From Peribacillus frigoritolerans (GTDB lineage: Bacteria; Bacillota; Bacilli; Bacillales; DSM-1321): a DNA stretch of 64,000 nt. Location of the stretch: NCBI RefSeq assembly GCF_001636405.1, contig NZ_KV440950.1, forward strand, positions 3,638,778-3,702,777, given 5' to 3'. Both the position numbers and the translations under genes were made by a program. Shown here one piece after another: positions 1-64,000 of the stretch. The notes below the pieces were generated by a model that did no database searches, had not been told where the DNA came from, and saw only the letters and a program-made list of their open reading frames with translations. Within the stretch, counting starts at the first letter, position 1, and every line of letters begins with the position of its first letter.

Positions 1-436
1 GAATATACGTATCATTTGTACGATAAGATAACAGATTATCCCCTGCCACTTTCCATACACCATATTTCGTCATTGCTGCCCCTAGCATATATCCAAAAAG
101 GGCAACCCAACTTCCGATCATGCCCTCTCCGGCACGATACCATGTTCCAGTGGCGCAACCTCCTGCCAGAACCATACCAATACCAAAAATAAAGCCACCC
201 ACAATGGTTCCCAGCCATGGAAAACCATCATTTCCAAACTGAATGACCCCTGTACCATTCAATGCATAAACTCCAATACTTTGTATCGCTATAACAACAA
301 ATGTAGCCAAAAACATCCGTCCATCTTTAGCTAAAATCAAATCACGATATGCACCAACAACACAGAAACGGCCTCTTTGAAGCACAAATCCCAGCAGTAA
401 ACCACAAATAATCCCTAACACAATCATTTGTAACAT
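1..436 (-). CDS. YeeE/YedE family (sulfur-compound) membrane transporter, C-terminus cut by window edge
   Basis: Integral membrane protein of the YeeE/YedE family, whose characterised members import thiosulfate or related sulfur compounds. The reverse-strand translation begins MLQMIVLGIICGLLLGFVLQ and then has the family's QRGRFC motif and, about 75 residues later, GGCATGTWYRAGEG, two Cys-containing signatures of the fold. The start is ATG at 436 with AGGAGG nine bases upstream. About 145 residues are visible and the gene runs off the left edge. Family assignment is firm. The substrate is inferred only from the family. Upstream is an AT-rich stretch that could hold a promoter. Confidence 0.8.
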   Translation of the reverse strand, partial: MLQMIVLGIICGLLLGFVLQRGRFCVVGAYRDLILAKDGRMFLATFVVIAIQSIGVYALNGTGVIQFGNDGFPWLGTIVGGFIFGIGMVLAGGCATGTWYRAGEGMIGSWVALFGYMLGAAMTKYGVWKVAGDNLLSYRTNDTYI

Positions 437-543
437 GTACCGTTTCCTCCTTAAGTAAAATAATAATACTAATATAATATAATTCGGATGAAATTACTAG
501 GGTTTTGGATTGATTTTTTTCTAATGAAGTTCCCATGCAAATG

Positions 544-581
544 AAAAACCCGAGTCATCATGAATAACGACTCAGGTTTTG
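544..581 (-). terminator. Rho-independent terminator after ccdC
   Basis: Inverted repeat pairing AAACCCGAGTC with GACTCAGGTTT around a 12-base loop. Read on the minus strand it ends in a T run, directly downstream of the ccdC stop. Confidence 0.7.
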
Positions 582-601
582 TAGATTATTTCCTTTGATT
601 A

Positions 602-1078
602 TCAAACCATACTGCCTCCGCCGAAACTGGCTGCTTTAACTTTCTTATATTGGTAAAGCATGGCAATTCTCCACGGAACGATCATCGCAAAAGCAAGTAA
701 GAAAAACATTCCGCTCAATACACCGATTTCAATCGTGCTTCCCAGCATCAGCTTTGCCACCAGTCGAATCACCATGAGACCAATCAATATGAATATGAAC
801 GCTTTAGAGCGCAGAATATAAATTTTTTCATCTCTAACCTCAAATTTAGATGTTTTGATCAATAAGATGGAAAATAGCATTCCTGCAACAAGAGCCTCCA
901 ACAATTCGTATCGAGTGACCCTGAACATCGGGAAAATAAACATCAAAGCACCGGTACTCATAAACAGCGGCGGTAAAATGATTTTCCTTTCATTCACTGG
1001 TTTTTTCGTTTCCTTCATCCGTAATATGAAAACACCTATAGCCATCACAATCGCTATACCTGTTGATATATATATCAT
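602..1078 (-). CDS. ccdC: Cytochrome c biogenesis protein CcdC (YneJ-like)
   Basis: Small polytopic membrane protein of 158 residues with about five hydrophobic segments, matching the CcdC/YneJ family in length and in the pattern of a TM segment, a basic KETKKPVNERK loop and further TM segments. In B. subtilis it is the third gene of ccdA-ccdB-ccdC, though ccdC is not essential for cytochrome c maturation there. Here it lies downstream of ccdA on the same strand, but the gene between them is decayed. ATG at 1078 has AAGGGATGG upstream. The 1100-1165 interval is AT-rich with a TATAAT-like box on the minus strand, so ccdC may have its own promoter. Confidence 0.82.
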   Translation of the reverse strand: MIYISTGIAIVMAIGVFILRMKETKKPVNERKIILPPLFMSTGALMFIFPMFRVTRYELLEALVAGMLFSILLIKTSKFEVRDEKIYILRSKAFIFILIGLMVIRLVAKLMLGSTIEIGVLSGMFFLLAFAMIVPWRIAMLYQYKKVKAASFGGGSMV

Positions 1079-1189
1079 CTCTTAACCATCCCTTTTAACT
1101 AATAATAGGTAAGTACCATTAAAAATTATATATGACTTCAATTTATAAACAAAGTATATAGTACCTATTTAAGATAAACAAGGAGGTGT

Positions 1190-1300
1190 TTATTAATACT
1201 TTTGATGATGCTTCCAATTCCCGCCCTCGACAAAAGGCTTGACGATAAAACCTTGGCCCCGGCTTCTATAGCCTTCGTCAACCATTTTTGCATTATGAAA
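1190..1300 (-). pseudogene. ccdB: Remnant of ccdB (YneI), CheY-like response regulator
   Basis: On the minus strand this stretch reads MQKWLTKAIEAGAK and then, after a shift of frame, GFIVKPFV. Together these match the C-terminal part of CheY-type receivers of the AIEAGAKDFIVKPF pattern, including the conserved Lys-Pro. About two bases are missing between the blocks. The N-terminal half with the phospho-acceptor Asp cannot be found. Position and strand, between ccdA and ccdC, are those of ccdB in B. subtilis. The reading is by eye. Confidence 0.6.
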
Positions 1301-1495
1301 ATCGCAGCCTGAAGTTCTTCTTAATTTCTTAGATCAGGATTTAATTTCTATATAATATTCAATGCTTACCGCCCAATCCCGCATTCATCAACCACTTAGT
1401 GACTGACCTTATACCGAAAATCAACGAAATGGGCACCATAAGACCTAATAGCTGGCCTCAATTAGAATAATATTGAAAAATTAACTTATTATGGA
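1301..1495 (-). other. Gap with a short membrane-protein-like frame, no recognised gene
   Basis: Between the ccdB remnant and ccdA there is an open minus-strand frame at about 1359-1456 reading GQLLGLMVPISLIFGIR and ending AGLGGKH before a stop. It resembles the C-terminal end of a membrane protein but has no start codon or ribosome binding site and was not recognised. It may be debris from the event that damaged ccdB. Confidence 0.25.
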
Positions 1496-2203
1496 CTAAA
1501 AACCTGTAAAGCCACCGAATAGTCTAGACAGGACTGCAATTATTTTGGTCATCCAATCAAAAAATAAAACCACACCCATTATAATCATTAAATATCCGCC
1601 AATCTTCATGATGTATTGGCTATACTTTTTGATCCATTTCAACTTTCCGACAAAGAAGGATAATATGAAGAACGGGATGGCAAATCCTAAAATATAGGCA
1701 GTCATATAGCTCATGGCAGCACTTGGATTCGTTGCACCCAATGAAATGACAGCACCTAACAGCGGACCTGCACAAGGAGTCCATCCAGCGGCGAAGGCCA
1801 GTCCGATAAGAATGGAACCTATATATCCGCTAGGTCGATTCTTGAATTCAAAACGACTGTCTTTCATCAAAGACTTCGGCTGAAAGATTCCTACAATGAA
1901 TAAACCAAAAATGATAATCAGGATAGCACCAACCTGACGAATTAATTCTTTGTAATCCGAGAAAAAAGAACCTAAGTATGAAGTGCTAAAACCAATTGCA
2001 ATAAAAACCAGGGAAAACCCAAGAAGGAAGAATAAAGTATGCAGCATGCTTCTTCTTTGGAGCATGGCGTTCTCGGATTTGATTTCACCTACACTCATAC
2101 CAGTGATATAAGATAAAAAGGCCGGATATAGCGGTAAGCAGCAAGGCGAAATAAAACTCAGGAATCCCGCCCCAAAAGCTAAAAACATATTAATATCATT
2201 CAA
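1496..2203 (-). CDS. ccdA: Cytochrome c biogenesis protein CcdA (DsbD transmembrane domain)
   Basis: Membrane thiol-disulfide reductant carrier of 235 residues and six TM segments. It passes electrons from cytoplasmic thioredoxin to extracytoplasmic thiols for cytochrome c maturation and spore cortex assembly. Both conserved Cys regions are visible: [13 protein letters not shown] in the first TM segment and [11 protein letters not shown] in the fourth. The first codon is TTG at 2203 with AGGAG nine bases upstream. An in-frame ATG follows five codons later. It is normally followed by ccdB and ccdC. Here ccdB is decayed. The cytoplasmic donor could be the thioredoxin at 6540-6854, but that is inference. 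Confidence 0.93.
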
Positions 2204-2449
2204 ATAAGCTCACTCCTATGTATGTCAACCTATAAACATTGTAACAAATAAGATAAAAAAATACATTTATGGAACTGTGAATATTTCATGACAACCAATA
2301 GCTTATAACTGGATGGGCGACAGGCTAAGTTAACTTATTTGAATTCATTAGTCCAAGCCGATATAATTGTTATATTCATACAGATTTTACAACGAACACA
2401 TAAATTAAGGGTACCTTGAAATAAATGTTGGGGCCAGAAAGGAAATATA

Positions 2450-2623
2450 ATGGCTAAAAAGAATGAATTTCTCGAACAGATTGAATTAAAGAGAAATGAA
2501 CTTATCAAAATTGTCGCTAAAGATGGTTTAAACTCTCATGTTGCCGTTGAATATAGCCAGCAACTTGATCAGTTACTAAATAAATATAATGAACTTTTTT
2601 ATAAAACCGGTACAAATTTTTAA
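2450..2623 (+). CDS. Spo0E-like sporulation regulator (aspartyl-phosphate phosphatase)
   Basis: 57-residue protein of the Spo0E/YnzD family, which dephosphorylates Spo0A-P or other response regulators and restrains sporulation. The translation shows the two-helix hairpin and the family motif YSQQLDQLLNKY, containing the conserved S-x-x-L-D. IELKRNELIKIV makes the first helix. ATG at 2450 is preceded by AGAAAGGA. It stands alone, followed by a hairpin terminator. Which response regulator it targets cannot be told from sequence. Confidence 0.8.
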   Translation: MAKKNEFLEQIELKRNELIKIVAKDGLNSHVAVEYSQQLDQLLNKYNELFYKTGTNF

Positions 2624-2742
2624 TCCAGTACATCTCCCATTGATAACCACATAAGTTATTATATGATTTATTTTGCTGTCAATCTCCCCTTTTTACCTTC
2701 TTTCTCAATTAGGATACTTAGGCATGACCTTTGCAATATAAG

Positions 2743-2777
2743 AAAACAGGCAACCGCCATGGGCATTGCCTGTTTTT
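2743..2777. terminator. Bidirectional-looking terminator hairpin
   Basis: AAAACAGGCAA pairs with TTGCCTGTTTT across a 12-base loop, followed by a T run on the plus strand. It would end the Spo0E-like transcript. Confidence 0.65.
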
Positions 2778-3067
2778 CGATTTAAAATAATGCATATGAA
2801 TCATTTTGCAATATCAACATCGGGATGTCGGAGCATAGTTTGTCACAACAGAACAGCAGAAGATCCAGCAAAGACGGAAGAACCGTCCGGACCACTTCCT
2901 ACCCCAGTGTGACACCCGGTTGTGTACGTTATTTAATCCTCGTTGCAGCACCCTACACACCACATATGAAGTATTTTCGATTATCTAAAAATGGCGGCCG
3001 GATCTTAAACAATTCCTTAGCTGTACTTCCAAGTCGGCGGCCTCAATTGAGTTTCATATATAATGAT

Positions 3068-3300
3068 CACGAGTAAAAGTGGAAATTTACGAGTAAAAGC
3101 GTGGAATTCACGAGTAAAAGTGCAGAATTCACGAGTAAAACAGCTAATTTCACGAGTAAATCGTGTGAATTCACGAGTAAACGCAGAACTCACGCGTAAA
3201 TGCGTGGAATTCACGAGTACAGTGTCAAAACTCACGAGTTAAAGCGCGAAACTCTGAGTAAGTGGCCAAATTCACGAGTCAGTGTGAAATTTATGTGTAA
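3068..3300. repeat. Array of 12 degenerate 20-21 bp units with core TTCACGAGTAAA
   Basis: The core CACGAGTAAA recurs with its GAG (or the aligned position) at about 3071, 3091, 3112, 3133, 3153, 3175, 3194, 3215, 3236, 3256, 3276 and 3296. Spacings are 19-22 bases, mean about 20.5, close to two helical turns. The last four units are more degenerate. Parts can be translated (FTREF repeats on the minus strand), but there is no ribosome binding site or codon logic. It is best read as a non-coding tandem array. Confidence 0.85.
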
Positions 3301-3512
3301 GATTATGTAGCAGGAGGGCATTCGTTTAAAGACCCTAATTGCGACATCAATGGACTATGGAGCTATTCGTTTAAGCGATATCCCTTACAAATAAAAGGAA
3401 TGGTTTTTTCTCCCTAAATGTATTTATTTTTAAATTCATCCAGGAAACTTCATTTATCCTCAATCCTTTTTCTAAACGGCAATCATTAAAATTAAAATGA
3501 TAAAAATTATGT

Positions 3513-3541
3513 TTGACAAATCACTAAAAACATATTATCTT
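3513..3541 (+). promoter_or_regulatory. SigA-type promoter of the DoxX gene
   Basis: TTGACA at 3513-3518, a 17-base spacer and TATCTT at 3536-3541. The -10 box lies inside the perfect palindrome at 3536-3553, so a bound repressor would block polymerase. Confidence 0.55.
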
Positions 3542-3553
3542 TAATTAAAGATA
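3536..3553. promoter_or_regulatory. Perfect 18-bp palindrome, MhqR-type operator
   Basis: TATCTTTAATTAAAGATA is a perfect inverted repeat with the same outer half-sites and AATT centre as the B. subtilis MhqR operator (TATCTCGAATTCGAGATA). The downstream DoxX gene resembles MhqP, a known MhqR target, which supports the assignment. Confidence 0.6.
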
Positions 3554-3627
3554 AATTAATTCGAGATAACATCACTGTGTTTTTTTTAACACAAATCTCG
3601 AATTAAATATATCTTAATTCAAAATAA
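3550..3627. promoter_or_regulatory. Additional MhqR-like half-sites in the DoxX leader
   Basis: AATTCGAGAT (3558-3567) and ATCTCGAATT (3595-3604) are exact inverted copies 27 bases apart, each carrying the CGAGAT half-site of the MhqR box. A third imperfect copy, TATCTTAATTCAAAATA, starts at 3610. They suggest several repressor dimers bind between promoter and start codon. Confidence 0.5.
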
Positions 3628-3646
3628 ATTCCAGGAGGAATCATAA

Positions 3647-4045
3647 ATGATTGGTATTGGTTTATTAGTTATACGTATAGTAATAGGGTTATCGTTTGTT
3701 GGACATGGAGCTCAAAAATTATTTGGGTGGTTTGGCGGTCATGGCTTGAAAGGTACAGGAGGGTGGTTTGATTCAATTGGGATGAAGCCAGGAATTACCA
3801 TGGCCCTATTTGCCGGTCTATCTGAACTTATTGGCGGAGCGTTATTTGCTTTAGGTCTCCTTACACCCTTTGCAGGTATATTAATTGCACTTACAATGCT
3901 CGTTGCGATCGTTAAAGTCCATGGAGCAAATGGCTACTGGGCAACTCAAAACGGTTATGAATATAATCTTGCCATTCTTGCAGTGGCGATTGGCGTTGCG
4001 CTAACCGGAGCTGGACCATACTCTCTTGATTCCTTTCTATTTTAA
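3647..4045 (+). CDS. DoxX family membrane protein, MhqP-like
   Basis: 132-residue protein with four TM segments and the DoxX signature VGHGAQKLFGWFGGHG near residues 19-35. B. subtilis MhqP (YdfP) has the same size and family and is induced by quinones and electrophiles through MhqR. The exact reaction of these proteins is not settled. A redox or quinone-linked membrane role is usual. ATG at 3647 follows AGGAGG, and a strong terminator follows the stop, so it is monocistronic. The MhqR-like palindromes upstream suggest the same regulon. Family is certain, the MhqP link is inference from operator plus family. Confidence 0.88.
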   Translation: MIGIGLLVIRIVIGLSFVGHGAQKLFGWFGGHGLKGTGGWFDSIGMKPGITMALFAGLSELIGGALFALGLLTPFAGILIALTMLVAIVKVHGANGYWATQNGYEYNLAILAVAIGVALTGAGPYSLDSFLF

Positions 4046-4076
4046 GGAAGCTTGGGTTTTATAATCCCTATATTAT

Positions 4077-4116
4077 GAAAAACACGGAGTTGGCAATAAC
4101 CACTCCGTGTTTTTAC
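4077..4116 (+). terminator. Rho-independent terminator after the DoxX gene
   Basis: AAAAACACGGAGT pairs with ACTCCGTGTTTTT around an 11-base loop, with T-rich sequence downstream. Confidence 0.8.
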
Positions 4117-4303
4117 TTTATCCCCATTATTCAGAGATTTTTCTAGTGGTTATCAAAGCTTATAACTCGAATAAAAGATTACATTGTTGAGGAAATAGGA
4201 ACTTAGGTTGTCCCATAATTTAAATTAGATGGTTTCAATATTGAAATGTAAACTACCTAAGCATTTACTCTTGTACAGGAATTTTCACAAAGGAGTTGGA
4301 ATA

Positions 4304-4408
4304 ATGCCATTAAATTATAGAGTACCATCGAATCCTATTCTTTATGTTCCTACAAAAGAAAATCTTGGATTGAAAACAATAGTTCCTAATTTGAAATATC
4401 ATGTCTAA
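4304..4408 (+). CDS. Small hypothetical protein, 34 residues
   Basis: Short ORF starting ATG at 4304 with AAAGGAG eight bases upstream and ending TAA at 4406. The product starts MPLNYRVPSNPILYVP and is rich in Pro, Asn and aliphatic residues, with no Cys and no TM segment. Not recognised. The good ribosome binding site is the only evidence for translation. It stands alone between a terminator and a long non-coding stretch. Confidence 0.35.
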   Translation: MPLNYRVPSNPILYVPTKENLGLKTIVPNLKYHV

Positions 4409-4820
4409 AAACTAAAACTCATATTCAGGAATAATAGAGTACAGTAATAACGAGAATGATCATAACCTCATGTTTTTTTATTTCCAGTGTGTCTTCAATG
4501 AATCAAAAGAAACGCTATTTTTTTATAGAACTAAGTTATATATATTCCCTCAGAGACAGTTAAAGTGCTACTATCCAATCTGAGGATAATAAAAATCAAC
4601 GGTACTTTAATTTGTTCCCATGGCTTTCAGTATACAAACGATAGATATTTAGACTGATCATACTAAACATTGTTAATCCCCGATTGATGACATAATCATT
4701 TACTCTTTCATAAACATTAATTCGATTACTTTTTTTAACACTTGAAAATAGGAAAATCACAGATAAAAAGTCATATGCATTAACGCTGTCTTATTGATCT
4801 GTTGGTAGATTGGGGGGACC
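4409..4820. other. Gene-free stretch with a possible decayed minus-strand frame
   Basis: No recognised gene. The minus strand from about 4787 to 4596 is open for some 60 codons and contains RINVYERVNDYVINRGLTMF, which looks protein-like. It lacks a supported start, has no ribosome binding site and matches no family I know. It may be a remnant or chance. Confidence 0.2.
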
Positions 4821-4988
4821 ATGAGGCAAATTATTATTAATTTCATTTTCATTCTAGTCATATCAGTAATTTTATTTTTTATCTTTAGCTATGATGCATC
4901 TTTAGATAGTGATTATATGTTGTCTCTTTTACTTATCATTTCTCTACAAATATCTTTGATATTAGCTATTCTGTTAAAAAGAAGGTAA
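4821..4988 (+). CDS. Small membrane protein, 55 residues, two TM segments
   Basis: ATG at 4821 with GGGGGG just upstream (spacing about three to eight bases). The product begins MRQIIINFIFILVISVILFF, followed by a short acidic loop with four Asp (SYDASLDSDY) and a second hydrophobic segment ending in LLKRR. This predicts a two-pass hairpin with both ends inside. Not recognised. The stop codon is part of the large palindrome at 4986-5033. Composition and start signal make it more likely real than chance. Confidence 0.5.
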   Translation: MRQIIINFIFILVISVILFFIFSYDASLDSDYMLSLLLIISLQISLILAILLKRR

Positions 4989-5033
4989 CACCAGAAGAGC
5001 AACCATTAATTAATGGTTGCTCTTCTGGTGTTA
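4986..5033. repeat. 48-bp perfect palindrome overlapping a stop codon
   Basis: The sequence from TAACACCAGAAGAGC to its exact reverse complement is a loopless perfect inverted repeat with 24-bp arms centred between 5009 and 5010. It starts with the TAA stop of the preceding small gene. No T run follows on the plus strand, so it is not a canonical terminator, although the RNA hairpin would be very stable. Confidence 0.85.
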
Positions 5034-5255
5034 ACTAGCGTCCTTCCTACCTTTTCCACGCGTTCCGTAAAGAAAGCCCAAAATTTCCGAATGTATCTGC
5101 CGGTGAGGCTTAAGTGCTAGTCAATAAAAATTCTAAACTTTCCCCTGTTTTATTCCGAATCAGCTTAGAAATAGAATGCTCAGTTATTCATTCGGACTCA
5201 ATTTAAAATCACTATTTAGATTCTCATTCATATAAATGACTTTTCCATACATAAA

Positions 5256-5298
5256 AACCCGGATAAGAACACTTTTATATGTGTTTCTTAACCGGGTT
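5256..5298 (-). terminator. Terminator of the OYE/thioredoxin operon
   Basis: Nested inverted repeats: AACCCGG pairs with CCGGGTT, and TAAGAACAC with GTGTTTCTTA. On the minus strand the stem is followed by TTTTTAT, just downstream of the flavin oxidoreductase stop. Confidence 0.7.
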
Positions 5299-5335
5299 AT
5301 ATAAAAACCAAATCAGTACTTTTACGAACTTTTAT

Positions 5336-6457
5336 TTATTCAATCCCCGGAAACCATCCTGGAGAGTGGATGATTGCTTGCCATAATGGGTCTGGAATAT
5401 CAAGTTGCTGCTGATTTTCTTTGTTTATTTTGGTCACGATTTCAGCTTCCCTGCCTTGTTCCACTTTTTGTACCCATTCAGGATCAATTATGATTTCACG
5501 CCCTAATGCTATTAACGGAACCCCCGATTGCAATGCTTTGATCGCATCATCTGCTGTATAGATGGAACCAACCCCAATTAATGGAACTTGATCTCCGATA
5601 CGTTCTTTAATGATCTCTATCCGAGGTCGGTCAACGTCGGTTCCCCGTCTTGCTTTCGACCAGAAATCCATTAATGAAACATGAAGATAATCCAGATCCT
5701 TTGTTACAAGCCCATCAATTAATGCAAGTGTATCATCCATGGTGATTCCTGGTGTTTCCGGTTCTTCCGGTGAAAAACGGTAACCTACGATGAACGGATC
5801 CTTGGCATGTTTGGCAACCGCCTTTTTCACTTCATCCACAACCGCTAATGGAAAAGTCAGGCGCTTTTCAAGAGAACCGCCCCACTTGTCTTCACGACGG
5901 TTCGAATGCGGCGAAAAGAATTGCTGTAGCAAGTAACCATTTGCACCGTGAATCTCAACACCGTCAAATCCCGCTTCAATGGCACGTCTGGTGGTTTCAC
6001 CAAAGTCGAATATGATCGATTCTATTTCCTTTTCAGATAGAGGTCGTGGAACTGCTTTCCCTTCACCTTCCGATGGGATGTTGCTTGCACTGACAACATC
6101 ACCATTTACCAATTCGGGTGGAACCTCTCGGCCGCCATGAAAGATCTGGAGAATTGCCTTTGCACCTTTCGCTTTTATCGCTGATGCCAAACGACTTAGA
6201 CTAGGTATCAATTCATCCTGGTCTCCGCCAAATTCCCCGTGAAAACCTTTGCCATTAGCCGTCACGTAAGTACATGCCGTTATAACCATGCCGACCCCGC
6301 TTGACCGACGTTCATAATAGTTAACTTCGGCGTCGGTTACAGTCCCGTCAGGATTAGAAGAGAAATTTGTCATAGGTGCCATCACCAATCGATTTTTCAC
6401 TTCTAATTTCTTTCCTAAATTGAACGATTCAAATAATGGTGTATAGTTAGAATTCAT
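5336..6457 (-). CDS. NADH-dependent flavin oxidoreductase, old yellow enzyme family (YqiG-like)
   Basis: FMN-dependent ene-reductase of 373 residues with a TIM barrel. The N-terminal KNRLVMAPMTNFSSN segment, the FDGVEIHGANGYLLQQFFSP motif near residue 170, the SNRREDKWGGSLEKR block and the C-terminal IALGREIIIDPEW are typical of bacterial OYE homologues such as B. subtilis YqiG. These reduce activated C=C bonds using NAD(P)H and are often induced by electrophiles. It is the last gene of a four-gene minus-strand run behind thioredoxin, an IDEAL protein and an Rrf2 regulator. ATG at 6457 follows GGAGGATTACTAA. Physiological substrate unknown. Confidence 0.9.
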   Translation of the reverse strand: MNSNYTPLFESFNLGKKLEVKNRLVMAPMTNFSSNPDGTVTDAEVNYYERRSSGVGMVITACTYVTANGKGFHGEFGGDQDELIPSLSRLASAIKAKGAKAILQIFHGGREVPPELVNGDVVSASNIPSEGEGKAVPRPLSEKEIESIIFDFGETTRRAIEAGFDGVEIHGANGYLLQQFFSPHSNRREDKWGGSLEKRLTFPLAVVDEVKKAVAKHAKDPFIVGYRFSPEEPETPGITMDDTLALIDGLVTKDLDYLHVSLMDFWSKARRGTDVDRPRIEIIKERIGDQVPLIGVGSIYTADDAIKALQSGVPLIALGREIIIDPEWVQKVEQGREAEIVTKINKENQQQLDIPDPLWQAIIHSPGWFPGIE

Positions 6458-6539
6458 TTAGTAATCCTCCATTTAGTTACCCACCCTGTTGGTTGGTATA
6501 AGTCCTTAATTAAATATCATCCGCGTATTATGATTATAA

Positions 6540-6854
6540 TCATGCATATTTTGCGATTAATGCCGATATGGCTTCTTTTGGCTGGAAACCAATAGCTTGA
6601 TCTACCTTTTCTCCATCTTTGAATAGAATAAGGGCTGGAATTCCCATCACTCCATATTCGCTCGTCGTATCTGAATTTTCATCCACATTAAGTTTAACGA
6701 TCTTAACCTGATTACCCATTTCCTCATCGATTTCATTAAGAACTGGGGCAATCATTTTACACGGACCGCACCATGGGGCCCAAAAGTCAACCAATACTAA
6801 ACCTTCCTTGATTTCACTAGCAAAATTATCATCTGTAACATGTTCTATTGTCAT
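6540..6854 (-). CDS. Thioredoxin
   Basis: 104-residue thioredoxin with the catalytic WCGPC (Cys29 and Cys32) and the cis-Pro loop MGIPAL. It reduces protein disulfides in the cytoplasm. The chosen ATG at 6854 lies eight bases after AGGAGG. An ATG six bases further upstream is too close to the Shine-Dalgarno sequence. It sits between an IDEAL-domain gene and an old yellow enzyme, unlike the housekeeping trxA, which normally lies near uvrC/etfA. It may therefore be a second, stress-linked thioredoxin. That is inference, since the other copy is not in view. Confidence 0.93.
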   Translation of the reverse strand: MTIEHVTDDNFASEIKEGLVLVDFWAPWCGPCKMIAPVLNEIDEEMGNQVKIVKLNVDENSDTTSEYGVMGIPALILFKDGEKVDQAIGFQPKEAISALIAKYA

Positions 6855-6904
6855 GATCATTTCCTCCTTGTATTATCCGAAATATTTATGATCTTTACTC
6901 ACAT

Positions 6905-7288
6905 CTATTTAAAATCAAGTTTTGCGATTCTATTTCCCGGGATTTGAACCTCTGATTTCCGGGCAGTTATTTTCGGGTGGATTTTGATGGATTCCAATTT
7001 ACCGGATAACTCCATAAACCATGTTTCATCTTTAGAAAGTAAAGCTAAATCAATTAAGGCCAAAAGATGAGCTTCGTTACTGATTTCTAGATCCGGCAGT
7101 TTTTCAGTCCATTTACTCGGAATCCAAATCAATTTCCCAACCGCTTTTTCATTGTCGCTTTCAACTACATTCACTTTAACGATTTCTCGATTATCGCTTA
7201 CGGTTTCAACGAAACCATGGATAAGTTCCCCATCTCTTGATTTTCCCTGTACCCAATCCCCATTTTTAAACAGATTGTTTTCAACCAT
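6905..7288 (-). CDS. IDEAL-domain protein
   Basis: 127-residue cytoplasmic protein. The N-terminal half forms a small beta-rich region (GDWVQGKSRDGELIHGFVE). The C-terminal half holds LIDLALLSKDETWFMELS, which fits the IDEAL domain found in Bacillus proteins such as YpiB and some ComK-like proteins, a short helical hairpin of unclear function. Start chosen at ATG 7288 with AGGGG ten bases upstream. A longer frame upstream has no ribosome binding site. It is second in a run Rrf2-IDEAL-Trx-OYE. Its pairing with redox genes is unusual, and an adaptor role is speculation. Confidence 0.7.
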   Translation of the reverse strand: MVENNLFKNGDWVQGKSRDGELIHGFVETVSDNREIVKVNVVESDNEKAVGKLIWIPSKWTEKLPDLEISNEAHLLALIDLALLSKDETWFMELSGKLESIKIHPKITARKSEVQIPGNRIAKLDFK

Positions 7289-7388
7289 TTCCTTAGCACC
7301 CCTTTTATGTTCGTTTATTATTGAAACTATAGTTATTAACTGTATTAATAAAATATACATTTTGTGCAAAGAAAAAACTAAATCAATA

Positions 7389-7808
7389 TCACGGACATTG
7401 TTTAATTTTTTCCAAAAATGTGCTGAGAGTTATATCTTCTAAATATTTTTCAAAATATAATTCAGCTTCATCAAATATTTGATCCATGACTACCTGGGTA
7501 TTTGAAGATATGACACATTTTTTCTCCGGATCACCTGTACACCACTTTGGTTTCAGGGTTCCATGTGAGACCGCTATATAAATATCCGCCAAACTTACCT
7601 CTTCAGGGTTACAGTCTAGAATATAGCCTCCGCCCACACCTTCTTTAGTCTTAACAAATCCCTTTTTTCTTAAGCTGCTCATCATTTTCCGAATCCTAGC
7701 CGAGTTTGTACAAACGTTTTCTGCGATGGACTCACTGCTTGCCATATGATCTGGTAGATAAGCTAAATAGACCAAACTATGCACAGCTATTGTAAAATCA
7801 CTATTCAC
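7389..7808 (-). CDS. Rrf2 family transcriptional regulator
   Basis: 139-residue Rrf2 winged-helix regulator. The N-terminal VNSDFTIAVHSLVYLAYLPD, the recognition region NVCTNSARIRKMMSSLRKKG and the wing GVGGGYIL are characteristic. It has several Cys: one before the recognition helix and two in KPKWCTGDPEKKCVISS, the region where Rrf2 proteins carry cluster ligands or redox thiols. Start chosen as GTG 7808 because AGGAGG lies nine bases upstream. An imperfect palindrome just upstream is a likely autoregulatory operator. It heads the thioredoxin/OYE run, so it probably senses oxidative or electrophile stress. Confidence 0.85.
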   Translation of the reverse strand: MNSDFTIAVHSLVYLAYLPDHMASSESIAENVCTNSARIRKMMSSLRKKGFVKTKEGVGGGYILDCNPEEVSLADIYIAVSHGTLKPKWCTGDPEKKCVISSNTQVVMDQIFDEAELYFEKYLEDITLSTFLEKIKQCP

Positions 7809-7833
7809 TTTACGTATCCTCCTCAAGGAGATT

Positions 7834-7856
7834 ACTGTAATATTAATATTTACAGT
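7834..7856. promoter_or_regulatory. Candidate Rrf2 operator
   Basis: ACTGTAA and TTACAGT form an inverted repeat separated by nine AT bases, directly upstream of the Rrf2 start. Rrf2 proteins typically autoregulate through AT-rich dyads of this size. A related but weaker ACTATAG/CTGTAT pair lies at about 7325-7350, ahead of the IDEAL gene. Confidence 0.5.
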
Positions 7857-8180
7857 TGAAAAAGTCAACTCAAAAACCTCAACTGCTTCCTCCACTATAT
7901 TTGACCGATTTAGTATTGCAGTGAAATCCCCACTTTACGCTTTTAATATTGCCCAAGTTAATGAGCCTTAATGTAAGACTCGGTGATAATATTTAAACCT
8001 TAATTATAGATACACTAAATTGACAACAAATCCATTCTTTCTTCATGAATGTTTTTTTTATTTAAACAAACATTCAAATAAAAAACACCCGATTACTCGG
8101 ATGATTACTTTAATCAATTTTATATTCAATAACTCATTATTGGTTTTGCGCTTAAATAAAAGATTAATAGAAAAGATTTA
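7857..8180. other. Intergenic, one minus-strand terminator
   Basis: AT-rich and gene-free. At 8081-8103 CACCCGA/TCGGATG forms a hairpin followed on the minus strand by six T, a terminator for the small Cys-rich gene at 8181-8312. Nothing else is recognised. Confidence 0.5.
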
Positions 8181-8312
8181 TTACTTTTTACATTTAGATT
8201 TCAATTTGAATTTTGATTCCCATTTGTTGTCTTTAAATTTACATTTGTGTTCAAATTTAAGTTCACATATAGGAAAACACACCTTACATATTTTTACAAT
8301 ATCTTTTATCAT
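8181..8312 (-). CDS. Small Cys- and Lys-rich protein, 43 residues
   Basis: Minus-strand ORF with ATG at 8312 preceded by AAGGAGG nine bases upstream, an excellent ribosome binding site. The product has Cys at positions 9, 12, 16, 24 and 41, beginning MIKDIVKICKVCFPICELKF. About a third of residues are Lys. The CxxC and CxxxC spacing suggests metal or disulfide chemistry, and the high charge a nucleic-acid or surface role. No family is recognised. It has its own terminator at 8081-8103 and lies between the Rrf2 operon and yneF. Confidence 0.6.
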   Translation of the reverse strand: MIKDIVKICKVCFPICELKFEHKCKFKDNKWESKFKLKSKCKK

Positions 8313-8399
8313 TCTAACCACCCTCCTTAATACTGTATATGCATCTTTTGATAGAAAGTGTGGACAAGTATAATTTTTTGGCGTATTTACTTTCCAAAT

Positions 8400-8428
8400 A
8401 AAAAAGCCCTCACATAGATTGAGGACTT
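8400..8428. terminator. Hairpin AAAAGCCCTCA / TGAGGACTT
   Basis: Stem around CATAGAT. On the minus strand it is followed by a T run, so it could act as a second stop downstream of yneF. Confidence 0.5.
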
Positions 8429-8457
8429 ACCTTACCATTTACCATTCCAATTCCAAA

Positions 8458-8502
8458 ACAAAAACCACCTTTTCTGGATCATTCATTCAGAAAAAGTGGC
8501 TT
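8458..8502 (-). terminator. Terminator downstream of yneF
   Basis: CCACCTTTTCTG pairs with CAGAAAAAGTGG (one mismatch) over an 11-base loop. The minus strand continues GGTTTTTGTTTT. Confidence 0.65.
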
Positions 8503-8639
8503 AAGAAACAAAAATGAAAGATAAACCAAAATTTTATATAAAATCGGTAGAAGGATTCAGATTAAATCCATTTCGATATTATATAAAATTTTGCATCCAA
8601 TCTTCCAAGAACATTGATATATCAAGGTTTCATGCTATC

Positions 8640-8855
8640 TTATTTTGTTTGTTGTTTATTCATGGCGCTCATCATTTGATTAATTTTCTTTTGGGATGGT
8701 TTCATACCCATTTGCATCATCATCATTTTCAACATTTGTTCGTTAATTGGCGGATTTTTCTTTAAGTAATCCATCATGTATTTACGAGCGATGAAAAATC
8801 CCAGCACTACTCCAGCAATCAATGCCAGTACGCCAACTAGAATGTAAACCCACAT
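8640..8855 (-). CDS. yneF: YneF family protein (UPF0154)
   Basis: 71-residue single-pass membrane protein. The N-terminal TM segment ([20 protein letters not shown]) and the following [17 protein letters not shown], then the Met-rich [18 protein letters not shown], are the family hallmark. Function unknown. It keeps its B. subtilis position next to sirA and tkt. ATG at 8855 follows AAGGAGG. Confidence 0.92.
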
Positions 8856-8939
8856 ACTATTTCCTCCTTCATGTTGTCTAACATCAGTGTACTAGACCAA
8901 AGGTTATTATACAATACCCGCTACCGAAAAGTCCCCCAT

Positions 8940-9380
8940 TTAGACAAATTTTCTTTCTTTTATCGGTTTTAACCAACCGTATTTTTCATGTTCAAAATCA
9001 ATGGCCAGAAAACTCGCTTCATATTTTCGAATACTTTCAAAGAAAGCCGTTTCCGCTTCATAGTCTCCTTCAGCTTCAAGAGTAATGGAATCATTCTGAA
9101 TGATTAAAACGGCTTTACTTGATCCGTTTGTTTTTTCTAAATAGTATTTTCCATTTTGAGTCCAATAATTCATCTTTTTTTGCAAACGTTGTTCAATAGC
9201 TAACTGCAACTGGATAATCGGGACTTTTTTGGTGACATATTCGATTTGTTTTTGCAAAATACTCTTTAGTCTGCCCCTTGCTTGAATATATTCCAAAAAC
9301 AAATTGAAAAATAGCTTTTCTCTTCCATAATAATGATGGGCAAATTCATCTTCGATTAAATAAATTTGATAGGTTCTCAT
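8940..9380 (-). CDS. sirA: Sporulation inhibitor of replication protein SirA (YneE)
   Basis: 146-residue protein. SirA binds DnaA domain I and blocks new rounds of chromosome replication once Spo0A is active. The N-terminal YQIYLIEDEFAHHYYGRE matches the family start, and length and neighbours (yneF, tkt) agree with B. subtilis. ATG at 9380 follows AGGAGG. No Spo0A box was confirmed by eye in the 250 bases upstream. Confidence 0.88.
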   Translation of the reverse strand: MRTYQIYLIEDEFAHHYYGREKLFFNLFLEYIQARGRLKSILQKQIEYVTKKVPIIQLQLAIEQRLQKKMNYWTQNGKYYLEKTNGSSKAVLIIQNDSITLEAEGDYEAETAFFESIRKYEASFLAIDFEHEKYGWLKPIKERKFV

Positions 9381-9630
9381 CAGCCAATGCCTCCTAGCTT
9401 TCCTATTTTGGTACGAAACATCTAACCACCAGCACCCTGTCCACTATTTTCCACTATTGATGACTTTCCCCTTTAACTGACACATTTAAACGAAATTTAT
9501 TTATTCTCATTATATATTGACAAACAAAAAAGATATGTTGTTTGCTGGAGAAATTTTCTTCTTTTTTTGTCGAATGGAAGATTTCCTTTAGTATAGAAGC
9601 ACATTCAATATATAATAGGATTCTTTTGAT

Positions 9631-9664
9631 AAAAAAACTGACACCAATCTAGTTGGTGTCAGTT
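9631..9664 (-). terminator. Terminator of tkt
   Basis: AACTGACACCAA pairs with TTGGTGTCAGTT around TCTAG. On the minus strand a run of seven T follows. Confidence 0.85.
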
Positions 9665-9675
9665 CCGCATTATTG

Positions 9676-11679
9676 TTATTTAAGCATTTCTTTAACAAGA
9701 GCAACTACATTTTCTACAGTGAAACCGAATTCCTCCATGATTTTACCGCCTGGTGCAGAAGCTCCAAAATGATTGATGGCCAATATTTCACCCTCATCAC
9801 CTGCATAACGATCCCAGCCAAACGGTGAAGCCACTTCGATAGCTAAACGTTTTTTCACTGCCGGATTGATTACGCTTTGTTTATATTCTTTTGATTGAGT
9901 TTCAAATCGGTCCCATGATGGCATGCTGATTACCGCAACATCAATTCCTTCGTTCGCTAAAGCTTCCTGTGCTTCCACAGCCAAGTTCACTTCGGAACCA
10001 GTCGCAAGAAGTAATGCATCGGCTACTTCTTTCTTAGAAGCAGAGATGATGTAAGCACCTTTTGAAACACCTTCATACGCAGTTTCGGAAGTGCCTTTTA
10101 TTGTTGGCAATCCTTGACGAGTCAGTACAAGAGCAGTTGGTTTATTTGTAGACTCCATAGCCACTTTCCAGGCTGCTGCCGTTTCATTGCCATCAGCTGG
10201 ACGGATTACCCCTAGGTTAGGCATTGCGCGCAATGATGCTAATTGTTCGATTGGCTCATGAGTCGGTCCGTCTTCCCCTACAGCAATGCTGTCATGGGTG
10301 AACACATAATTAACAGGCAGTCCCATCAGTGCTGCCATTCTTATGGCAGGACGTAGATAATCAGAGAATACGAAGAATGTTCCTCCATATACTTTTAAGC
10401 CACCATGAAGTGCCATTCCATTTAAAGCCGCACCCATAGCGAATTCACGTACACCGAACCATATATTACGGCCACTGTAATTACCAGGTAATAGATCTGT
10501 CTCACCTTTAATGGCAGTATTATTAGACCCGGCTAAATCCGCAGAACCCCCAATGAAGCTAGGGACCTTTTTGGCGATCGCATTCAGTACTTCCCCACTT
10601 GAAGCACGGGAAGCTAATGTCTTACCTTCTTCATAGACTGGAATTTCCTGATCCCATTCAGCAGGCAGTTCACCTTTAATTGCAAGCTCTAATTGCTGTG
10701 CTAACTCAGGATGTGCTTCTTTGTAATTTTTAAATAATTCATTCCAAGCTTCTTCTTTTTGAGCTCCTGCATCAACAACAGCTTCATTGAAGTGTGAATA
10801 CACTTCTTCAGGTACATGGAAGTCCTCTTCGAATGTCCATTTGTATGCTTCTTTTGTCAATTTAAGCTCATCTGCACCAAGCGGAGCGCCGTGAACGGCA
10901 GATTTACCTGAACGATTTGGTGAACCGTAACCGATAACCGTTTTCACTTCGATTAATGTTGGGCGTGCTTCGTCGGTTTTCGCTTCTTCAATCGCTTTAG
11001 CAATTTCCTGAAGATCATTGCCATCCTCAACGCGGATATATTGCCATCCATAAGATTTGAACCGGTCTGCTACGCTTTCACTAAATGATTGACTTAAGTC
11101 GCCGTCAAGGGAAATATCATTAGAATCATATAAAACAACAAGTCTTCCCAGTTGTAGATGTCCAGCTAATGAAGCGGCTTCTGCAGAAACACCTTCCATT
11201 AAATCTCCATCTCCACAAATGCTATATGTATAATGATCGACCACATTATAAGAATCGCGGTTATAGCTTTCTGCCAAGTGACGTTCTGCCATTGCCATTC
11301 CGACTGCCATTGCGATACCTTGTCCAAGCGGCCCGGTAGTTGCATCCACACCAGCCGTATGTCCGAATTCAGGATGTCCTGGAGTTTTACTGCCCCATTG
11401 ACGGAAGCTTTTCAAATCATCGATAGATAAGCCATAGCCTGATAAATGAAGAAGGCTGTATAACAGCATAGAACCATGTCCAGCTGAAAGAACAAAGCGA
11501 TCTCTATTAAACCAATCTGGATTTTTCGGGTTATGGTTCATATATTGGGTCCATAGTTTATACGCCATTGGCGCTGCACCCATTGGCATACCCGGATGGC
11601 CGGAATTAGCCTTTTCAATTGCATCAATTGATAATGTACGAATCGTATTGATAGAAAGTGCATCTAATTTATCTAACAT
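9676..11679 (-). CDS. tkt: Transketolase
   Basis: 667-residue thiamine-diphosphate enzyme of the non-oxidative pentose phosphate pathway, transferring two-carbon units between ketoses and aldoses. Visible motifs: [16 protein letters not shown] near residues 26-41, the ThDP/Mg motif CGDGDLMEG near 155, the Pyr-domain [17 protein letters not shown] with the catalytic Glu, and [17 protein letters not shown]. Full length for the family. ATG at 11679 with GGAAGGGATG upstream. It occupies its conserved place between ynzC and sirA, with its own terminator. Confidence 0.97.
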
Positions 11680-11833
11680 ATTGTAAAAACATCCCTTCCT
11701 GTAATGTACCTCTTTATATTATAGTGACAAGCATAATATCACAACTAAAATCACTATTTAATGCCCCAATATTACAATTTTCTAGGAATAAGAAGTCACC
11801 TATTTAGATTAAACTAAATAGGAGAATACATAC

Positions 11834-11917
11834 ATGAATGCACTTTCTTTTTACTCCAAAATGCCAAAGAATCCTCAAATGGAATATTCCATCAGAAGAA
11901 TCCAAGCATTAATGTAA
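11834..11917 (+). CDS. Possible micro-ORF, 27 residues
   Basis: ATG at 11834 has AGGAG nine bases upstream. The product begins MNALSFYSKMPKNPQMEYS and ends RRIQALM. It is divergent from tkt and its last nine bases overlap the 3' end of ynzC on the opposite strand. Amphipathic and basic, no recognised family. It may be translated, or the sequence may be part of the tkt leader on the other strand. Confidence 0.3.
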   Translation: MNALSFYSKMPKNPQMEYSIRRIQALM

Positions 11918-12142
11918 ATTTCGTTTTTCTTTTATATTTTTTATCTTTTGAGGAGTGACGTCATTACCCTCTGGATCCACGACTTTCACATGCTCCAACG
12001 TGTCGGACATGGATTTTCTGAATGTTTCCAAATACTCACTTCTCAATTGGGTTTGCTCTTTCGCTTCAACTTCCGTCAAGCCTTCACCCTTTGCCTTTTT
12101 AGAAAGTTCATTTATACGGGCTATTTTTTCTTTTGATAACAT
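11909..12142 (-). CDS. ynzC: YnzC family protein (DUF896/UPF0291)
   Basis: 77-residue cytoplasmic protein with the two-helix DUF896 pattern: INELSKKAKGEGLTEVEAKE and RSEYLETFRKSMSDTLEHVK, ending in VDPEGNDVTP. In B. subtilis the gene sits in the SOS-induced yneA-yneB-ynzC operon and its role is unknown. Start ATG 12142 with GGAGCG upstream. Position between yneB and tkt is conserved. Confidence 0.93.
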   Translation of the reverse strand: MLSKEKIARINELSKKAKGEGLTEVEAKEQTQLRSEYLETFRKSMSDTLEHVKVVDPEGNDVTPQKIKNIKEKRNLH

Positions 12143-12207
12143 AATTTCGCTCCTTCATAATCTGCGGATATTGTCATGGTATTAAAAAAAAAGCGAAATT
12201 ACAAGTT

Positions 12208-12870
<663 letters not shown>

Positions 12871-12883
12871 CTACCTTTACTAC

Positions 12884-13195
12884 TTACTGCTCACTGGCCA
12901 AATTCTGGACAAGTTCTTCCCCTTTAACAGGTATGACAATGACTTGTCCAGGCTTTATCGAATCCGCGCTGACTCCATTATTCTCTTCTATCCAACCAAT
13001 GAATTCTTTTTTTGTCAAATTTGATTCTTCATATTCTTCGGCAATTCCCCATAGGGTGTCACCCTCGCTTACTTCTATAGAAAGGAAATCCTTTTTTTGA
13101 TCATTGTTCAATGTACAAGAGAATAAAATTGAAAAGATGAATACTGATCCCGCTAATAGAATCGTATAAATATAATTTTTGTATAATTTTTTCAT
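12884..13195 (-). CDS. yneA: Cell division suppressor YneA
   Basis: 103-residue SOS-induced division inhibitor. The N-terminal TM/signal anchor (YIYTILLAGSVFIFSILFSC) is followed by an extracellular LysM domain (VSEGDTLWGIAEEYEE to IKPGQVIVIPV). It delays septation during DNA damage and is removed by extracytoplasmic proteolysis. Divergent from lexA with LexA boxes between the two genes. ATG at 13195 follows GGAGGGATTATT. Confidence 0.93.
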   Translation of the reverse strand: MKKLYKNYIYTILLAGSVFIFSILFSCTLNNDQKKDFLSIEVSEGDTLWGIAEEYEESNLTKKEFIGWIEENNGVSADSIKPGQVIVIPVKGEELVQNLASEQ

Positions 13196-13211
13196 AATAA
13201 TCCCTCCAAAG

Positions 13212-13225
13212 CGAATGTTCGTTCG
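13212..13225. promoter_or_regulatory. LexA (SOS) box 1
   Basis: CGAATGTTCGTTCG, one base off the CGAAC-N4-GTTCG consensus, 17 bases upstream of yneA. Confidence 0.8.
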
Positions 13226-13248
13226 TATGTTATGATCAAATTATAATA

Positions 13249-13262
13249 CGAACGTTTGTTTC
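13249..13262. promoter_or_regulatory. LexA (SOS) box 2
   Basis: CGAACGTTTGTTTC fits the Gram-positive CGAACRNRYGTTYC box closely and lies centrally between yneA and lexA. Confidence 0.88.
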
Positions 13263-13277
13263 AGTCAACAACAAATT

Positions 13278-13291
13278 CGAACTTATGTTTG
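13278..13291. promoter_or_regulatory. LexA (SOS) box 3
   Basis: CGAACTTATGTTTG, close to consensus. It lies about 60 bases upstream of the lexA start, consistent with autoregulation. Confidence 0.85.
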
Positions 13292-13349
13292 TATAGAGAT
13301 GGGGGCCATGCTATAATGTAGCAAAGAACATTGGGGAAGAGGTGCACAA

Positions 13350-13973
13350 ATGACAAAACTATCAAAACGGCAGCAAGATATTCTTGATTTCATTAAAGAA
13401 GAGGTCCGCCAAAAAGGGTATCCGCCTTCCGTACGGGAGATTGGCGAAGCAGTGGGACTTGCATCAAGTTCAACAGTACACGGACATTTATCCCGCTTGG
13501 AAAGTAAAGGCCTTATTAGACGTGACCCAACCAAGCCAAGGGCCATTGAAATAATGAATTTGGAGGAAGCGAACAATATTCCCAAAGTCAATGTCGTGAA
13601 CGTGCCGTTACTTGGAAAAGTAACAGCGGGCATGCCGATAACGGCCATTGAGAACATTGAAGAATACTTTCCGCTTCCCGAAAGCATGGTTCCACATGAT
13701 GACCATGTATTCATGCTGGAAATCATGGGTGAAAGTATGATAGAAGCAGGAATTCATGATGGAGATTATGTCATCGTGAAACAACAAAGCAGTGCCAATA
13801 ATGGAGATATCGTCGTGGCGATGACGGAAGATGATGAAGCCACTGTAAAACGATTCTTTAAGGAACCGGATTACATAAGGCTTCAGCCTGAGAACTCAAA
13901 TATGGAACCAATTATTTTACGAGATGTTTCGATACTTGGAAAAGTAATAGGCTTATATAGACAAATACACTAA
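13350..13973 (+). CDS. lexA: LexA repressor
   Basis: 207-residue SOS repressor-protease. The N-terminal winged helix ([40 protein letters not shown]) is followed by the S24 peptidase domain with the Ala93-Gly94 cleavage site in GKVTAGMP, the nucleophile Ser129 in MGESM and the general base Lys167 in ATVKRF. RecA filaments trigger self-cleavage. ATG at 13350 after GAAGAGGTG. Divergent from yneA with three SOS boxes between. Confidence 0.98.
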
Positions 13974-13996
13974 AAGCGCTTCCCGCGCTTTTTTTG
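13972..13996 (+). terminator. Terminator of lexA
   Basis: AAAGCGC/GCGCTTT with loop TTCCC and seven T. Confidence 0.85.
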
Positions 13997-14117
13997 TTTG
14001 TTTAATTTATGTCCAGAATTCTCTCAATATGCATATGGAAGAGTAGATATTGAAATATTTTTTAATAGAATCTAGTTTCATGCGAATTTAAACATCCTTT
14101 ATAAGGGATGAAAGTTA

Positions 14118-14321
14118 CTATCGCCTTTCTCGTAATATGATACTTTGGAAAAAGCTCATTGAAATAAAAAAAAGAGGATTTAAAATCCCCACTTTAATAA
14201 GGTTTAGACCGACCAAGTCATTCCACTGTTGAATCTGCACTTGTTGACAACCATTTGCAAGTGCAGGGAAAAAAATACATATATTTTTTTCCCCCGATAA
14301 CAAACTTCCAACCATATCCAT
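14118..14321 (-). pseudogene. Possible degenerate LysM-containing remnant
   Basis: The minus-strand frame contains CQQVQIQQWNDLVGLNLIKVG, which resembles the second half of a LysM repeat (pattern TVQQIKQWNGL...IKVGQ), like that of the amidase at 18073-18762. The flanking residues do not make a sensible domain, there is no ribosome binding site, and the expected SGDTL start of LysM is missing. It is probably a decayed cell-wall hydrolase fragment. Chance similarity is possible. Confidence 0.3.
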
Positions 14322-14413
14322 CAGAGACCCATTGAATTAATACTTCAATAAGTAATTACGACCTGGCTGTTTCCATTGGCTGAATTACCATCTCCCTAGT
14401 TACCCCTACCATC

Positions 14414-14446
14414 AAAATAATGCCTCCTCAACTAAGAGAAGGCATT
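14414..14446 (-). terminator. Terminator of the lipase gene
   Basis: AATGCCTCCTC/GAGAAGGCATT stem (one mismatch). T-rich continuation on the minus strand. Confidence 0.7.
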
Positions 14447-14449
14447 TCG

Positions 14450-16042
14450 CTATTTCTCAATATAGACCGAACGAATCAGCGTCCGGGTTCTTTCAGTACC
14501 ATCCACATTTTTTTCCTTAACATCTATTGTTAAATTATAAACACCTGACTTAGGTACTTCTGGAAGGGTGCCAGTAAAATTTTCAGTATCCATTGCCTTA
14601 ATTGAGTTTTTTTCACTAATTTCATTACCGGTTTCATCTATCAGATGAACCAAAAATGTTGTACTGATTGGTCTTTTTTTATCATTCATTGGATTCTTTA
14701 TTAAAAATTTTGCATCTTTTTGCTTAACTTTACCGGCCATACTTATTGTAATGGGATTCTTTTCGTTAAATTGTGCTGTGAACAGGAAGGCGTCTTTTGG
14801 CGATTTAGTCTTCATTCGTACTTTCCAGTCACCAATTTCAAGGTTATTTCTGTAGAATGATTGGATGGTTGCACCATTAAAAAAGGAAGTTTCATTTTTG
14901 GCTGAATGAACCTTTAAGGAAGGTGAATACTTTTTATTGGATGGAGAAATCAATTCAACCTCGACATCATTTGAGGCTGTATATATGCTTATATTACCTG
15001 GGGCAGCTTCATTTACATGGAAGCTTTGTTCGACCCAGACATTTTGTTTCAGGACATCACCCAGAACGGTTTGAGCGAGTGCTGTTGTAATGACATCATC
15101 TTCAACTCGTTCTTTATAATTAACATGATATGCAGGAATCCCAGCGGTGGATGTGCTTTTTAAATAGGGTTCAATTCTTGAAAATACAGCTGAGCCAACT
15201 CGAATATTGTCGTGATCAAAGTTGGGATCCGTAAATAAATGTGTTGCATAGGGTATTTTTGTACTCCATACATTCACCAGTCCATCATTTTCCCCATATG
15301 ATGATAAATATTGTCCCCCCATTGATAAGGCTGATAGTACCGGGCCTCTGTTCATACCTGCCACAGTGAAATACAAGTTTTTACGAGAGTTGATATGGTT
15401 ATCCGTGACAGAACGAAATTCAGCCATTTTACCAACTTGTAAAGAATAAGTTCCCTCATCTTTTTGACCTAATAAGGAACCAAGCCAGCCCGCATACCAG
15501 CTATAAGCCAAATCAGCTAAGTGAGAACCATGATGTGGGGAAGCTAAAGTGATCACCCTTCCAACATATTGGTGTGCTCCATAGTGGACTAGAGCCGCTT
15601 GGGTGTCTGGGCCCCCTTTGCTGTGAGCTATAATATTTACTTTTTTGCCCCCGAAATGGTTACTGATTTCTGAAAGCATTTGAGCTAAAAGCCTTCCATT
15701 GGCATATTGGCTCACTGACCCATTTCCAGCTGAATCATGAAGCTGAACAAAAACCGTTTGGTAGCCAGCTTCATACGCTTTGGTATACATATCATTGACA
15801 CCATGATATTCCGTTTCGCCATACCAGCTGGTTGAACTGCCGTTTTTCCCTTGAACAAACACGATCGGTGGTTTGTTTGTATCAAGATTGGGAGGAATAC
15901 TTCCAAGAAACCAATCCCCTGGACTGAAAGTTTCTGAGGGCGGTTTCAATTTTCCTGCTGAGGAAATGTCTGGCTTTGCCATAAATAATATGGTTAGAAT
16001 GAGGACAAGAAAAACGACATAATTGATTACATTCCTTTTCAA
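14450..16042 (-). CDS. Secreted lipase, alpha/beta-hydrolase family
   Basis: 530-residue exported esterase/lipase. An N-terminal hydrophobic segment (VINYVVFLVLILTILFMAKP) is a signal peptide or anchor. The hydrolase domain spans about residues 55-290, with IVFVQGKNG as the oxyanion-hole strand, the nucleophile Ser141 in AHSKGG, YGENDGLVNV as the likely acid/metal loop, and DHDNI as the probable His region. Residues 310-530 are beta-rich and may be one or two accessory domains. Likely substrate is a glyceride or polyester. The fold is clear, the substrate inferred. Start is TTG 16042 after GGAGGAGATAACCC. Monocistronic. Confidence 0.85.
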   Translation of the reverse strand: MKRNVINYVVFLVLILTILFMAKPDISSAGKLKPPSETFSPGDWFLGSIPPNLDTNKPPIVFVQGKNGSSTSWYGETEYHGVNDMYTKAYEAGYQTVFVQLHDSAGNGSVSQYANGRLLAQMLSEISNHFGGKKVNIIAHSKGGPDTQAALVHYGAHQYVGRVITLASPHHGSHLADLAYSWYAGWLGSLLGQKDEGTYSLQVGKMAEFRSVTDNHINSRKNLYFTVAGMNRGPVLSALSMGGQYLSSYGENDGLVNVWSTKIPYATHLFTDPNFDHDNIRVGSAVFSRIEPYLKSTSTAGIPAYHVNYKERVEDDVITTALAQTVLGDVLKQNVWVEQSFHVNEAAPGNISIYTASNDVEVELISPSNKKYSPSLKVHSAKNETSFFNGATIQSFYRNNLEIGDWKVRMKTKSPKDAFLFTAQFNEKNPITISMAGKVKQKDAKFLIKNPMNDKKRPISTTFLVHLIDETGNEISEKNSIKAMDTENFTGTLPEVPKSGVYNLTIDVKEKNVDGTERTRTLIRSVYIEK

Positions 16043-16715
16043 GGGTTATCTCCTCCAATATCATCTGGAATTTTTTTGAACTCATCCAATTACCAATGCC
16101 CAGCTTCCAAAGCCTTCATTAGTATATAATTGTACTTTTGCATACCATTACCTGCTATCTTCATAAAGATGGGAGAAAAAAACTAGAAGAAGTTTCATTG
16201 ATAATAGAGAAAAAGTATGAAGATTTGCCTTCCATTCATTTATGTATGCGGTCTTTTTCATTTTATGAAGACGTGCTTTGGGGAAAACGGAATGCTGCCA
16301 ATTCACGAAAATAGAGAACAAGCCCTTATCCTGCATAGGATAAGGGCTTGTTCATCCAGATAAACTTTTCCTTCGAATTTGCCATTGTCCATTTGCTCCT
16401 ATTCATGGTGTTCAGAAGTCCGCCCTATACATTAAGTAAATAATTTTCTTTAACAGCAATTGGCTGTCATTATTGGAATCTCAGTAGCAATCGTATATTT
16501 GCACAAGAAGATTGGATTTGTACACCTTTTACTCCATACACGTATTTTACAAATGTTCTAATGTCAGCAGCTCCTATGCAACTTCAAAAGAATTATTTTC
16601 CCTTTCCTCTTTGTTCCCCCCTTTCCATCGTTACTTGAATCTTGTCCTATGGAAGTCAGGATTGTATGGATTCAAATGGCCACTCTGTTGAGGAAATGCT
16701 GGTTCAATTGAAGCT
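16043..16715. other. Gene-poor interval
   Basis: No confident gene. The plus strand is open from about 16120 to 16314 (contains KKLEEVSLIIEKKYEDLPSI) without start or ribosome binding site. It was not recognised and may be a remnant. The 17-base-arm hairpin at 16317-16352 is listed separately. The remaining 360 bases show nothing. Confidence 0.3.
16317..16352. terminator. Symmetric hairpin, possible bidirectional terminator
   Basis: AACAAGCCCTTATCCT pairs perfectly with AGGATAAGGGCTTGTT over a four-base loop. Confidence 0.5.
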
Positions 16716-16940
16716 TTAACTACATTTAAAGTGTAGGTCAGGGTCAAAAAAAATGATATCGTCAATCGAGAATCCTACACATTCAGCAAATAAATAAGCC
16801 TTATCGATTCGCAAAGGAATCTTATATTGCTCATAGTCAATGTAAGTCCTCTTGGCCATCTTCAGCACTTTAGCCATTTCATCTTGAGTTAATCCTTTAT
16901 ACTTCCTGGCTTGTTTAAGTGTGAACTTAACGCTTGTCAT
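16716..16940 (-). CDS. XRE-type helix-turn-helix regulator (Cro-like)
   Basis: 74-residue protein with one HTH_3/XRE domain: LKQARKYKGLTQDEMAKVLKM, then KRTYIDYEQYKI, then a short helix pair. Size and divergent orientation against the S24 repressor at 17075 resemble a phage Cro/CI switch. ATG at 16940 has GGGGGTGA upstream. It probably binds the shared 134-base intergenic region. No phage structural genes are nearby. Confidence 0.8.
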   Translation of the reverse strand: MTSVKFTLKQARKYKGLTQDEMAKVLKMAKRTYIDYEQYKIPLRIDKAYLFAECVGFSIDDIIFFDPDLHFKCS

Positions 16941-17074
16941 ATCTTGTCACCCCCTATCTAAAAAAATAATATCACACTTGAAGTATAGTTACCAACATTT
17001 TTTCGCAAAATTCACGCACTTTTCGTTTACTCACTTTCACTCATAGTGTATATTCAAGTAAGAGGTGAAGAAAT
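16941..17074. promoter_or_regulatory. Shared divergent control region of the XRE/S24 pair
   Basis: AT-rich intergenic region between two divergent regulators. It contains partly repeated CACTTT...TTTACTCACTTTCACTCAT motifs near 17015-17045 and TATAAT-like sequences on both strands, consistent with overlapping promoters and repressor sites. Exact operators cannot be fixed by eye. Confidence 0.4.
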
Positions 17075-17713
17075 ATGCACATTGGTGAACGGATTAAAAT
17101 GTTAAGAAAAGAAAGAAAAATGACACAAGAAGATTTGGCAAAAGTATTAAAAGTAGCTCCTACGGCAGTATCAGCTTGGGAATCCGGACGGAATAAACCT
17201 TTAATGGATAAATTGAGCATGATGTCCACTTGTTTTGAAATACCGCTATCCCACCTCATTGAAGGAGCGCCTATCGTTAGAAATAATCCTGGAATGGAAT
17301 TCCTAAATGAAAAAAATGTAAGATTAATTGGTGTCTACGGAAATATCCCCGCTGGAGAGCCTAATTTCACCAACGAATATATAGAAGCGTATATGCCGAC
17401 ATTAAATTCGATGCTTAAATCGGATAAAGAATATTTTTTCCTTAGAGTGAATGGCAATAGCATGAATAAAGAATTCAGAGACGGATCATTGATTCTCGTT
17501 GAAAAAACAACCTACCTTGATAACGGGAAAATTGGAGTGGTCTTGGTAAATGGGCACGATGCTACGGTCAAAAAAGTGAGAATCAATGAAGAAAACATCA
17601 TACTCACTCCCTGCAGCACGGATCCTTTTTATGAAGAAAAAACCTATAACATAAAAAATGATAGAGTCCGTATTTTAGGAAAAGTGGTTCAAGCCATTAA
17701 AATATACGATTAA
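17075..17713 (+). CDS. Phage-type repressor: XRE DNA-binding domain plus S24 self-cleaving peptidase
   Basis: 212-residue CI-like repressor. The XRE domain occupies residues 3-65 (IGERIKMLRKERKMTQEDLA, VAPTAVSAWESGRNKP). The C-terminal S24 domain has the Ala93-Gly94 cleavage bond (NIPAGEP), Ser129 in GNSMN and Lys166 in ATVKKV, so RecA-stimulated autocleavage should be intact. ATG at 17075 follows AGAGGTGAAG. Divergent from a Cro-like XRE gene. An orphan prophage switch or a domesticated SOS-responsive regulator. Confidence 0.9.
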   Translation: MHIGERIKMLRKERKMTQEDLAKVLKVAPTAVSAWESGRNKPLMDKLSMMSTCFEIPLSHLIEGAPIVRNNPGMEFLNEKNVRLIGVYGNIPAGEPNFTNEYIEAYMPTLNSMLKSDKEYFFLRVNGNSMNKEFRDGSLILVEKTTYLDNGKIGVVLVNGHDATVKKVRINEENIILTPCSTDPFYEEKTYNIKNDRVRILGKVVQAIKIYD

Positions 17714-17828
17714 TATTTAACTCGAGGGTTTCTTACGGAAAGAAAGTAAAATAAATGAATAATGAGCAGCCATACATAGATTCAATTCTTACAGTTTTTA
17801 TCAACTTAATTGCTGTTGCATTTTAGGT

Positions 17829-17856
17829 ACAAGCCATCATGGTTTGTGCTTTTTAG
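17829..17856 (+). terminator. Terminator after the S24 repressor
   Basis: ACAAGCC/GGTTTGT stem with ATCAT loop, followed by GCTTTTT. Confidence 0.65.
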
Positions 17857-17996
17857 TACTGTTCTTTTATTTGTCTTTACATAAAATCCATTTAAATTTG
17901 TGTCAGCCCATAAAAAAAGGCATACCTTACATACGGAAGGACCGAATCAGGACGGCTTAATGTAGAGTTTTTCATTACATGTATATTTTCTGAATC

Positions 17997-18028
17997 AAAA
18001 AGGCCCCACTCTTTTTGAGAAGGGCTTA
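17997..18028 (-). terminator. Terminator of the amidase gene
   Basis: Imperfect stem AAGCCCTTCTC / GAGTGGGGCCTT on the minus strand, followed by TTTTTGATTC. Confidence 0.6.
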
Positions 18029-18072
18029 CTGTGTGGTGTGCTTCTGGAAGGTATAAATAATTATTAATTATT

Positions 18073-18762
18073 TCATTTCACCCGCAGTTTCTGGTTAACC
18101 GTAATGGTGTACTGGCTGTCAAGACCGTTCCAATCTTTAATTTGCTGAACCGTACTGCCATAAGAATTGCTTAAGGAATATACTGTATCCCCACTAACGA
18201 CAGTGTGGTATATAGCTGTACTTTTCTTAGTTAGATTGAAGCATTTAACTAAACCGTTTACATGTCCGCGAGCCAGTGATTCGATAAAGGATGACGTTTT
18301 CAACTTTGCTGCGTCATTTACATTATCGATAAATCCATTTTCAGTCAGGAGTGCAGGCATGTCCGTTTCGCGGAGTACATGTAAATCTCCTGTTTTTTGT
18401 CCTCTGTCCTGGATGTTGATAAGCTTCATGACCTCTGAATGAATATGATCTTGATACGTTTTCGTTATCTGGTTAGTGGACGTATAAATGTAATCCTCGT
18501 ACCCGGTTCCGCCGCCGGCATTAATGTGGATGGAGAGAAAAAAGTCGGCCCCCCACGCGTTCGCTGCATTCGTACGATCGTTTAAGGAGGGGTAGGTATC
18601 TTGGGTCCTGCTCATTTTCACAGAAACGTTATTATATTCTATCAATAAGATGTCTTTGATTCGGGTTGCAATGGATAAAGTTAAATCCTTTTCTCTCAAT
18701 CCATTCCCGACCGAGCCTGGATCCGTACCGCCATGGCCGGGATCAATAAATACTTTCACCAT
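18073..18762 (-). CDS. N-acetylmuramoyl-L-alanine amidase (Amidase_3) with C-terminal LysM
   Basis: 229-residue cell-wall hydrolase cutting the MurNAc-L-Ala bond. The zinc amidase_3 domain covers residues 1-175: KVFIDPGHGGTDPGSVG, LREKDLTL with the metal Glu, SIHINAGGG, and the catalytic Glu in ALLTENGFIDN. A LysM repeat (YHTVVSGDTVYSLSNSYG to VNQKLRVK) forms the C-terminus. No signal peptide, typical of a phage or mother-cell endolysin released with a holin. Start chosen at ATG 18762 after GAGGTGATAGAA. A longer frame lacks a ribosome binding site. Its proximity to the orphan phage repressor suggests a common prophage source. Confidence 0.92.
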   Translation of the reverse strand: MVKVFIDPGHGGTDPGSVGNGLREKDLTLSIATRIKDILLIEYNNVSVKMSRTQDTYPSLNDRTNAANAWGADFFLSIHINAGGGTGYEDYIYTSTNQITKTYQDHIHSEVMKLINIQDRGQKTGDLHVLRETDMPALLTENGFIDNVNDAAKLKTSSFIESLARGHVNGLVKCFNLTKKSTAIYHTVVSGDTVYSLSNSYGSTVQQIKDWNGLDSQYTITVNQKLRVK

Positions 18763-18847
18763 TTCTATCACCTCTATTAATCTTATGTTACGTATTAACA
18801 AATGCTTGTACACATAACTATCGGATCAAAGAAATTCTGCCGTTCTC

Positions 18848-18880
18848 AAAAAAAAAATACACCCCCTAAAGGTGTAGTGG
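18848..18880 (-). terminator. Hairpin with T run on the minus strand
   Basis: CTACACC/GGTGTA stem with a TTTAGGG loop. On the minus strand it ends in nine or more T. It would terminate the decayed hydrolase gene. Confidence 0.6.
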
Positions 18881-19027
18881 CATTATATGATGATATTCGC
18901 CCAATGGACGGGAATTCTTTGAAAAAGACTTTTCTATTTTTTTACTTTCGCATCAGGAATTTTTGGAGAATAAGCCATCTATAATCAAAGGAACAAGAAG
19001 ATTGAGGGATATTAAAAAAAGTCAACA

Positions 19028-19790
19028 TTAACACAAATTTATCGGTTTTTGGTTTGTTTTATTTATCGCTTCTGCGCACTCTTTAATTGAGTCAATCACT
19101 ATAGTCGGTTCTGATATTTGCGGAAAATGTCCACTCTTTTCAGCGACAATGTGTTTGCTGTTTCTTGTCAATGAAAGTAATTCCAAATTGATTCTCAAGT
19201 CGTTTTTTTTTTCGAGCTTCCTCTGGCATCATTCGATTTTCTTGTCCACCAGTAATGACAAAGTACAGGTATTTCGGGAAATGTATCAGTTAGATGGATT
19301 TGATTAATCGTTTTTTCCACAAAGTTTACTTCATTGAATTGTTTATGTGAAGACAAGGAATCAAACACTTTGAACATTTCATTAATGGTTTTTACTGCCT
19401 TGCCTTGATATTCATTAAGGCTGAATCTTTTGGTACTGGATTCTAAAAAAACAATTCCAGCTACTTCATTCGGGTAAAGGCGAGCATATAAATTAGCATA
19501 TAGGCCTCCTAGCGAATGTCCAACCAATAAGAATGGAGATTCAAATCCCACGCTTGTTAATGCTTCACGTAAAGTGTTAACAATATTCAACCCGTCTTGG
19601 CTTACCTTAAGTTTATCGCTGCCAGCAACACCAAAACGATTATAGGAAAATACTGATGATGACTCCGAAATTGCCGGCAGTATTTTCATCCAACCGTCTA
19701 TCGGGCCGGAACCACCGTTAATTAAAACTATATTTGGTTTGCCGTTTCCACTAATATTATATTAGTAGCGTCCCTTTCGTAGTTTCCGCC
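19028..19790 (-). pseudogene. Alpha/beta-hydrolase, broken by several frameshifts
   Basis: The minus strand encodes a recognisable hydrolase in pieces: NGGSGPIDGWMKILPAISES, the nucleophile elbow LLVGHSLGGLYANLYARLYP and FPEIPV in one frame. It continues FVITGGQENRMMPEEARKK in a second and LLSLTRNSKHIVAEKSGHFP in a third, ending near 19028. One shift falls at a run of ten A at about 19203-19212. Upstream of NGGSG the frame meets a stop and no proper start exists. All catalytic elements (Ser, acid, His in SGHFPQ) are present but not in one frame. Confidence 0.8.
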
Positions 19791-19938
19791 TTATATTTTT
19801 CTATTTTTCAATGTCAGCACACCCCACTTTGTTTAGATTAATTACGTGTGTAACAAGGTATTGGGTTCATTTATAAAAACTGCTAAATGGATTCTTTGAA
19901 TTTTTTACATTGTAGGGATTCTAAAAGGAGAGATAAGT

Positions 19939-20853
19939 ATGATAAATGAATATGATAAGTTTGAACAATTAGTTAAAAAGTTGGATCAAGGAAACAAGCT
20001 AATTCGCGCATGGGAATTAATGGGCGGAATTTCTGCAAATGTGACAGGACTGGAAATATTACAATCGTCAGGGCGGATCGTAAAAATGATCGTTCGTCAG
20101 CATGGTGATAATGACTTGAAACGGAATCCACATATTGCTTCATATGAACACAAGCTCTTAGGGATATTGAAAGCTGCCGGTTTGCCTGTACCAATGCCCT
20201 ATTACTTTGAGCAATCCTGCGAGATATTTTCCAAGCCATGCATACTTATCGAGTTTATTGAGGGTAAGTCAGAATTCACCCCCTCAAATCTTAATGATCA
20301 TATCTTGCAATCGGCAATCAATCTAGCAAAAATCCATCGTGTTAATTGTGCAGATTTATCTTTATCATTTATGCCTAAACTGGAAAATACATATGTAGAA
20401 ATGTTAAATAATAAAGATAGGGTAATCCTGGACGAAACATTAAATTTGAGCTTGATTAGAGATCTGCTGAAATCCTCCATGCCGCTACCCTCCATGAATA
20501 AGGAAGTGATCCTTCATGGTGATTATTGGCCAGGAAATATATTATGGAAAGAGGATAAACTAGTTTCCATAATAGATTGGGAAGACTCAGGTTTAGGGGA
20601 CCCTTTGACTGACCTTGCCAATAGTCAACTCGAAATTTTATATCATTTTGGAATGCAAGCGATGAATGATTTCACCATACAATATAAATCCATGATGCCA
20701 GAGGTGAATTTTACAAACCTACCCTTCTGGCAATTATTTGCCGCATTCCGGTTATCTACATTTCCCGAATGGGGCTTGGAAAAAAGCAAGGAAAATAACT
20801 GGCGGAAAAGACACGAGTCATTTGTTCGTGCAGCGATTAAGCGAATTCGGTAA
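19939..20853 (+). CDS. Aminoglycoside phosphotransferase (APH)-fold kinase
   Basis: 304-residue protein with the APH/choline kinase fold. The Brenner motif HGDYWPGNIL (His193, Asp195) and the metal-binding IIDWEDS (Asp213) are intact. The N-lobe has ASYEHKLLGIL as the likely alpha-C Glu helix. It transfers phosphate from ATP to a small hydroxylated molecule. The substrate is unknown, and resistance should not be assumed from the family. ATG at 19939 follows AAAAGGAGAG. A strong terminator follows. Confidence 0.88.
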   Translation: MINEYDKFEQLVKKLDQGNKLIRAWELMGGISANVTGLEILQSSGRIVKMIVRQHGDNDLKRNPHIASYEHKLLGILKAAGLPVPMPYYFEQSCEIFSKPCILIEFIEGKSEFTPSNLNDHILQSAINLAKIHRVNCADLSLSFMPKLENTYVEMLNNKDRVILDETLNLSLIRDLLKSSMPLPSMNKEVILHGDYWPGNILWKEDKLVSIIDWEDSGLGDPLTDLANSQLEILYHFGMQAMNDFTIQYKSMMPEVNFTNLPFWQLFAAFRLSTFPEWGLEKSKENNWRKRHESFVRAAIKRIR

Positions 20854-20906
20854 ATTAATGTTTATTCATTTTTTTTGAAAATGATTGAAGGATCTGATAC
20901 GCCCGT

Positions 20907-20955
20907 AATAAATGATAAAGGCATTTATACCAGTCCCTTTATCATTTATTTTCAT
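20907..20955 (+). terminator. Terminator of the APH-like gene
   Basis: AATAAATGATAAAGG pairs exactly with CCTTTATCATTTATT over a 14-base loop, then TTTTCAT. Confidence 0.75.
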
Positions 20956-20997
20956 AAACTAATAATGACTTTCAAAAAAATCCCAGGAGGTGTTTAC

Positions 20998-21300
20998 ATG
21001 TATAATAAGCCCTGGGGGCATCCGAAAGGCGGTCAATGTCCACCACAATATTGCCCACCTCACAGAATGCCCACTCAATATAGTCCATCTCAAACCTCCC
21101 CGACCAAGCAATATGTTAAAACCAATGTCATTAACACTGTTATTCCGGTTTTTCACCCGACACATACAACAACCGTGAATAAACACTTCAACACCTATAT
21201 ACCGCAAACCCGAAGTATCGTAAAAGAGTGTTATTCACAAAGTTTTGTTTGCGGAGTTCCTCAACCCCCCAGTTATTCGAGGCGAATGTTAAGATATTAA
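20998..21300 (+). CDS. Inner spore coat protein, CotD family
   Basis: 100-residue coat protein rich in Pro, His, Tyr and Thr. The N-terminus has PPQYCPPHRMPTQYSP. The diagnostic CotD core is VFHPTHTTTVNKHFNTYIPQ, followed by TRSIVKECYSQ. The family is deposited in the inner coat under SigK control. ATG at 20998 has a perfect AGGAGGTG. Single gene with a strong terminator. No SigK promoter was assigned by eye. Confidence 0.85.
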   Translation: MYNKPWGHPKGGQCPPQYCPPHRMPTQYSPSQTSPTKQYVKTNVINTVIPVFHPTHTTTVNKHFNTYIPQTRSIVKECYSQSFVCGVPQPPSYSRRMLRY

Positions 21301-21303
21301 TTA

Positions 21304-21330
21304 AAAAAACCCCGAATCGGGGTTTTTATT
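21304..21330 (+). terminator. Terminator of the cotD-like gene
   Basis: AAACCCCGA/TCGGGGTTT stem followed by a T run. A-rich on the other side, so it could also serve the convergent GNAT gene. Confidence 0.85.
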
Positions 21331-21366
21331 AATTCCTTCAACCTCTTGAATTGAGTTACAAAGGAT

Positions 21367-21828
21367 TTACAACTGTCTGAATGCAAACTCCCTATACTTT
21401 TTAAAATTTTGTTTCTTATAAAACTCTTTTGCTGCCATGTTTTCAAACCAATAATCCAGTTCTATTAAATCTATATCATTCTTTTTAGCAATATCATAGA
21501 CCTCATTCATTAGTTTTTTACCGTAACCTTTATGGGTTTGACCTTCAACGATACTAAGCTGATGCACATATACTGATTTATACTCATTTTTAAAAGCACT
21601 TTCAGGATAGTTTTTAATTTCAATCCATGCGTAACCAATTGGCACTTCATGATCTTTTAAAACTAGAAAAACAAAATTATCATTTTCAACCAAATTTTTA
21701 AAAGTTTCTTTCATTGCATTATAATTATATTCCTTAAAATACTTAGGATATAGTTTTGCATGCAGATTGTGAACATTTCGATTTAATTTTGCAATTACTT
21801 CATGATCCCTGGATTGACTTACATACAT
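21367..21828 (-). CDS. GNAT family N-acetyltransferase
   Basis: 153-residue acetyl-CoA-dependent N-acetyltransferase. The core shows GYAWIEIKNYPESAF (beta 4), HQLSIVEGQTHKGYGKKLMN with the acetyl-CoA pyrophosphate-binding loop (Q/R-x-x-G-x-G/A), and IELDYWFENMAAKEFYKKQNF as the C-terminal signature. Acceptor unknown. ATG at 21828 follows GGGGGGATAATT. Single gene. Confidence 0.88.
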   Translation of the reverse strand: MYVSQSRDHEVIAKLNRNVHNLHAKLYPKYFKEYNYNAMKETFKNLVENDNFVFLVLKDHEVPIGYAWIEIKNYPESAFKNEYKSVYVHQLSIVEGQTHKGYGKKLMNEVYDIAKKNDIDLIELDYWFENMAAKEFYKKQNFKKYREFAFRQL

Positions 21829-22690
21829 AATTATCCCCCCTGCCTATACTATATTACAATCAAGCAACGTCCACATTCCAAAAGTACACTCCTAGCCACT
21901 ATCTGATAAATTCATTCCAAAACATCAGTTCCACCAAACCTATTTTAGTTACTACTTCAAACGCTCGCTTCGCCACCACAAGCTGCTGGCAATGGATCAC
22001 AGACAACTTGCCTAAATGAAGGAACATTAATCTTATAAAAGCAGATGGAGCTTCTGATGAAACGCTTACGGCTTATCCGAAAGCCAAACTTGCCTGCCGC
22101 TGGCTTTCTTAACGCAATCTATGAATTGTACTTATTATAAGGAATCCCATTTTCATAGGATAACGTTAGCCAAGTGAAAAAGGTAGCGGAAACGGTTAAT
22201 GAGCGAAAAAATATTACCGAGAGAATCTTCTTAATGTCCTTGCATATGTAATAGTTGAATATGTGTGTTCAAGCACGATAAAACGCAATCCTTCCTTCTT
22301 GAAAGCGGGATAAGGATCATGAGCTTTACCACTTAATAGCGCGACCCTTTCCTTCCTGCACGGTTTGATTTTGCACAAATACGTGTTATGAAGGGTTGCT
22401 AGTACACTCTAAAAGTGGTTACCTATTTCGCACTAGAGAACATTGTTTAAACGCCAATATGGATGATATTCCGTTGATATTTTCACAGTTGGGTACCTTA
22501 AAACAGCCATATAATCATGCCGGATTAACCAAAGACTTTTGTTTAGCTTTGATTTAAGGGTCTTTAGTTGAATAAGCAGTAAAAAGGGGTCTTCATAAAG
22601 AAGACCCCTTTTCACTTGCCGATAACATCTGATTATATTAGCTAAAGAGTATGCACTATATTGGGATACCCAAAATAGTGGGAAAATGGT
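21829..22690. other. Long gene-poor interval with probable gene debris
   Basis: No intact gene found in 860 bases. Short coding-like stretches occur on the plus strand: ADGASDETLTAYPKAKLA near 22040-22100 and QVKKVAETVNERKNITERI near 22170-22230. They lack starts and are cut by stops. A GAAAGCCA/TGGCTTTC hairpin lies near 22078-22108. I could not assign any family. The pattern fits old pseudogenes. Confidence 0.3.
22582..22612. terminator. Symmetric terminator hairpin
   Basis: AAAAGGGGTCTTC pairs perfectly with GAAGACCCCTTTT around ATAAA. On the minus strand it would end the small gene at 22691-22834. Confidence 0.7.
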
Positions 22691-22834
22691 TTATTCGCCG
22701 CAGACTGGGAATCCTAAACCTATTAAAGTTGTTGCTAATATAGATGAAATACGGATTCTAAGTGTAGCTACGTCATCAATTTCAGTGACTAAAAAGAATT
22801 GACCATTAACTTCTAAGATACAAGTTGATTGCAT
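22691..22834 (-). CDS. Small protein, 47 residues, with C-terminal GFPVCGE
   Basis: ATG at 22834 is preceded by AAGGGGGAAAAAAGA. The product begins MQSTCILEVNGQFFLVTEID, continues with DDVATLRIR and ends in a hydrophobic stretch SILATTLIGLGFPVCGE. It has one Cys near each end. The N-terminal half reads as a beta hairpin. No signal peptide. Family not recognised. A CATATACTA sequence about 40 bases upstream on the minus strand resembles a SigE/SigK -10 element, so expression in the sporulating mother cell is conceivable. A strong terminator follows. Confidence 0.6.
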   Translation of the reverse strand: MQSTCILEVNGQFFLVTEIDDVATLRIRISSILATTLIGLGFPVCGE

Positions 22835-23331
22835 TCTTTTTTCCCCCTTACTATAAAAAGATATGATAGTATATGAAAGATATATGAAAGTGAAATAGTT
22901 TAATAGTTGATTTTAATAGGGGATAATCATTTGATTTCGATGTTAATTGCCTTAGGGGATTGCTTTTGTAGGTTAAAAGTGCAGGGATACTGAAAAAACA
23001 CATGAAGCGCAACTGCTTCCGGGAAAACTTCAGCTTGATCCCTTTGCGTTTAGTAGTTGAGCTTCCTCTTAAAGGAGTATCTGCTAGTATATGAAATTTT
23101 AGCAGTTGGATGCACAATTCCACTTCTTGCGCCAATAAGTGAAACCTCCCCGTTCTTAGGAAAAACAATTGGCGGTCAAGGTTTCCTTCTTGGAGCGTCC
23201 CTAACTGGACATAGGAGAAATACATCCTACTACAAACCAATAGTGAGTATTTTGCTATTGTTGGATCACATGAATATTATATATTCTACCGAGGTATATC
23301 TTAAAATAAACCATGTCTTTACAGAGGTTCT
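22835..23331. other. Gene-poor interval
   Basis: Nearly 500 bases without a recognised gene. The plus strand has an open frame from 23057 (contains AVGCTIPLLAPISETSPFLG) with a TTG start but no convincing ribosome binding site. The opposite strand is also open here, so I do not call either. Confidence 0.25.
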
Positions 23332-23556
23332 TCAGACTGTCGATAGGTTTTTCCATTCAATTGATGGACGGATGTATCTGGCTGGATGAAAGGTTCTACT
23401 TTTACCTTCGAAATCAAGTGCCGGCCTTACACCAAGAATGAAGACCTTTTTTCTATCACTATGAATATAATGGGTCCAGGATTTTACTGGATCTCTTTTT
23501 CTTGGTGATTGAACGTTACCATATCTTCCACCTGAAGTAATAGGCTGTTGCGGTTC
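23332..23556 (-). pseudogene. Unrecognised reading frame downstream of a G9 tract
   Basis: The minus strand is open for about 74 codons, EPQQPITSGGRYGNVQSPRK through VRPALDFEGKSRTFHPARYI to a stop at 23332. An ATG followed by nine G lies just upstream but is out of frame. With eight or eleven G it would join. No clear Shine-Dalgarno sequence. Family not recognised. It follows the dnaN remnant on the same strand. Confidence 0.35.
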
Positions 23557-23590
23557 CCCCCCCCATTATTCGTTTCTTAGGCTTTGTTCC

Positions 23591-23875
23591 TCAGTATGTT
23601 CTCACTGATGATATAAGATGACGATAGGAGGAATTTTCGCTTGGCTCGATTAAGACAGGTCTCATTGGACCGCCAAAACTTAGCTTTACCTCGTTTTCTT
23701 TTATCGACTTTAAGGCATCCAATAAAAAACTTCCATCAAGTGATACACTTAACCTCGTCTCACCGCTGATTGAATTGATGCTTAGCGTTTCTTCTAAATT
23801 TCCCCTAATTTCGATGAATTAGAAGATATCCTTAATTTACTATTATCAAGGATTTCAGTCGGAGGAAGCCGCTTA
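23591..23875 (-). pseudogene. C-terminal fragment of a DNA polymerase III beta clamp (dnaN paralogue)
   Basis: Minus-strand translation gives PPTEILDNSKLRISSNSSKL and then, after a frameshift at about 23805, EETLSINSISGETRLSVSLD, FLLDALKSIKENEVKLSFGG, PMRPVLIEPSENSS and the terminal LISSVRTY. This follows the third domain of DnaN (pattern FLLDALKA...ISFTGAMRPFLIRP...LILPVRTY). The first two domains are missing. It cannot function as a clamp. Likely the relic of a second dnaN copy, phage- or plasmid-derived or a chromosomal paralogue. Confidence 0.75.
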
Positions 23876-24041
23876 TTTTATAACTTTCATTCTAATATTG
23901 GCGTAACTGGAAATTTTCTTCCATGACAGAAAATATGTAACTGAATATAGGTGGTATGGGTTTAATATGAGTCCTTTAGATGTTAAGATTCTTTGGGGAA
24001 GAGATTGAAAAATAGTAATCAATATATAGGAGGAGTTCATC

Positions 24042-24371
24042 TTGAATCCTTATGCATTTTTGGCAATTGCCATCCTAAGTGAAGTGTTTGGCAGTTCGAT
24101 GTTAAAAGTATCAAACGGGTTTAAAAAGTTATTCCCTTCCATTGGTGTGGTTATTGGGATGGGTTTGGCTTTTTATTGCCTATCGTTATCTCTAATAACC
24201 ATCCCGCTTGGAACGGCTTATGCCATTTGGTCGGGAATAGGCACAGCTTTAACTGCTTTAGTGGGAGTTATCGTTTATAAAGAAAGCTTTAACCTGAAAA
24301 AATTTTTAGGTTTAGTCCTGATCATTGGCGGAGTGGTTGTATTGAAACTCTCTAGTGAAGGCACTTCTTAA
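24042..24371 (+). CDS. Small multidrug resistance (SMR) efflux subunit, EbrA-like
   Basis: 109-residue, four-TM SMR protein. The essential membrane Glu in TM1 is in AILSEVFGSSMLKVSNGF. TM3 has TAYAIWSGIGTALTALVGV and TM4 ends LIIGGVVVLK. Together with the next gene it forms a pair, as in EbrAB/YkkCD heterodimers that export cationic drugs with proton antiport. Sequence is nearer to EbrAB than to YkkCD by eye. The start is TTG 24042 after AGGAGGAG. No guanidine riboswitch was seen upstream. Confidence 0.85.
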   Translation: MNPYAFLAIAILSEVFGSSMLKVSNGFKKLFPSIGVVIGMGLAFYCLSLSLITIPLGTAYAIWSGIGTALTALVGVIVYKESFNLKKFLGLVLIIGGVVVLKLSSEGTS

Positions 24372-24396
24372 CAATTTAGTAATCGGAGGTAACAAT

Positions 24397-24744
24397 ATGA
24401 AAGGATACATAGCTTTAGGAATTTCAATCATAAGCGAAGTTTTTGGTACGACCATGCTTAAGCTGTCTGAAGGCTTCACTCATTTATCCGCTACATTTGG
24501 GGTTATGATAGGGTTTGGTATAGCATTTTATAGTTTATCTGTATGTCTTAAAACAATTCCGTTAAGCTTAGCTTACGCCATTTGGTCAGGAATAGGCACA
24601 GCTTTAACAGCATTGATTGGCGTGCTTTTATGGAATGAGCCATTTAGTATCACTACATTAGGCGGCTTAGTATTGATAATTGGCGGAGTGGTTTTACTAA
24701 ATGCTTCCCATACCTCCAAACAAGCGGAAGGAGAATCAAACTAA
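24397..24744 (+). CDS. SMR efflux subunit, EbrB-like
   Basis: 115-residue SMR partner. The TM1 Glu lies in ISIISEVFGTTMLKLSEGFT, TM3 in AYAIWSGIGTALTALIGV, TM4 in LVLIIGGVVLLNASH, with a charged cytoplasmic tail. ATG at 24397 follows CGGAGGTAAC, 25 bases after the first subunit. Paired SMR genes are usually both needed for transport. Substrate inferred from family. Confidence 0.87.
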   Translation: MKGYIALGISIISEVFGTTMLKLSEGFTHLSATFGVMIGFGIAFYSLSVCLKTIPLSLAYAIWSGIGTALTALIGVLLWNEPFSITTLGGLVLIIGGVVLLNASHTSKQAEGESN

Positions 24745-24755
24745 GTTTGACTCTC
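24729..24755 (+). terminator. Hairpin spanning the stop of the second SMR gene
   Basis: GGAGAATCAAAC/GTTTGACTCTCC with TAA in the loop. One mismatch and no T run, so only a possible terminator between convergent operons. Confidence 0.4.
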
Positions 24756-24791
24756 CTCCTCTCCCCGCTCATTTAAAAATATCAGTAGACT

Positions 24792-25505
24792 TCACCAAGT
24801 TCTCCGTGCAAAGTCCGTGAACTTGAATTTATCGGGTCTATGCCTGGATTCGCTATACTGAAACAAGCTTCCATCGATTAAATGGACCGTACTTTTCACA
24901 ACTGCCACCATATCGAAGTCTTCAATGTCCAATAATTGTTTATCTTCTTCACTACATGGCTCCACGGTAATTTCCTTATTTGAAAAACCAATCTGGAGCC
25001 CGAGTTCCTTTTCGATATATCGATAAATTGAATCCTCACAAATTTCCTTTGTCAGGTTGCTTACGAACTCGCTTTTGAAATAGTCTTTGTCCAGGATGAT
25101 TTTCTTCCCATTGATTTGCCGAATCCGGAAAACCTTCCATACTTCACCATCACCAGTTAAGTCTAGAAGCTTGGCCATATTTGAGTCGGGGGTCTCAAGC
25201 TCCAACTTATGAACGATCGTCTTGGAATGCAAATTCAACTTTTCCACCATTTCTTTATAGGAAATCAACCCTGCCACAGGAAAATTAAATTTGCTGAAAT
25301 CCAAGACAAATGAACCCTTGCCTTTGATTTTATGGATATATCCATTTTGTTCAAGCAACTGTAAGGACTTTCTCACCGTATCCCTGGATATGTCATATTC
25401 TTCCATGAAGCTGCTTTCGGAAGGAAGCTTTGAATTTATCGGAAAGGTTCCCTCTTCAATTTTTGAAACGATATCACCATATAGCGATAGATATTTGCTG
25501 TTCAT
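24792..25505 (-). CDS. treR: Trehalose operon repressor TreR, GntR family
   Basis: 237-residue GntR/HutC-type regulator. The winged helix at residues 5-70 (SKLPSESSFMEEYDISRDTV, QNGYIHKIKGKGSFVL) is followed by a UTRA effector domain ending in SRHRPDKFKF. In Bacillus TreR is released from DNA by trehalose-6-phosphate. Last gene of treP-treA-treR, in B. subtilis order. Two palindromes upstream of treP are the likely sites. Confidence 0.93.
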   Translation of the reverse strand: MNSKYLSLYGDIVSKIEEGTFPINSKLPSESSFMEEYDISRDTVRKSLQLLEQNGYIHKIKGKGSFVLDFSKFNFPVAGLISYKEMVEKLNLHSKTIVHKLELETPDSNMAKLLDLTGDGEVWKVFRIRQINGKKIILDKDYFKSEFVSNLTKEICEDSIYRYIEKELGLQIGFSNKEITVEPCSEEDKQLLDIEDFDMVAVVKSTVHLIDGSLFQYSESRHRPDKFKFTDFARRTW

Positions 25506-25536
25506 TTCATCACCACAATATATTTTTCTTAGTCTG

Positions 25537-27207
25537 CTACTCGTCCTTTTTCAACAAATAGACAACCGATTCATAGGGACGGAGGATAAAATCACCTGCA
25601 AGTTCTTTCGAATCGATATAGTTTGAGAGCAGGAGCTCTGAGTTGTACCCGGATAGGTCAATATCATTTGGTATTTCGAAGGAAGCTTCTTTTGCATAAA
25701 AGTTATTGATGACCAAAAGTTTCTCGTTTTCATAACTGCGTATATAAGCGAACAAAGCGTCATGGTCGCCAAGAATTTCCTGATAGTCCCCATATGCAAT
25801 GATATCATGTTTCTTGCGTAAGAATATAAGTTTTTGGTAATGATGAAAAATGGAATCTTGATCCATCAGTGCGTGTTCAGCGTTGATGTTTTTAGCATGA
25901 TCAGGCACCGCAATCCATGGAGTCCCTTTTGTAAAGCCTGCATGCTCCGTATTTTCCCATTGCATGGGAGTTCGCGAGTTATCACGGGATTTAGCTTGAA
26001 GGATTTCAATTATTTCCTTTTCATCCTTGCCTGCCTCTTTTAAAATATTATAATAATTAATCGATTCAACATCCCGGTATTGTCCAATATCATTGAACTT
26101 CGGGTTGGTCATCCCTATTTCCTCCCCTTGATAAATATAAGGGGTTCCCCTAAGCATATGAATGGCTGTTGCCAGCATCTTGGCAGATTCGTTATGATAC
26201 TCTTGATCATTCCCGAACCTGGATACAATCCTCGGCTGGTCATGGTTGCACCAGAACAGGGCATTCCACCCATTTCCTTCTTGCATCCCATATTGCCAGC
26301 TGCTTAAGATTTCCTTTAACTGCCTGAAGTCAAAATCTGCAAGTGACCACTTTTCCCCGTTCTTATAATCCACCTTTAAATGATGGAAACTGAATACCAT
26401 GGACAGCTCCTTTTCAACAGGAGCTGAATATTTGATGCAATGGTCAATGGTCGTCGATGACATTTCCCCTACTGTCAGCACCTCTTCATCCTTCCCGAAA
26501 GTTTCTTCATTCATTTCTTTGAGGAATTGATGAATCTTGGGACCGTCTGTATAAAAACATCGGCCATCTCCATCTTTGTCATTTTCATAGATGTCAGGTT
26601 TCGAAATAAGATTGATGACATCCAAACGGAATCCTTTGACACCTTTATTCATCCAGAAGTTTACTACATTGAAGATCTCCCGCCTTACTCTGGGATTTTC
26701 CCAGTTTAGATCAGCTTGTGTCCGATCGAACAAGTGAAGGAAGTATTCATCATGTTCCGCTACATATTCCCATGCAGGGCCCCCGAATTTCGAAATCCAA
26801 TTGGTAGGGGGCTCTCCATCTTTAGATTTCTTGAAAATATAATAGTCCTTATATTCTTTATCTCCAGCCAATGCTTTTTGGAACCATTCATGCTTTGTTG
26901 ATGTATGGTTGAATACCATATCAAGCATGATTTGGATATCCCGCGAATTCGCTTCTTTCACCAATCTTTCGAAATCATCCATCGTCCCAAAAACAGGATC
27001 AATGGATGTATAATCGGCTACATCATATCCATTATCATTTTGCGGTGAACGATAAAAAGGGGTGAGCCAAATATAATCCACTCCCAGTTTATTCAGATAA
27101 TCAAGTTTTTCAATAACACCATTTATGTCCCCGATGCCGTCACCGTTCGAATCCTTAAATGATTTCGGATAAATTTGATAGATGGTACTTTTTTTAAAAT
27201 CCTTCAT
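25537..27207 (-). CDS. treA: Phospho-alpha-(1,1)-glucosidase (trehalose-6-phosphate hydrolase) TreA
   Basis: 556-residue GH13 enzyme splitting trehalose-6-phosphate into glucose and glucose-6-phosphate in the cytoplasm. Motifs: YQIYPKSFKDSNGDGIGDI near the start, LDMVFNHTS, the nucleophile region GFRLDVIN (about residue 198), VGEMSS with the acid/base Glu, and NHDQPRIVSRFG. Full length. ATG 27207 follows GAGGAGG. The sugar phosphate is supplied by TreP. A hairpin terminator separates treP from treA and may lower treA expression. Confidence 0.95.
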   Translation of the reverse strand: MKDFKKSTIYQIYPKSFKDSNGDGIGDINGVIEKLDYLNKLGVDYIWLTPFYRSPQNDNGYDVADYTSIDPVFGTMDDFERLVKEANSRDIQIMLDMVFNHTSTKHEWFQKALAGDKEYKDYYIFKKSKDGEPPTNWISKFGGPAWEYVAEHDEYFLHLFDRTQADLNWENPRVRREIFNVVNFWMNKGVKGFRLDVINLISKPDIYENDKDGDGRCFYTDGPKIHQFLKEMNEETFGKDEEVLTVGEMSSTTIDHCIKYSAPVEKELSMVFSFHHLKVDYKNGEKWSLADFDFRQLKEILSSWQYGMQEGNGWNALFWCNHDQPRIVSRFGNDQEYHNESAKMLATAIHMLRGTPYIYQGEEIGMTNPKFNDIGQYRDVESINYYNILKEAGKDEKEIIEILQAKSRDNSRTPMQWENTEHAGFTKGTPWIAVPDHAKNINAEHALMDQDSIFHHYQKLIFLRKKHDIIAYGDYQEILGDHDALFAYIRSYENEKLLVINNFYAKEASFEIPNDIDLSGYNSELLLSNYIDSKELAGDFILRPYESVVYLLKKDE

Positions 27208-27253
27208 TGTGATTCCTCCTCTTCGATCCCCGCTGTATCTTTCGTAAGTATCG

Positions 27254-27281
27254 TAAAAAAGAGGGAGAATGCTCCTCCCTC
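27254..27281 (-). terminator. Intra-operon terminator between treP and treA
   Basis: GAGGGAG/CTCCCTC stem followed on the minus strand by TTTTTT. It lies between two genes of one operon, so it probably attenuates rather than stops transcription. Confidence 0.65.
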
Positions 27282-27288
27282 CGCGTTA

Positions 27289-28740
27289 TCAAGCATTTAA
27301 TTTCGTTGTTTTCGTTCTAGTTTTCAAGTTCATTTTAGGACGTTTGGAGAATGCTATCGTCAAAATGAACGGCACAACGAAAGCAACCAGCATCGCGAGT
27401 GCAAACATCCCCATATGCTGCGGCTGGATGGATAGGATACCTGGGATCCCTCCAACACCGATTGAGTTTGCCATCACTCCAGACCCGACTGAAACGATGC
27501 CTGCAAAAAGTGAACCGATCATACCGGCTAAGAACGGAAAGCCGTATTTCAAGTTAATGCCGAACATGGCTGGCTCGGTAACACCGAGATAACAAGAAAT
27601 CGTGGCAGGTATGGATACTTGCCTTTCCTCCTGGTCCTTTCTGTTAATGTAAATCATTGCTAGCACTGCCGTACCTTGTGCAATATTGGATAACGCGATC
27701 ATCGGCCATAGGTTCGTACCGCCAAGTTCACTCATAAGCTGAAGATCGATTGCGTTTGTCATGTGATGCAGGCCTGTGATGACAAGCGGTGCATAGGCAA
27801 AGCCGAAAACGGCAGCAAATAGCCAGCCAACTGATGATGTCAATCCGGAATACACAACCGTAGAAATGACAGAACCGATTTTCCAGCCTATAGGCCCCAG
27901 AATGGTATGGGCAATGATTACAGTTGGAAGTAACGCGAAAAATGGAACGACGATCATGGAAATGGAATTGTGAACTTTATCTCTCAAGAACCGTTCTAAA
28001 TACGCCAAAACGAACCCTGCAAGTATCGCTGGTATGACTTGAGCCTGGTAGCCGATCATATCGACCTGGGCAAAACCGAAATCCCAAAAAGGTATATCAC
28101 TTGCCTTTGTGTTTGCCACTGCATATGCATTAAGAAGCTGTGGGGAAACCAGGGTCAAACCAAGGACGATGCCGAGAATTTGAGTCGTGCCCATTTTCTT
28201 CGAGATCGACCATGTAATCCCAACAGGAAGAAAATGAAAAATAGCTTCACCTATAAGCCAAAGGAAGGCGTGTACCCCTCCCCAAAATTGTGAAATATCC
28301 ACAAGGGTCTTTGTGCTGTCATCGAACATTTTAATATCCCCGATGATATTGCGGAATCCAAGAATGAGTCCGCCAACGACTATGGCAGGAATCAGCGGGG
28401 TGAAAATATCCGCAAGATGAGCAATCATACGCTGCAGCCAGCTCATATTCTGTTTTGCTGCATTTTTCACATCTTCTTTTGATGCTTCCTGAAGTCCAGC
28501 TATGGAAACGAATTCATTATAAAACGATGATACTTCGTTCCCGATAATGACCTGAAACTGGCCAGCTTGTGTAAAAGTTCCTTTCACAAGCTTAATCGAT
28601 TCGATATTCGTTACATCCGCCTTGGCGGGATCTTTCAACGCAAAACGCATTCTTGTTGCACAATGCGTAACCGTCGCAATATTTTCTTTCCCTCCGACAT
28701 GTTGGAGCAAATCAGTTGCTGGTTCTGTGTATTTACCCAT
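27289..28740 (-). CDS. treP: PTS trehalose transporter subunit IIBC, TreP
   Basis: 483-residue membrane permease that imports and phosphorylates trehalose. The N-terminal EIIB domain carries the phospho-acceptor Cys27 in VTHCATRMRFAL. The EIIC domain follows with about ten TM segments, including TGLHHMTNAIDLQLM and YLGVTEPAMFGINL. No EIIA domain, so phosphate must come from another EIIA (the glucose-type protein in Bacillus). First gene of treP-treA-treR. ATG 28740 after AAAGGAAGTAG. Confidence 0.95.
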   Translation of the reverse strand: MGKYTEPATDLLQHVGGKENIATVTHCATRMRFALKDPAKADVTNIESIKLVKGTFTQAGQFQVIIGNEVSSFYNEFVSIAGLQEASKEDVKNAAKQNMSWLQRMIAHLADIFTPLIPAIVVGGLILGFRNIIGDIKMFDDSTKTLVDISQFWGGVHAFLWLIGEAIFHFLPVGITWSISKKMGTTQILGIVLGLTLVSPQLLNAYAVANTKASDIPFWDFGFAQVDMIGYQAQVIPAILAGFVLAYLERFLRDKVHNSISMIVVPFFALLPTVIIAHTILGPIGWKIGSVISTVVYSGLTSSVGWLFAAVFGFAYAPLVITGLHHMTNAIDLQLMSELGGTNLWPMIALSNIAQGTAVLAMIYINRKDQEERQVSIPATISCYLGVTEPAMFGINLKYGFPFLAGMIGSLFAGIVSVGSGVMANSIGVGGIPGILSIQPQHMGMFALAMLVAFVVPFILTIAFSKRPKMNLKTRTKTTKLNA

Positions 28741-28785
28741 TTCACTACTTCCTTTCCCTAGAAAGCAAAATATAGTTGTTTTTAT

Positions 28786-28803
28786 AACCTGTACGTATAG
28801 GTT
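28786..28803. promoter_or_regulatory. TreR operator-like palindrome 1
   Basis: AACCTGTACGTATAGGTT, one mismatched pair, between the promoter and treP. Confidence 0.65.
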
Positions 28804-28804
28804 C

Positions 28805-28818
28805 TGTATACGCTTTCA
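28805..28818. promoter_or_regulatory. CcpA catabolite-responsive element (cre)
   Basis: TGTATACGCTTTCA fits the TGWNANCGNTNNCA consensus. It lies between the two operators, so glucose should repress the tre operon. Confidence 0.65.
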
Positions 28819-28821
28819 TAT

Positions 28822-28847
28822 TATCCTGTACGTACAGGATATGTCAA
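28822..28847 (-). promoter_or_regulatory. tre promoter with embedded TreR operator 2
   Basis: Minus strand: TTGACA (28847-28842) followed after about 16-17 bases by GATAAT. The spacer is filled by the perfect palindrome ATCCTGTACGTACAGGAT (28823-28840), placing TreR directly on the promoter. Confidence 0.7.
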
Positions 28848-29056
28848 GAACTTTTTCCCCCACTTTAAAAGAATTGATTATCATGGACTTTCATTTACGA
28901 TTCTGTTCTTGCACATTTGGATTTTGATAGCATTCATATTATCCCGTGATTTTAGATGAGTAGCTGAAAAATTCAGAAATAAGGTATAATGAAGATATAA
29001 CCTCTCAATTTATATTTTAATGGTTAGAATTTAGCAGGGAAATGGGAGATGAACTT

Positions 29057-29641
29057 ATGTCTGAAACTAATAAATTTCCACTTATATCAGGTAATCTTTC
29101 TCTGGATTTAGTGAATACGGAGCTGGTCAATCGTGGCCAACGGCAAGACTTATTACTATCAGAACGGGATATGCTGGACTGGCTTATTGTAATAAAAGGG
29201 AATAACTCATATTTGGATAATCAGTTATCCCCAATAATTAAAGAGAGAATTCAACGAGTATTTGCAAGCATTCTAGAAATGCGTACTATTTTAAGAAAAC
29301 AATTTGAATTAATAGCAGATGGGAATTCGATTCCTGATGAGTTTATCGCCTATTTGGAAAAAAAAATCGAAAAATCGCCTTTCACATATAAATTAAGTGA
29401 TCAAAAACTGGTTCCCATACCTGTTGGAGAAGCGGAAGATATCCTGCAATCTTATATTGCCTTCGACTCATTAACTTTAATTGAAAAAAATAAGCTGTCC
29501 TCATTAAAGCGATGCTCGAATGATGATTGCGTCCTGTTATTTATCGATGAAAGCGGAAGACGCAAATGGTGTTCAATGAAAATATGCGGGAATAGGAAAA
29601 AGGTAGCCAGATTTCAACACCGGAAATCTGATGATGAATGA
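29057..29641 (+). CDS. CGNR zinc-finger protein (ABATE domain)
   Basis: 194-residue predicted stress-responsive regulator. The N-terminal ABATE region (FPLISGNLSLDLVNTELVNR) is followed by helices, and the C-terminal treble-clef finger shows CSNDDCVLLFIDES then WCSMKICGNRKK, the CGNR signature. Such proteins are thought to bind DNA. Targets are unknown. The ATG at 29057 is chosen because GGGAG lies eight bases upstream. An ATG 15 bases earlier overlaps it. TATAAT near 28985 may be the -10 box. Confidence 0.85.
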   Translation: MSETNKFPLISGNLSLDLVNTELVNRGQRQDLLLSERDMLDWLIVIKGNNSYLDNQLSPIIKERIQRVFASILEMRTILRKQFELIADGNSIPDEFIAYLEKKIEKSPFTYKLSDQKLVPIPVGEAEDILQSYIAFDSLTLIEKNKLSSLKRCSNDDCVLLFIDESGRRKWCSMKICGNRKKVARFQHRKSDDE

Positions 29642-29791
29642 AGATACACACCTTATTAAGTTTTGTCAGACAAATTTGAAGTAAGCTTGTTGCCTGCAGT
29701 TTATTCATTATAAACGGTTCCAGTTAATTTCTTCACATCCATTTAGGATTTCATAAAACAGTAAAATGATTCGAGATCTGAACCTCCTCTT

Positions 29792-29820
29792 GTCAACACA
29801 CATTGAGTTGGCTTTTTTTA
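29792..29820 (+). terminator. Terminator after the CGNR gene
   Basis: GTCAAC/GTTGGC stem followed by seven T. Confidence 0.6.
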
Positions 29821-29908
29821 TGGATTTTTAAACTAACCACTAAAAATTGTTTTGACGGGTTAGTTCATTTCATGTAAAGTCTAATTATATAAAAAGGGAG
29901 GGTTCACT

Positions 29909-30462
29909 TTGGACCGTATTTCAGCCGCGAGGCATAAAGAAAAACGCTTATTTCATATTCGTTATTTATCGAAGATGAAGGGAAAAGGAAGAAGCCCTTT
30001 ACAAATAAATGTAAAGGACGCAATAACGGGATTGATTGGGGGATTTTTCACTATATTCGCCTTAATTCTCTTACAAAATTAACATCAGCAGTGTGGTTAA
30101 TGGCTCCATTTGGTGCCAGCTGTGTGCTGGCATTCGGTCTGTGGAACGCACCATTATCACAACCGCGGAATATTATAGGCGGTCATTTTGTTTCAACATT
30201 CGTAGGTTTAGCTTCCTATCATTTTTTTGGCGCTGAACCTTGGGCAATCGGCTTGGCTGTCGGATTAGCAATTGCGGTGATGATGCTGACAAAAACGACG
30301 CACCCGCCAGCTGGAGCAGACCCGCTTGTAGTCATGCTTGGCCAGTATGGCTGGAGTTATTTATTTACTCCTGTTTTAACTGGTGCCGTGATAATCGTTT
30401 TACTGGCATTGTTAATTAATAATTTGCGCAGCAATCGGAGCTATCCAACCTTTTGGATTTGA
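29909..30462 (+). pseudogene. HPP family membrane protein, split by a frameshift
   Basis: Two frames together make a complete HPP protein. The first, from TTG 29909 after GGGAGGG, ends at a TAA at 30080 and carries VKDAITGLIGGFFTIFALIL. The second, entering at about 30074 without its own start signal, gives WLMAPFGASCVLAFGLWNAP, ending with the family hallmark KTTHPPAGADPLVVMLGQYG. The break is in TTACAAAATTAAC, next to an A run. Without the shift the product would have about 180 residues and four TM segments. HPP proteins have been linked to nitrite transport in plants; the bacterial role is unclear. Confidence 0.8.
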
Positions 30463-30526
30463 TTGCTTTTTAATGTGTTATGAGATAAAGCATAATTTTT
30501 AAATGTTTCAATATCATGAAATAATA

Positions 30527-30557
30527 AACGAGGAACGCTCAGACTCCTCGTTTTTGT
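30527..30557 (+). terminator. Terminator hairpin after the HPP gene
   Basis: AACGAGGA/TCCTCGTT with a 10-base loop and five T. The stem could also serve the convergent AlkC-like gene. Confidence 0.75.
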
Positions 30558-30616
30558 CAACCTTAATTGCTGTATTCCTGTTAATTAAGTTCTCCCTCGC
30601 TTTTCAATAACCTTTA

Positions 30617-31735
30617 TCATCCATCATTTAGTTTTACTTGCGTTTCGGCAACTTCCACACCGTTCACAAGGAGTGATATTCGATGGATCCCCATGTAATG
30701 TCGACGTGTCGTCAGGTCTTTCCAATTGTGAATCCTCACTCTTTCAACTCCTTCACCATCTGAGAAATCCCTATCTGCCAATAGGAAAATTTTACGGGAA
30801 GTTTTCTGATTTGCTTTCACAAAATCGATGGCATACTCGATGCGAAGTTTCACAGTGTTCTTTTCTTGAACTTGAAAACCGAAATGAAGTTCACTCGTTT
30901 CCCCAATAAAAATCGAGTCTGGTTCATTTCTAATAAATGCGTTTGTAATGATATTCGGATTATTCAATATATCCGTGTATCCAAATAAAGAAAGGACTTC
31001 TGGATCTGCTTGACGAACTAAGGTCCTGCATCCCCGTCGAATAATCCAAATCGTGTTGGGTTCTCCGCTTTCATACCAGCGCTTGGCTGTTTCTATTACG
31101 GTTTTCGGATGATCTTTGGCAATATCATTCAAGTTATTGGCCACACTTTTACGAACATATAGGGACGGATCGTTTTTCAGGTTCTCAAGTAATTCCAAGA
31201 CGGGTGCCGGATCGGATTTGAACATCGGTAAAGCTTGGCCCCAAGGTAACCTGGGCCTGCATCCCTCACTAGCCAGCCTGCGGACATGCTCATCATCATG
31301 ATTGGTCCATTCCTTCATCTTCCCGATCATTAAAACGGGATCAAGCAATATAAAAGCACGGACTGCAAACTCGGAGGATGACCTTGCTGTAAAACGCTCC
31401 AACGCATCTAGCGATAACGGCCAATCTTTCTTATTCAATCCATGTACCTCTACAAAATCAGGGAAAAATAAATATCTAAACCCCTCACAATCCTTATCAA
31501 GCCGATACAAAATATCCAAAGCCTCTTGATAATCACTTGGAAGATACATTCCAAGAGTAATGGAAATGTGCCTTATTCGTTCTTTTAACTTCCTCTCGTC
31601 CCAATGCTCATCAATTACTTCCCCTATAAACGATTCAGTAGAGAAGGACGGATGGACACCCTTTACTTTTTCACCGAATTCACGAATGAACGTTTCATTA
31701 TATAAATCCTTTAAAGGCTCAGCCATTTCATTCAC
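30617..31735 (-). CDS. DNA alkylation repair protein, AlkC-like (HEAT-repeat family)
   Basis: 372-residue alpha-helical protein. It consists of HEAT-like repeats typical of AlkC/AlkD base-excision glycosylases: SSSEFAVRAFILLDPVLM, NHDDEHVRRLASEGCRPRLP (a strongly conserved AlkC-type block), DPSLYVRKSVANNLNDIAKD and NTIWIIRRGCRTLVRQ. A beta-rich C-terminal domain of about 110 residues follows, as in the longer AlkC subgroup. Expected to excise 3-methyladenine-type lesions. First codon GTG 31735, or ATG 31726. Neither has a strong ribosome binding site. Confidence 0.82.
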   Translation of the reverse strand: MNEMAEPLKDLYNETFIREFGEKVKGVHPSFSTESFIGEVIDEHWDERKLKERIRHISITLGMYLPSDYQEALDILYRLDKDCEGFRYLFFPDFVEVHGLNKKDWPLSLDALERFTARSSSEFAVRAFILLDPVLMIGKMKEWTNHDDEHVRRLASEGCRPRLPWGQALPMFKSDPAPVLELLENLKNDPSLYVRKSVANNLNDIAKDHPKTVIETAKRWYESGEPNTIWIIRRGCRTLVRQADPEVLSLFGYTDILNNPNIITNAFIRNEPDSIFIGETSELHFGFQVQEKNTVKLRIEYAIDFVKANQKTSRKIFLLADRDFSDGEGVERVRIHNWKDLTTRRHYMGIHRISLLVNGVEVAETQVKLNDG

Positions 31736-32242
31736 TTCTTTTCTTCAGGTTAAATTTGCTTTTGGAAACTTGCACTGCCTATCAGCTATCATTTCAAACT
31801 ATGTTATGCAGGATACAATCATTAAAAAAAGGACAGCTTACTTTACAGAACAAGTCTGTCCAAAATCAAGTGAAGTTCATTCATCACTATTTGGAATGGC
31901 TGCATAATAGCTGATTCTATAGGAATCTATAAACCTCTTTCCAATGGATGTAATCTTTGCACCTGAACCCGTTTCCCATAAGTCCATCTAATATCCCCAT
32001 ACAAAATCCCTCCAGGAGTTTTCCTTTGTGTATAGTATGATAGTAGTAGCATATAAAGTAAAATATTTCATATTAATGAATTAATCAAAACGACAAAAAG
32101 CCCACTCTAAGAGCAAGGGCCTGCTTCTAGCTTTTATCAAAGAAAAAGGGTCAGTCCCACTGAATTAATACTTTAACACAGTGGGGACTGACCCCAATTG
32201 TCTATTAGATATTTTGATTTTTGCTTTATCTGACCTTTCTAC
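31736..32242. other. Gene-free interval with hairpins
   Basis: No gene seen. Contains GGACAG/CTGTCC at 31831-31861, CCCACTCTAAGAGCAAGGGC near 32101, and the larger inverted repeat at 32148-32195. Some of these may terminate the puc-type operon on the minus strand. Confidence 0.4.
32148..32195. repeat. Inverted repeat GGGTCAGTCCCACTG / CAGTGGGGACTGACCC
   Basis: About 15-bp arms with one bulged G and a 16-base AT loop. It resembles the GGTCAGTCCC-type dyads scattered between Bacillus genes. A possible terminator of the minus-strand operon. Confidence 0.55.
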
Positions 32243-33037
32243 TTATCTATTTAATTGTTTCACTTTTACAGGCTTTTTTTCCTTGCTTAATTTGATGATT
32301 TGACCGATAATACTGATGGCAATTTCTTCTGATGTTTCCGAGTCAATTTCCAATCCGATTGGAGAATGGACCTGCTCCAACTGTTCTTGCGTGACCCCTT
32401 CACTTTTTAACTTTTCAAATATGCTTATGACCTTGCGTTTACTGGCTACCATCCCAACATATGCAATCGGAAATTGCAGTGCCGTTTTTAATACAATATC
32501 ATCACAATCTTTTGTAACAATTACCACATATGATTTTTCATTTAGGTTGGCTGCGAGCAAAGCCTTTCCAATATCCTCGTTCACAAAAAGGTTTTTCGCA
32601 TTCGGAAAGCGTTCCTTTGTACAATAACCAACGCGATCATCGACAATGCAATAAGGATATTCGAGGAAATCAGCGAGCTTTGCCAACGCATGGCCTAAAT
32701 GACCGGCCCCAGCCAGAATGAGTTCAGGCCTGCTTGTATAGACTTCAATAAAGACCCGTAACGTACCGCCACAATTCATCTGAATTCCGTCTTTTGCATG
32801 TTTATTCAATTTATATTCAACGATTTTCGATTGTCCATTTTGGATCGCCTTTACACTATCTTCGATCACATAGTGTTCAGCCAAGCCCCCTCCGACAGTC
32901 CCTTCAATGGTACCATCCCGGTAGACAATCATTTTTCCAACATGCCTGGGAGTCGAGCCCTTTGATTCAATAATCATGGCTAAAGCAAAGGTTTCGTTTT
33001 GACGCGTCAGCATGGCCACTTTTTCCATCAGCTGCAT
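32243..33037 (-). CDS. XdhC/CoxI family molybdenum-cofactor chaperone (PucA-like)
   Basis: 264-residue accessory protein needed to mature the molybdenum cofactor of xanthine dehydrogenase. The N-terminal XdhC_CoxI motif is FALAMIIESKGSTPRHVGKM, followed by GTIEGTVGGGLAEHYV. The C-terminal Rossmann domain has LILAGAGHLGHALAKLADFL. Last of five co-directional genes. In B. subtilis the equivalent (pucA) is first. ATG 33037 with GGGGGAGC upstream. Confidence 0.88.
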   Translation of the reverse strand: MQLMEKVAMLTRQNETFALAMIIESKGSTPRHVGKMIVYRDGTIEGTVGGGLAEHYVIEDSVKAIQNGQSKIVEYKLNKHAKDGIQMNCGGTLRVFIEVYTSRPELILAGAGHLGHALAKLADFLEYPYCIVDDRVGYCTKERFPNAKNLFVNEDIGKALLAANLNEKSYVVIVTKDCDDIVLKTALQFPIAYVGMVASKRKVISIFEKLKSEGVTQEQLEQVHSPIGLEIDSETSEEIAISIIGQIIKLSKEKKPVKVKQLNR

Positions 33038-33065
33038 GAAAAGCTCCCCCCCCTATCTTTAAACA

Positions 33066-33932
33066 TTAATTCGGTTGATATTGCTTCATGCTAAGAAAAT
33101 AACGTAAAAGATGTAACGCAACGGTTTTTCTGTAAGCCGCAGTTGAGCGTTGATCGTCGATTGGTCTAATGATCTTATCGAAGGCTGCCACAATTTCAGC
33201 GATGTCTGCATCGGCTAATGGTATCGTTTTTCCAATCAGCTTCTTCTCAATATCAATGGAACGAACCATCGTGGGTCCGACCGCCCCGAAGGCAAATCGA
33301 ATGTCATCGATTCGATCTTTACTTATCCGGACGAAACCCGCAAACGATACTTTGGCAATGGTATCTGCGTTGCGGTTGCCGACTTTCTCGAAAACGACAT
33401 GTGAATCTCCTAATACGAACGGCAGAATAATCTCCGTTACCATTTCATTGTGAAAGCGTTGAACCTGTCGTGGACCCTGAATGAAATCGCTAATCGCAAC
33501 CATGCGATCACCATTTACGGAGCGCAACAGAAGCTTTGCATTGTATACATATAATAAAGGAAGCATGTCACCGGCTGGAGAGGCGTTGCAAATATTACCG
33601 CCTAATGTTCCCCGGTTTCTAATTGCCGGGGCAGCAATTGTTTTAATTGCATTCTTTAAAGCAAACGGAATCAACGGATTTTCAAGTAATTCACTATAGG
33701 TGCAGCAGGCCCCGATGTGGAGATCCTTGTGATGTTGATACACCTGCTTTAATTCGGAAAGATGATTAATAAAAACAATCGGTTTAGGGATTTTTGGAGG
33801 TACCCCCCTTCTACTTTTGTGAAGAACCATAACATCGGTGCCTCCGGCTATGATTGCACAATCTTCTCTATTCAATTGGCTCAAAGTTTCGTCTAAACGC
33901 TCGAAGCGGTACGCTGTTATTTTCTCTATCAT
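33066..33932 (-). CDS. Xanthine dehydrogenase FAD-binding subunit (PucC-like)
   Basis: 288-residue FAD subunit of the molybdenum hydroxylase. The FAD-binding CAIIAGGTDVMVLHKSRRG near residue 28 and the classic TIAAPAIRNRGTLGGNICNA near residue 105 are both present, as is the CO_deh_flav_C end. Overlaps the 2Fe-2S subunit by four bases (ATGA), indicating translational coupling. Confidence 0.92.
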   Translation of the reverse strand: MIEKITAYRFERLDETLSQLNREDCAIIAGGTDVMVLHKSRRGVPPKIPKPIVFINHLSELKQVYQHHKDLHIGACCTYSELLENPLIPFALKNAIKTIAAPAIRNRGTLGGNICNASPAGDMLPLLYVYNAKLLLRSVNGDRMVAISDFIQGPRQVQRFHNEMVTEIILPFVLGDSHVVFEKVGNRNADTIAKVSFAGFVRISKDRIDDIRFAFGAVGPTMVRSIDIEKKLIGKTIPLADADIAEIVAAFDKIIRPIDDQRSTAAYRKTVALHLLRYFLSMKQYQPN

Positions 33933-34393
33933 AAGCCATCACCTTTTTTAGCTGCTAGGTTAATCGCCTCAACAATCATATTGTAGCCCGTACATCGGCA
34001 CAGATTTCCGGAGATGCCCTCACGAATTTCAGCTTCTGAAGGATGAGGATTTTCAGATAACAAAGCTGCACTTGCCATAATCATTCCCGGTATGCAATAG
34101 CCGCATTGCACTCCCCCGGCTATGGAATAGCTTTCATCTAAAATTTTAAATTGTTCCGTTTCAATGATGCCTTCGATCGTTTGAATATCGGCACCAGCAA
34201 TCGAGCCAATTGGAATAAGGCAGCTGTTTTGCAGGAGGTTATTCACAAAAACACTGCAGGCTCCGCACTCCCCTTCACCACAGCCTTCCTTTGTTCCGAT
34301 TAACTCAAACTCATCTCTTAATAAATCTAGTAATCTTGCTGTAGCAGGGGCGTCTGTTTCTACCGTTCTTCCATTTAGTGTGAATTTAATCAA
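33929..34393 (-). CDS. Xanthine dehydrogenase 2Fe-2S subunit (PucE-like)
   Basis: 154-residue electron-transfer subunit with two 2Fe-2S clusters: plant-type Cys set CGEGECGACSVFVNN plus a distal Cys at about 59, and the alpha-helical cluster GGVQCGYCIPGMIM with CRCTGYNMIVEA. The start is TTG 34393, overlapping the TGA of the large subunit. It passes electrons from the Mo centre to FAD. Confidence 0.92.
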   Translation of the reverse strand: MIKFTLNGRTVETDAPATARLLDLLRDEFELIGTKEGCGEGECGACSVFVNNLLQNSCLIPIGSIAGADIQTIEGIIETEQFKILDESYSIAGGVQCGYCIPGMIMASAALLSENPHPSEAEIREGISGNLCRCTGYNMIVEAINLAAKKGDGL

Positions 34394-36549
34394 CCCTCTT
34401 CACCTTCTTTCATCCAAAGACTTTCAATAATGACTTCCGGTGTAATCGGAATTTGCTGAAAAGAAGTGTGCAGGGCATCCTCAATCGCAGCTTGGACTGC
34501 TGGAGCGCCTCCGATTAAAGTCAATTCACCTGCGCCCTTCGCCCCGTATGGACCATCAGCATAGGGATTATCAAAGACCTTGCTTTCAATTGAAACGATA
34601 TCCAATGAAGTCGGCGGTCCATAATCCGATATGCTTTTTTGTTGGATTCTACCTTGTTTTGACGTCATCTTTTCCAGATAACCGTATGCTAGTCCTTGAG
34701 CCAAACCACCGTCAATTTGACCTTTCATAATCCGTTCATCGATGACCTTCCCAACTTCATAATTGCCGTATACTTTTTCTAACTTTAAATTACCGGTTAA
34801 CGTATCAACTTCTACTTCAACGATATTAACGCCCCATGAATAAGCCGGGTAGGCATCTCCAGTGAAGGTTTTCTCGTCCCAAGGAATCATTTCACGGTGA
34901 ACATAGTGCTCAACCACTTCCTGTTCCACCCCTGTTTGCCACTGATTCTTAAGTTTTTTTGCGGCCCGTTCAAGCAATTTTCCGACAATCATCGTCGTCC
35001 TTGAAGCTACGGTCGGACCCGAGTCGGGAACCTCTTTTGTGTCGGGATAAGGGTACAATATATCTTCGAACGGGAGGTTAAGTTCTTTGGCGACAATTTT
35101 ACACAACGTCGTCAAAATACCTTGTCCCATATCAGAGTTTGAGATTTTTAGTGATACCTGGTCGTCCTTTGATTTAACCAGTTTCACCTTTGCTTTAATA
35201 TGATCTCTTTCACCACTGCCAGTAAATCCACAGCCGTGGAGGAACAGCGAAGTTCCTATGCCTTTTTTATAGCGCTGATTTTGTTGATTTAAGCGCTGAA
35301 AGTCTTCTTTTTTCTTTTTGTATTCTGACACGTTGAGTACGTCCTCAATCATTTCTTCCACTAATATCGGGTCGCGGAATTTACCTTTGGTGATGGTGGG
35401 GTCTCCTTGTTTGACGAGGTATTTTCGTTTATATGCAAGCGGGTCGATTTTTGCCAGTTTACTAAGATGTCCTATATGACTTTCGATTCCAGCAAAGCTT
35501 TGAGGAGCACCAAAGCCTCTGAAGGCGCCGTTCGGAACGGTATTGGTTTTTAAGACATAGCCTTTTGCATGAAAATGCGGAATTTTATAAACACCAGCAC
35601 TGTTTAATAATGCGCGCTGCAGCACGACAGAGCTCAATCCAACATTTGCCCCTCCATCGAGAAAGATGTCAACATACATGCTTAGAATATTTCCTTCCTT
35701 ATCAAGGGCCGTCCGATATTTGAGTTTGGCCGGATGCCTTTTCGTCGTTACCAGCATATCCTCAGAACGGTCGAACACGAGCATTACCGATTTTTTTACT
35801 GCTCTTGCGGCAACGGCTACGTGACAAGCCATCATAGAAGGATAATCTTCTTTGCCGCCAAAACCTCCGCCGGTAGGACTTTGAACAACCCTGACTTCAT
35901 CGTCACCACAGGCTAATGCGCTTAGTAATGCATTTTTTATATAATAAAGACATTGCATCGATCCCTGGACGACAATTTCATCATCCTTATAAACGGCGAG
36001 CATTCCTTGCGGCTCAAGATAGACATGCTCCTGATAACCCGTATCATATTCTTCTTCGATGATTTGATGGGCCCCTTGCTCGATAGCTGAAATGTTTTCT
36101 AAGCTTTCCCCAAATTCATAGCTTGCCAAAACTAAGGATACTGATTTTTGCTTGATCGCTTCGTCCAATGTATAGATAGCCTGATGTTCTTCAAATTCAA
36201 CCTTCACTTCATTTAACAAACTGTACAGGATATCCAGGTCTTTGCCCGTGAGCATGAGAATTGGCTCACCAATATAATTGACCCACTCATTGGCAAAAAT
36301 GGGCTGATCTTCTTTGATAATCTTGACATAATTCGGTCCGGGGATATGCTCTGCTCCAACAGCTTCATACCCATCCGGAAGATTGGGTAATTGAATGGAT
36401 ATGATTTTTCCATAAGCAATTGGCGATCGATACAAAACACCATATACCATATTTTCCACTTTTACGTCACTAATATAGGGCAGCTGGCCCGATACTTTAC
36501 CTTTATGGTCCTTTTTGGGCACTGAGGTGCTTATGTCTTTGAGATTCAT
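34390..36549 (-). CDS. Xanthine dehydrogenase molybdenum-binding subunit (PucD-like)
   Basis: 719-residue catalytic subunit oxidising hypoxanthine/xanthine to urate. Motifs: SPTGGGFGGKEDYPSMMACH near 225-245, NGAFRGFGAPQSFAG near 340, DMGQGILTTLCKIVAKEL, and the catalytic Glu in YGAKGAGELTLIGG near 677. Length is shorter than eukaryotic enzymes but normal for the three-subunit bacterial type. The puc-like surroundings favour purine use. Aldehyde oxidase-like activity cannot be excluded. Confidence 0.92.
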   Translation of the reverse strand: MNLKDISTSVPKKDHKGKVSGQLPYISDVKVENMVYGVLYRSPIAYGKIISIQLPNLPDGYEAVGAEHIPGPNYVKIIKEDQPIFANEWVNYIGEPILMLTGKDLDILYSLLNEVKVEFEEHQAIYTLDEAIKQKSVSLVLASYEFGESLENISAIEQGAHQIIEEEYDTGYQEHVYLEPQGMLAVYKDDEIVVQGSMQCLYYIKNALLSALACGDDEVRVVQSPTGGGFGGKEDYPSMMACHVAVAARAVKKSVMLVFDRSEDMLVTTKRHPAKLKYRTALDKEGNILSMYVDIFLDGGANVGLSSVVLQRALLNSAGVYKIPHFHAKGYVLKTNTVPNGAFRGFGAPQSFAGIESHIGHLSKLAKIDPLAYKRKYLVKQGDPTITKGKFRDPILVEEMIEDVLNVSEYKKKKEDFQRLNQQNQRYKKGIGTSLFLHGCGFTGSGERDHIKAKVKLVKSKDDQVSLKISNSDMGQGILTTLCKIVAKELNLPFEDILYPYPDTKEVPDSGPTVASRTTMIVGKLLERAAKKLKNQWQTGVEQEVVEHYVHREMIPWDEKTFTGDAYPAYSWGVNIVEVEVDTLTGNLKLEKVYGNYEVGKVIDERIMKGQIDGGLAQGLAYGYLEKMTSKQGRIQQKSISDYGPPTSLDIVSIESKVFDNPYADGPYGAKGAGELTLIGGAPAVQAAIEDALHTSFQQIPITPEVIIESLWMKEGEEG

Positions 36550-36684
36550 TGCAACAACACCCTTCGACTCATTTTTTTAATTGGACATATTCTGAATAGA
36601 AACCTCTTCCAATGATTTTATCAATGAGAATGATCTTTTATGATTCATTTCTATTCAAGATTTTCGTAGTTTTTATTTTTATTT

Positions 36685-37284
36685 TTACTTCGAGAAATTT
36701 AAAGCATTATCATAATCAATGGCTTTTTGGTAATCCTCCGGTGTATCAACATCCATTAATACTCCCGCATCATCTACATTCATGTATTGCTTTTCGTAAC
36801 CGCCCAGGACCACACGCAAATTACCTTCTGGATTGGTTTCAAGAATTTTCTGTTTCACTACGCTTGATAATTTAATGGGATGGCCGCCTTTATAGTCAAA
36901 GCTGGGAATAACCACGTTTCCTTTGTGTTTTGCTAGTAGCTGAACAGTCTCTTTTTTTACAAGCGGACAATCGCCGGGTGTTATAAAGAAGGTTGGGGCA
37001 TTCACTTCGTTGCAGCCCTTTTGAATGGAATGAAACATTCCCTGGTTAAAGTTTTCATTATAAACAAACTTGATCTGAAATGAATAGGCGTTTTCACTGA
37101 TGATTTTGACAATTTCTTCTTGGATGATTTCCGCTTGAAATCCAGCTACGACGATGACCCTGCTGCATAAACCTTCAAATTTAGAGATCGTTTGCTCCAA
37201 CACGCTCATTTGCCCCATCGGCAAAGTCATTTTAAATGCATTCGCTCGGCTGGAATATCCAGCAGCTAGGACGATTGCTTCCAT
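36685..37284 (-). CDS. MobA-like molybdenum-cofactor nucleotidyltransferase (PucB/MocA-like)
   Basis: 199-residue NTP transferase. The N-terminal AIVLAAGYSSRANAFKMTLP is the nucleotide-binding loop of the MocA/MobA family. FITPGDCPLV and VDTPEDYQKA are further conserved blocks. It adds CMP to molybdopterin for hydroxylases. In B. subtilis pucB sits in the same operon. ATG 37284 chosen after AAGGTG. A GTG nine bases upstream is the alternative. First gene of the operon here, 135 bases before the large subunit. Confidence 0.87.
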   Translation of the reverse strand: MEAIVLAAGYSSRANAFKMTLPMGQMSVLEQTISKFEGLCSRVIVVAGFQAEIIQEEIVKIISENAYSFQIKFVYNENFNQGMFHSIQKGCNEVNAPTFFITPGDCPLVKKETVQLLAKHKGNVVIPSFDYKGGHPIKLSSVVKQKILETNPEGNLRVVLGGYEKQYMNVDDAGVLMDVDTPEDYQKAIDYDNALNFSK

Positions 37285-37456
37285 ATTTGTCACCTTCTAC
37301 CTATCATTTTTCTTAAATCTCGTAATAAAATCACAAGCTGAGGAAGGATTTGCTGTATGGACTATTAAGAGAACATAGTGTTTTTTCTTTATATGCGTAA
37401 AAGCCTCATAATATTACTTACGGTACGCTTCACCTTAGTTATTTAAGAGGCAAAAA

Positions 37457-37488
37457 AACAGACAGGATAAATATTTTCCTGTCTGTTT
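37457..37488. terminator. Symmetric hairpin in the puc upstream region
   Basis: AAACAGACAGGA pairs perfectly with TCCTGTCTGTTT over eight bases, with A/T runs on both sides. Confidence 0.5.
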
Positions 37489-37933
37489 TAGTTTATTCAA
37501 AATAAGAATTAGAATCATTTCACCCCTAAATTTTCACAGCATTGAAATTACTTTAGGTTTAAACTATGTTGCCACATACTATATGTGTAGAGTGCAGACG
37601 GTAGGAAATATACAAAATAAAGATGAGATGCAGTGGTGCATCTTTGCTATCTATTTTACTTGTTCATGAATTAAAGGTATACAGCACGGTAATTTAACTC
37701 AGTTAGTTTCACCTTTTAAAACTCCTAAGATATCATTATCTTTAACCTTATTAGGTTACACACTGTAAATCATTCTAATGAGATGGTCGTGGCCATCTTC
37801 ATGAATACGTATTTGTTTATAATAATGTATTAATATTGATTTAATAGTGGAATTACCTTAGAATTAAAACAAAGATTACCTTTTTAGGATATCGAACCCA
37901 CTCACCTTTAGCAAAGAATGGAAGGGTTCAATG

Positions 37934-37990
37934 AAAGGCATTGTCGGTAGAAGTCTCCTTTACGGGACTGCTACCGACAATGCCTTTTTC
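37934..37990 (+). terminator. Strong two-level hairpin upstream of the orphan ftsZ
   Basis: AAAGGCATTGTCGGTAG pairs exactly with CTACCGACAATGCCTTT, enclosing a second AGTCTCC/GGGACT stem, and ends in TTTTTC. It lies about 120 bases before the ftsZ start with no gene ahead of it, so it could be a leader attenuator or insulate ftsZ from upstream transcription. Confidence 0.65.
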
Positions 37991-38110
37991 TTTAACTAAA
38001 TCTAAATATAAGAAAGACAAAACATTTCTAATAAAAGAATGAGTGTTGTTTCCGCTATTTATTTGAATAATTTGAAATAAGGTAATTTCAATGACTAGGA
38101 GGTCCTATAA

Positions 38111-39133
38111 ATGGAGTTTGTTACAAGTGTAAACTCATCAGTCAACATTAAAGTAATTGGTATTGGCGGCGGAGGAAATAACGCCGTTAACCGTATGATC
38201 GAACATGGAGTTAAATGTGTAGAATTTATAGCTGTTAATACAGATGCACAAGCTCTTAATTTATCAAAAGCAGAGATCAAGATACAAATCGGTGCAACAT
38301 TGACAAAAGGTTTAGGATCAGGGGCAAATCCAGAGGTAGGTAAACAAGCAGTTAAAGAAAGCAAAGAGCAGATCCAAGAAGCATTAAAAGGTACAGACAT
38401 GGTACTCATTACAGCCGGAATGGGCGGCGGTATAGGAACGGGTGCTGCCCCTGTCATTGCTCAAATCGCCCGTGAGCTTGACATACTAACCATTGGCGTT
38501 GTAACACTTCCGTTTGCGTTTGAGGGCAATAAGCGTGCAACACAAGCAGCAGGAGGGATCTCCTTAATGAAGAAAGCAGTGGACACATTAATTGTTATTC
38601 CAAACGATCGCTTATTGGAGATTTTACATAAAAATACACCAATGCTTGAAGCATTTCTTGAAGCGGATAATGTTATACGCCAAAGTATCCAAGGTATATC
38701 GGATTTAATTGCTGTACCAGGTTTAATCAACATTGATTTTGCAGACGTGAAAACAATCATGTCCAATAAAGGGTCTGCCTTAATAGGCATTGGCAGAGCA
38801 ACAGGTAAACATCGCGCTGCGGAAGCTGCAAAGAAAGCCATTTCGAGTCCGTTACTTAACACTTCCATCGACGGAGCCCAAGGTGTGCTAATGAAACTCA
38901 CAGGCGCCAATATAAGTCTATATGAAGTACAAGAGGCAGCAAATATTGTTACTTCCGAGGCCGACTCAGAGTTAAATATGATTTTCGGTTCTGTTATTAA
39001 TGAAAACTTAAAAGATGAAATTATAGTAATCATCATTGCTACTGGCTTGAATGATCAGGAGGTTCCATCATTGAAAAGGCCTGCGCGCCCTTCATCAACA
39101 GAAATGGAAAAACGGCTGTCACACGAGTTTTGA
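38111..39133 (+). CDS. Second, divergent FtsZ (tubulin-like GTPase) with altered signature motif
   Basis: 340-residue FtsZ-family protein. The GTP-binding N-domain is clear ([51 protein letters not shown]), as is the T7 synergy loop [18 protein letters not shown]. The tubulin signature reads GGGIGTG: Ile108 replaces the nearly invariant Thr, which should weaken nucleotide binding or hydrolysis. The C-terminus ends [21 protein letters not shown], with no basic peptide binding FtsA/SepF/EzrA. It stands alone, away from any ftsA or mur genes, so it is a paralogue of the housekeeping gene. AGGAGG precedes ATG 38111. Confidence 0.93.
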
Positions 39134-39234
39134 TGCAAAATACGATTATTATAATTCACCAAGACCACAATTAGTGAAAGTCAAATAGAAGGTATGGAGC
39201 AAGAATTATCTGAAAGTCCAGAAGAAGGGACATA
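39134..39234 (+). pseudogene. Out-of-frame continuation of the ftsZ tail
   Basis: Beyond the stop two other frames look coding: [14 protein letters not shown] directly after a TTTT run, then SESQIEGMEQELSESPEEGT ending at a TAA near 39234. Joined, they would extend FtsZ by about 33 residues into an acidic tail. Still no canonical FtsZ C-terminal peptide appears. Either decay or sequencing error at the TTTT run. Confidence 0.5.
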
Positions 39235-39581
39235 AATAGTTTCTATTAAGCTCCTTTTAACCTTTTCATATCCATAACAAAGGTATGGAACCTGAAAACA
39301 GTAATAGATCGGTTTGTTTTCCCGCATTTTATATTAATAGACTGCTTTCTTCCACATATCATATTGAACGGAAATGAATGGTTTGGGAAACATGGGAAAG
39401 TGGATTGATATGGATTCCAACAAAATACTTTGAGCCTATTACCCCGATTTCATGTTTTTTCACCTCGAAAATCAAATAATATTTTTATTATATGGCAAAA
39501 TCTTATTAGCACTTAAAAAAATCCACCAAAAATCATGCTTTGAAAAGTGAAAGTCCATCTCATCTCTGTTTGCAATTTAAG
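39235..39581. other. Gene-free interval
   Basis: About 350 AT-rich bases after ftsZ. No ORF, RNA or repeat recognised apart from the terminator listed next. Confidence 0.4.
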
Positions 39582-39611
39582 AATGGGGACCTCTTTACGG
39601 AGGTCCCCATT
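39582..39611. terminator. Symmetric terminator between ftsZ and the aldo/keto reductase
   Basis: AATGGGGACCTC pairs exactly with GAGGTCCCCATT around TTTACG. Confidence 0.75.
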
Positions 39612-39648
39612 AATGAAGGCAAGGTTTCTTGTTCAAAGGTACAATTCA

Positions 39649-40551
39649 TTACGGAATATCATGTCCCATCGATCTAGTAAATATGTTAAACCATTGCTCT
39701 TTTTCCATGCTTAAGTTTAGTGAATCAATGGCGCTGTCCAACCGTTCTTTCTTACCGGACCCAACGATTGGAATGATTTTTGCGGGATGCCTCAACAGCC
39801 AGGCATACATCACTTCATCTATTCCATTGGCACCGATTTCTTCTTTCACGGTTTCTAACGTTTTTCTTAAATGGACAGCCTTTTCGTTCGATTCCTCAAA
39901 GATGCTGCCTCCTGCAAGCGGTGACCATGCCATAGGCGCAACGCCCTTTTCCTGACATAAGTTCAAGGTTCCGTCTTCGAAGTTTTCAAGATTGTATGCC
40001 GAAAGCTCCAGCTGATTCGTCACAAGCGGATAGTCTAGATATGATTGGAGCATATCCCATTGCGGTTTTTTGAAGTTCGATACTCCAAAGTTCCGCACCT
40101 TTCCTGATTCCTTTAATTGATTAAACGCCTCAGCCGTTTCCGCCGGGTCCATCAGGGGATCCGGACGATGGATAAGTAATATATCAATATAATCCGTTTT
40201 AAGATTCATAAGGGATTGTTCAACAGACTTTATGATATGGGTTTTACTAGTATCGTAATGGTGACTTTTATGGGAAGGACGGTTTTCTGATTGAAGAACG
40301 ATGCCACATTTCGTAACGATCTCCATTTTACCGCGTAATGAAGGCTTTAATGAAAGTGCATTCCCAAAAATCTCCTCACACGTATAGCTTCCATATATAT
40401 CGGCGTGATCATATGTAGTGACGCCCCGATCCATTCCGTGTTCAATAAGAGATAGGATATCCTCGGCAGAAAATCTCCAATCTGCCAATCTCCACATACC
40501 GTGTACAATGCGTGAAAGACTAAGATCTTCAGTTAGATTGACTCTTTGCAT
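39649..40551 (-). CDS. Aldo/keto reductase (YdhF-like)
   Basis: 300-residue NADPH-dependent TIM-barrel reductase. The catalytic tetrad is visible: Asp and Tyr in YDHADIYGSYTCE, Lys in VTKCGIV, His in LLIHRPDP. IPIVGSGKKERL is the NADPH-binding loop. Closest by eye to the YdhF group of oxidoreductases. Substrate unknown. ATG 40551 after AAAAGGGGAG. Single gene. Confidence 0.9.
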   Translation of the reverse strand: MQRVNLTEDLSLSRIVHGMWRLADWRFSAEDILSLIEHGMDRGVTTYDHADIYGSYTCEEIFGNALSLKPSLRGKMEIVTKCGIVLQSENRPSHKSHHYDTSKTHIIKSVEQSLMNLKTDYIDILLIHRPDPLMDPAETAEAFNQLKESGKVRNFGVSNFKKPQWDMLQSYLDYPLVTNQLELSAYNLENFEDGTLNLCQEKGVAPMAWSPLAGGSIFEESNEKAVHLRKTLETVKEEIGANGIDEVMYAWLLRHPAKIIPIVGSGKKERLDSAIDSLNLSMEKEQWFNIFTRSMGHDIP

Positions 40552-40789
40552 GTTTTTCTCCCCTTTTATAAAATGATTGCACTTGCTAATTAGTTGTTTG
40601 TTTTTCTATCATGACTACCCTTCGTTAATCAGTGACAGTATCTATTGCTACTGTCATGAACCTAGTATAATTTAAATTTTCGGAGAATCCTAATCTTGAG
40701 TGACCCTTATCTGCCATATTCATTTAACTAACGTTCATGAAGGAGGATATCTCCGCCTTCTCGTTGAAGTTCCACGTTATGAACATAAG

Positions 40790-40810
40790 AAAAAGGCTGC
40801 CGCAGCAACC
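40790..40810 (-). terminator. Terminator after the PTS IIA remnant
   Basis: On the minus strand GGTTGC/GCAGCC with a TGCG loop is followed by TTTTTC. Confidence 0.6.
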
Positions 40811-40822
40811 TCCTGAATATTG

Positions 40823-41030
40823 TTAGTTCTTTTGTGTTTTCTTGTGTAATTCCACGATTTCTTTCGCTAAATCTTTTGTGGTCATGGAAGTCATCATGTG
40901 ATCGTGAGCATGGATCAAGAGCATTGGAATATCGAATTTCTCACCATTCACTTCCTGTTGAATCAATGCGGTTTGGATTTTATGTGCAGCAACAAACTCA
41001 TGTTCCGCTTCAATTTTTCCTACAGTTTTT
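40823..41030 (-). pseudogene. C-terminal remnant of a cellobiose-type PTS IIA component (CelC/LicA-like)
   Basis: Minus strand reads VGKIEAEHEFVAAHKIQTAL, then IQQEVNGEKFDIPMLLIHAH, DHMMTSMTTKDLAKEIVELH and a stop at 40823. This is the second half of the PTS lactose/cellobiose EIIA fold, including the conserved HAQDHLMTS-like block. The first half with the phospho-His is missing, and an in-frame stop lies upstream. The break is about 20 bases from a GC-rich repeat at 41048. No other cellobiose gene is nearby. Confidence 0.8.
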
Positions 41031-41047
41031 TATGGTTTTTATAATTT

Positions 41048-41127
41048 GAACGTTGATTTTCACTCCAGGCACTCGCTTATCGTGGGCGGACAGCCATCGG
41101 CGCCTTTAAACCTGCGCGGTCTCCCCT
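41048..41127. repeat. Degenerate copy of the GC-rich 134-bp repeat
   Basis: Begins GAACGTTGATTTTCACTCCA and matches the first 80-90 bases of the copies at 51863 and 57379, with many changes and a truncated end. It abuts the broken PTS IIA gene. Confidence 0.7.
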
Positions 41128-41179
41128 AGACATGGAATGAATAAAACTAGAGTATCGAAATGATCTCTAATCATGATTT

Positions 41180-41599
41180 CTATTCACCATCCCACTGCGG
41201 ATTCCAAACGACTTCCCAAAGGTGTCCATCAGGGTCTTGAAAGTGTGCAGAGTATCCTCCCCAGAAAGTGTCATGTGCCGGATCGGTTATGGTCGCTCCA
41301 GCTTTTTTTGCTTTTTCCAACACAATATCCACTTCCTCTTTACTGCCTACATTGTGACCAAGGGTAAATTCAGTAGGGCTTGCCGGAGACAAAGGAACCT
41401 TGGCCTCATGAGCTATATCCCTTCGATTCCATATGGCAAGCTTCAGGCCTTCTTGCAAGTCCAAAAAGGCAACGGCTCCATGCTCAAATTCTTTGCCCAC
41501 TATTCCTTCTGTTTGAAATCCCAGGCCATCCCGATAGAATTCCAGCGATTTTTCCAAATCATCCACACCTAATGTAATGACAGTAATACGTGGCTTCAT
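41180..41599 (-). CDS. VOC family protein (glyoxalase/bleomycin-resistance fold)
   Basis: 139-residue single-copy VOC protein with two beta-alpha-beta-beta-beta units: PRITVITLGVDDLEKSLEFY at the start and WGGYSAHFQDPDGHLWEVVW near the end with the C-terminal metal Glu. Substrate unknown. Start chosen as ATG 41599, preceded by GAAGGGGGACA. A longer frame has no ribosome binding site. Single gene. Confidence 0.88.
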   Translation of the reverse strand: MKPRITVITLGVDDLEKSLEFYRDGLGFQTEGIVGKEFEHGAVAFLDLQEGLKLAIWNRRDIAHEAKVPLSPASPTEFTLGHNVGSKEEVDIVLEKAKKAGATITDPAHDTFWGGYSAHFQDPDGHLWEVVWNPQWDGE

Positions 41600-41807
41600 G
41601 ATTGTCCCCCTTCTTACTTCGTTTCTCCTTCTATTGTTTACCAACGCTTCTAGTTCAAACCAGATCAAAATAAACAGGTTTTTTTGTCAATCTAAACTGA
41701 ATTCCTGTATAGTAGATTGATAAACTGATCAAGCTCGAATATCAGGATTTACTCATTCACTTTACTTTACTTTAAATGTAATGATTCGAAAGGAAAAGCG
41801 ATTACCA

Positions 41808-42155
41808 ATGATTTCATTTATCCTCACCTTGAAACGTTTTCTAAAAGCGCTCTGGTCCGCTTTTAAACTGAAGAACTTCCAGGTTCTTTTCGTCTTGGTC
41901 CTCGTTATGTTATTTTCCGGCACGATTTTCTATGTTAAGCAGGAAGGTCTGACTGTGATTGACTCCCTTTACTTCTGTATTGTTACTCTTAGCACGGTTG
42001 GGCATCCCAGCTTTGAACCGCAGACAACATTAGGAAAAGTGTTTACAATGATTTATATTGTAGGCGGCACCGGATTATTTATGGGCTTAATAGGGTACCT
42101 AGCATACGCAATCATAAAGAAACCGGAAAACGTGAGCAACAGCAACAAAATCTGA
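41808..42155 (+). CDS. Two-TM ion channel family protein with non-canonical filter
   Basis: 115-residue pore-domain protein: TM1 (FQVLFVLVLVMLFSGTIFYV), pore helix (DSLYFCIVTLS), filter and TM2 (VFTMIYIVGGTGLFMGLIGY). The filter region reads TVGHPSFEPQT where K+ channels have TVGYGDFSPQT, so the Tyr-Gly-Asp triplet is replaced by His-Pro-Ser. Selectivity for K+ is doubtful. The start at ATG 41808 has AAAGGA 13 bases upstream. ATG 41781 is the alternative but has no Shine-Dalgarno sequence. Followed by a strong terminator. Confidence 0.8.
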   Translation: MISFILTLKRFLKALWSAFKLKNFQVLFVLVLVMLFSGTIFYVKQEGLTVIDSLYFCIVTLSTVGHPSFEPQTTLGKVFTMIYIVGGTGLFMGLIGYLAYAIIKKPENVSNSNKI

Positions 42156-42159
42156 ATAC

Positions 42160-42196
42160 AAAGGAATGCTTATAATAATTGGCATTCCTTTTTTAT
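42160..42196 (+). terminator. Terminator of the ion channel gene
   Basis: AAAGGAATGC/GCATTCCTTT with a 12-base loop and six T. Confidence 0.8.
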
Positions 42197-42839
42197 CGTA
42201 ATACAATCACCCTTCACTACAACTAGTGCTGGTTCTCTGCCGAATAACAGTTGTTTACGTAGGGGCATAAATCCCGCTTTATTTTGGAGAGTCCGTCGAA
42301 CTTTCATTAACATAGGATGTTAGTGTGACGGCATTCGAGGTGAACAATATATATTTTATTAAAAATAATTATTTTTTTCATAAGTAAAGTACTAGGAAAC
42401 AATCAAAAAGAATTCAATATTAATTTTCCCAGAGACTATATTGAATGCTAAAAATTAAAAATGGCGGGTAGCTCAAATATCAAGCGTTGCCCGTAAATTT
42501 TAAAAGTTCTTGAGCCGTTGACCTACATTATCTTTATGGAATCAAAAAAAATGTCCCCACTCAAAGCAAGTATGGACTTTTCAATGTTTCGCAGTAAAAA
42601 TAGGTGTAGGGTATCCACGTTATTCTTTTGTATCGATCATTAAAAACAAAAAAGATCCTCTATAAGGGTGGGCTTTGAAAGATGGAGGTACCTTGTGGAG
42701 ATAATACGGGTAGTTTTATTATCTCCATTCGATTTCTAATTGTTCACCTTACAAAATAAAAAGGGTCAGCCAATCGGTCAAAACCCTATCTGCATACTTT
42801 TGCTCTATATATACCTTTACTTGCTGGAGCATATACGAT
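42197..42839. other. Gene-free interval
   Basis: 640 AT-rich bases. A minus-strand frame at 42170-42307 (MKVRRTLQNKAGFMPLRKQL) has an ATG but no ribosome binding site and overlaps a terminator, so it is not called. Nothing else recognised. Confidence 0.35.
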
Positions 42840-43427
42840 CTATTGCCATAATCGTTGCACTTCTTCTGCAGTCACTGCATCTGCTTCGGTAACATGAACA
42901 GTACCAAATGGATGATTAGGAGGAGCATATATCGAGTAAAGCTTTAGAGGAATATTACCTGTATTGGCTACATTATGCCATGTGCCAGCAGGTATCATTA
43001 TTGCATAATCATCATAGACGTTTCTTACAAAGCTTAAATTATCCTTTCTATTGCCCATTTGAACAACCCCTTGACCTTGTTCAATACGTAAAAATTGGTC
43101 AACGTTTGGGTGAATTTCTAAACCAATATCTTCACCAACTTTAAGACTCATCAATGTAACTTGCAAATGTTTTCCTGTCCATAAGGCGGTACGGTAGGTT
43201 GTGTTTTGTTTCGTACCCTCATTGATATTCAATACAAATGGCTTAGGTCCATAATCTTTTACCTCAATATTATTTCTTCCATTTGATGATTGTAAATAGC
43301 CCAAATGGTTAACATTATTTACACTCCAATAATTAGGATTTCTTAAATGGTTATACATTGGTTCATTAACATAATAAGGATTTTGATATTGATAGGGATG
43401 TGGATGGATATAAGGAGCATAGTACAT
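42840..43427 (-). CDS. Cupin-domain protein with Tyr/His/Pro-rich N-terminus
   Basis: 195-residue protein. The first 35 residues are Tyr-, His-, Asn- and Pro-rich (MYYAPYIHPHPYQYQNPYYV), like spore coat proteins. A single cupin barrel follows, with motif 1 GLEIHPNVDQFLRIEQGQG (two metal ligands) and motif 2 IPAGTWHNVANTG. Could be a coat-associated sugar-binding or metal enzyme. The coat link is inference from composition. ATG 43427 chosen after AAGGG. Single gene. Confidence 0.82.
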   Translation of the reverse strand: MYYAPYIHPHPYQYQNPYYVNEPMYNHLRNPNYWSVNNVNHLGYLQSSNGRNNIEVKDYGPKPFVLNINEGTKQNTTYRTALWTGKHLQVTLMSLKVGEDIGLEIHPNVDQFLRIEQGQGVVQMGNRKDNLSFVRNVYDDYAIMIPAGTWHNVANTGNIPLKLYSIYAPPNHPFGTVHVTEADAVTAEEVQRLWQ

Positions 43428-43493
43428 TTTTCTCAACCCTTCACAGTTTATAAAATTATCATATGCACTTGTTAAGTGAATGTACTTGAAACA

Positions 43494-43523
43494 TAAAAAA
43501 AGCCCTTACTCAGTAAGGGGCTT
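43494..43523 (-). terminator. Terminator hairpin
   Basis: AAGCCCTTACT/AGTAAGGGGCTT, followed on the minus strand by seven T. Downstream of the remnant at 43612-43736. Confidence 0.7.
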
Positions 43524-43611
43524 AGATTTTGCAGGAACAAATCAATGATAGTGGCTTTGCCAGCATTCTTATCAACAGAAAAATTTCTGGCCTTTTGGAA
43601 CTTATATTAAG

Positions 43612-43736
43612 CTGACTCTGTACTCTTTCCACATATAGTACACACCTTTTTCAACAGTAACGATGTCTGCCTTAATCTTAGCTTCCCATAGCCATTTAAT
43701 GATCAAGTTTCCATTTGATCTCCAATCAGGATGAAT
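43612..43736 (-). pseudogene. Unrecognised C-terminal gene fragment
   Basis: Minus strand reads IHPDWRSNGNLIIKWLWEAK, IKADIVTVEKGVYYMWKEYR and stops. It is coding-like, has no start codon and an upstream stop, and is followed by a real terminator, as expected for the end of a truncated gene. Family not recognised. Confidence 0.45.
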
Positions 43737-43790
43737 TTACCTCAATCCTTTTTATTGGTCTTTTAATAAATGTAAAATAAACTAAATCAT

Positions 43791-43820
43791 AAAGGCCCTC
43801 TCGATTGAGAAGGGCCTTTT
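43791..43820 (-). terminator. Terminator of the ABC-F gene
   Basis: AAAGGCCCTCTC/GAGAAGGGCCTTTT around GATT. Confidence 0.75.
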
Positions 43821-43831
43821 ATGGTTTGCAC

Positions 43832-45460
43832 TTATTCTTCAAGCTCTTTTTTCTTGTTCAAGAGTTGGAGGTATTCCCTATCCAATTCCGCTTTTTCCTC
43901 TTCCTTCATAACACTGGACAGTTTACCAAGTGTCTCGATGATTTGCACTTCAATCATAAGAAGCTCAGCCTGTTTATCATCAAGGCCATCCTTGCGAGTG
44001 GCTGATTTTGTTGATTCCTTATTTATAGCACATACTCTCGGAGGTTCTTTTTCAAATGAAAGTAAATGTGTTGCAAGCGATTGGATCAATGAACGATCAT
44101 GAGTCACAAAAACGATCGTTCCTGGATATGCTTTTAACACTTCTGTTAAAGCCTCTTTAGTATGAATATCCAGGTAATTTGTAGGTTCATCCAAAATCAG
44201 TACATTATAGTTTCCCAAAAAAACTTTTGCTAGGGAAGCCCTGACTTTTTCCCCACCGCTTAAAAGTGATACTTGTTTGTGAACGTCATTTCCTTTAAAA
44301 GCTAATCGTGATAAAAGTGTACGAATAAAGGCTTGATTGTAGGGACTGTCCTCCAATATATTTTCGAGAACCGTTTTACTTTCATTTAAATTTTCTTGTT
44401 GTTGGGCAAAAAATCCAATCTTTGCTGGCATCGCGACATATAAATCTGGGTGCCTTTCCACTATCTTTTTCAATAATGTCGTTTTACCTGAACCATTTTG
44501 ACCATTGATGGCGAGTCTGCAAGCTAAGGGGACATCTCCGAAAATATGTTGTTTCAGCACTCGTGACCCGACTTTCAGGGAACAGCCATTAAATCGAATG
44601 ACCCTTTTGCTATGCAAAGATGGAAATTCTGAAATATCAAAGATGATGGGGGGATCTTCCCTCGGTTTTTCTTTTTTTGCTAATTTTTCGATTCGGGTTT
44701 CGATCGCTTCAGCAGAACGGTTCAATTTCGCCTTCTGTTTCCCGGAGCTCCGTTTATGCAGCCTTGCTTCTGAATTACCCATTCGTTTAGGGGCTTTCCT
44801 AATTGAATCGGATTTGGCTTGGAGGTTTTGTGCAGCCTGTTTCAACCGGTTCTTTTCACGGGTATACTCTTCATATTGCTTATTTTCCTTTTCTGTTTTT
44901 GCCTGCTTTTGTTCTATATACGCTTCGTAATTCCCTTCATATACCGTTACCTTGCCTTGCTCAACTTCCCATATTGTTGTACAAAGATGATTCAAGAATG
45001 CTTTATCATGTGAAGTAAGCAAAATAGCGCCTTTAAAAGATTTTAAATCTTTTTCCAATTGTTCAATTCCGAATATATCCAAATGGCTGGTAGGTTCATC
45101 CGCGATCAATACATCCGCATTGGAGGAAAGGGCTGCGGCGATTTTTCTTCGGGTTCGTTCACCGCCGCTTATGATTTCTTGATTCTCATCGGGCAGTTTC
45201 CATATACTCGTTAATACCCCGCTTATTTCTTGTTCAGTTTCTTCCATCTGCGGGATATAGCTGACTGTTCCATAGCTCTCGATATGACCGGAATCGGGTT
45301 TCCTCACTCCCGCTAGTATAGAAAGCAGGGTCGTTTTACCTTCTCCATTCCTGCCAACCAAACCAACACGGTCATGACTATATAGATGAAGTGTATCAAC
45401 AGAAAGAACTTCACGGCTTCCGTAGCTTTTCTTTAAATCATTCGCTTTTAAAAATAACAT
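43832..45460 (-). CDS. ABC-F ribosome-protection ATPase (Vga/VmlR-like)
   Basis: 542-residue soluble protein with two ABC domains and no TM region. Walker A motifs GRNGEGKTTLL and GQNGSGKTTLL, signatures ISGGERTRRK and LSGGEKVRAS, and Walker B LIADEPTSHLD and LILDEPTNYLD are all present. The Lys/Arg-rich inter-domain linker (residues 180-270) is the arm that enters the ribosomal E site. Antibiotic-resistance ABC-F proteins of this shape dislodge lincosamides, pleuromutilins or streptogramins. Resistance is inferred, not shown. ATG 45460 after GGAGGGGG. The same frame stays open upstream to an earlier ATG without a good ribosome binding site. Confidence 0.9.
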   Translation of the reverse strand: MLFLKANDLKKSYGSREVLSVDTLHLYSHDRVGLVGRNGEGKTTLLSILAGVRKPDSGHIESYGTVSYIPQMEETEQEISGVLTSIWKLPDENQEIISGGERTRRKIAAALSSNADVLIADEPTSHLDIFGIEQLEKDLKSFKGAILLTSHDKAFLNHLCTTIWEVEQGKVTVYEGNYEAYIEQKQAKTEKENKQYEEYTREKNRLKQAAQNLQAKSDSIRKAPKRMGNSEARLHKRSSGKQKAKLNRSAEAIETRIEKLAKKEKPREDPPIIFDISEFPSLHSKRVIRFNGCSLKVGSRVLKQHIFGDVPLACRLAINGQNGSGKTTLLKKIVERHPDLYVAMPAKIGFFAQQQENLNESKTVLENILEDSPYNQAFIRTLLSRLAFKGNDVHKQVSLLSGGEKVRASLAKVFLGNYNVLILDEPTNYLDIHTKEALTEVLKAYPGTIVFVTHDRSLIQSLATHLLSFEKEPPRVCAINKESTKSATRKDGLDDKQAELLMIEVQIIETLGKLSSVMKEEEKAELDREYLQLLNKKKELEE

Positions 45461-45907
45461 AAAAAAATCCCCCTCCATTTTTCTAGAGAGAGATCGCCTG
45501 TTACTAATATACATAAACCAAATATACCTCATCTGATTGGATATCAGAAAAAGTAGTTGTATATGAATTAGTACCTATAAACGAACAGACGCATCCCATC
45601 TCTAAACATAATCATTAAAAATCTCACATGGGTATCTAAAAAGATTCTTGTTCAAATTAAAAATGAATTCACTTTACTTACCGAAAATCCGGTAAGCAAA
45701 CAAAGTGACGGCTTATTTGCATTGAACATATCTAACCGATTACACCCATTGAAATTGATTCAGATTTACTGTTTATTTGATAAGATTACTGCTTCATTGT
45801 ATAAGGTACCTTTTCCTTCCAATGTAATGAATTAATGATTGCATATTATTCATATGTTTGTAAAGCAGATTTATACCTTTTTTGTTCATTCATAATGAAA
45901 GAGAGAG
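45461..45907. other. ABC-F leader region with hairpin
   Basis: Upstream of the ABC-F gene the frame is open for 24 codons, beginning MRYIWFMYISNRRSLSRKME. Further upstream, CACTTTACTTACCG/CGGTAAGCAAACAAAGTG (45670-45707) forms an imperfect hairpin. ABC-F genes are often controlled by ribosome-mediated attenuation with short leader peptides. This arrangement could do that but is not proven. No gene between 45710 and 45907. Confidence 0.35.
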
Positions 45908-46777
45908 TTAATTGGGCTCTACATGGACATGAACATCATACACTCCATGATCTTTCATCATCACTTTTTCTACATGTGTCGCTATATCATGTGCTTCTTT
46001 AATATCCAAGGTAGAATTGACAAGGATCACAACATCAATCACTTCATTGTTCCCGTAATTTCTTCCTTTAATTTCTTTTATCCCCTTGACTCCATCTACA
46101 TTTGTAATTACATCCTTATATAGATGAATTTTATTTTCATCAAAACCGTCAGAAAGTTCATGCGAGGCTTGACTGAATATATCCCAGGCTGTTTTGCATA
46201 TTAATAATCCAACAATGATGGCCGTAAGGGGATCAAGCCAAGGCATGTTTAATTGGGATCCGAAAATCCCTATAGCTGTTCCTATACTTACCCAAGCATC
46301 GGAAATATTATCTTTCGAAGCTGCCATAACGGCTTTACTGTTAATTTTCATAGCAAGCTTTTTATTATATCGGTATACAAAATACATGGCTATTGCTGAT
46401 AAAACACCTACATATCCGGCAATAATGTCAGGTGAATCCTCTCGACCTTTAAGCATGGAAGCAACAGCATCTATCAATACTTGTACACCAACGGCAAACA
46501 TGATAAATGAAGCTACCATTGATGCAATCGTTTCACTCTTCCAATGACCATAACCATGATCTTTATCGGGGGGTCTTTGAGCTAGCCTTAAACCGATCAG
46601 TACGGCAAGGGACGCGATAATATCAGTCGTGTTGTTCAACCCATCCGCTTTTAAAGCCGCTGAGTCGCTTATGTATCCGATAGCCAGCTTCATGATTGAT
46701 AGACAAATATAAGCAATAATACTGATGATTGCACCACGTTCGCCTAATTTGAGGTCATTATATTTTTGTTCTTCCAT
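45908..46777 (-). CDS. Cation diffusion facilitator, Mn(II)-type (MneP/MneS-like)
   Basis: 289-residue, six-TM metal/proton antiporter. TM2 has the metal site DGLNNTTDIIASLAVLIG, followed by PPDKDHGYGHWKSETIASM, typical of manganese-exporting CDFs. TM5 carries SKDNISDAWVSIGTA with the second Asp pair. A cytosolic ferredoxin-like domain ends in VYDVHVHVEP. It likely exports Mn(II). ATG 46777 after GGGGGGAAG. No MntR box identified by eye. Confidence 0.88.
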   Translation of the reverse strand: MEEQKYNDLKLGERGAIISIIAYICLSIMKLAIGYISDSAALKADGLNNTTDIIASLAVLIGLRLAQRPPDKDHGYGHWKSETIASMVASFIMFAVGVQVLIDAVASMLKGREDSPDIIAGYVGVLSAIAMYFVYRYNKKLAMKINSKAVMAASKDNISDAWVSIGTAIGIFGSQLNMPWLDPLTAIIVGLLICKTAWDIFSQASHELSDGFDENKIHLYKDVITNVDGVKGIKEIKGRNYGNNEVIDVVILVNSTLDIKEAHDIATHVEKVMMKDHGVYDVHVHVEPN

Positions 46778-46968
46778 TCAACTTCCCCCCACAATTAAGT
46801 ACCTGAATATCATAACAACTTAAAAATGGGTGGGTCTATAGCAACCTTTTTGTATCGCTTTATATAAGTAAGTGATAGATAACTATGTTGCATATGGCAA
46901 ACTATCTGAAAAGAATGATATTAATGAATCCCTGACGAAATCCCCGGATGTCATCCCCGCAAAATATC

Positions 46969-47982
46969 CTAATTCAAACGGGATTCAAATGTATTTTCGA
47001 CTGTAAAACTAAATAAAGTTCCGCTTTCATTAGATTCCAAATTATATTTTATATATAATGTCTTAGCTATATCCTCAATTATTTTTAAGCCAAGTCCCTT
47101 ACTTTTACTTTCGATATCAAAACCAATTCCATTATCCTTGATACTGACCACATTATTTTCAATGGTTATCACAAGTTTATCAGCCTTCGAATGGTTTAAT
47201 ACATTTTGAAAGACGTTATCGAATAACCTTTGCAGCCACAAGTCATTACTCATCCATTCCAACTCTCCATTTAAAGGATGATATATTAATTCAATACCAT
47301 GCATGTTATACAAATAGCCCCATTTTTTAACCATCATTTCTAACAAAGCGTGCATATTCACTTTATCATTCAAGATATAAGAATTATCTAATTCATCCGT
47401 GGATTGAATATTATATTCATTTGTTAATTCGGAAATATAATTTATTTGTTGATATAGTGATTGTAATAGTGGAGCTTGTTCCGTATATTGGCCTTCTAAA
47501 TAAAATAATTGTAATCTTACTGCTGTTAAAGGTGTATTGATGTCATGCCTTAATTTATTTAAGAGTTCCTTTTTCATTTCCTCTTGTTGCTTTAGTTCCA
47601 ATTCCCGATAGGTCGTTCTTTCAATTAGTAAGTTTACCGATTTAGTTAATTTCCCGATTTCATCATTGCTATTAACCTCTAATTTATTCGGAATCTCCTC
47701 ATCACTGGCTAAATTCCTGATGGTTTCATTCAATATATTTATTTTATTTAATAGTGAGTTAATAGATTTGGAAAATAAGAAAGCTAACAATGATAATGAT
47801 AAAATGAATACTCCCAGCATTGTAGGATATGCAAAAGATTCATGAAAAGGAATGTCATCATTTTTAGTTTTAAAGGCCCAATCATATATTAGTGACATAA
47901 GGATACTGATCATCAGTAATATACATGGCACGCTAATGACGGCACTAAATAACAATAGCTGGTATTTTCCCTTTAATTTCAT
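46969..47982 (-). CDS. Membrane sensor histidine kinase
   Basis: 337-residue two-TM kinase. TM1 is at about 10-33 and TM2 at 55-72 with only a short extracellular loop (about 20 residues), so it probably senses the membrane or a partner. HAMP-like region to 120, then the H-box LRHDINTPLTAV with His146, and the ATPase motifs NVFQNVLNHS, VSIKDNGIGFD and KGLGLKII. Its ATG overlaps the response regulator stop by four bases. Confidence 0.93.
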   Translation of the reverse strand: MKLKGKYQLLLFSAVISVPCILLMISILMSLIYDWAFKTKNDDIPFHESFAYPTMLGVFILSLSLLAFLFSKSINSLLNKINILNETIRNLASDEEIPNKLEVNSNDEIGKLTKSVNLLIERTTYRELELKQQEEMKKELLNKLRHDINTPLTAVRLQLFYLEGQYTEQAPLLQSLYQQINYISELTNEYNIQSTDELDNSYILNDKVNMHALLEMMVKKWGYLYNMHGIELIYHPLNGELEWMSNDLWLQRLFDNVFQNVLNHSKADKLVITIENNVVSIKDNGIGFDIESKSKGLGLKIIEDIAKTLYIKYNLESNESGTLFSFTVENTFESRLN

Positions 47983-48650
47983 TTCTTTATATAGGTATTC
48001 AATCTATACCCTTCTCCATATATATTTTGGATGATTTCACCTGTGTTATCATTGATTTTAGTTCTTACTTTTTTTATATGTACATTCATGATATTTTGAT
48101 TCCTATCTTCGAGCTGCCATAAATATTCAAAGAAATGTTCTTTCGTTAAAATCCGATCCCTATTTTCATATAAATAGAAAAAAATTTTACGCTCTATCGC
48201 AGTAAAAACCACTTCATTATGCAAGTCATTATTAAATACCTTCTTATGTTCGGCATCAATATATAAATGTTTAATTTGTGCGAAAGTACCATATTGATTT
48301 TCCAGCAACTTCTCCATTCTTAGTAATAGCTCCCTGGGATCAAAAGGCTTAGTCATATAATCCTCACCAATTTTCAAACCTTGAAGTTTGCTATCCATAT
48401 CATTTCGGGCAGATAGAAAAATAACTGGAATATTCAATCCTAGACTTTTTAGTTTCTTTGTAATTTGATAGCCATCATCTCCTGGCAGCATAACGTCCAT
48501 AATGACTAAATCGATCTCATTGATGATATCATTAATATCTTTTCCTTCTTTTATCCAACATACATTGTACTCTTCGCGTTGCAAAATTTTTTTCAGTAAA
48601 TCACCAATCATCCAATCATCTTCAACAATCAAAATATTATATCTTTTCAT
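47979..48650 (-). CDS. OmpR/PhoB family response regulator
   Basis: 223-residue regulator: receiver domain with acidic pocket VEDD, phospho-acceptor Asp52 in VIMDVMLPGDDG and Lys in YMTKPFDPRE, then a winged-helix Trans_reg_C domain (FTAIERKIFFYLYENRDRIL, NVHIKKVRTKI). The start at ATG 48650 has AAAGG seven bases upstream. Second of three co-transcribed genes. Confidence 0.93.
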   Translation of the reverse strand: MKRYNILIVEDDWMIGDLLKKILQREEYNVCWIKEGKDINDIINEIDLVIMDVMLPGDDGYQITKKLKSLGLNIPVIFLSARNDMDSKLQGLKIGEDYMTKPFDPRELLLRMEKLLENQYGTFAQIKHLYIDAEHKKVFNNDLHNEVVFTAIERKIFFYLYENRDRILTKEHFFEYLWQLEDRNQNIMNVHIKKVRTKINDNTGEIIQNIYGEGYRLNTYIKK

Positions 48651-48668
48651 CACAAAGCCTTTCTTCAT

Positions 48669-49634
48669 TCATTTGATAAATTCCATGGAAAGATCATATA
48701 TTTCATCAGGAGCGTATAAATAAATGCTGTGCGTCCCTTTCAGTTTTATTACATCCCCTTTTAATAGTTTCTCTGCAAAATCCTCATAATCTTCTTTTTT
48801 TTGTTTTGTATATTTTGAATTTTCATTTTCATCGGCTATCGCATCCAAAAATAAAATGGGTGTATCTTTTGGTATTGGCAAGTTAACTGATTTTTTACCA
48901 TTATTGTAACTCTGTAAAAGTTCTTGCTCCATATCATCATTAAAAAACTGTTTATAAGATAGTGTTTTATACATTTCCTTTTCATGGTCAGTCAAAAATG
49001 ATTGCCGGATCACTTCGGGATTATAAACAGCAGAAGGTACAAGACGGTGCAAACCCATTTTCGTTAAAAGATTCAATCCTTTTACTGTCAATGAATCAAC
49101 CATGCCCATTTTATGAGTCACATATTGGTGCGGTAAACCAATATCCAAAGCAATAATTCCCTTTACTTCACTTGGGTATTTTTGTGCCCAGTAAATAGCC
49201 TCAATACCTGATACCGAGTGTGGAACCAAAATATAAGGAGGTTTATTTCCACTTTCCATTAACGATTTCCTGCTTTGTTCCAATATTGTATCGATATCCC
49301 TATCATCATGAAAAACATCACTGTATCCATATCCAGCTCTTTCAATGACTGCAATCTTATTTTCTTTTGCAAACTTACTATATAATCCTTTCAATTCATA
49401 AACAGGAGCAGCAATTCCGGAACCGGACATAAAAACGTATGTATCCTCACCGCTGCCTTCCGTATATACATTAATTTCTTTGTTATTAAAATCAACGGGT
49501 GTTCCTTCACTGATTAATGATGATTCCTTTCCCTTTTGATAATTATGGTAAATAAAAACAGCCATCGCTACAAATAAGATCATAGCAAAGAAGGTAAAAA
49601 ATATATTCTTTGATACTTTTATTATTTTTCTCAT
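48669..49634 (-). CDS. Membrane-anchored alpha/beta hydrolase
   Basis: 321-residue hydrolase. One N-terminal TM segment (NIFFTFFAMILFVAMAVFIY) leaves the catalytic domain outside. VFMSGSGIAAPVYELKGLYS forms the oxyanion region, the nucleophile Ser is in LVPHSVSGIEAIYWAQ, and GTHSIYLYAPDEIYD has the catalytic His. First gene of an operon with the two-component system, 18 bases ahead of the regulator start, so it may be its target or its signal-generating partner. ATG 49634 after AAAGGAG. Confidence 0.85.
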   Translation of the reverse strand: MRKIIKVSKNIFFTFFAMILFVAMAVFIYHNYQKGKESSLISEGTPVDFNNKEINVYTEGSGEDTYVFMSGSGIAAPVYELKGLYSKFAKENKIAVIERAGYGYSDVFHDDRDIDTILEQSRKSLMESGNKPPYILVPHSVSGIEAIYWAQKYPSEVKGIIALDIGLPHQYVTHKMGMVDSLTVKGLNLLTKMGLHRLVPSAVYNPEVIRQSFLTDHEKEMYKTLSYKQFFNDDMEQELLQSYNNGKKSVNLPIPKDTPILFLDAIADENENSKYTKQKKEDYEDFAEKLLKGDVIKLKGTHSIYLYAPDEIYDLSMEFIK

Positions 49635-49755
49635 ATAGAAAACTCCTTTCAAGTTATACTGAAAGGATATATGTTAATAATAAATTTCTAATTAATTTTC
49701 TTTGTATATTTTCACTAAGAAAAGTTTAACTTTTAATGACCAGTGAATTTCATTA

Positions 49756-49781
49756 GAAAAAGGCTGCGCCAAAGCAGCCCT
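49756..49781 (-). terminator. Terminator of the RibD-like reductase gene
   Basis: On the minus strand AGGGCTGC/GCAGCCTT with a TTTGGC loop, then TTTTC. Confidence 0.7.
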
Positions 49782-49792
49782 CTACCATATTC

Positions 49793-50344
49793 CTACGTAT
49801 AAATAATATTATATGTCGGTTTAATCACACCGTTTGGGAATTGTTTCATTTCAACTAAATCCAATTTTAGACTTGGCTTAACACTGCCGAAAAGAGGAAT
49901 GCCTTCACCGATTATGACTGGATTCACTTTAAGCACCAATTGATCAATGAGTTTGTGTTTCAATAACGTTCCAGCCAGTTCTCCGCCCCCGCAAAGCCAT
50001 AGCTTTCCGTCACCTTGCTGTTTGAGGTTTTCAATAAACGCAACGGCGTTTCCCTCGATAAGCTCTACCTCCTCATTCGATTCAAACTGAAGGGAGCTCG
50101 AGAATATATAATGTTTCAAACCCTTATAACCTGGTTCACCCGGTTTGGCTCCGAATTGAAATCCAAATTCATATGTTTTACTTCCCATCAATACCGCTTC
50201 ATATTGCTGGATATCGGATAAAAAGTCCGGGACATGCTCTCCTTCAAATAAGAAAAAAGAATGATTGATATCCCCTTCCAACATTGCTTGGTCGGCAATG
50301 AAATTATCCAGTGAAACGGCTACATGATATACCAATTCTGCCAC
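49793..50344 (-). CDS. Dihydrofolate reductase-fold protein (RibD C-terminal domain family)
   Basis: 183-residue pyridine-nucleotide-dependent reductase of the RibD_C type. Visible blocks: VYHVAVSLDNFIA at the start, AVLMGSKTYEFGFQFGAKPG and KLWLCGGGELAGTLLKHKLI for cofactor binding, and PVIIGEGIPLFG. Related YwjB/YyaP-like proteins have no assigned substrate. The start is GTG 50344, eight bases after GGAGG. Single gene. Confidence 0.87.
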   Translation of the reverse strand: MAELVYHVAVSLDNFIADQAMLEGDINHSFFLFEGEHVPDFLSDIQQYEAVLMGSKTYEFGFQFGAKPGEPGYKGLKHYIFSSSLQFESNEEVELIEGNAVAFIENLKQQGDGKLWLCGGGELAGTLLKHKLIDQLVLKVNPVIIGEGIPLFGSVKPSLKLDLVEMKQFPNGVIKPTYNIIYT

Positions 50345-50416
50345 TTGGCATCCCTCCAAAAGTGATTACACATTTTACGCGAACAAAGAGTGTGCCATAA
50401 CCGATTGTAAAAGGTA

Positions 50417-51262
50417 TCAAATAGCCATATCGATTATTCTTTTGATATGGTATTCATTTGTTTCGACACCCAATTGAGTACAAAAGTATTCATTTAGTCT
50501 GAGGAATTCTGGGATCATACGTCTCAACGTTTTAATAATTTCATTTGAATTGCGGCCACAATCCCAACTTTCCAACAGGGATAACTGCTTTCCAGCTAAT
50601 TTACTTCTATTGCCCTCGATTTTTGTCCATGCTCCATAGGGGACATCCATATGTTGTTCCATTTCCATATACCAACCAGACACAATCAGCCACCGTATCC
50701 TATCAAGATTGGATAGTGCATATAACATTTCCCTTCTCATAACGGCCCTGTAGGTTTCATGGACAAATGCAAGCAGCTTTCCTCTCCAATGCTCAACTTC
50801 ATCAGGTGTAGGTCTATACACTTTCTCTGCCGATTCTTTTATAACAGGACTCATAATATTAAAAGGATCATAGATGACTTCTACCTCTTTTAACCAGATG
50901 GAGGGAACAATTTCCTCAGGTGCATGATACCAGCTATCCACTTTTACAAAGGTATTATAATGAGTGACGACATACTGTGAATAAGGATTGCAGTCTTCAT
51001 GAAATGAAACATCTCCCCAATTATTGGCTCTATCCCTTTTTCCTTTTAAAAATTCTGCTTTACGTTTTGGAATAACAATGGTGTGCAAATCTATATCGGA
51101 GTATTGATCATCGTTTCCTTTTGCTAATGAACCAGCAATGTAAATAGCCAAAACATCAGGATCTGCCGATAAATCTTTTAATGCATTTTCCAAAAGAATA
51201 TCGCGTTGTTTCGGTAAATATGCATCTCTTTTTATATGTTTGCTAACGAATCCCGCACACAA
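50417..51262 (-). CDS. Nucleotidyltransferase-domain protein
   Basis: 281-residue protein with an N-terminal Pol-beta-type nucleotidyltransferase domain: AIYIAGSLAKGNDDQYSDID supplies the GS motif and both catalytic Asp. The helical C-terminal half (DRIRWLIVSGWYMEMEQHMD) resembles aminoglycoside/lincosamide nucleotidyltransferases. Substrate unknown. Start placed at TTG 51262 because AAAGGAG lies six bases upstream. A longer TTG-started frame is possible. Confidence 0.78.
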   Translation of the reverse strand: MCAGFVSKHIKRDAYLPKQRDILLENALKDLSADPDVLAIYIAGSLAKGNDDQYSDIDLHTIVIPKRKAEFLKGKRDRANNWGDVSFHEDCNPYSQYVVTHYNTFVKVDSWYHAPEEIVPSIWLKEVEVIYDPFNIMSPVIKESAEKVYRPTPDEVEHWRGKLLAFVHETYRAVMRREMLYALSNLDRIRWLIVSGWYMEMEQHMDVPYGAWTKIEGNRSKLAGKQLSLLESWDCGRNSNEIIKTLRRMIPEFLRLNEYFCTQLGVETNEYHIKRIIDMAI

Positions 51263-51468
51263 GACCATCTCCTTTTTTTGTAAAACCGTCAAAGTAATAT
51301 ATATTCGTGAATTAGAATAAAATCCCTTTAGCAGTATTGCCGTTTCATATATATATTGCTTCTTACCGCATTGTTTTCTTTGCCGAGTACCCGCTTTATC
51401 GCGAATCTATCCATGCATCTTCCGATATGATATATTTTGAATAATAAGTTAAAAGGAGGCATCATTTC

Positions 51469-51795
51469 ATGTTTTTTGCAAATACCCCCGAACCGCCCTA
51501 TTACGCTTGCATTTTCACTTCCCAAAGAAGCGATAAGAATGCCGCAAGCTATAATTCAACCGCTGATTTCATGGATGAACTTGCCGCTCAACAAGATGGC
51601 TATTTAGGAGTCGAAAGCGTAAGAGATCAAAACGGGTTAGGAATTACCGTATCCTATTGGAAGTCCTTGGATGCCATAAAGCTTTGGAAGGACAATGCCG
51701 CTCACAAAAAGGCACAAGAAAAAGGTATGAAAGATTGGTACTCGTCATACACCACCCGAATTTGTAAGATTGAAAGAGATTATACAAGCAAATGA
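51469..51795 (+). CDS. Antibiotic biosynthesis monooxygenase (ABM) domain protein
   Basis: 108-residue dimeric ferredoxin-like fold. The core DGYLGVESVRDQNGLGITVSYW and KSLDAIKLWKDNAAHKKAQE is the standard ABM pattern. Such proteins are cofactor-free or heme-degrading monooxygenases; this one lacks features that decide between them. ATG 51469 after AAAAGGAGG. Single gene, followed directly by a repeat element. Confidence 0.85.
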   Translation: MFFANTPEPPYYACIFTSQRSDKNAASYNSTADFMDELAAQQDGYLGVESVRDQNGLGITVSYWKSLDAIKLWKDNAAHKKAQEKGMKDWYSSYTTRICKIERDYTSK

Positions 51796-51862
51796 GTAAA
51801 CTAAGATTTATGAATATATAGTTATAAAAAAAACCGCTCTACTATTTTGGGTTAGTAAATTC

Positions 51863-51996
51863 GAACGTTGATTTCCATTCCAGGCACTCGCTTTCCGCGG
51901 GCGGTCCGGGAGCCTCCTCGGCGCTCTTCGCGCCTGTGGGGTCTCCCTTGGTCGCGCTTTTCCCGCAGGAGTCTCGTACCTTCCATTTCAATCAAC
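51863..51996. repeat. GC-rich 134-bp dispersed repeat, copy 2
   Basis: Starts GAACGTTGATTTCCATTCCA, has a very GC-rich middle (CTTTCCGCGGGCGGTCCGGG) and ends CCATTTCAATCAAC. It differs from the copy at 57379 at about six positions over 134 bases. Much higher GC than flanking DNA. No ORF with start signals. Confidence 0.85.
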
Positions 51997-52334
51997 TAGA
52001 ATTTTTTTCACTTTAGGATGTTCATCCCAAACCAAAAAGACTAATTCCCATTATGGATTTTTACTGTTTTGTGAAACTCTTATTAAATTCGACAATTTCA
52101 CCATACCCTTGGAGTTACTTTCAGATACCAAAGCCGCTTGCGGTTAGAACTTTTTTTAACTGAAATCAAACTAGTTTTCCATTGAGTTTGTCTTCAACAT
52201 GAGACCGCTAAAATCCCAATTGGTAATCATCCCCTCAGTTAAATCGTAAAAGGGCTTCGGGATGAGTGCATTCCGAAATCCACTTTTGTCGACAAACAGG
52301 GACCGCTTCTTAAACGATCTTCACAATGAATTAA
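51997..52334. other. Gene-free interval
   Basis: About 340 bases after the repeat without ORF, RNA or clear terminator. Confidence 0.4.
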
Positions 52335-52892
52335 TTAAAAGGAAAAGCCGTTAAGATCTTCTTTTATGAGTGAGTACATGTATAAATCATCGAATTTGCC
52401 ACGGGTATATTCATAATGCCTAAGAAGTCCTTCTCTTCTAAATCCTTGTTTTTCCACTAGTTTTTGGGATGGGTGATTATCAGGTTCAATTAAAGCTTCA
52501 ATCCTTTCCAGGTGAAAGTGGCGATAACCATACATAACAACTGCTTCCAATGCTTCACTCGCAATGCCTTTTCCCCAATGTTCTTTACTTAATTCATATC
52601 CAATTTCAGCACGATGGTGTTTGGTTACCATATTCAGAAAACCACAACTTCCTATAACCTTACCGGAATCTTTTAATGTAATTCCCCATCTAATTCCCGA
52701 ACCCTTTTCGAATATGGATTCATACCACTTAATTTCATCCCATACATCATTTACTGTCTCGAATGGATCTAACCCCATTGGCTTCACCACATCTGTATCA
52801 GATAGATATTTAAACATGTCACCCGCATCTTCCAGTGTCACTTCCCTTAATATCAATCGATTGGTTTCAATAACCGGAAAAACCTTCTCCAT
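52335..52892 (-). CDS. GNAT N-acetyltransferase, RimJ/RimL type
   Basis: 185-residue acetyltransferase. The N-terminal ETNRLILREVTLEDAGDMFK is typical of the RimJ/RimL (Acetyltransf_3) branch. The acetyl-CoA loop is ELSKEHWGKGIASEALEAVV, followed by RIEALIEPDNHPSQKLVEKQ and GFRREG. Acts on a protein N-terminus or small amine. Start ATG 52892 after GGAGGAGGG. Single gene. Confidence 0.9.
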   Translation of the reverse strand: MEKVFPVIETNRLILREVTLEDAGDMFKYLSDTDVVKPMGLDPFETVNDVWDEIKWYESIFEKGSGIRWGITLKDSGKVIGSCGFLNMVTKHHRAEIGYELSKEHWGKGIASEALEAVVMYGYRHFHLERIEALIEPDNHPSQKLVEKQGFRREGLLRHYEYTRGKFDDLYMYSLIKEDLNGFSF

Positions 52893-52998
52893 CCAATTTC
52901 CCTCCTCCAAACTCCCATTTCCATATTTAACTATTTAATCATTACCTAATTAAAGTCGATAATCAACGCTTAATTGCATAGAAAATTATGATGGTAAA

Positions 52999-53037
52999 TA
53001 AAAAGGCGTCCCTACTTTCGTAGAAACGCCTTTTTTT
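52999..53037. terminator. Terminator shared by convergent/adjacent genes
   Basis: AAAAGGCGT/ACGCCTTTT with inner CTAC/GTAG pairing and A/T runs on both sides. On the minus strand it ends the methyltransferase gene. Confidence 0.75.
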
Positions 53038-53040
53038 CGT

Positions 53041-53790
53041 TTACTTCATTATTTTCGGTTCCTTTACTGCTGAGATCATTAAAAACATGGGCCTTCGATT
53101 TTCATCTTTCATTTCAGGAACACTTTTTAACATGTCATCAGAAGGCATCGGTTCCTTTACTGCCTTTATGCTGAAACCAGCACCAATCAAGTCAGTCATA
53201 TATGTTGAAATCGTTCGATGATACTTTACTACGTTTTCGGTTAAGAAGGTTGTTTCTCTCACACCTTCGTACTGATAGTTGTCAACTGGCCAATGCATAT
53301 GATTTCCGTGATCATCGTCATACCAAGCTTGTTCATTTCGAGAAGTGAAGATTGGATGTTCAACCGAGAAAACAAAAGTGCCTCCAGGCTTTAAACAATC
53401 ATGGACCTTTTTGCAGATTGCCTCATATGACTCAATGTAATGAAAAGCCAAGGAACTGATAACCACATCAAATTCAGAGCCGGAAAAATCGATATCTTCA
53501 ATCGGCATTTTAATATATGAAATACAAGGGTCATCCGTTTTTTCACGTGCTCTTTGAAGCATATTGTCCGAAATATCGACACCAACGACGGAACTTGCCT
53601 GTTGCTCACGGGCAAATCGGCAATGCCAGCCGAAACCGCAGCCCAAATCAAGTACCGTTTTATTACGCAGATTTGGCATTAGCTCTTTTAATACATGCCA
53701 TTCTCCGGCAGCTTCGAGTCCTTTGACCGATCGTGGCATTTGCTCATACGCAGAAAAGAAATTTGCATCATCATATTTGTTTTGTTTCAT
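53041..53790 (-). CDS. Class I SAM-dependent methyltransferase
   Basis: 249-residue Rossmann methyltransferase. Motif I is VLDLGCGFGWHCRFAREQ, then VVGVDISDNMLQRA (motif II with the ribose-binding Asp), FDVVISSLAFHYI (motif IV) and KPGGTFVFSVEHP. Best fits the small-molecule Methyltransf_11/25 group. Acceptor unknown. ATG 53790 chosen with AGGAG ten bases upstream. An ATG six bases earlier is too close. Confidence 0.88.
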   Translation of the reverse strand: MKQNKYDDANFFSAYEQMPRSVKGLEAAGEWHVLKELMPNLRNKTVLDLGCGFGWHCRFAREQQASSVVGVDISDNMLQRAREKTDDPCISYIKMPIEDIDFSGSEFDVVISSLAFHYIESYEAICKKVHDCLKPGGTFVFSVEHPIFTSRNEQAWYDDDHGNHMHWPVDNYQYEGVRETTFLTENVVKYHRTISTYMTDLIGAGFSIKAVKEPMPSDDMLKSVPEMKDENRRPMFLMISAVKEPKIMK

Positions 53791-53816
53791 AATCATACAT
53801 CTCCTAAAATTCAAGA

Positions 53817-53857
53817 TAGCCTCCTAAGATTAATACCACATCTATTACAGGAGGCTA
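53817..53857 (-). promoter_or_regulatory. Leader hairpin of the methyltransferase gene
   Basis: TAGCCTCCT/AGGAGGCTA inverted repeat with a 23-base loop, about 30 bases upstream of the start on the minus strand. No T run. It may affect mRNA stability or hide an AGGAGG. Confidence 0.4.
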
Positions 53858-54222
53858 CCTATCTCCTTCTCACCATTTTTTTCACCTCATTATCTTGATG
53901 GTTCACTGTCCTAATACTAACACATTGCTTGTTTTCCTACCCTCCCACCTAAAGAACAAAATACTTCAAATTAGTTGTTATCCTTGATTTCAAATTGTAG
54001 GCATTAGGCCTTATCTCCTAATGTCTTTTTTAGTAATAAGTCTTTTTTACTCATCCTTAATAAGTTATCGAGAAGATAAGCAAACTATACCTTATTGCAG
54101 CTTATACGGAATCTCCCCTACCTAGGCTTATTTCTCAAAAATTACCCAGGTAGTAAGTAAAGAATACATGTTTAACCATTATTCTTAAATTGCTTAATCT
54201 AATTTAAAGGGGTGAATATATT
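53858..54222. other. Interval with one hairpin
   Basis: No gene. CTACCTAGG/CCCAGGTAG at 54118-54153 forms an imperfect stem 70 bases ahead of the phosphoesterase start. Confidence 0.35.
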
Positions 54223-56019
54223 ATGAGAATGAAAAAAGCATTTATAGGTCTCTCACTCTTATGTATGATTGTTCCTGGTATTGCCAAGTCAGCCGATTCT
54301 TTAAATTCCGTTGCTGAAAATGATCGGAGCAGTATCGTTGCAAATTGGAAATTCACAAAACAACATGTTAAAAGCGGTTCAATCGATAAAGGTAATTTAA
54401 TTATAGAAGATACAAGCAAACATGGAAATGATTTAGAGTTAGTGACGATAGGTGACCCTGCATCACCCGAATTAAAAAAAATGTTGAAATGGTCTGAAGA
54501 AGATTATTACGCTCAGGATAAAGTTGATAGCTTGAAATTCGCCAATTACGAAAACGCCCCTGCAGGAAGGTATTTTAAAACCATACGGGATGCACCTATC
54601 AATTCAGAGAATTTCGATAGGGGTTTTACCATTGAATTGGTATTTAAGATGCCAAGGAAACCCAAAAGTGCCATGGGGCTTTTTTCAAGACAAGGACAGG
54701 CGGCAGATCTTAATAAAATGGAAGGCGAGAAAAAAACCCTTTCTGCTTTATCTATATCCAGTGATCAAAAATTGCACTGGACAAGCCATCCATCCAATCT
54801 AAACTATAATGTAAGCAATTGGTCTCGTTCTTTAAATGCTGGTGAATGGTACCATTTGGCAGTTGTTAATGATGGTAGCACAACGACTCTAACTTTAAAT
54901 GGCGTTAGTGATTATGGAGAATCAGAAAAAGCCATAGGTATTGCAGCATTAAAATGTAAAGGCTGGAATATCGGCGCAACAGAGTGGGGAAATAAATTGG
55001 ATGCGCTTTTCGGAGGGAATATCCAGGAAATACGAATTGCCAATAAGGCATTAACTGAAAAAGAATGGCTAGTACAGGATGCTCGTGACGATGAACCCTT
55101 TGAAGGATCAAACAAGTCCTTCCCCATTCTAACGAATAAGAAGAATTATAATTTCCTCTTTATTCCAGATACCCAGAAATATTCAAGCCAAAATCCTGAG
55201 ATTTTCAATAGTCAAATGAACTGGATATCCAATAACACCAAGAAGAACAATATTATCATGAATACATTTGTTGGGGACATTGTCGATAGTGATTCAGAAA
55301 AACAATGGCAGAATTCGCTCAGAGCCATTTCCCTTTTGGATAAAAAGGAAATTCCATATATGATGGCGGCTGGGAATCATGACTATGCTGCCGGAGATCC
55401 TTTTTTAACACATTATGGGCCACAGCGTTTTATGAATAAAAACTACTATAAGGGGTCGGCTCCCTCTGGGTATAGCTCATATGCAATCGCTAAGGCAGGG
55501 AGTTATGAATACTTAGTTTTAATCGTGGATATGAAAAACCTGCATAAGGACTTGGAATGGTCAAAAAAAGTTCTGGAACGGCATAAAGATAAACCGACAA
55601 TCCTCGTCTCACATGATATTATTTTTCCGAAAGTTAAAGATGATAAAACCATTGCCGCCGATTCGTCCAATGGCCGGCTGATATGGGATGAACTTGTAAA
55701 GAACCATAATCAAGTGTTCATGACGGTTAATGGACATTTTTATGGGATAGCGCATCGGGTAAAACAAAACTCAGCAGGAAATGATGTCATTCAAATGCTG
55801 GTCAATTACCAAACGAATTATCGAGGGGGAAATGGCTGGCTAAGACTTGTAGAATTTGATGAAAAGAAAAATGTATTATTATTCCGTACTTATTCCCCAT
55901 ATGTTGACGGAATGACTAGGAAAGAAAAGTCCTATATTGATTATAAATTTTTAACAGGTGAAAATAATTCATTTAAATTGGATTGGGACTTTAAGCATAG
56001 ATTTAATTTCAGGGAATGA
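54223..56019 (+). CDS. Secreted calcineurin-like phosphoesterase with LamG/concanavalin-like domain
   Basis: 598-residue exported protein. Signal peptide MKKAFIGLSLLCMIVPGIAKSA. Residues about 40-280 form a LamG/jelly-roll domain (FTIELVFKMPRK, NAGEWYHLAVVNDGSTTTLT, GGNIQEIRIANKALTEKEW). Residues 300-560 are a metallophosphoesterase: IPDTQKY, TFVGDIVDSD, AAGNHDYAAG, LVSHDII and NGHFYG. The first metal motif is D-T-Q rather than D-x-H. Likely a cell-surface or secreted phosphodiesterase. Substrate unknown. ATG 54223 after AGGGGTG, with its own terminator. Confidence 0.9.
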   Translation: MRMKKAFIGLSLLCMIVPGIAKSADSLNSVAENDRSSIVANWKFTKQHVKSGSIDKGNLIIEDTSKHGNDLELVTIGDPASPELKKMLKWSEEDYYAQDKVDSLKFANYENAPAGRYFKTIRDAPINSENFDRGFTIELVFKMPRKPKSAMGLFSRQGQAADLNKMEGEKKTLSALSISSDQKLHWTSHPSNLNYNVSNWSRSLNAGEWYHLAVVNDGSTTTLTLNGVSDYGESEKAIGIAALKCKGWNIGATEWGNKLDALFGGNIQEIRIANKALTEKEWLVQDARDDEPFEGSNKSFPILTNKKNYNFLFIPDTQKYSSQNPEIFNSQMNWISNNTKKNNIIMNTFVGDIVDSDSEKQWQNSLRAISLLDKKEIPYMMAAGNHDYAAGDPFLTHYGPQRFMNKNYYKGSAPSGYSSYAIAKAGSYEYLVLIVDMKNLHKDLEWSKKVLERHKDKPTILVSHDIIFPKVKDDKTIAADSSNGRLIWDELVKNHNQVFMTVNGHFYGIAHRVKQNSAGNDVIQMLVNYQTNYRGGNGWLRLVEFDEKKNVLLFRTYSPYVDGMTRKEKSYIDYKFLTGENNSFKLDWDFKHRFNFRE

Positions 56020-56036
56020 ACAGCGCGGAAAAATCC

Positions 56037-56088
56037 AATTCCCCAGGTGTATCTGATTAACTTCATCAACCTGGGTGAATTCCTTTTA
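56037..56088 (+). terminator. Terminator of the phosphoesterase gene
   Basis: AATTCCCCAGGT pairs with ACCTGGGTGAATT (one bulge) over a 20-base loop, then CCTTTTATT. Confidence 0.65.
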
Positions 56089-56174
56089 TTGGGCTGCCCT
56101 CCTATATGTTCAGTCGTCCAAGAAGGATATACGTTCATTCATGATGATCTGAGATGCTGCTATTTTTCTAGTTT

Positions 56175-57071
56175 TCATGCTGCTTTTTTCACCACTGATT
56201 TATACTTTCCGAAACCATTAACGACAAGGACCCCCAATATCGCAATACTGCCGCCAATGACTGAAAGGGTACTAGGTACTTCCTGCAGCCAAACCCAAGC
56301 GACGAAAATGGCAATCACAGGTTCAATGTACAACAAACTGGAAACAGAACTGGCTTTTCCTAATGATAAAGCGACCGCCCAAGTTACATAACCGATGGCC
56401 GCAGGGAAAATACCAACAAAAACCGCTGATAAATGACCTTCCAAAGTAGCATGTTGAATTTCTTGAAATAGCCCAGGAAAAAATATAAAAAAGGGTATTG
56501 TACCGATCCATGTGAAGTAAGCTGTCAATTCAATCGGATTATAACGGCTAAACAGTGGCTTTTGGAAAACAAAAAACACCGCAGAAGCAATAGCTGACAT
56601 CAGTACTAAAAAAGCTCCTTCAGAAATATTCAGCGAAGGTCCTGCGGTACCTAATGTTATTAAGGTGATCCCTGTGAATCCAATTCCTAAACCAATCCAT
56701 CCGTATAGTCCGAGGCGTTCTTTTAAAACGAACGCAGCAATGATCGCGATGAAGACAGGTGCTGAACCGATCAGCATTCCAGCCGTTCCCGCCGAAACCG
56801 TTTGTTCCCCGAATGTCACCCCGATATGGTAAATACTAATGCCAATAAATGCAAGGATCGAAATCCTCAACAAATCCTCTTTTTTAGGGAGTCGAAATTT
56901 CACCCCAGGCCAGAGAGCATAAAGGATAAAAACTCCTGATGCTATAAGATAACGAACAAGTACCAAATGACCGGCTGAATATCCGCCATGCAAGCTTGCA
57001 CGAATAGCAGCGAATGTAGAGCCCCAAATAATAACTGTTATAGATGCCAATAAAAATGCCTTTGTGTTCAA
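56175..57071 (-). CDS. EamA family (DMT superfamily) transporter
   Basis: 298-residue exporter with ten TM segments in two EamA repeats: FLLASITVIIWGSTFAAIRA at the start and a second repeat from GAFLVLMSAIASAVFF. Conserved PVFIAIIAAFVLKERLGLYG ends the first half and EPVIAIFVAWVWLQE the second. Probably exports an amino acid or metabolite. The start is TTG 57071 after GGGAGG. Single gene. Confidence 0.9.
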   Translation of the reverse strand: MNTKAFLLASITVIIWGSTFAAIRASLHGGYSAGHLVLVRYLIASGVFILYALWPGVKFRLPKKEDLLRISILAFIGISIYHIGVTFGEQTVSAGTAGMLIGSAPVFIAIIAAFVLKERLGLYGWIGLGIGFTGITLITLGTAGPSLNISEGAFLVLMSAIASAVFFVFQKPLFSRYNPIELTAYFTWIGTIPFFIFFPGLFQEIQHATLEGHLSAVFVGIFPAAIGYVTWAVALSLGKASSVSSLLYIEPVIAIFVAWVWLQEVPSTLSVIGGSIAILGVLVVNGFGKYKSVVKKAA

Positions 57072-57279
57072 AACCTATTCCTCCCAACCATCCCTATAAA
57101 TTGAAGGTATCATGGATACGTGAGAACTTCAATAAAATTTCTATCTCGCTGTGAAGTATCACAGTAAAAAACGAATTAGAGTACAGTCTGAGTTGTAATC
57201 ATCGCTGAAAAAATTCTATTACATTTGGGATTGGATTTGAAATCTTTGTTTAAAGATGGATCAGGTTTGAAAAGCATGT

Positions 57280-57319
57280 TAAACCAAAGGTGCTTCGTAT
57301 AGGAAGCACCTTTGGTTTA
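57280..57319. terminator. Perfect 17-bp-arm hairpin
   Basis: TAAACCAAAGGTGCTTC and its exact complement around six bases. No T run of note. Possible bidirectional terminator or small repeat. Confidence 0.5.
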
Positions 57320-57378
57320 GACTGGAGACAAACTCGATATTAAGATTGCCTATATTTTTTTGAGTGAGTGTAAAATAT

Positions 57379-57511
57379 GAACGTTAATTTCCACTCCAGG
57401 CACTCGCTTTCCGCGGGCGGTCCGGGAGCCTCCTCGGCGCTCTTGCGCCTGTGGGGTCTCCCTTGGACGCGCTTTTCCCGCAGGAGTCTCGTACCTTCCG
57501 TTCCAATCAAC
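57379..57511. repeat. GC-rich 134-bp dispersed repeat, copy 3
   Basis: GAACGTTAATTTCCACTCCA to CCGTTCCAATCAAC. Nearly identical to the copy at 51863 and in the same orientation, one base shorter in the GC-rich middle. Confidence 0.85.
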
Positions 57512-57669
57512 TTTGTTTATAAATTCAAATGGAAACCCTTTTGTCTACAAACTTGTTTACAATTACCTTTCCCAAATTTAAGCTTACTTGAAATATTGGC
57601 TTGAGGCTTTTACACTGTAACCGTTTTGTGCTGTAATACTGAAAAATAACGTTTAAAGTGTAAATTTAA

Positions 57670-58494
57670 TTAATTATTTTCAGGTTTCCAAGATGAAAAG
57701 CGTCTTTCAATAATGCCTAAAAATGAAGTAAGAATGATTCCCGTAATCGTAATGACTAACACGCCAACAAACATGCGATCTGTTTGTAGATTTTGACCAT
57801 TGCTTGTCAATTGGTATCCGATACCAGCTGTCGAAGCGAATAATTCACCTACAACCACTGCAATTAATCCTTGACCTATACCTAAGCGAATACCGTTTAA
57901 AAGGAATGGTACCGTCGAAGGCAATGCAATTGTTTTAAAAATTTGAAATTCACTTGCACTAAATGTCCTTGCTGCTTTTATTAAGTTTTGATCTAATGTT
58001 AACATAGCTTTTTGAGCGCTCATCACTATTGGAAAGAAGGCCATCAAAAATACGATAACAATTTTTGATGCTGGCCCTATTCCGAATGCAATGATGATCA
58101 CTGGTAATAGGGCGACTTTAGGAGTTACATATAATCCTGAAATGAAAGGGTTAACCACTGCATTAAAGGTAGAGTTCCAACCTGATAACACACCTATTGG
58201 GATTCCAATAAGTATGGCTAAAACAAAGCCTGAAACAAATTCGTAACCACTTACCTTCATATTTTCCCAAAAGGAAACTTCTTGGACCATTAAAACTGCC
58301 GCTTGTGCAATTTCAATTGGTGAGCTTATGAACAATGGATTTATCCATTCATTTTGAGAGGCAGTTTCCCAAAGCAACAGGAATAGTAAAACAGAAGCAA
58401 CACTGATAAAAAATGACTTTTTTTCTTTTTTCATTTTCTTCGCCTTTTTTATCTTTTGCTTTGATTGTGTAAGTTCTATCGTACCCTTCGTCAT
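57670..58494 (-). CDS. ABC transporter permease, SsuC/TauC family
   Basis: 274-residue inner-membrane permease with six TM segments and the EAA-type loop AARTFSASEFQIFKTIALPS. The closing GIGYQLTSNGQNLQTDRMFV is typical of nitrate/sulfonate/taurine-type permeases. Basic N-terminus. Third gene of a binding protein-ATPase-permease operon. ATG 58494 after AAAGGAG. Confidence 0.92.
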   Translation of the reverse strand: MTKGTIELTQSKQKIKKAKKMKKEKKSFFISVASVLLFLLLWETASQNEWINPLFISSPIEIAQAAVLMVQEVSFWENMKVSGYEFVSGFVLAILIGIPIGVLSGWNSTFNAVVNPFISGLYVTPKVALLPVIIIAFGIGPASKIVIVFLMAFFPIVMSAQKAMLTLDQNLIKAARTFSASEFQIFKTIALPSTVPFLLNGIRLGIGQGLIAVVVGELFASTAGIGYQLTSNGQNLQTDRMFVGVLVITITGIILTSFLGIIERRFSSWKPENN

Positions 58495-58515
58495 AGTGTT
58501 CTCCTTTCACATTAA

Positions 58516-59331
58516 TTATATCTCTTTATTATCGAAACCTTGTTTAGAAGACTCCTGTTCAATAATGGACCAAATATGATCTACAAACTCTAAAAATTCC
58601 GGGCTGCGCTTCACATGGAGATCTCTTGGTCTAGGTATATCAACATCAACAACCTCCACTACACGTCCTGGTCTTGCCCCAAAAACAAAAACTCTATCAG
58701 CTAAAAATACCGCTTCATCAATTTGGTGTGTAATGAAAAGACTTGTCTTTTTTGTCTCATCCCATATTCTAAGTAACTCACCTTGCATAAATTCCCTAGT
58801 TTGTGCGTCCAATGCCGAAAATGGTTCATCCAATAATATTAATGATGGGTTTACCGTTAATGCCCGGGCCAAGTTTACCCGTTGCTGCATCCCACCTGAC
58901 AATTCATGTGGATAATGATTTTCATAACCTTTTAAACCGACCATTTCAATAAATTCTTTAGCCTCTTTCTTTTTCTCTGCGGTTATTTGCTTTAACAGTT
59001 CAACTCCATAAAGAACATTTTCCAAAACAGTTCTCCAAGGTAATAGACTCGGGTTTTGAAAAACCATTGCCCTGTCCTTGCCGGGACCATCAATTTTTTG
59101 CTGATCTAATAGTATTTCTCCCTTACTTGGCTTTAGCAATCCAACTACAGTATTTAAAAAAGTGGTTTTTCCACAGCCGCTCGGCCCAACAATACATATA
59201 AATTCACCATCTTTAATATTTAAATTTATATTCTGCAGGGCCATCACTTCTGCACCAGTTTTATTGTTTACGTAAGTAACGTCTAAAAAACGAGTAGACA
59301 ATTTAAAGTTATCCAGTTGTGCATTTTCCAT
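58516..59331 (-). CDS. ABC transporter ATP-binding protein, SsuB/TauB family
   Basis: 271-residue ATPase. Walker A GPSGCGKTTF, signature LSGGMQQRVNLARAL, Walker B LILLDEPFSALD and switch His in FITHQIDEAVFLADRV. Energises uptake by the adjacent permease. Start probably ATG 59331; the upstream ATG 59343 lies directly on the Shine-Dalgarno sequence. Confidence 0.93.
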   Translation of the reverse strand: MENAQLDNFKLSTRFLDVTYVNNKTGAEVMALQNINLNIKDGEFICIVGPSGCGKTTFLNTVVGLLKPSKGEILLDQQKIDGPGKDRAMVFQNPSLLPWRTVLENVLYGVELLKQITAEKKKEAKEFIEMVGLKGYENHYPHELSGGMQQRVNLARALTVNPSLILLDEPFSALDAQTREFMQGELLRIWDETKKTSLFITHQIDEAVFLADRVFVFGARPGRVVEVVDVDIPRPRDLHVKRSPEFLEFVDHIWSIIEQESSKQGFDNKEI

Positions 59332-59359
59332 CTTACCTATCATCTCCTTTCCATTCTAA

Positions 59360-60421
59360 TTATTTTTTAAAAGCCTCTTCTATATAACTATTTGTCCAAA
59401 TAACATCTTCAGTTGTATCCTGTTTAGTAGAAACGCCTGATATCTTGCCAAATTCAACTAATGGATCCTGGGCATTATCCCAAGCCTCTTGATTCATTTC
59501 TCCATAGCCTTTAAAAGTGTTTTTCAATCCGATTAGTGATTCCTCTAGGATATCTACATCAATTCCATCAAAATAAGATTCGATTGATTCGGCTGCCTCT
59601 CTTGGGTTATTACGTGTGAATTCCATACCTTTCCCTATTGCCCGAACCACTTTCAAAGATGTTTCGTGATTTTCTTCTAAATATTCTTTTTTAGCAAATA
59701 CAGCTTCCCAGACCATATTCCCATACATTGGCTCTTCACTTGTATTGATTACAATGTCTCCTATATCTTTACTTTCCGCTTGTAAACCCATTGGGGGTGA
59801 TGCTATTCCCCCGTCAACAATCCCCTCCTGCATACCGCCAATCTTCGATCCATCTCCTGCTAATTTGACGGTTTTTAGAGTATTGGGATCAACTCCATGC
59901 ATTTGCATTAAATGACGGGTGTATACGTCTCCAGAATCTCCAACAAGGTTTGTACCAATAGTTGCGCCTTTCAATGAAGCCACTCTATCTTCAAGTGATG
60001 AGTCTTTAGAAACATTCTTTTTCTTTTGATATTGTTTAGAGAGTGTAATTTGATAGGTTAGCGCAGAATTTAAAGATTGAATTGCCAATAAATCTTCACC
60101 TTTGTCAAGAGGAGTAAACATACTTCGAGGACCCGAGACCGCAAACTGAGCTTCGCCTGATAATACAGAAGCGATTACTTGTGCTCCTCCACCACCAGAA
60201 ACAATTTCAGCTTCAATTCCTTCCTTTTCAAAAAAGCCTTGCTCTATTGCTACATACAATGGGGCAACCGACAATAATCGTGCAGGTTCCGTAAAAGTAA
60301 GCTTAACCGCTTTTCCTCCTGAATCCCCTTTGTTTTCTGTAGTTGTTTCGTCACTTGGACCGCATGCAGATACTATTAACACCAAACAAAGCAGAACGAA
60401 CGCCAATTTATTCTTAAACAT
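59360..60421 (-). CDS. ABC transporter substrate-binding lipoprotein, NMT1/SsuA-like
   Basis: 353-residue lipoprotein with lipobox LIVSACG (Cys20). The NMT1/ThiY-SsuA fold starts LTFTEPARLLSVAPLYVAIE, followed by FFEKEGIEAEIVSGGG and IGTNLVGDSGDVYTRHLMQM. Family members bind aliphatic sulfonates, taurine, nitrate or thiamine precursors. The ligand here is not decided by sequence. First gene of the operon. ATG 60421 after AGGGAGG. No riboswitch was recognised upstream. Confidence 0.9.
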   Translation of the reverse strand: MFKNKLAFVLLCLVLIVSACGPSDETTTENKGDSGGKAVKLTFTEPARLLSVAPLYVAIEQGFFEKEGIEAEIVSGGGGAQVIASVLSGEAQFAVSGPRSMFTPLDKGEDLLAIQSLNSALTYQITLSKQYQKKKNVSKDSSLEDRVASLKGATIGTNLVGDSGDVYTRHLMQMHGVDPNTLKTVKLAGDGSKIGGMQEGIVDGGIASPPMGLQAESKDIGDIVINTSEEPMYGNMVWEAVFAKKEYLEENHETSLKVVRAIGKGMEFTRNNPREAAESIESYFDGIDVDILEESLIGLKNTFKGYGEMNQEAWDNAQDPLVEFGKISGVSTKQDTTEDVIWTNSYIEEAFKK

Positions 60422-60602
60422 ATTACTTACCTCCCTAAATCAAATATTTTTAACATTTCATTCACTAACTAACTATATTCCTCCTCTATTTTAGTTTTAT
60501 ATACCAAACATAATTTCATATACACATCAATTCTAAATCAACTGTCCCATTTGGGTCAATTATAATTTTTGAAAATTTAGATAATTCGGTGGATTCCAAC
60601 AC

Positions 60603-60634
60603 AAAAAAACACTCATTTAAAATCATGAGTGCCC
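60603..60634 (-). terminator. Terminator of the DUF1796 gene
   Basis: CACTCA/TGAGTG stem with seven T on the minus strand. Confidence 0.65.
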
Positions 60635-60728
60635 TTTAACTCTTGAGATATAACCTTCTGTCAAATAAAGAAAAAAACTTAATGCTTCAGCAATTTTAAA
60701 GATTACAATATAAGAATCGAAGTCAGTA

Positions 60729-61479
60729 CTAAGAATATGTTTTTGTTAAGGTTAGCCCATTATACACATAATCCCACATTGAATCATCATTAGGACCATC
60801 GCTGGGTACTTGCACTGTACAAATGCCCTTGATTCCCCAGTCGATTTCATTAATATCCTTCAAGCCAGCTATTGGATCAAGGAAGAGGATATTAAATTTC
60901 CCCTGTATCATTTCAGACAAGACGGATTGCAATTCCACCGCTTCGCGAACGGAAACTGCCCCCCACCTAACAAATAAGATGGAATTGCTATTTGAAATTA
61001 TTTCAATAAACTTATTTATTCGGTAATTGAGTTTTTCTTTGTAAGCAGGGTAAAGATGAGTCCAATGCTGGTTGGGTATTATTGGGAAATCATGAACTGA
61101 AATAATATTATAATAGGTATCTTGGATAAAATGCGCGTTTTGCTGCTTGCCGCCCTCATCAGAAAAAACCATCTCCATCATCAAGATAAGAAGCGATGCC
61201 ATCTACCTGCTTCATATTCTTAAGATCCATAAATCCGACAAATCTGTTCTTCAATATTCTGCTTACATCCGGGAGTGAATTAGATACAACCCAATCAAGT
61301 GGAAATGAAAACCGCCTTAAATTATGCCGCCTTAAATTAAGGGAAGGTCCACACCAGCTGCCAAGGCTAATGATTACATCATAAGATCCTTTTATTTCTT
61401 GTAATTTCAATTCAGTCATCCTCTCTACTAATTTCCCTATTTCATCAAGGTAACTAATTTTATTTCCAGTCTTTTTCAC
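60729..61479 (-). pseudogene. DUF1796 papain-like cysteine peptidase, frameshifted
   Basis: Two overlapping frames form one DUF1796 protein of about 245 residues. The first starts at ATG 61479 and has YDVIISLGSWCGPSLNLRRH (putative catalytic Cys), RRFSFPLDWVVSN and GFMDLKNMKQ, ending at 61159. The second supplies VFSDEGGKQQNAHFIQDTYY, ISVHDFP, ILFVRWGAVS and GIKGICTVQV to 60729. The shift lies in the GATGGAGATGGTTTTTT region at about 61160-61195. Family members are thought to be intracellular cysteine peptidases. Real decay or a one-base error. Confidence 0.8.
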
Positions 61480-61510
61480 TTTGTTCTGGAATTATATACA
61501 CAATCCAGCC

Positions 61511-61621
61511 TTAACGAATTTTCAGTTCATCAGCCATTACTTCGGCGGTTTCTTTATCCGGAAATGTACCTGTTATTAAGCGGAAACGGTTATTTTCAGC
61601 GTTAATTATTTTTTCTCTCAT
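61511..61621 (-). CDS. SPOR-like micro-ORF, 36 residues
   Basis: ATG at 61621 follows a textbook AAGGAGG with eight-base spacing. The product MREKIINAENNRFRLITGTF plus PDKETAEVMADELKIR resembles one half of a SPOR-type or phage-amidase C-terminal repeat (pattern YRVVTGSFKDKENAEKQ). No signal peptide. Either a free-standing mini-domain or the start of a truncated gene. The strong start signal argues that it is translated. Confidence 0.5.
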   Translation of the reverse strand: MREKIINAENNRFRLITGTFPDKETAEVMADELKIR

Positions 61622-61740
61622 AGCTTGTACCTCCTTTTTTATATCTTATGAAGCTTCATGGAAATCTGTAGTACTTAATAGATTACTAACAGCCCTTTTT
61701 ATGTACATGAAATATAAAAGAAGCCCTACTTTGATAAAGT

Positions 61741-61784
61741 GGACTTGTTGGGGACTTGTTGGGGACTTGTTGGGAACTTGGGGG
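61741..61784. repeat. Tandem repeat, four 11-bp units GGACTTGTTGG
   Basis: Three exact units followed by a fourth degenerate one (GAACTTGGGGG). It sits in a non-coding interval. Confidence 0.85.
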
Positions 61785-61879
61785 ATTATTGGAAATGCAA
61801 AAGAAAATTATGGAGAAGTGAATGACTATCTAAATATTGTCCCCTTTCCACCTTTTATTGTAGGGTCAATAATCTTTTT

Positions 61880-62039
61880 CTAACTCCTCATTCGCTTGAT
61901 TATATCACCCACTTCAAGGGCAAGATGCCTAAGCCCTCTTGCTTCAGGATAAGTTGGACAATTGGGGCTATAAGGAAAAAGAGAACAATTCCAGCTGATA
62001 TTCCCCTCCGACCACTTTGGGTATCGGTATGACCTTAAA
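61880..62039 (-). pseudogene. Decayed VOC (YaeR-like) gene, copy A
   Basis: Minus-strand fragments FKVIP, GGEYQLELFSF and, one frame later, PNCPTYPEARGLRHLALEV followed by a premature stop at 61880. These match the middle of YaeR-type VOC proteins (QIELFSFP...SYPEAxGLRHLAFEV). The N-terminus is mostly deleted and the C-terminus missing. Related to copy B at 63807-64000. Confidence 0.75.
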
Positions 62040-62236
62040 CGAGAAGCTATGAAACTCAAAAGAGTTTTTCAATAGGTGGTGAATCAAATATTCCGAGTCA
62101 TTACTTTCTTCTTATTGAAAAATATCTCAATTTATGTCAATTGAAACCAAATTATGAGTTTGTTATCTTAGTTAATGAACAGGTCATGACTAGTTTATGT
62201 ATGAATATTAGTCACAATAAAAGGAGAGATGAAACC

Positions 62237-63457
62237 ATGACACAAGTACGTAACTCAACAAGCGCAGTGGAGCAGTATGCTAATCTCATCCCCATGAGCG
62301 AAATTGCTTCGAACGCAGATCAATTATTTCCTTTTCCAATCTTTAATAGTTTACGACAAAAAACTCCTGTAAGGTACGACGAGGCTCGAAGCTGCTGGGA
62401 TGTGTTTCGATATGAGGACGTTCATTATATTCTAAAAAATCCAAAACTGTTTTCTTCGGAACGAGGGTCTGGAACTCTTCAAGGAAGCATTTTGACAATG
62501 GACCCTCCTAGACACACAAAAATGAGAAACTTAGTGAACAAGGCATTCACTCCTAAAGCAGTGAAGGATTTAAAAAATAAAATCGAAGAGGTGACACTTT
62601 ACCTTCTCGATCAAGTTAATGAGAAGGGGACTATGGATCTCGTTCATAACCTTGCTGGTCCGTTGCCTGTCATAATAATTGCCGAATTATTGGGGGTCCC
62701 TGCTAAGGATCGGGATCTTTTTAAAACCTATTCTGATGTTCTCGTGGCAGGCGCCAAAGATAATTCAAATGAAGCCTTTCAAAGAATGGCACAGAAACGT
62801 AAGGAAGGAAGTGAGTTTCTTAAAGAATATTTCAAAAAAATAATTTTAGAGAGAAAGGTAAATCCTGAAGAAGATTTAATTTCGCTATTATTAGCAGCAA
62901 AAATTGATGGGGAAAAATTAACAGAAGAAGAGGTACTATCTTTCTGTGTTTTATTATTAGTTGCGGGAAATGAAACAACAACTAATTTGATTACAAATGC
63001 CGTACGTTATATGACAGAAGATAAAAACATTCTAGAACAAGCTAGGACAAATCTGCCTTTAATACCAAAATTGGTAGAAGAAACACTACGCTTTTATCCT
63101 CCAATACAGGCAATTGGCCGTGTTACAAAGGAACAAGTCAAAGTTGGGGGCAAAACAATCCAAAAGGGGGAACAAGTAATTTGCTGGGTCGCTTCGGCAA
63201 ATCGGGATGCACAAAAGTTTGCAGAGCCTAATCGGTTCACGTTAGAAAGGAAATTAAATCCTCATTTGAGTTTCGGGTTTGGTATTCATTTTTGTTTAGG
63301 TGCCCCGCTTGCACGTCTAGAAGCAGAAGTAGCTCTCGTGACACTATTAAGTACATTTGCAAAATTGGAAGGTGTAAAAGGGACTGAGCTTGAGGCGATT
63401 CCAAGTCCGTTCGTTTTTGGAGTGAAAAGACTTCCTTTAAAATTTACAAGACAATGA
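62237..63457 (+). CDS. Cytochrome P450
   Basis: 406-residue soluble bacterial P450 of the CYP107/CYP109-like type. I-helix oxygen-binding AGNETTT (243-249), K-helix ExxR in EETLRFYP (Glu282, Arg285) and heme loop FGFGIHFCLGAPLAR with the thiolate Cys353. Needs a separate ferredoxin/reductase, none encoded nearby. Likely hydroxylates a fatty acid, terpenoid or xenobiotic. The start at ATG 62237 is chosen for AAAGGAG upstream. A longer frame from 62141 lacks one. Flanked on both sides by decayed VOC genes on the other strand. Confidence 0.93.
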   Translation: MTQVRNSTSAVEQYANLIPMSEIASNADQLFPFPIFNSLRQKTPVRYDEARSCWDVFRYEDVHYILKNPKLFSSERGSGTLQGSILTMDPPRHTKMRNLVNKAFTPKAVKDLKNKIEEVTLYLLDQVNEKGTMDLVHNLAGPLPVIIIAELLGVPAKDRDLFKTYSDVLVAGAKDNSNEAFQRMAQKRKEGSEFLKEYFKKIILERKVNPEEDLISLLLAAKIDGEKLTEEEVLSFCVLLLVAGNETTTNLITNAVRYMTEDKNILEQARTNLPLIPKLVEETLRFYPPIQAIGRVTKEQVKVGGKTIQKGEQVICWVASANRDAQKFAEPNRFTLERKLNPHLSFGFGIHFCLGAPLARLEAEVALVTLLSTFAKLEGVKGTELEAIPSPFVFGVKRLPLKFTRQ

Positions 63458-63806
63458 GCCTTGCTGCCTAAGAATATATAGATTAGGTAATACAAAAACC
63501 TATCAATAACAAAAATGAATTTTTTTATATAACCTCAATGAAAAGGAAGTATATTAAAATTGAATATTCGTAAAGCATTTGTTGTATAGAAATGTTAAAC
63601 CCCATATTTATCCAGTTATTAAAAATTCCAATGTATTAGGTTTATAAAAACTTAATATATAATACGGAATTTATGACATAAAAAATACAGAAACAAAAAT
63701 GGAAATCACAAAATGAGTTCCATTTTTGTTTTGAGTACTATTTTGTTTTAGGGCACCTTCATGAAAGACTTTTCTTATCAAAATATACATAACCCTACTG
63801 CAAATA
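63458..63806. other. Gene-free interval after the P450
   Basis: AT-rich, no ORF recognised. Contains the P450 terminator listed next. Confidence 0.4.
63691..63732 (+). terminator. Hairpin terminator downstream of the P450
   Basis: AAACAAAAATGGAA/TTCCATTTTTGTTT with a 13-base loop. Confidence 0.6.
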
Positions 63807-64000
63807 CTACTTTCCATATATTTCAAGAGGTGAATCATCCGGATCACAAAAAAAGGTAAACCTTTTTCCTGTTATCTCATCAACACGGATAGGTTCGACT
63901 GGAAATTTGGGCTATCAGGAAATGAGAACAATTCAAGCTAAATTTCCCCCCCGACCATTAAATCCAATTTATACGACTGCCTATCTGACCGATATGTCTC
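63807..64000 (-). pseudogene. Decayed VOC (YaeR-like) gene, copy B, running off the window
   Basis: Minus strand from the window edge: ETYRSDRQSYKLDLMVGGEI, in-frame stop TAG (from an expected CAG), LELFSFPDSPNF, then after a deletion PVEPIRVDEITGKRFTFFCD and PDDSPLEIYGK to a stop at 63807. These are the conserved blocks of a YaeR-type VOC protein, lacking the PEAxGLRHLAFEV segment that survives in copy A. Not functional as written. Confidence 0.8.

Follow-up and report, generated by a model that had tools for sequence, protein, structure and literature searches.

Second FtsZs without a C-terminal tail are known from magnetotactic bacteria (FtsZm) and from rhizobia (FtsZ2). The Bacilli represent the standard Gram-positive model of cell division and are usually treated as organisms with one FtsZ. 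According to a title cited in PMC7017999 FtsZm likely interacts with its generic homologue, and PMC4414408 mentions two ftsZ homologues in S. meliloti. We found no description of a second chromosomal FtsZ in the Bacillaceae in the openly accessible literature, which covers subscription journals poorly and is therefore weak evidence of absence.

Here we describe such a gene, ftsZ2, in a stretch of 64,000 nucleotides (the window, to which all positions refer unless a genome is named). Judged by its sequence it is a true FtsZ paralogue without the C-terminal peptide (CTP), located outside the division cluster. The features of the locus are:

37802..38013, minus strand: decayed remnant of an orfB transposase gene of the IS3 family (IS150-like), running antisense to ftsZ2 and present in all ten members of its clade
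37894..37929, plus strand: first leader stem-loop (fold, pair conservation)
37933..37988, plus strand: second stem of 24 pairs followed by a T run, a terminator-like hairpin just 5' of ftsZ2 (fold, pair conservation)
38097..38102, plus strand: ribosome-binding site AGGAGG (sequence)
38111..39133, plus strand: ftsZ2, tailless FtsZ paralogue of 340 aa (open reading frame; PF00091, PF12327, TIGR00065; structure model)
38432..38434, plus strand: codon 108, coding for Ile within the tubulin signature GGG(I)GTG (housekeeping position T109)
38729..38746, plus strand: T7-loop NxDxxD (N207, D209, D212), intact (invariant columns of the 22-row alignment A1)
39059..39130, plus strand: disordered stub of 24 residues replacing linker and CTP (pLDDT below 50; no CTP downstream)

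The gene, its setting and its leader

The gene starts with an ATG closely preceded by AGGAGG. An earlier, sequence-only reading had placed it at 38111-39234: the start is correct, but the end lies 101 bases beyond the stop. The same reading claimed complete FtsZ GTPase and T7-loop domains, and this is borne out: the protein scores 424 bits against the TIGR00065 ftsZ model (cut-off 295), 170 bits against Pfam Tubulin (PF00091) and 97 bits against FtsZ_C (PF12327), and N207, D209 and D212 are invariant across the 22 rows of A1. An AlphaFold model (mean pLDDT 80.6; residues 317-340 below 50) finds its best PDB match in B. subtilis FtsZ 2rhj, with a TM-score of 0.96 (target length) and 78% identity. 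The pattern GGGTGT[GA] is absent: the signature reads GGGIGTG with ATA as codon 108, just as had been noticed. Also the ending is as described: the C-terminus reads ...EKRLSHEF, 24 residues beyond the globular domain, and a CTP (of the type DIPTFLRNR) is absent from the protein and from all frames of the 330 bases after the stop. The out-of-frame, coding-like DNA that had been pointed out downstream is therefore not a hidden CTP; among the nine clade relatives, the DNA 3' of the stop is shared with G001 only.

The genome holding the window (G000, 5.46 Mb in 2 contigs) gives two Pfam Tubulin matches: ftsZ2 and a CTP-bearing housekeeping ftsZ (G000:C1:4104388-4105377, minus strand; LDIPTFLRNRNRRR). 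The latter lies in the order ftsA-ftsZ-spoIIGA-sigE, and neither ftsA nor spoIIGA nor a close sigE match occurs in the window. All genes flanking ftsZ2 are on the opposite strand, with xanthine-dehydrogenase-like and MobA-like genes upstream and an aldo/keto reductase gene downstream. Both the second ftsZ in the same genome and the solitary position of ftsZ2, as suspected earlier, are thereby confirmed. The upstream xanthine-dehydrogenase-like cluster, including the MobA-like nucleotidyltransferase gene, spans 32243-37293 on the minus strand.

The closest neighbours of ftsZ2 vary by genome, and nucleobase-related genes are found near many copies: a partial Xan_ur_permease (G021), PucR (G020) and amidohydrolases (Peribacillus huizhouensis, Bacillus sp. 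MUM 116). No partner gene is conserved across the FtsZ2 lineages, conservation being seen only within close species. Purine catabolism was considered as a partner pathway and rejected, because these neighbours look like a shared, shuffled island, and we read the recurring neighbours as such. DUF4822, two-component, ankyrin-repeat and amidohydrolase genes recur beside ftsZ2 across several genera in changing order (L041, L043, L061, L065, L066, L067). PADLOC matched 0 of 3 proteins.

A leader of about 210 bp is common to all ten clade members, while the sequence beyond leader and gene differs in most pairs, though not in close ones (window/G001, G021/G020 and P. huizhouensis/C. depressus, for example). 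The window leader resembles an insertion sequence (IS) of G013 (72% identity over 217 columns, E 3e-26). Each of the ten leaders matches this IS with an E-value of about 1e-17 or better, Domibacillus giving the best match (81% over 242 columns). G013 contains three copies (L236-L238; 99-100% identical) of this 1.3-kb element, the orfB of which is the parent type of the leader; it is presumably IS3/IS150, a name that rests on the OrfA/OrfB layout and motifs. The leader corresponds to the C-terminal part of orfB in decayed form. The 3'-terminal 85 bases or so of the element are missing, and for this reason we rejected mobilisation of ftsZ2 by the fragment's own ends.

The sequence-only reading had noted a strong hairpin upstream of ftsZ2 and thought conditional expression possible. 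The hairpin is real, as positions 37880-38000 fold at -48.7 kcal/mol (z -7.75 against 200 shuffles); being a decayed IS3 fragment, it does not by itself speak for conditional expression. A simple terminator scan did not list the hairpin. The ten leaders fold at z -4.3 to -9.4, against -3.0 at best for the IS (six overlapping windows; mononucleotide shuffles). Across the ten leaders 93.9% of the pair cells are kept, the two stems together show five double-changed pairs (11 of 500 shuffles as high), and the covariation score is matched by 0 of 500 shuffles. By these comparisons the leader is a decayed IS3 transposase fragment turned into a terminator-like stem, which probably insulates the gene from read-through. 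A riboswitch was rejected since the similarity to IS3 orfB accounts for the origin of the leader, and no Rfam family came near its gathering score. Promoter-like matches occur no more often than shuffled sequence would give (7 against 9.2), and we therefore propose no promoter.

Distribution, phylogeny and tail loss

We searched 397 genomes of the order, 75 of which gave two or more matches; 70 of these, all outside the own family, were rescanned. A second long FtsZ match is present in 44 of the 70 (in G376 in two pieces), the others having weak or fragmentary second matches only. Together with G000, G001, G005 and G021 this amounts to a second FtsZ in at least 48 of the 397 genomes, about one in eight, which is a lower bound because at most five first-look candidates were scored per genome and rescans were made only where two matches existed. 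Sequences were fetched for 38 of the 44 genomes (G064, G287, G318, G347, G367 and G395 were left out). In the class outside the order, no second FtsZ was found among 112 genomes with an f20 copy as query; four gave second hits, all of them weak (51 bits or less).

Within the own genus all 36 genomes give at least one match, and four (G000, G001, G020 and G021) have an intact ftsZ2 of the simplex type, to which the window copy belongs. G009 (P. huizhouensis) carries a sister-type ftsZ2 as well as a decayed simplex-type copy, and CTP-bearing second FtsZs occur in G005 (two) and G008 (one). At the site of the window copy, G015 and G029 share an internal deletion (window position 38094 joined to 39021) that spares the leader and the 3' end, and G007 retains a 3' remnant. 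The two deletion scars are loci L265 and L266, both in simplex-type genomes. Other genomes hold more: Cytobacillus depressus and Neobacillus rhizophilus have three FtsZs each and Bacillus sp. MUM 116 (G428) has four distinct FtsZ genes. Pontibacillus, Priestia megaterium and Rossellomorea have large plasmids (H13, H16, H5) with FtsZ-like genes that show 47-58% identity to the window copy and are perhaps another kind of extra FtsZ.

The tree was built from 54 second FtsZs, 41 housekeeping FtsZs and 34 further rows for rooting, three of them from the own order (L280, L284, L285). Housekeeping rows (36 to 41) were hand-picked from those fetched; trees and residue counts exclude identical proteins, the fragment L203 and the duplicate loci L060 and L064. 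In this quick tree a single branch (SH-aLRT 98) sets all 54 second FtsZs apart; the tree has no bootstrap, its ten outgroup rows are not set apart by any one branch, and five rows are long-branched. The branch adjoins the housekeeping FtsZs of Priestia and FJAT-14578. On this grouping the second FtsZs would be one family, here named Bacillaceae FtsZ2, with the window copy as a member.

The 27 rows with short forms (345 aa or less) require two changes on the tree. A single clade of all short forms is disfavoured (p-AU 0.0154, for a group named after an earlier tree had been seen), and on the tree they need at least two origins. The first group consists of the window clade and the f44 copies (mostly Priestia-type), with 317-342 aa. 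The second, f20/f17/f4, has 317-328 aa, stops within a few residues of IATGF and nests among long-linker copies, mostly CTP-bearing. Four long copies of f23 (L171, L172, L191 and L206; about 6100-8130) bear a CTP, measure 464-466 aa and have linkers built of repeats such as YNEQQDYGRY.

The window clade (SH-aLRT 99) has ten members: the copies of the window, G001, G021, G020, P. huizhouensis, C. depressus, N. rhizophilus, MUM 116, Metabacillus fastidiosus and Domibacillus aminovorans. The CTP is missing from all ten, so of the conservation asked about in the sequence-only reading the short tail holds for the clade, whereas the Ile holds for the simplex type only. The endings differ: three simplex copies stop at the same S.EF, that of G001 has a frameshift at about residue 317, N. 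rhizophilus has an in-frame stop within the linker, and Domibacillus stops after PQPQA. Soon after ATGF, the copies of P. huizhouensis, C. depressus and MUM 116 run into sequence with no relation to the linker, and so, with different sequence, does that of M. fastidiosus. Given these differences, the tail was apparently lost several times separately, in each case past the globular domain.

Selection, spread and altered residues

Among the four simplex copies dN/dS of ftsZ2 is 0.14-0.29 at a dS of 0.10-0.19, similar to that of the housekeeping ftsZ in the same four genomes (0.06-0.18, with a dN of 0). For the window clade overall dN/dS is 0.14-0.31. Comparison of the window copy with the nine others gives dN below dS in each case (Fisher p 1.7e-7 to 5.2e-15), and codons 1-318 of the ten intact copies contain 0 nonsense changes against about 44 expected if neutral, a count conditioned on intact copies with the broken ones outside it. 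By these measures the window clade is under purifying selection. The paralogue is thus not merely decaying, in line with the earlier proposal, even though broken copies exist in sister genomes (deletion scars and one point-decayed copy). Among other short forms, five f20 copies show a dN/dS of 0.011-0.022 and four Priestia-type copies a dN of at most 0.0014.

Between genera the dS of ftsZ2 is 0.05-0.53 (mostly 0.30-0.53), whereas that of the housekeeping ftsZ is 1.45-3.2 or saturated (the P. huizhouensis gene is outside this table). The lowest ftsZ2 value, 0.05, is that of P. huizhouensis versus C. depressus, the rest of that sister group showing 0.16-0.22, and these two genomes have a common block of 4.5 kb with 97.6% identity. 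The low dS relative to the housekeeping gene, together with the shared block, provides strong evidence from sequence comparison that the window clade has spread horizontally between genera. No window-clade copy was seen on plasmids (0 of 115 matching records reach 80% identity) or phages (0 of 25); the top matches, Listeria and Bacillus records at 74-76%, look like ordinary ftsZ. None of the viral contigs encodes a relative, and no clean insertion boundary or target-site duplication is readable at the empty or scarred sites.

Ile at the position of T109 is found in 4 of 90 aligned FtsZs, all of the simplex type, with Thr in the other 86; the decayed copy of P. huizhouensis has Ile as well. No copy outside the simplex type in this alignment has Ile in place of the signature Thr. 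Among 21 positions that we take to be nucleotide contacts, the window clade shows no change that reaches 90% of its members, and in the simplex copies T109 alone reaches that level. Of the 262 positions invariant in housekeeping FtsZs, 24 differ in nine or more of the ten window-clade members. Using the interdomain cleft positions as printed in PMC8456036, 5 of 19 housekeeping-invariant cleft positions (193, 209, 226, 263, 310) are changed in at least nine of ten copies. The enrichment (one-sided Fisher p 0.02 for the window clade, 0.051 for the simplex four alone) is a guide only, as the cleft set was chosen after the substitutions had been seen. Cleft changes number 0 in f44, f1-long, f47 and f23 and 1 in f20/17/4, with nine further long copies outside this grouping. 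The window clade has, by this count, an altered FtsZ interdomain cleft.

Possible roles and comparison with known systems

Co-assembly with, or poisoning of, the main FtsZ would be the most likely mechanism of FtsZ2. The more specific proposal, an unanchored subunit assembling together with FtsZ and slowing or modulating it, we consider about evenly balanced between true and false. FtsZ2 has lost linker and CTP, while its globular fold, its GTP site and its catalytic T7 loop are preserved. Its conserved interface chemistry suggests co-assembly with the host FtsZ, whose filaments it would join via the head-to-tail interface. Lacking the CTP, it would be unable to bind the membrane anchors FtsA and SepF, and so would dilute anchoring and alter filament turnover. 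For copies of the simplex type, the Ile in the signature is expected to reduce GTP hydrolysis as well and to leave such parts of a filament more static, which would act as a brake on Z-ring remodelling.

Published biochemistry points in this direction. B. subtilis FtsZ without CTP shows 88% GTPase activity and a critical concentration of 0.8 versus 1.6 uM and does not support division, and the E. coli signature alleles G105S and T108A have markedly reduced GTPase activity (PMC3618327). E. coli T108A has almost no GTPase activity, yet rings form, without turnover (PMC5979038). A tailless FtsZ with an Ile signature should therefore polymerise, unanchored and with slow turnover. The mutants printed in the accessible literature are T108A, T111A and T111R, and a measurement of Ile at this position was not found there. 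Co-polymerisation, loss of anchoring, reduced GTPase activity and expression timing of FtsZ2 are what we infer. Against the proposed role stands a dN/dS far above that of the housekeeping ftsZ, with an intact simplex-type copy in only four of the 36 genus genomes besides scars and a decayed copy. Since other FtsZ2 branches keep the CTP, one mechanism may not serve the whole family.

FtsZ2 might alternatively form its own cytoplasmic polymer for another task (e.g. sporulation or cell shape), unmixed with FtsZ. The very strong constraint on some short forms (f20, Priestia-type) and the 24 altered housekeeping-invariant positions would fit such a filament, but the invariant T7 residues, nucleotide contacts kept save T109, an identity to housekeeping FtsZ that is still about 75% and the absence of a family-wide partner gene make it unlikely. 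We give slightly less credence to a duplicate that is decaying and functionless in this strain: relaxed dN/dS relative to the housekeeping gene, the G001 frameshift, the scars in G015 and G029, the decayed copy in G009 and the changed signature residue agree with it, whereas the excess of dS over dN and the lack of nonsense changes in the intact copies (broken ones being uncounted) do not. The FtsZ interdomain cleft may serve the polymerisation switch. That a mobile FtsZ2 soaks up or ignores FtsZ-targeting division inhibitors, which bind in the cleft altered here at five of 19 positions (0-1 in other groups), is improbable, given a modest, post hoc enrichment that weakens in the simplex four, a cleft that may equally serve this switch, and a protein that without CTP could not stand in for FtsZ.

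Returning to co-assembly, a broader and rather speculative picture, which we would not expect to hold in full, is that the mobile tailless FtsZ is an exchangeable division part. Carrying its insulating hairpin along, it would pass from one genus to another and join the filaments of the host's FtsZ as a subunit with slow turnover and no anchor; its cleft being remodelled, it would either restrain division under some condition or buffer the cell against cleft inhibitors.

At least two lineages truncate FtsZ soon after the globular domain and are still under selection, and thus offer natural experiments on the roles of the C-terminal tail and the GTPase. The NCBI equivalog TIGR00065 labels the window copy and 6 of 6 others as plain FtsZ, so that second copies are easy to overlook. 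Annotation, marker-gene phylogeny and work on FtsZ inhibitors in these genera should reckon with second FtsZs.

Housekeeping Bacillus FtsZ (TIGR00065; 2rhj) has the same fold and T7 motif as the window FtsZ2 at about 75-78% identity; compared to it, FtsZ2 lacks linker and CTP, is not in the division cluster, has Ile at T109 and has an altered interdomain cleft. The long-linker FtsZ2 of f23/f47 lie on the same FtsZ2 side of the tree, but measure 388-466 aa; in most of them the linker is long and rich in repeats and the CTP is of the type IPAFLRNR or IPSFLRKR. The distant tubulin-like proteins, TubZ among them, belong to the same tubulin superfamily and are not close kin of ftsZ2; weak second hits of about 20-35% identity occur in some genomes. 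FtsZm and rhizobial FtsZ2, likened here by description only, are second FtsZs beside a generic one, as in the present case; unlike the window FtsZ2 they are alphaproteobacterial, and FtsZm lies among magnetosome genes.
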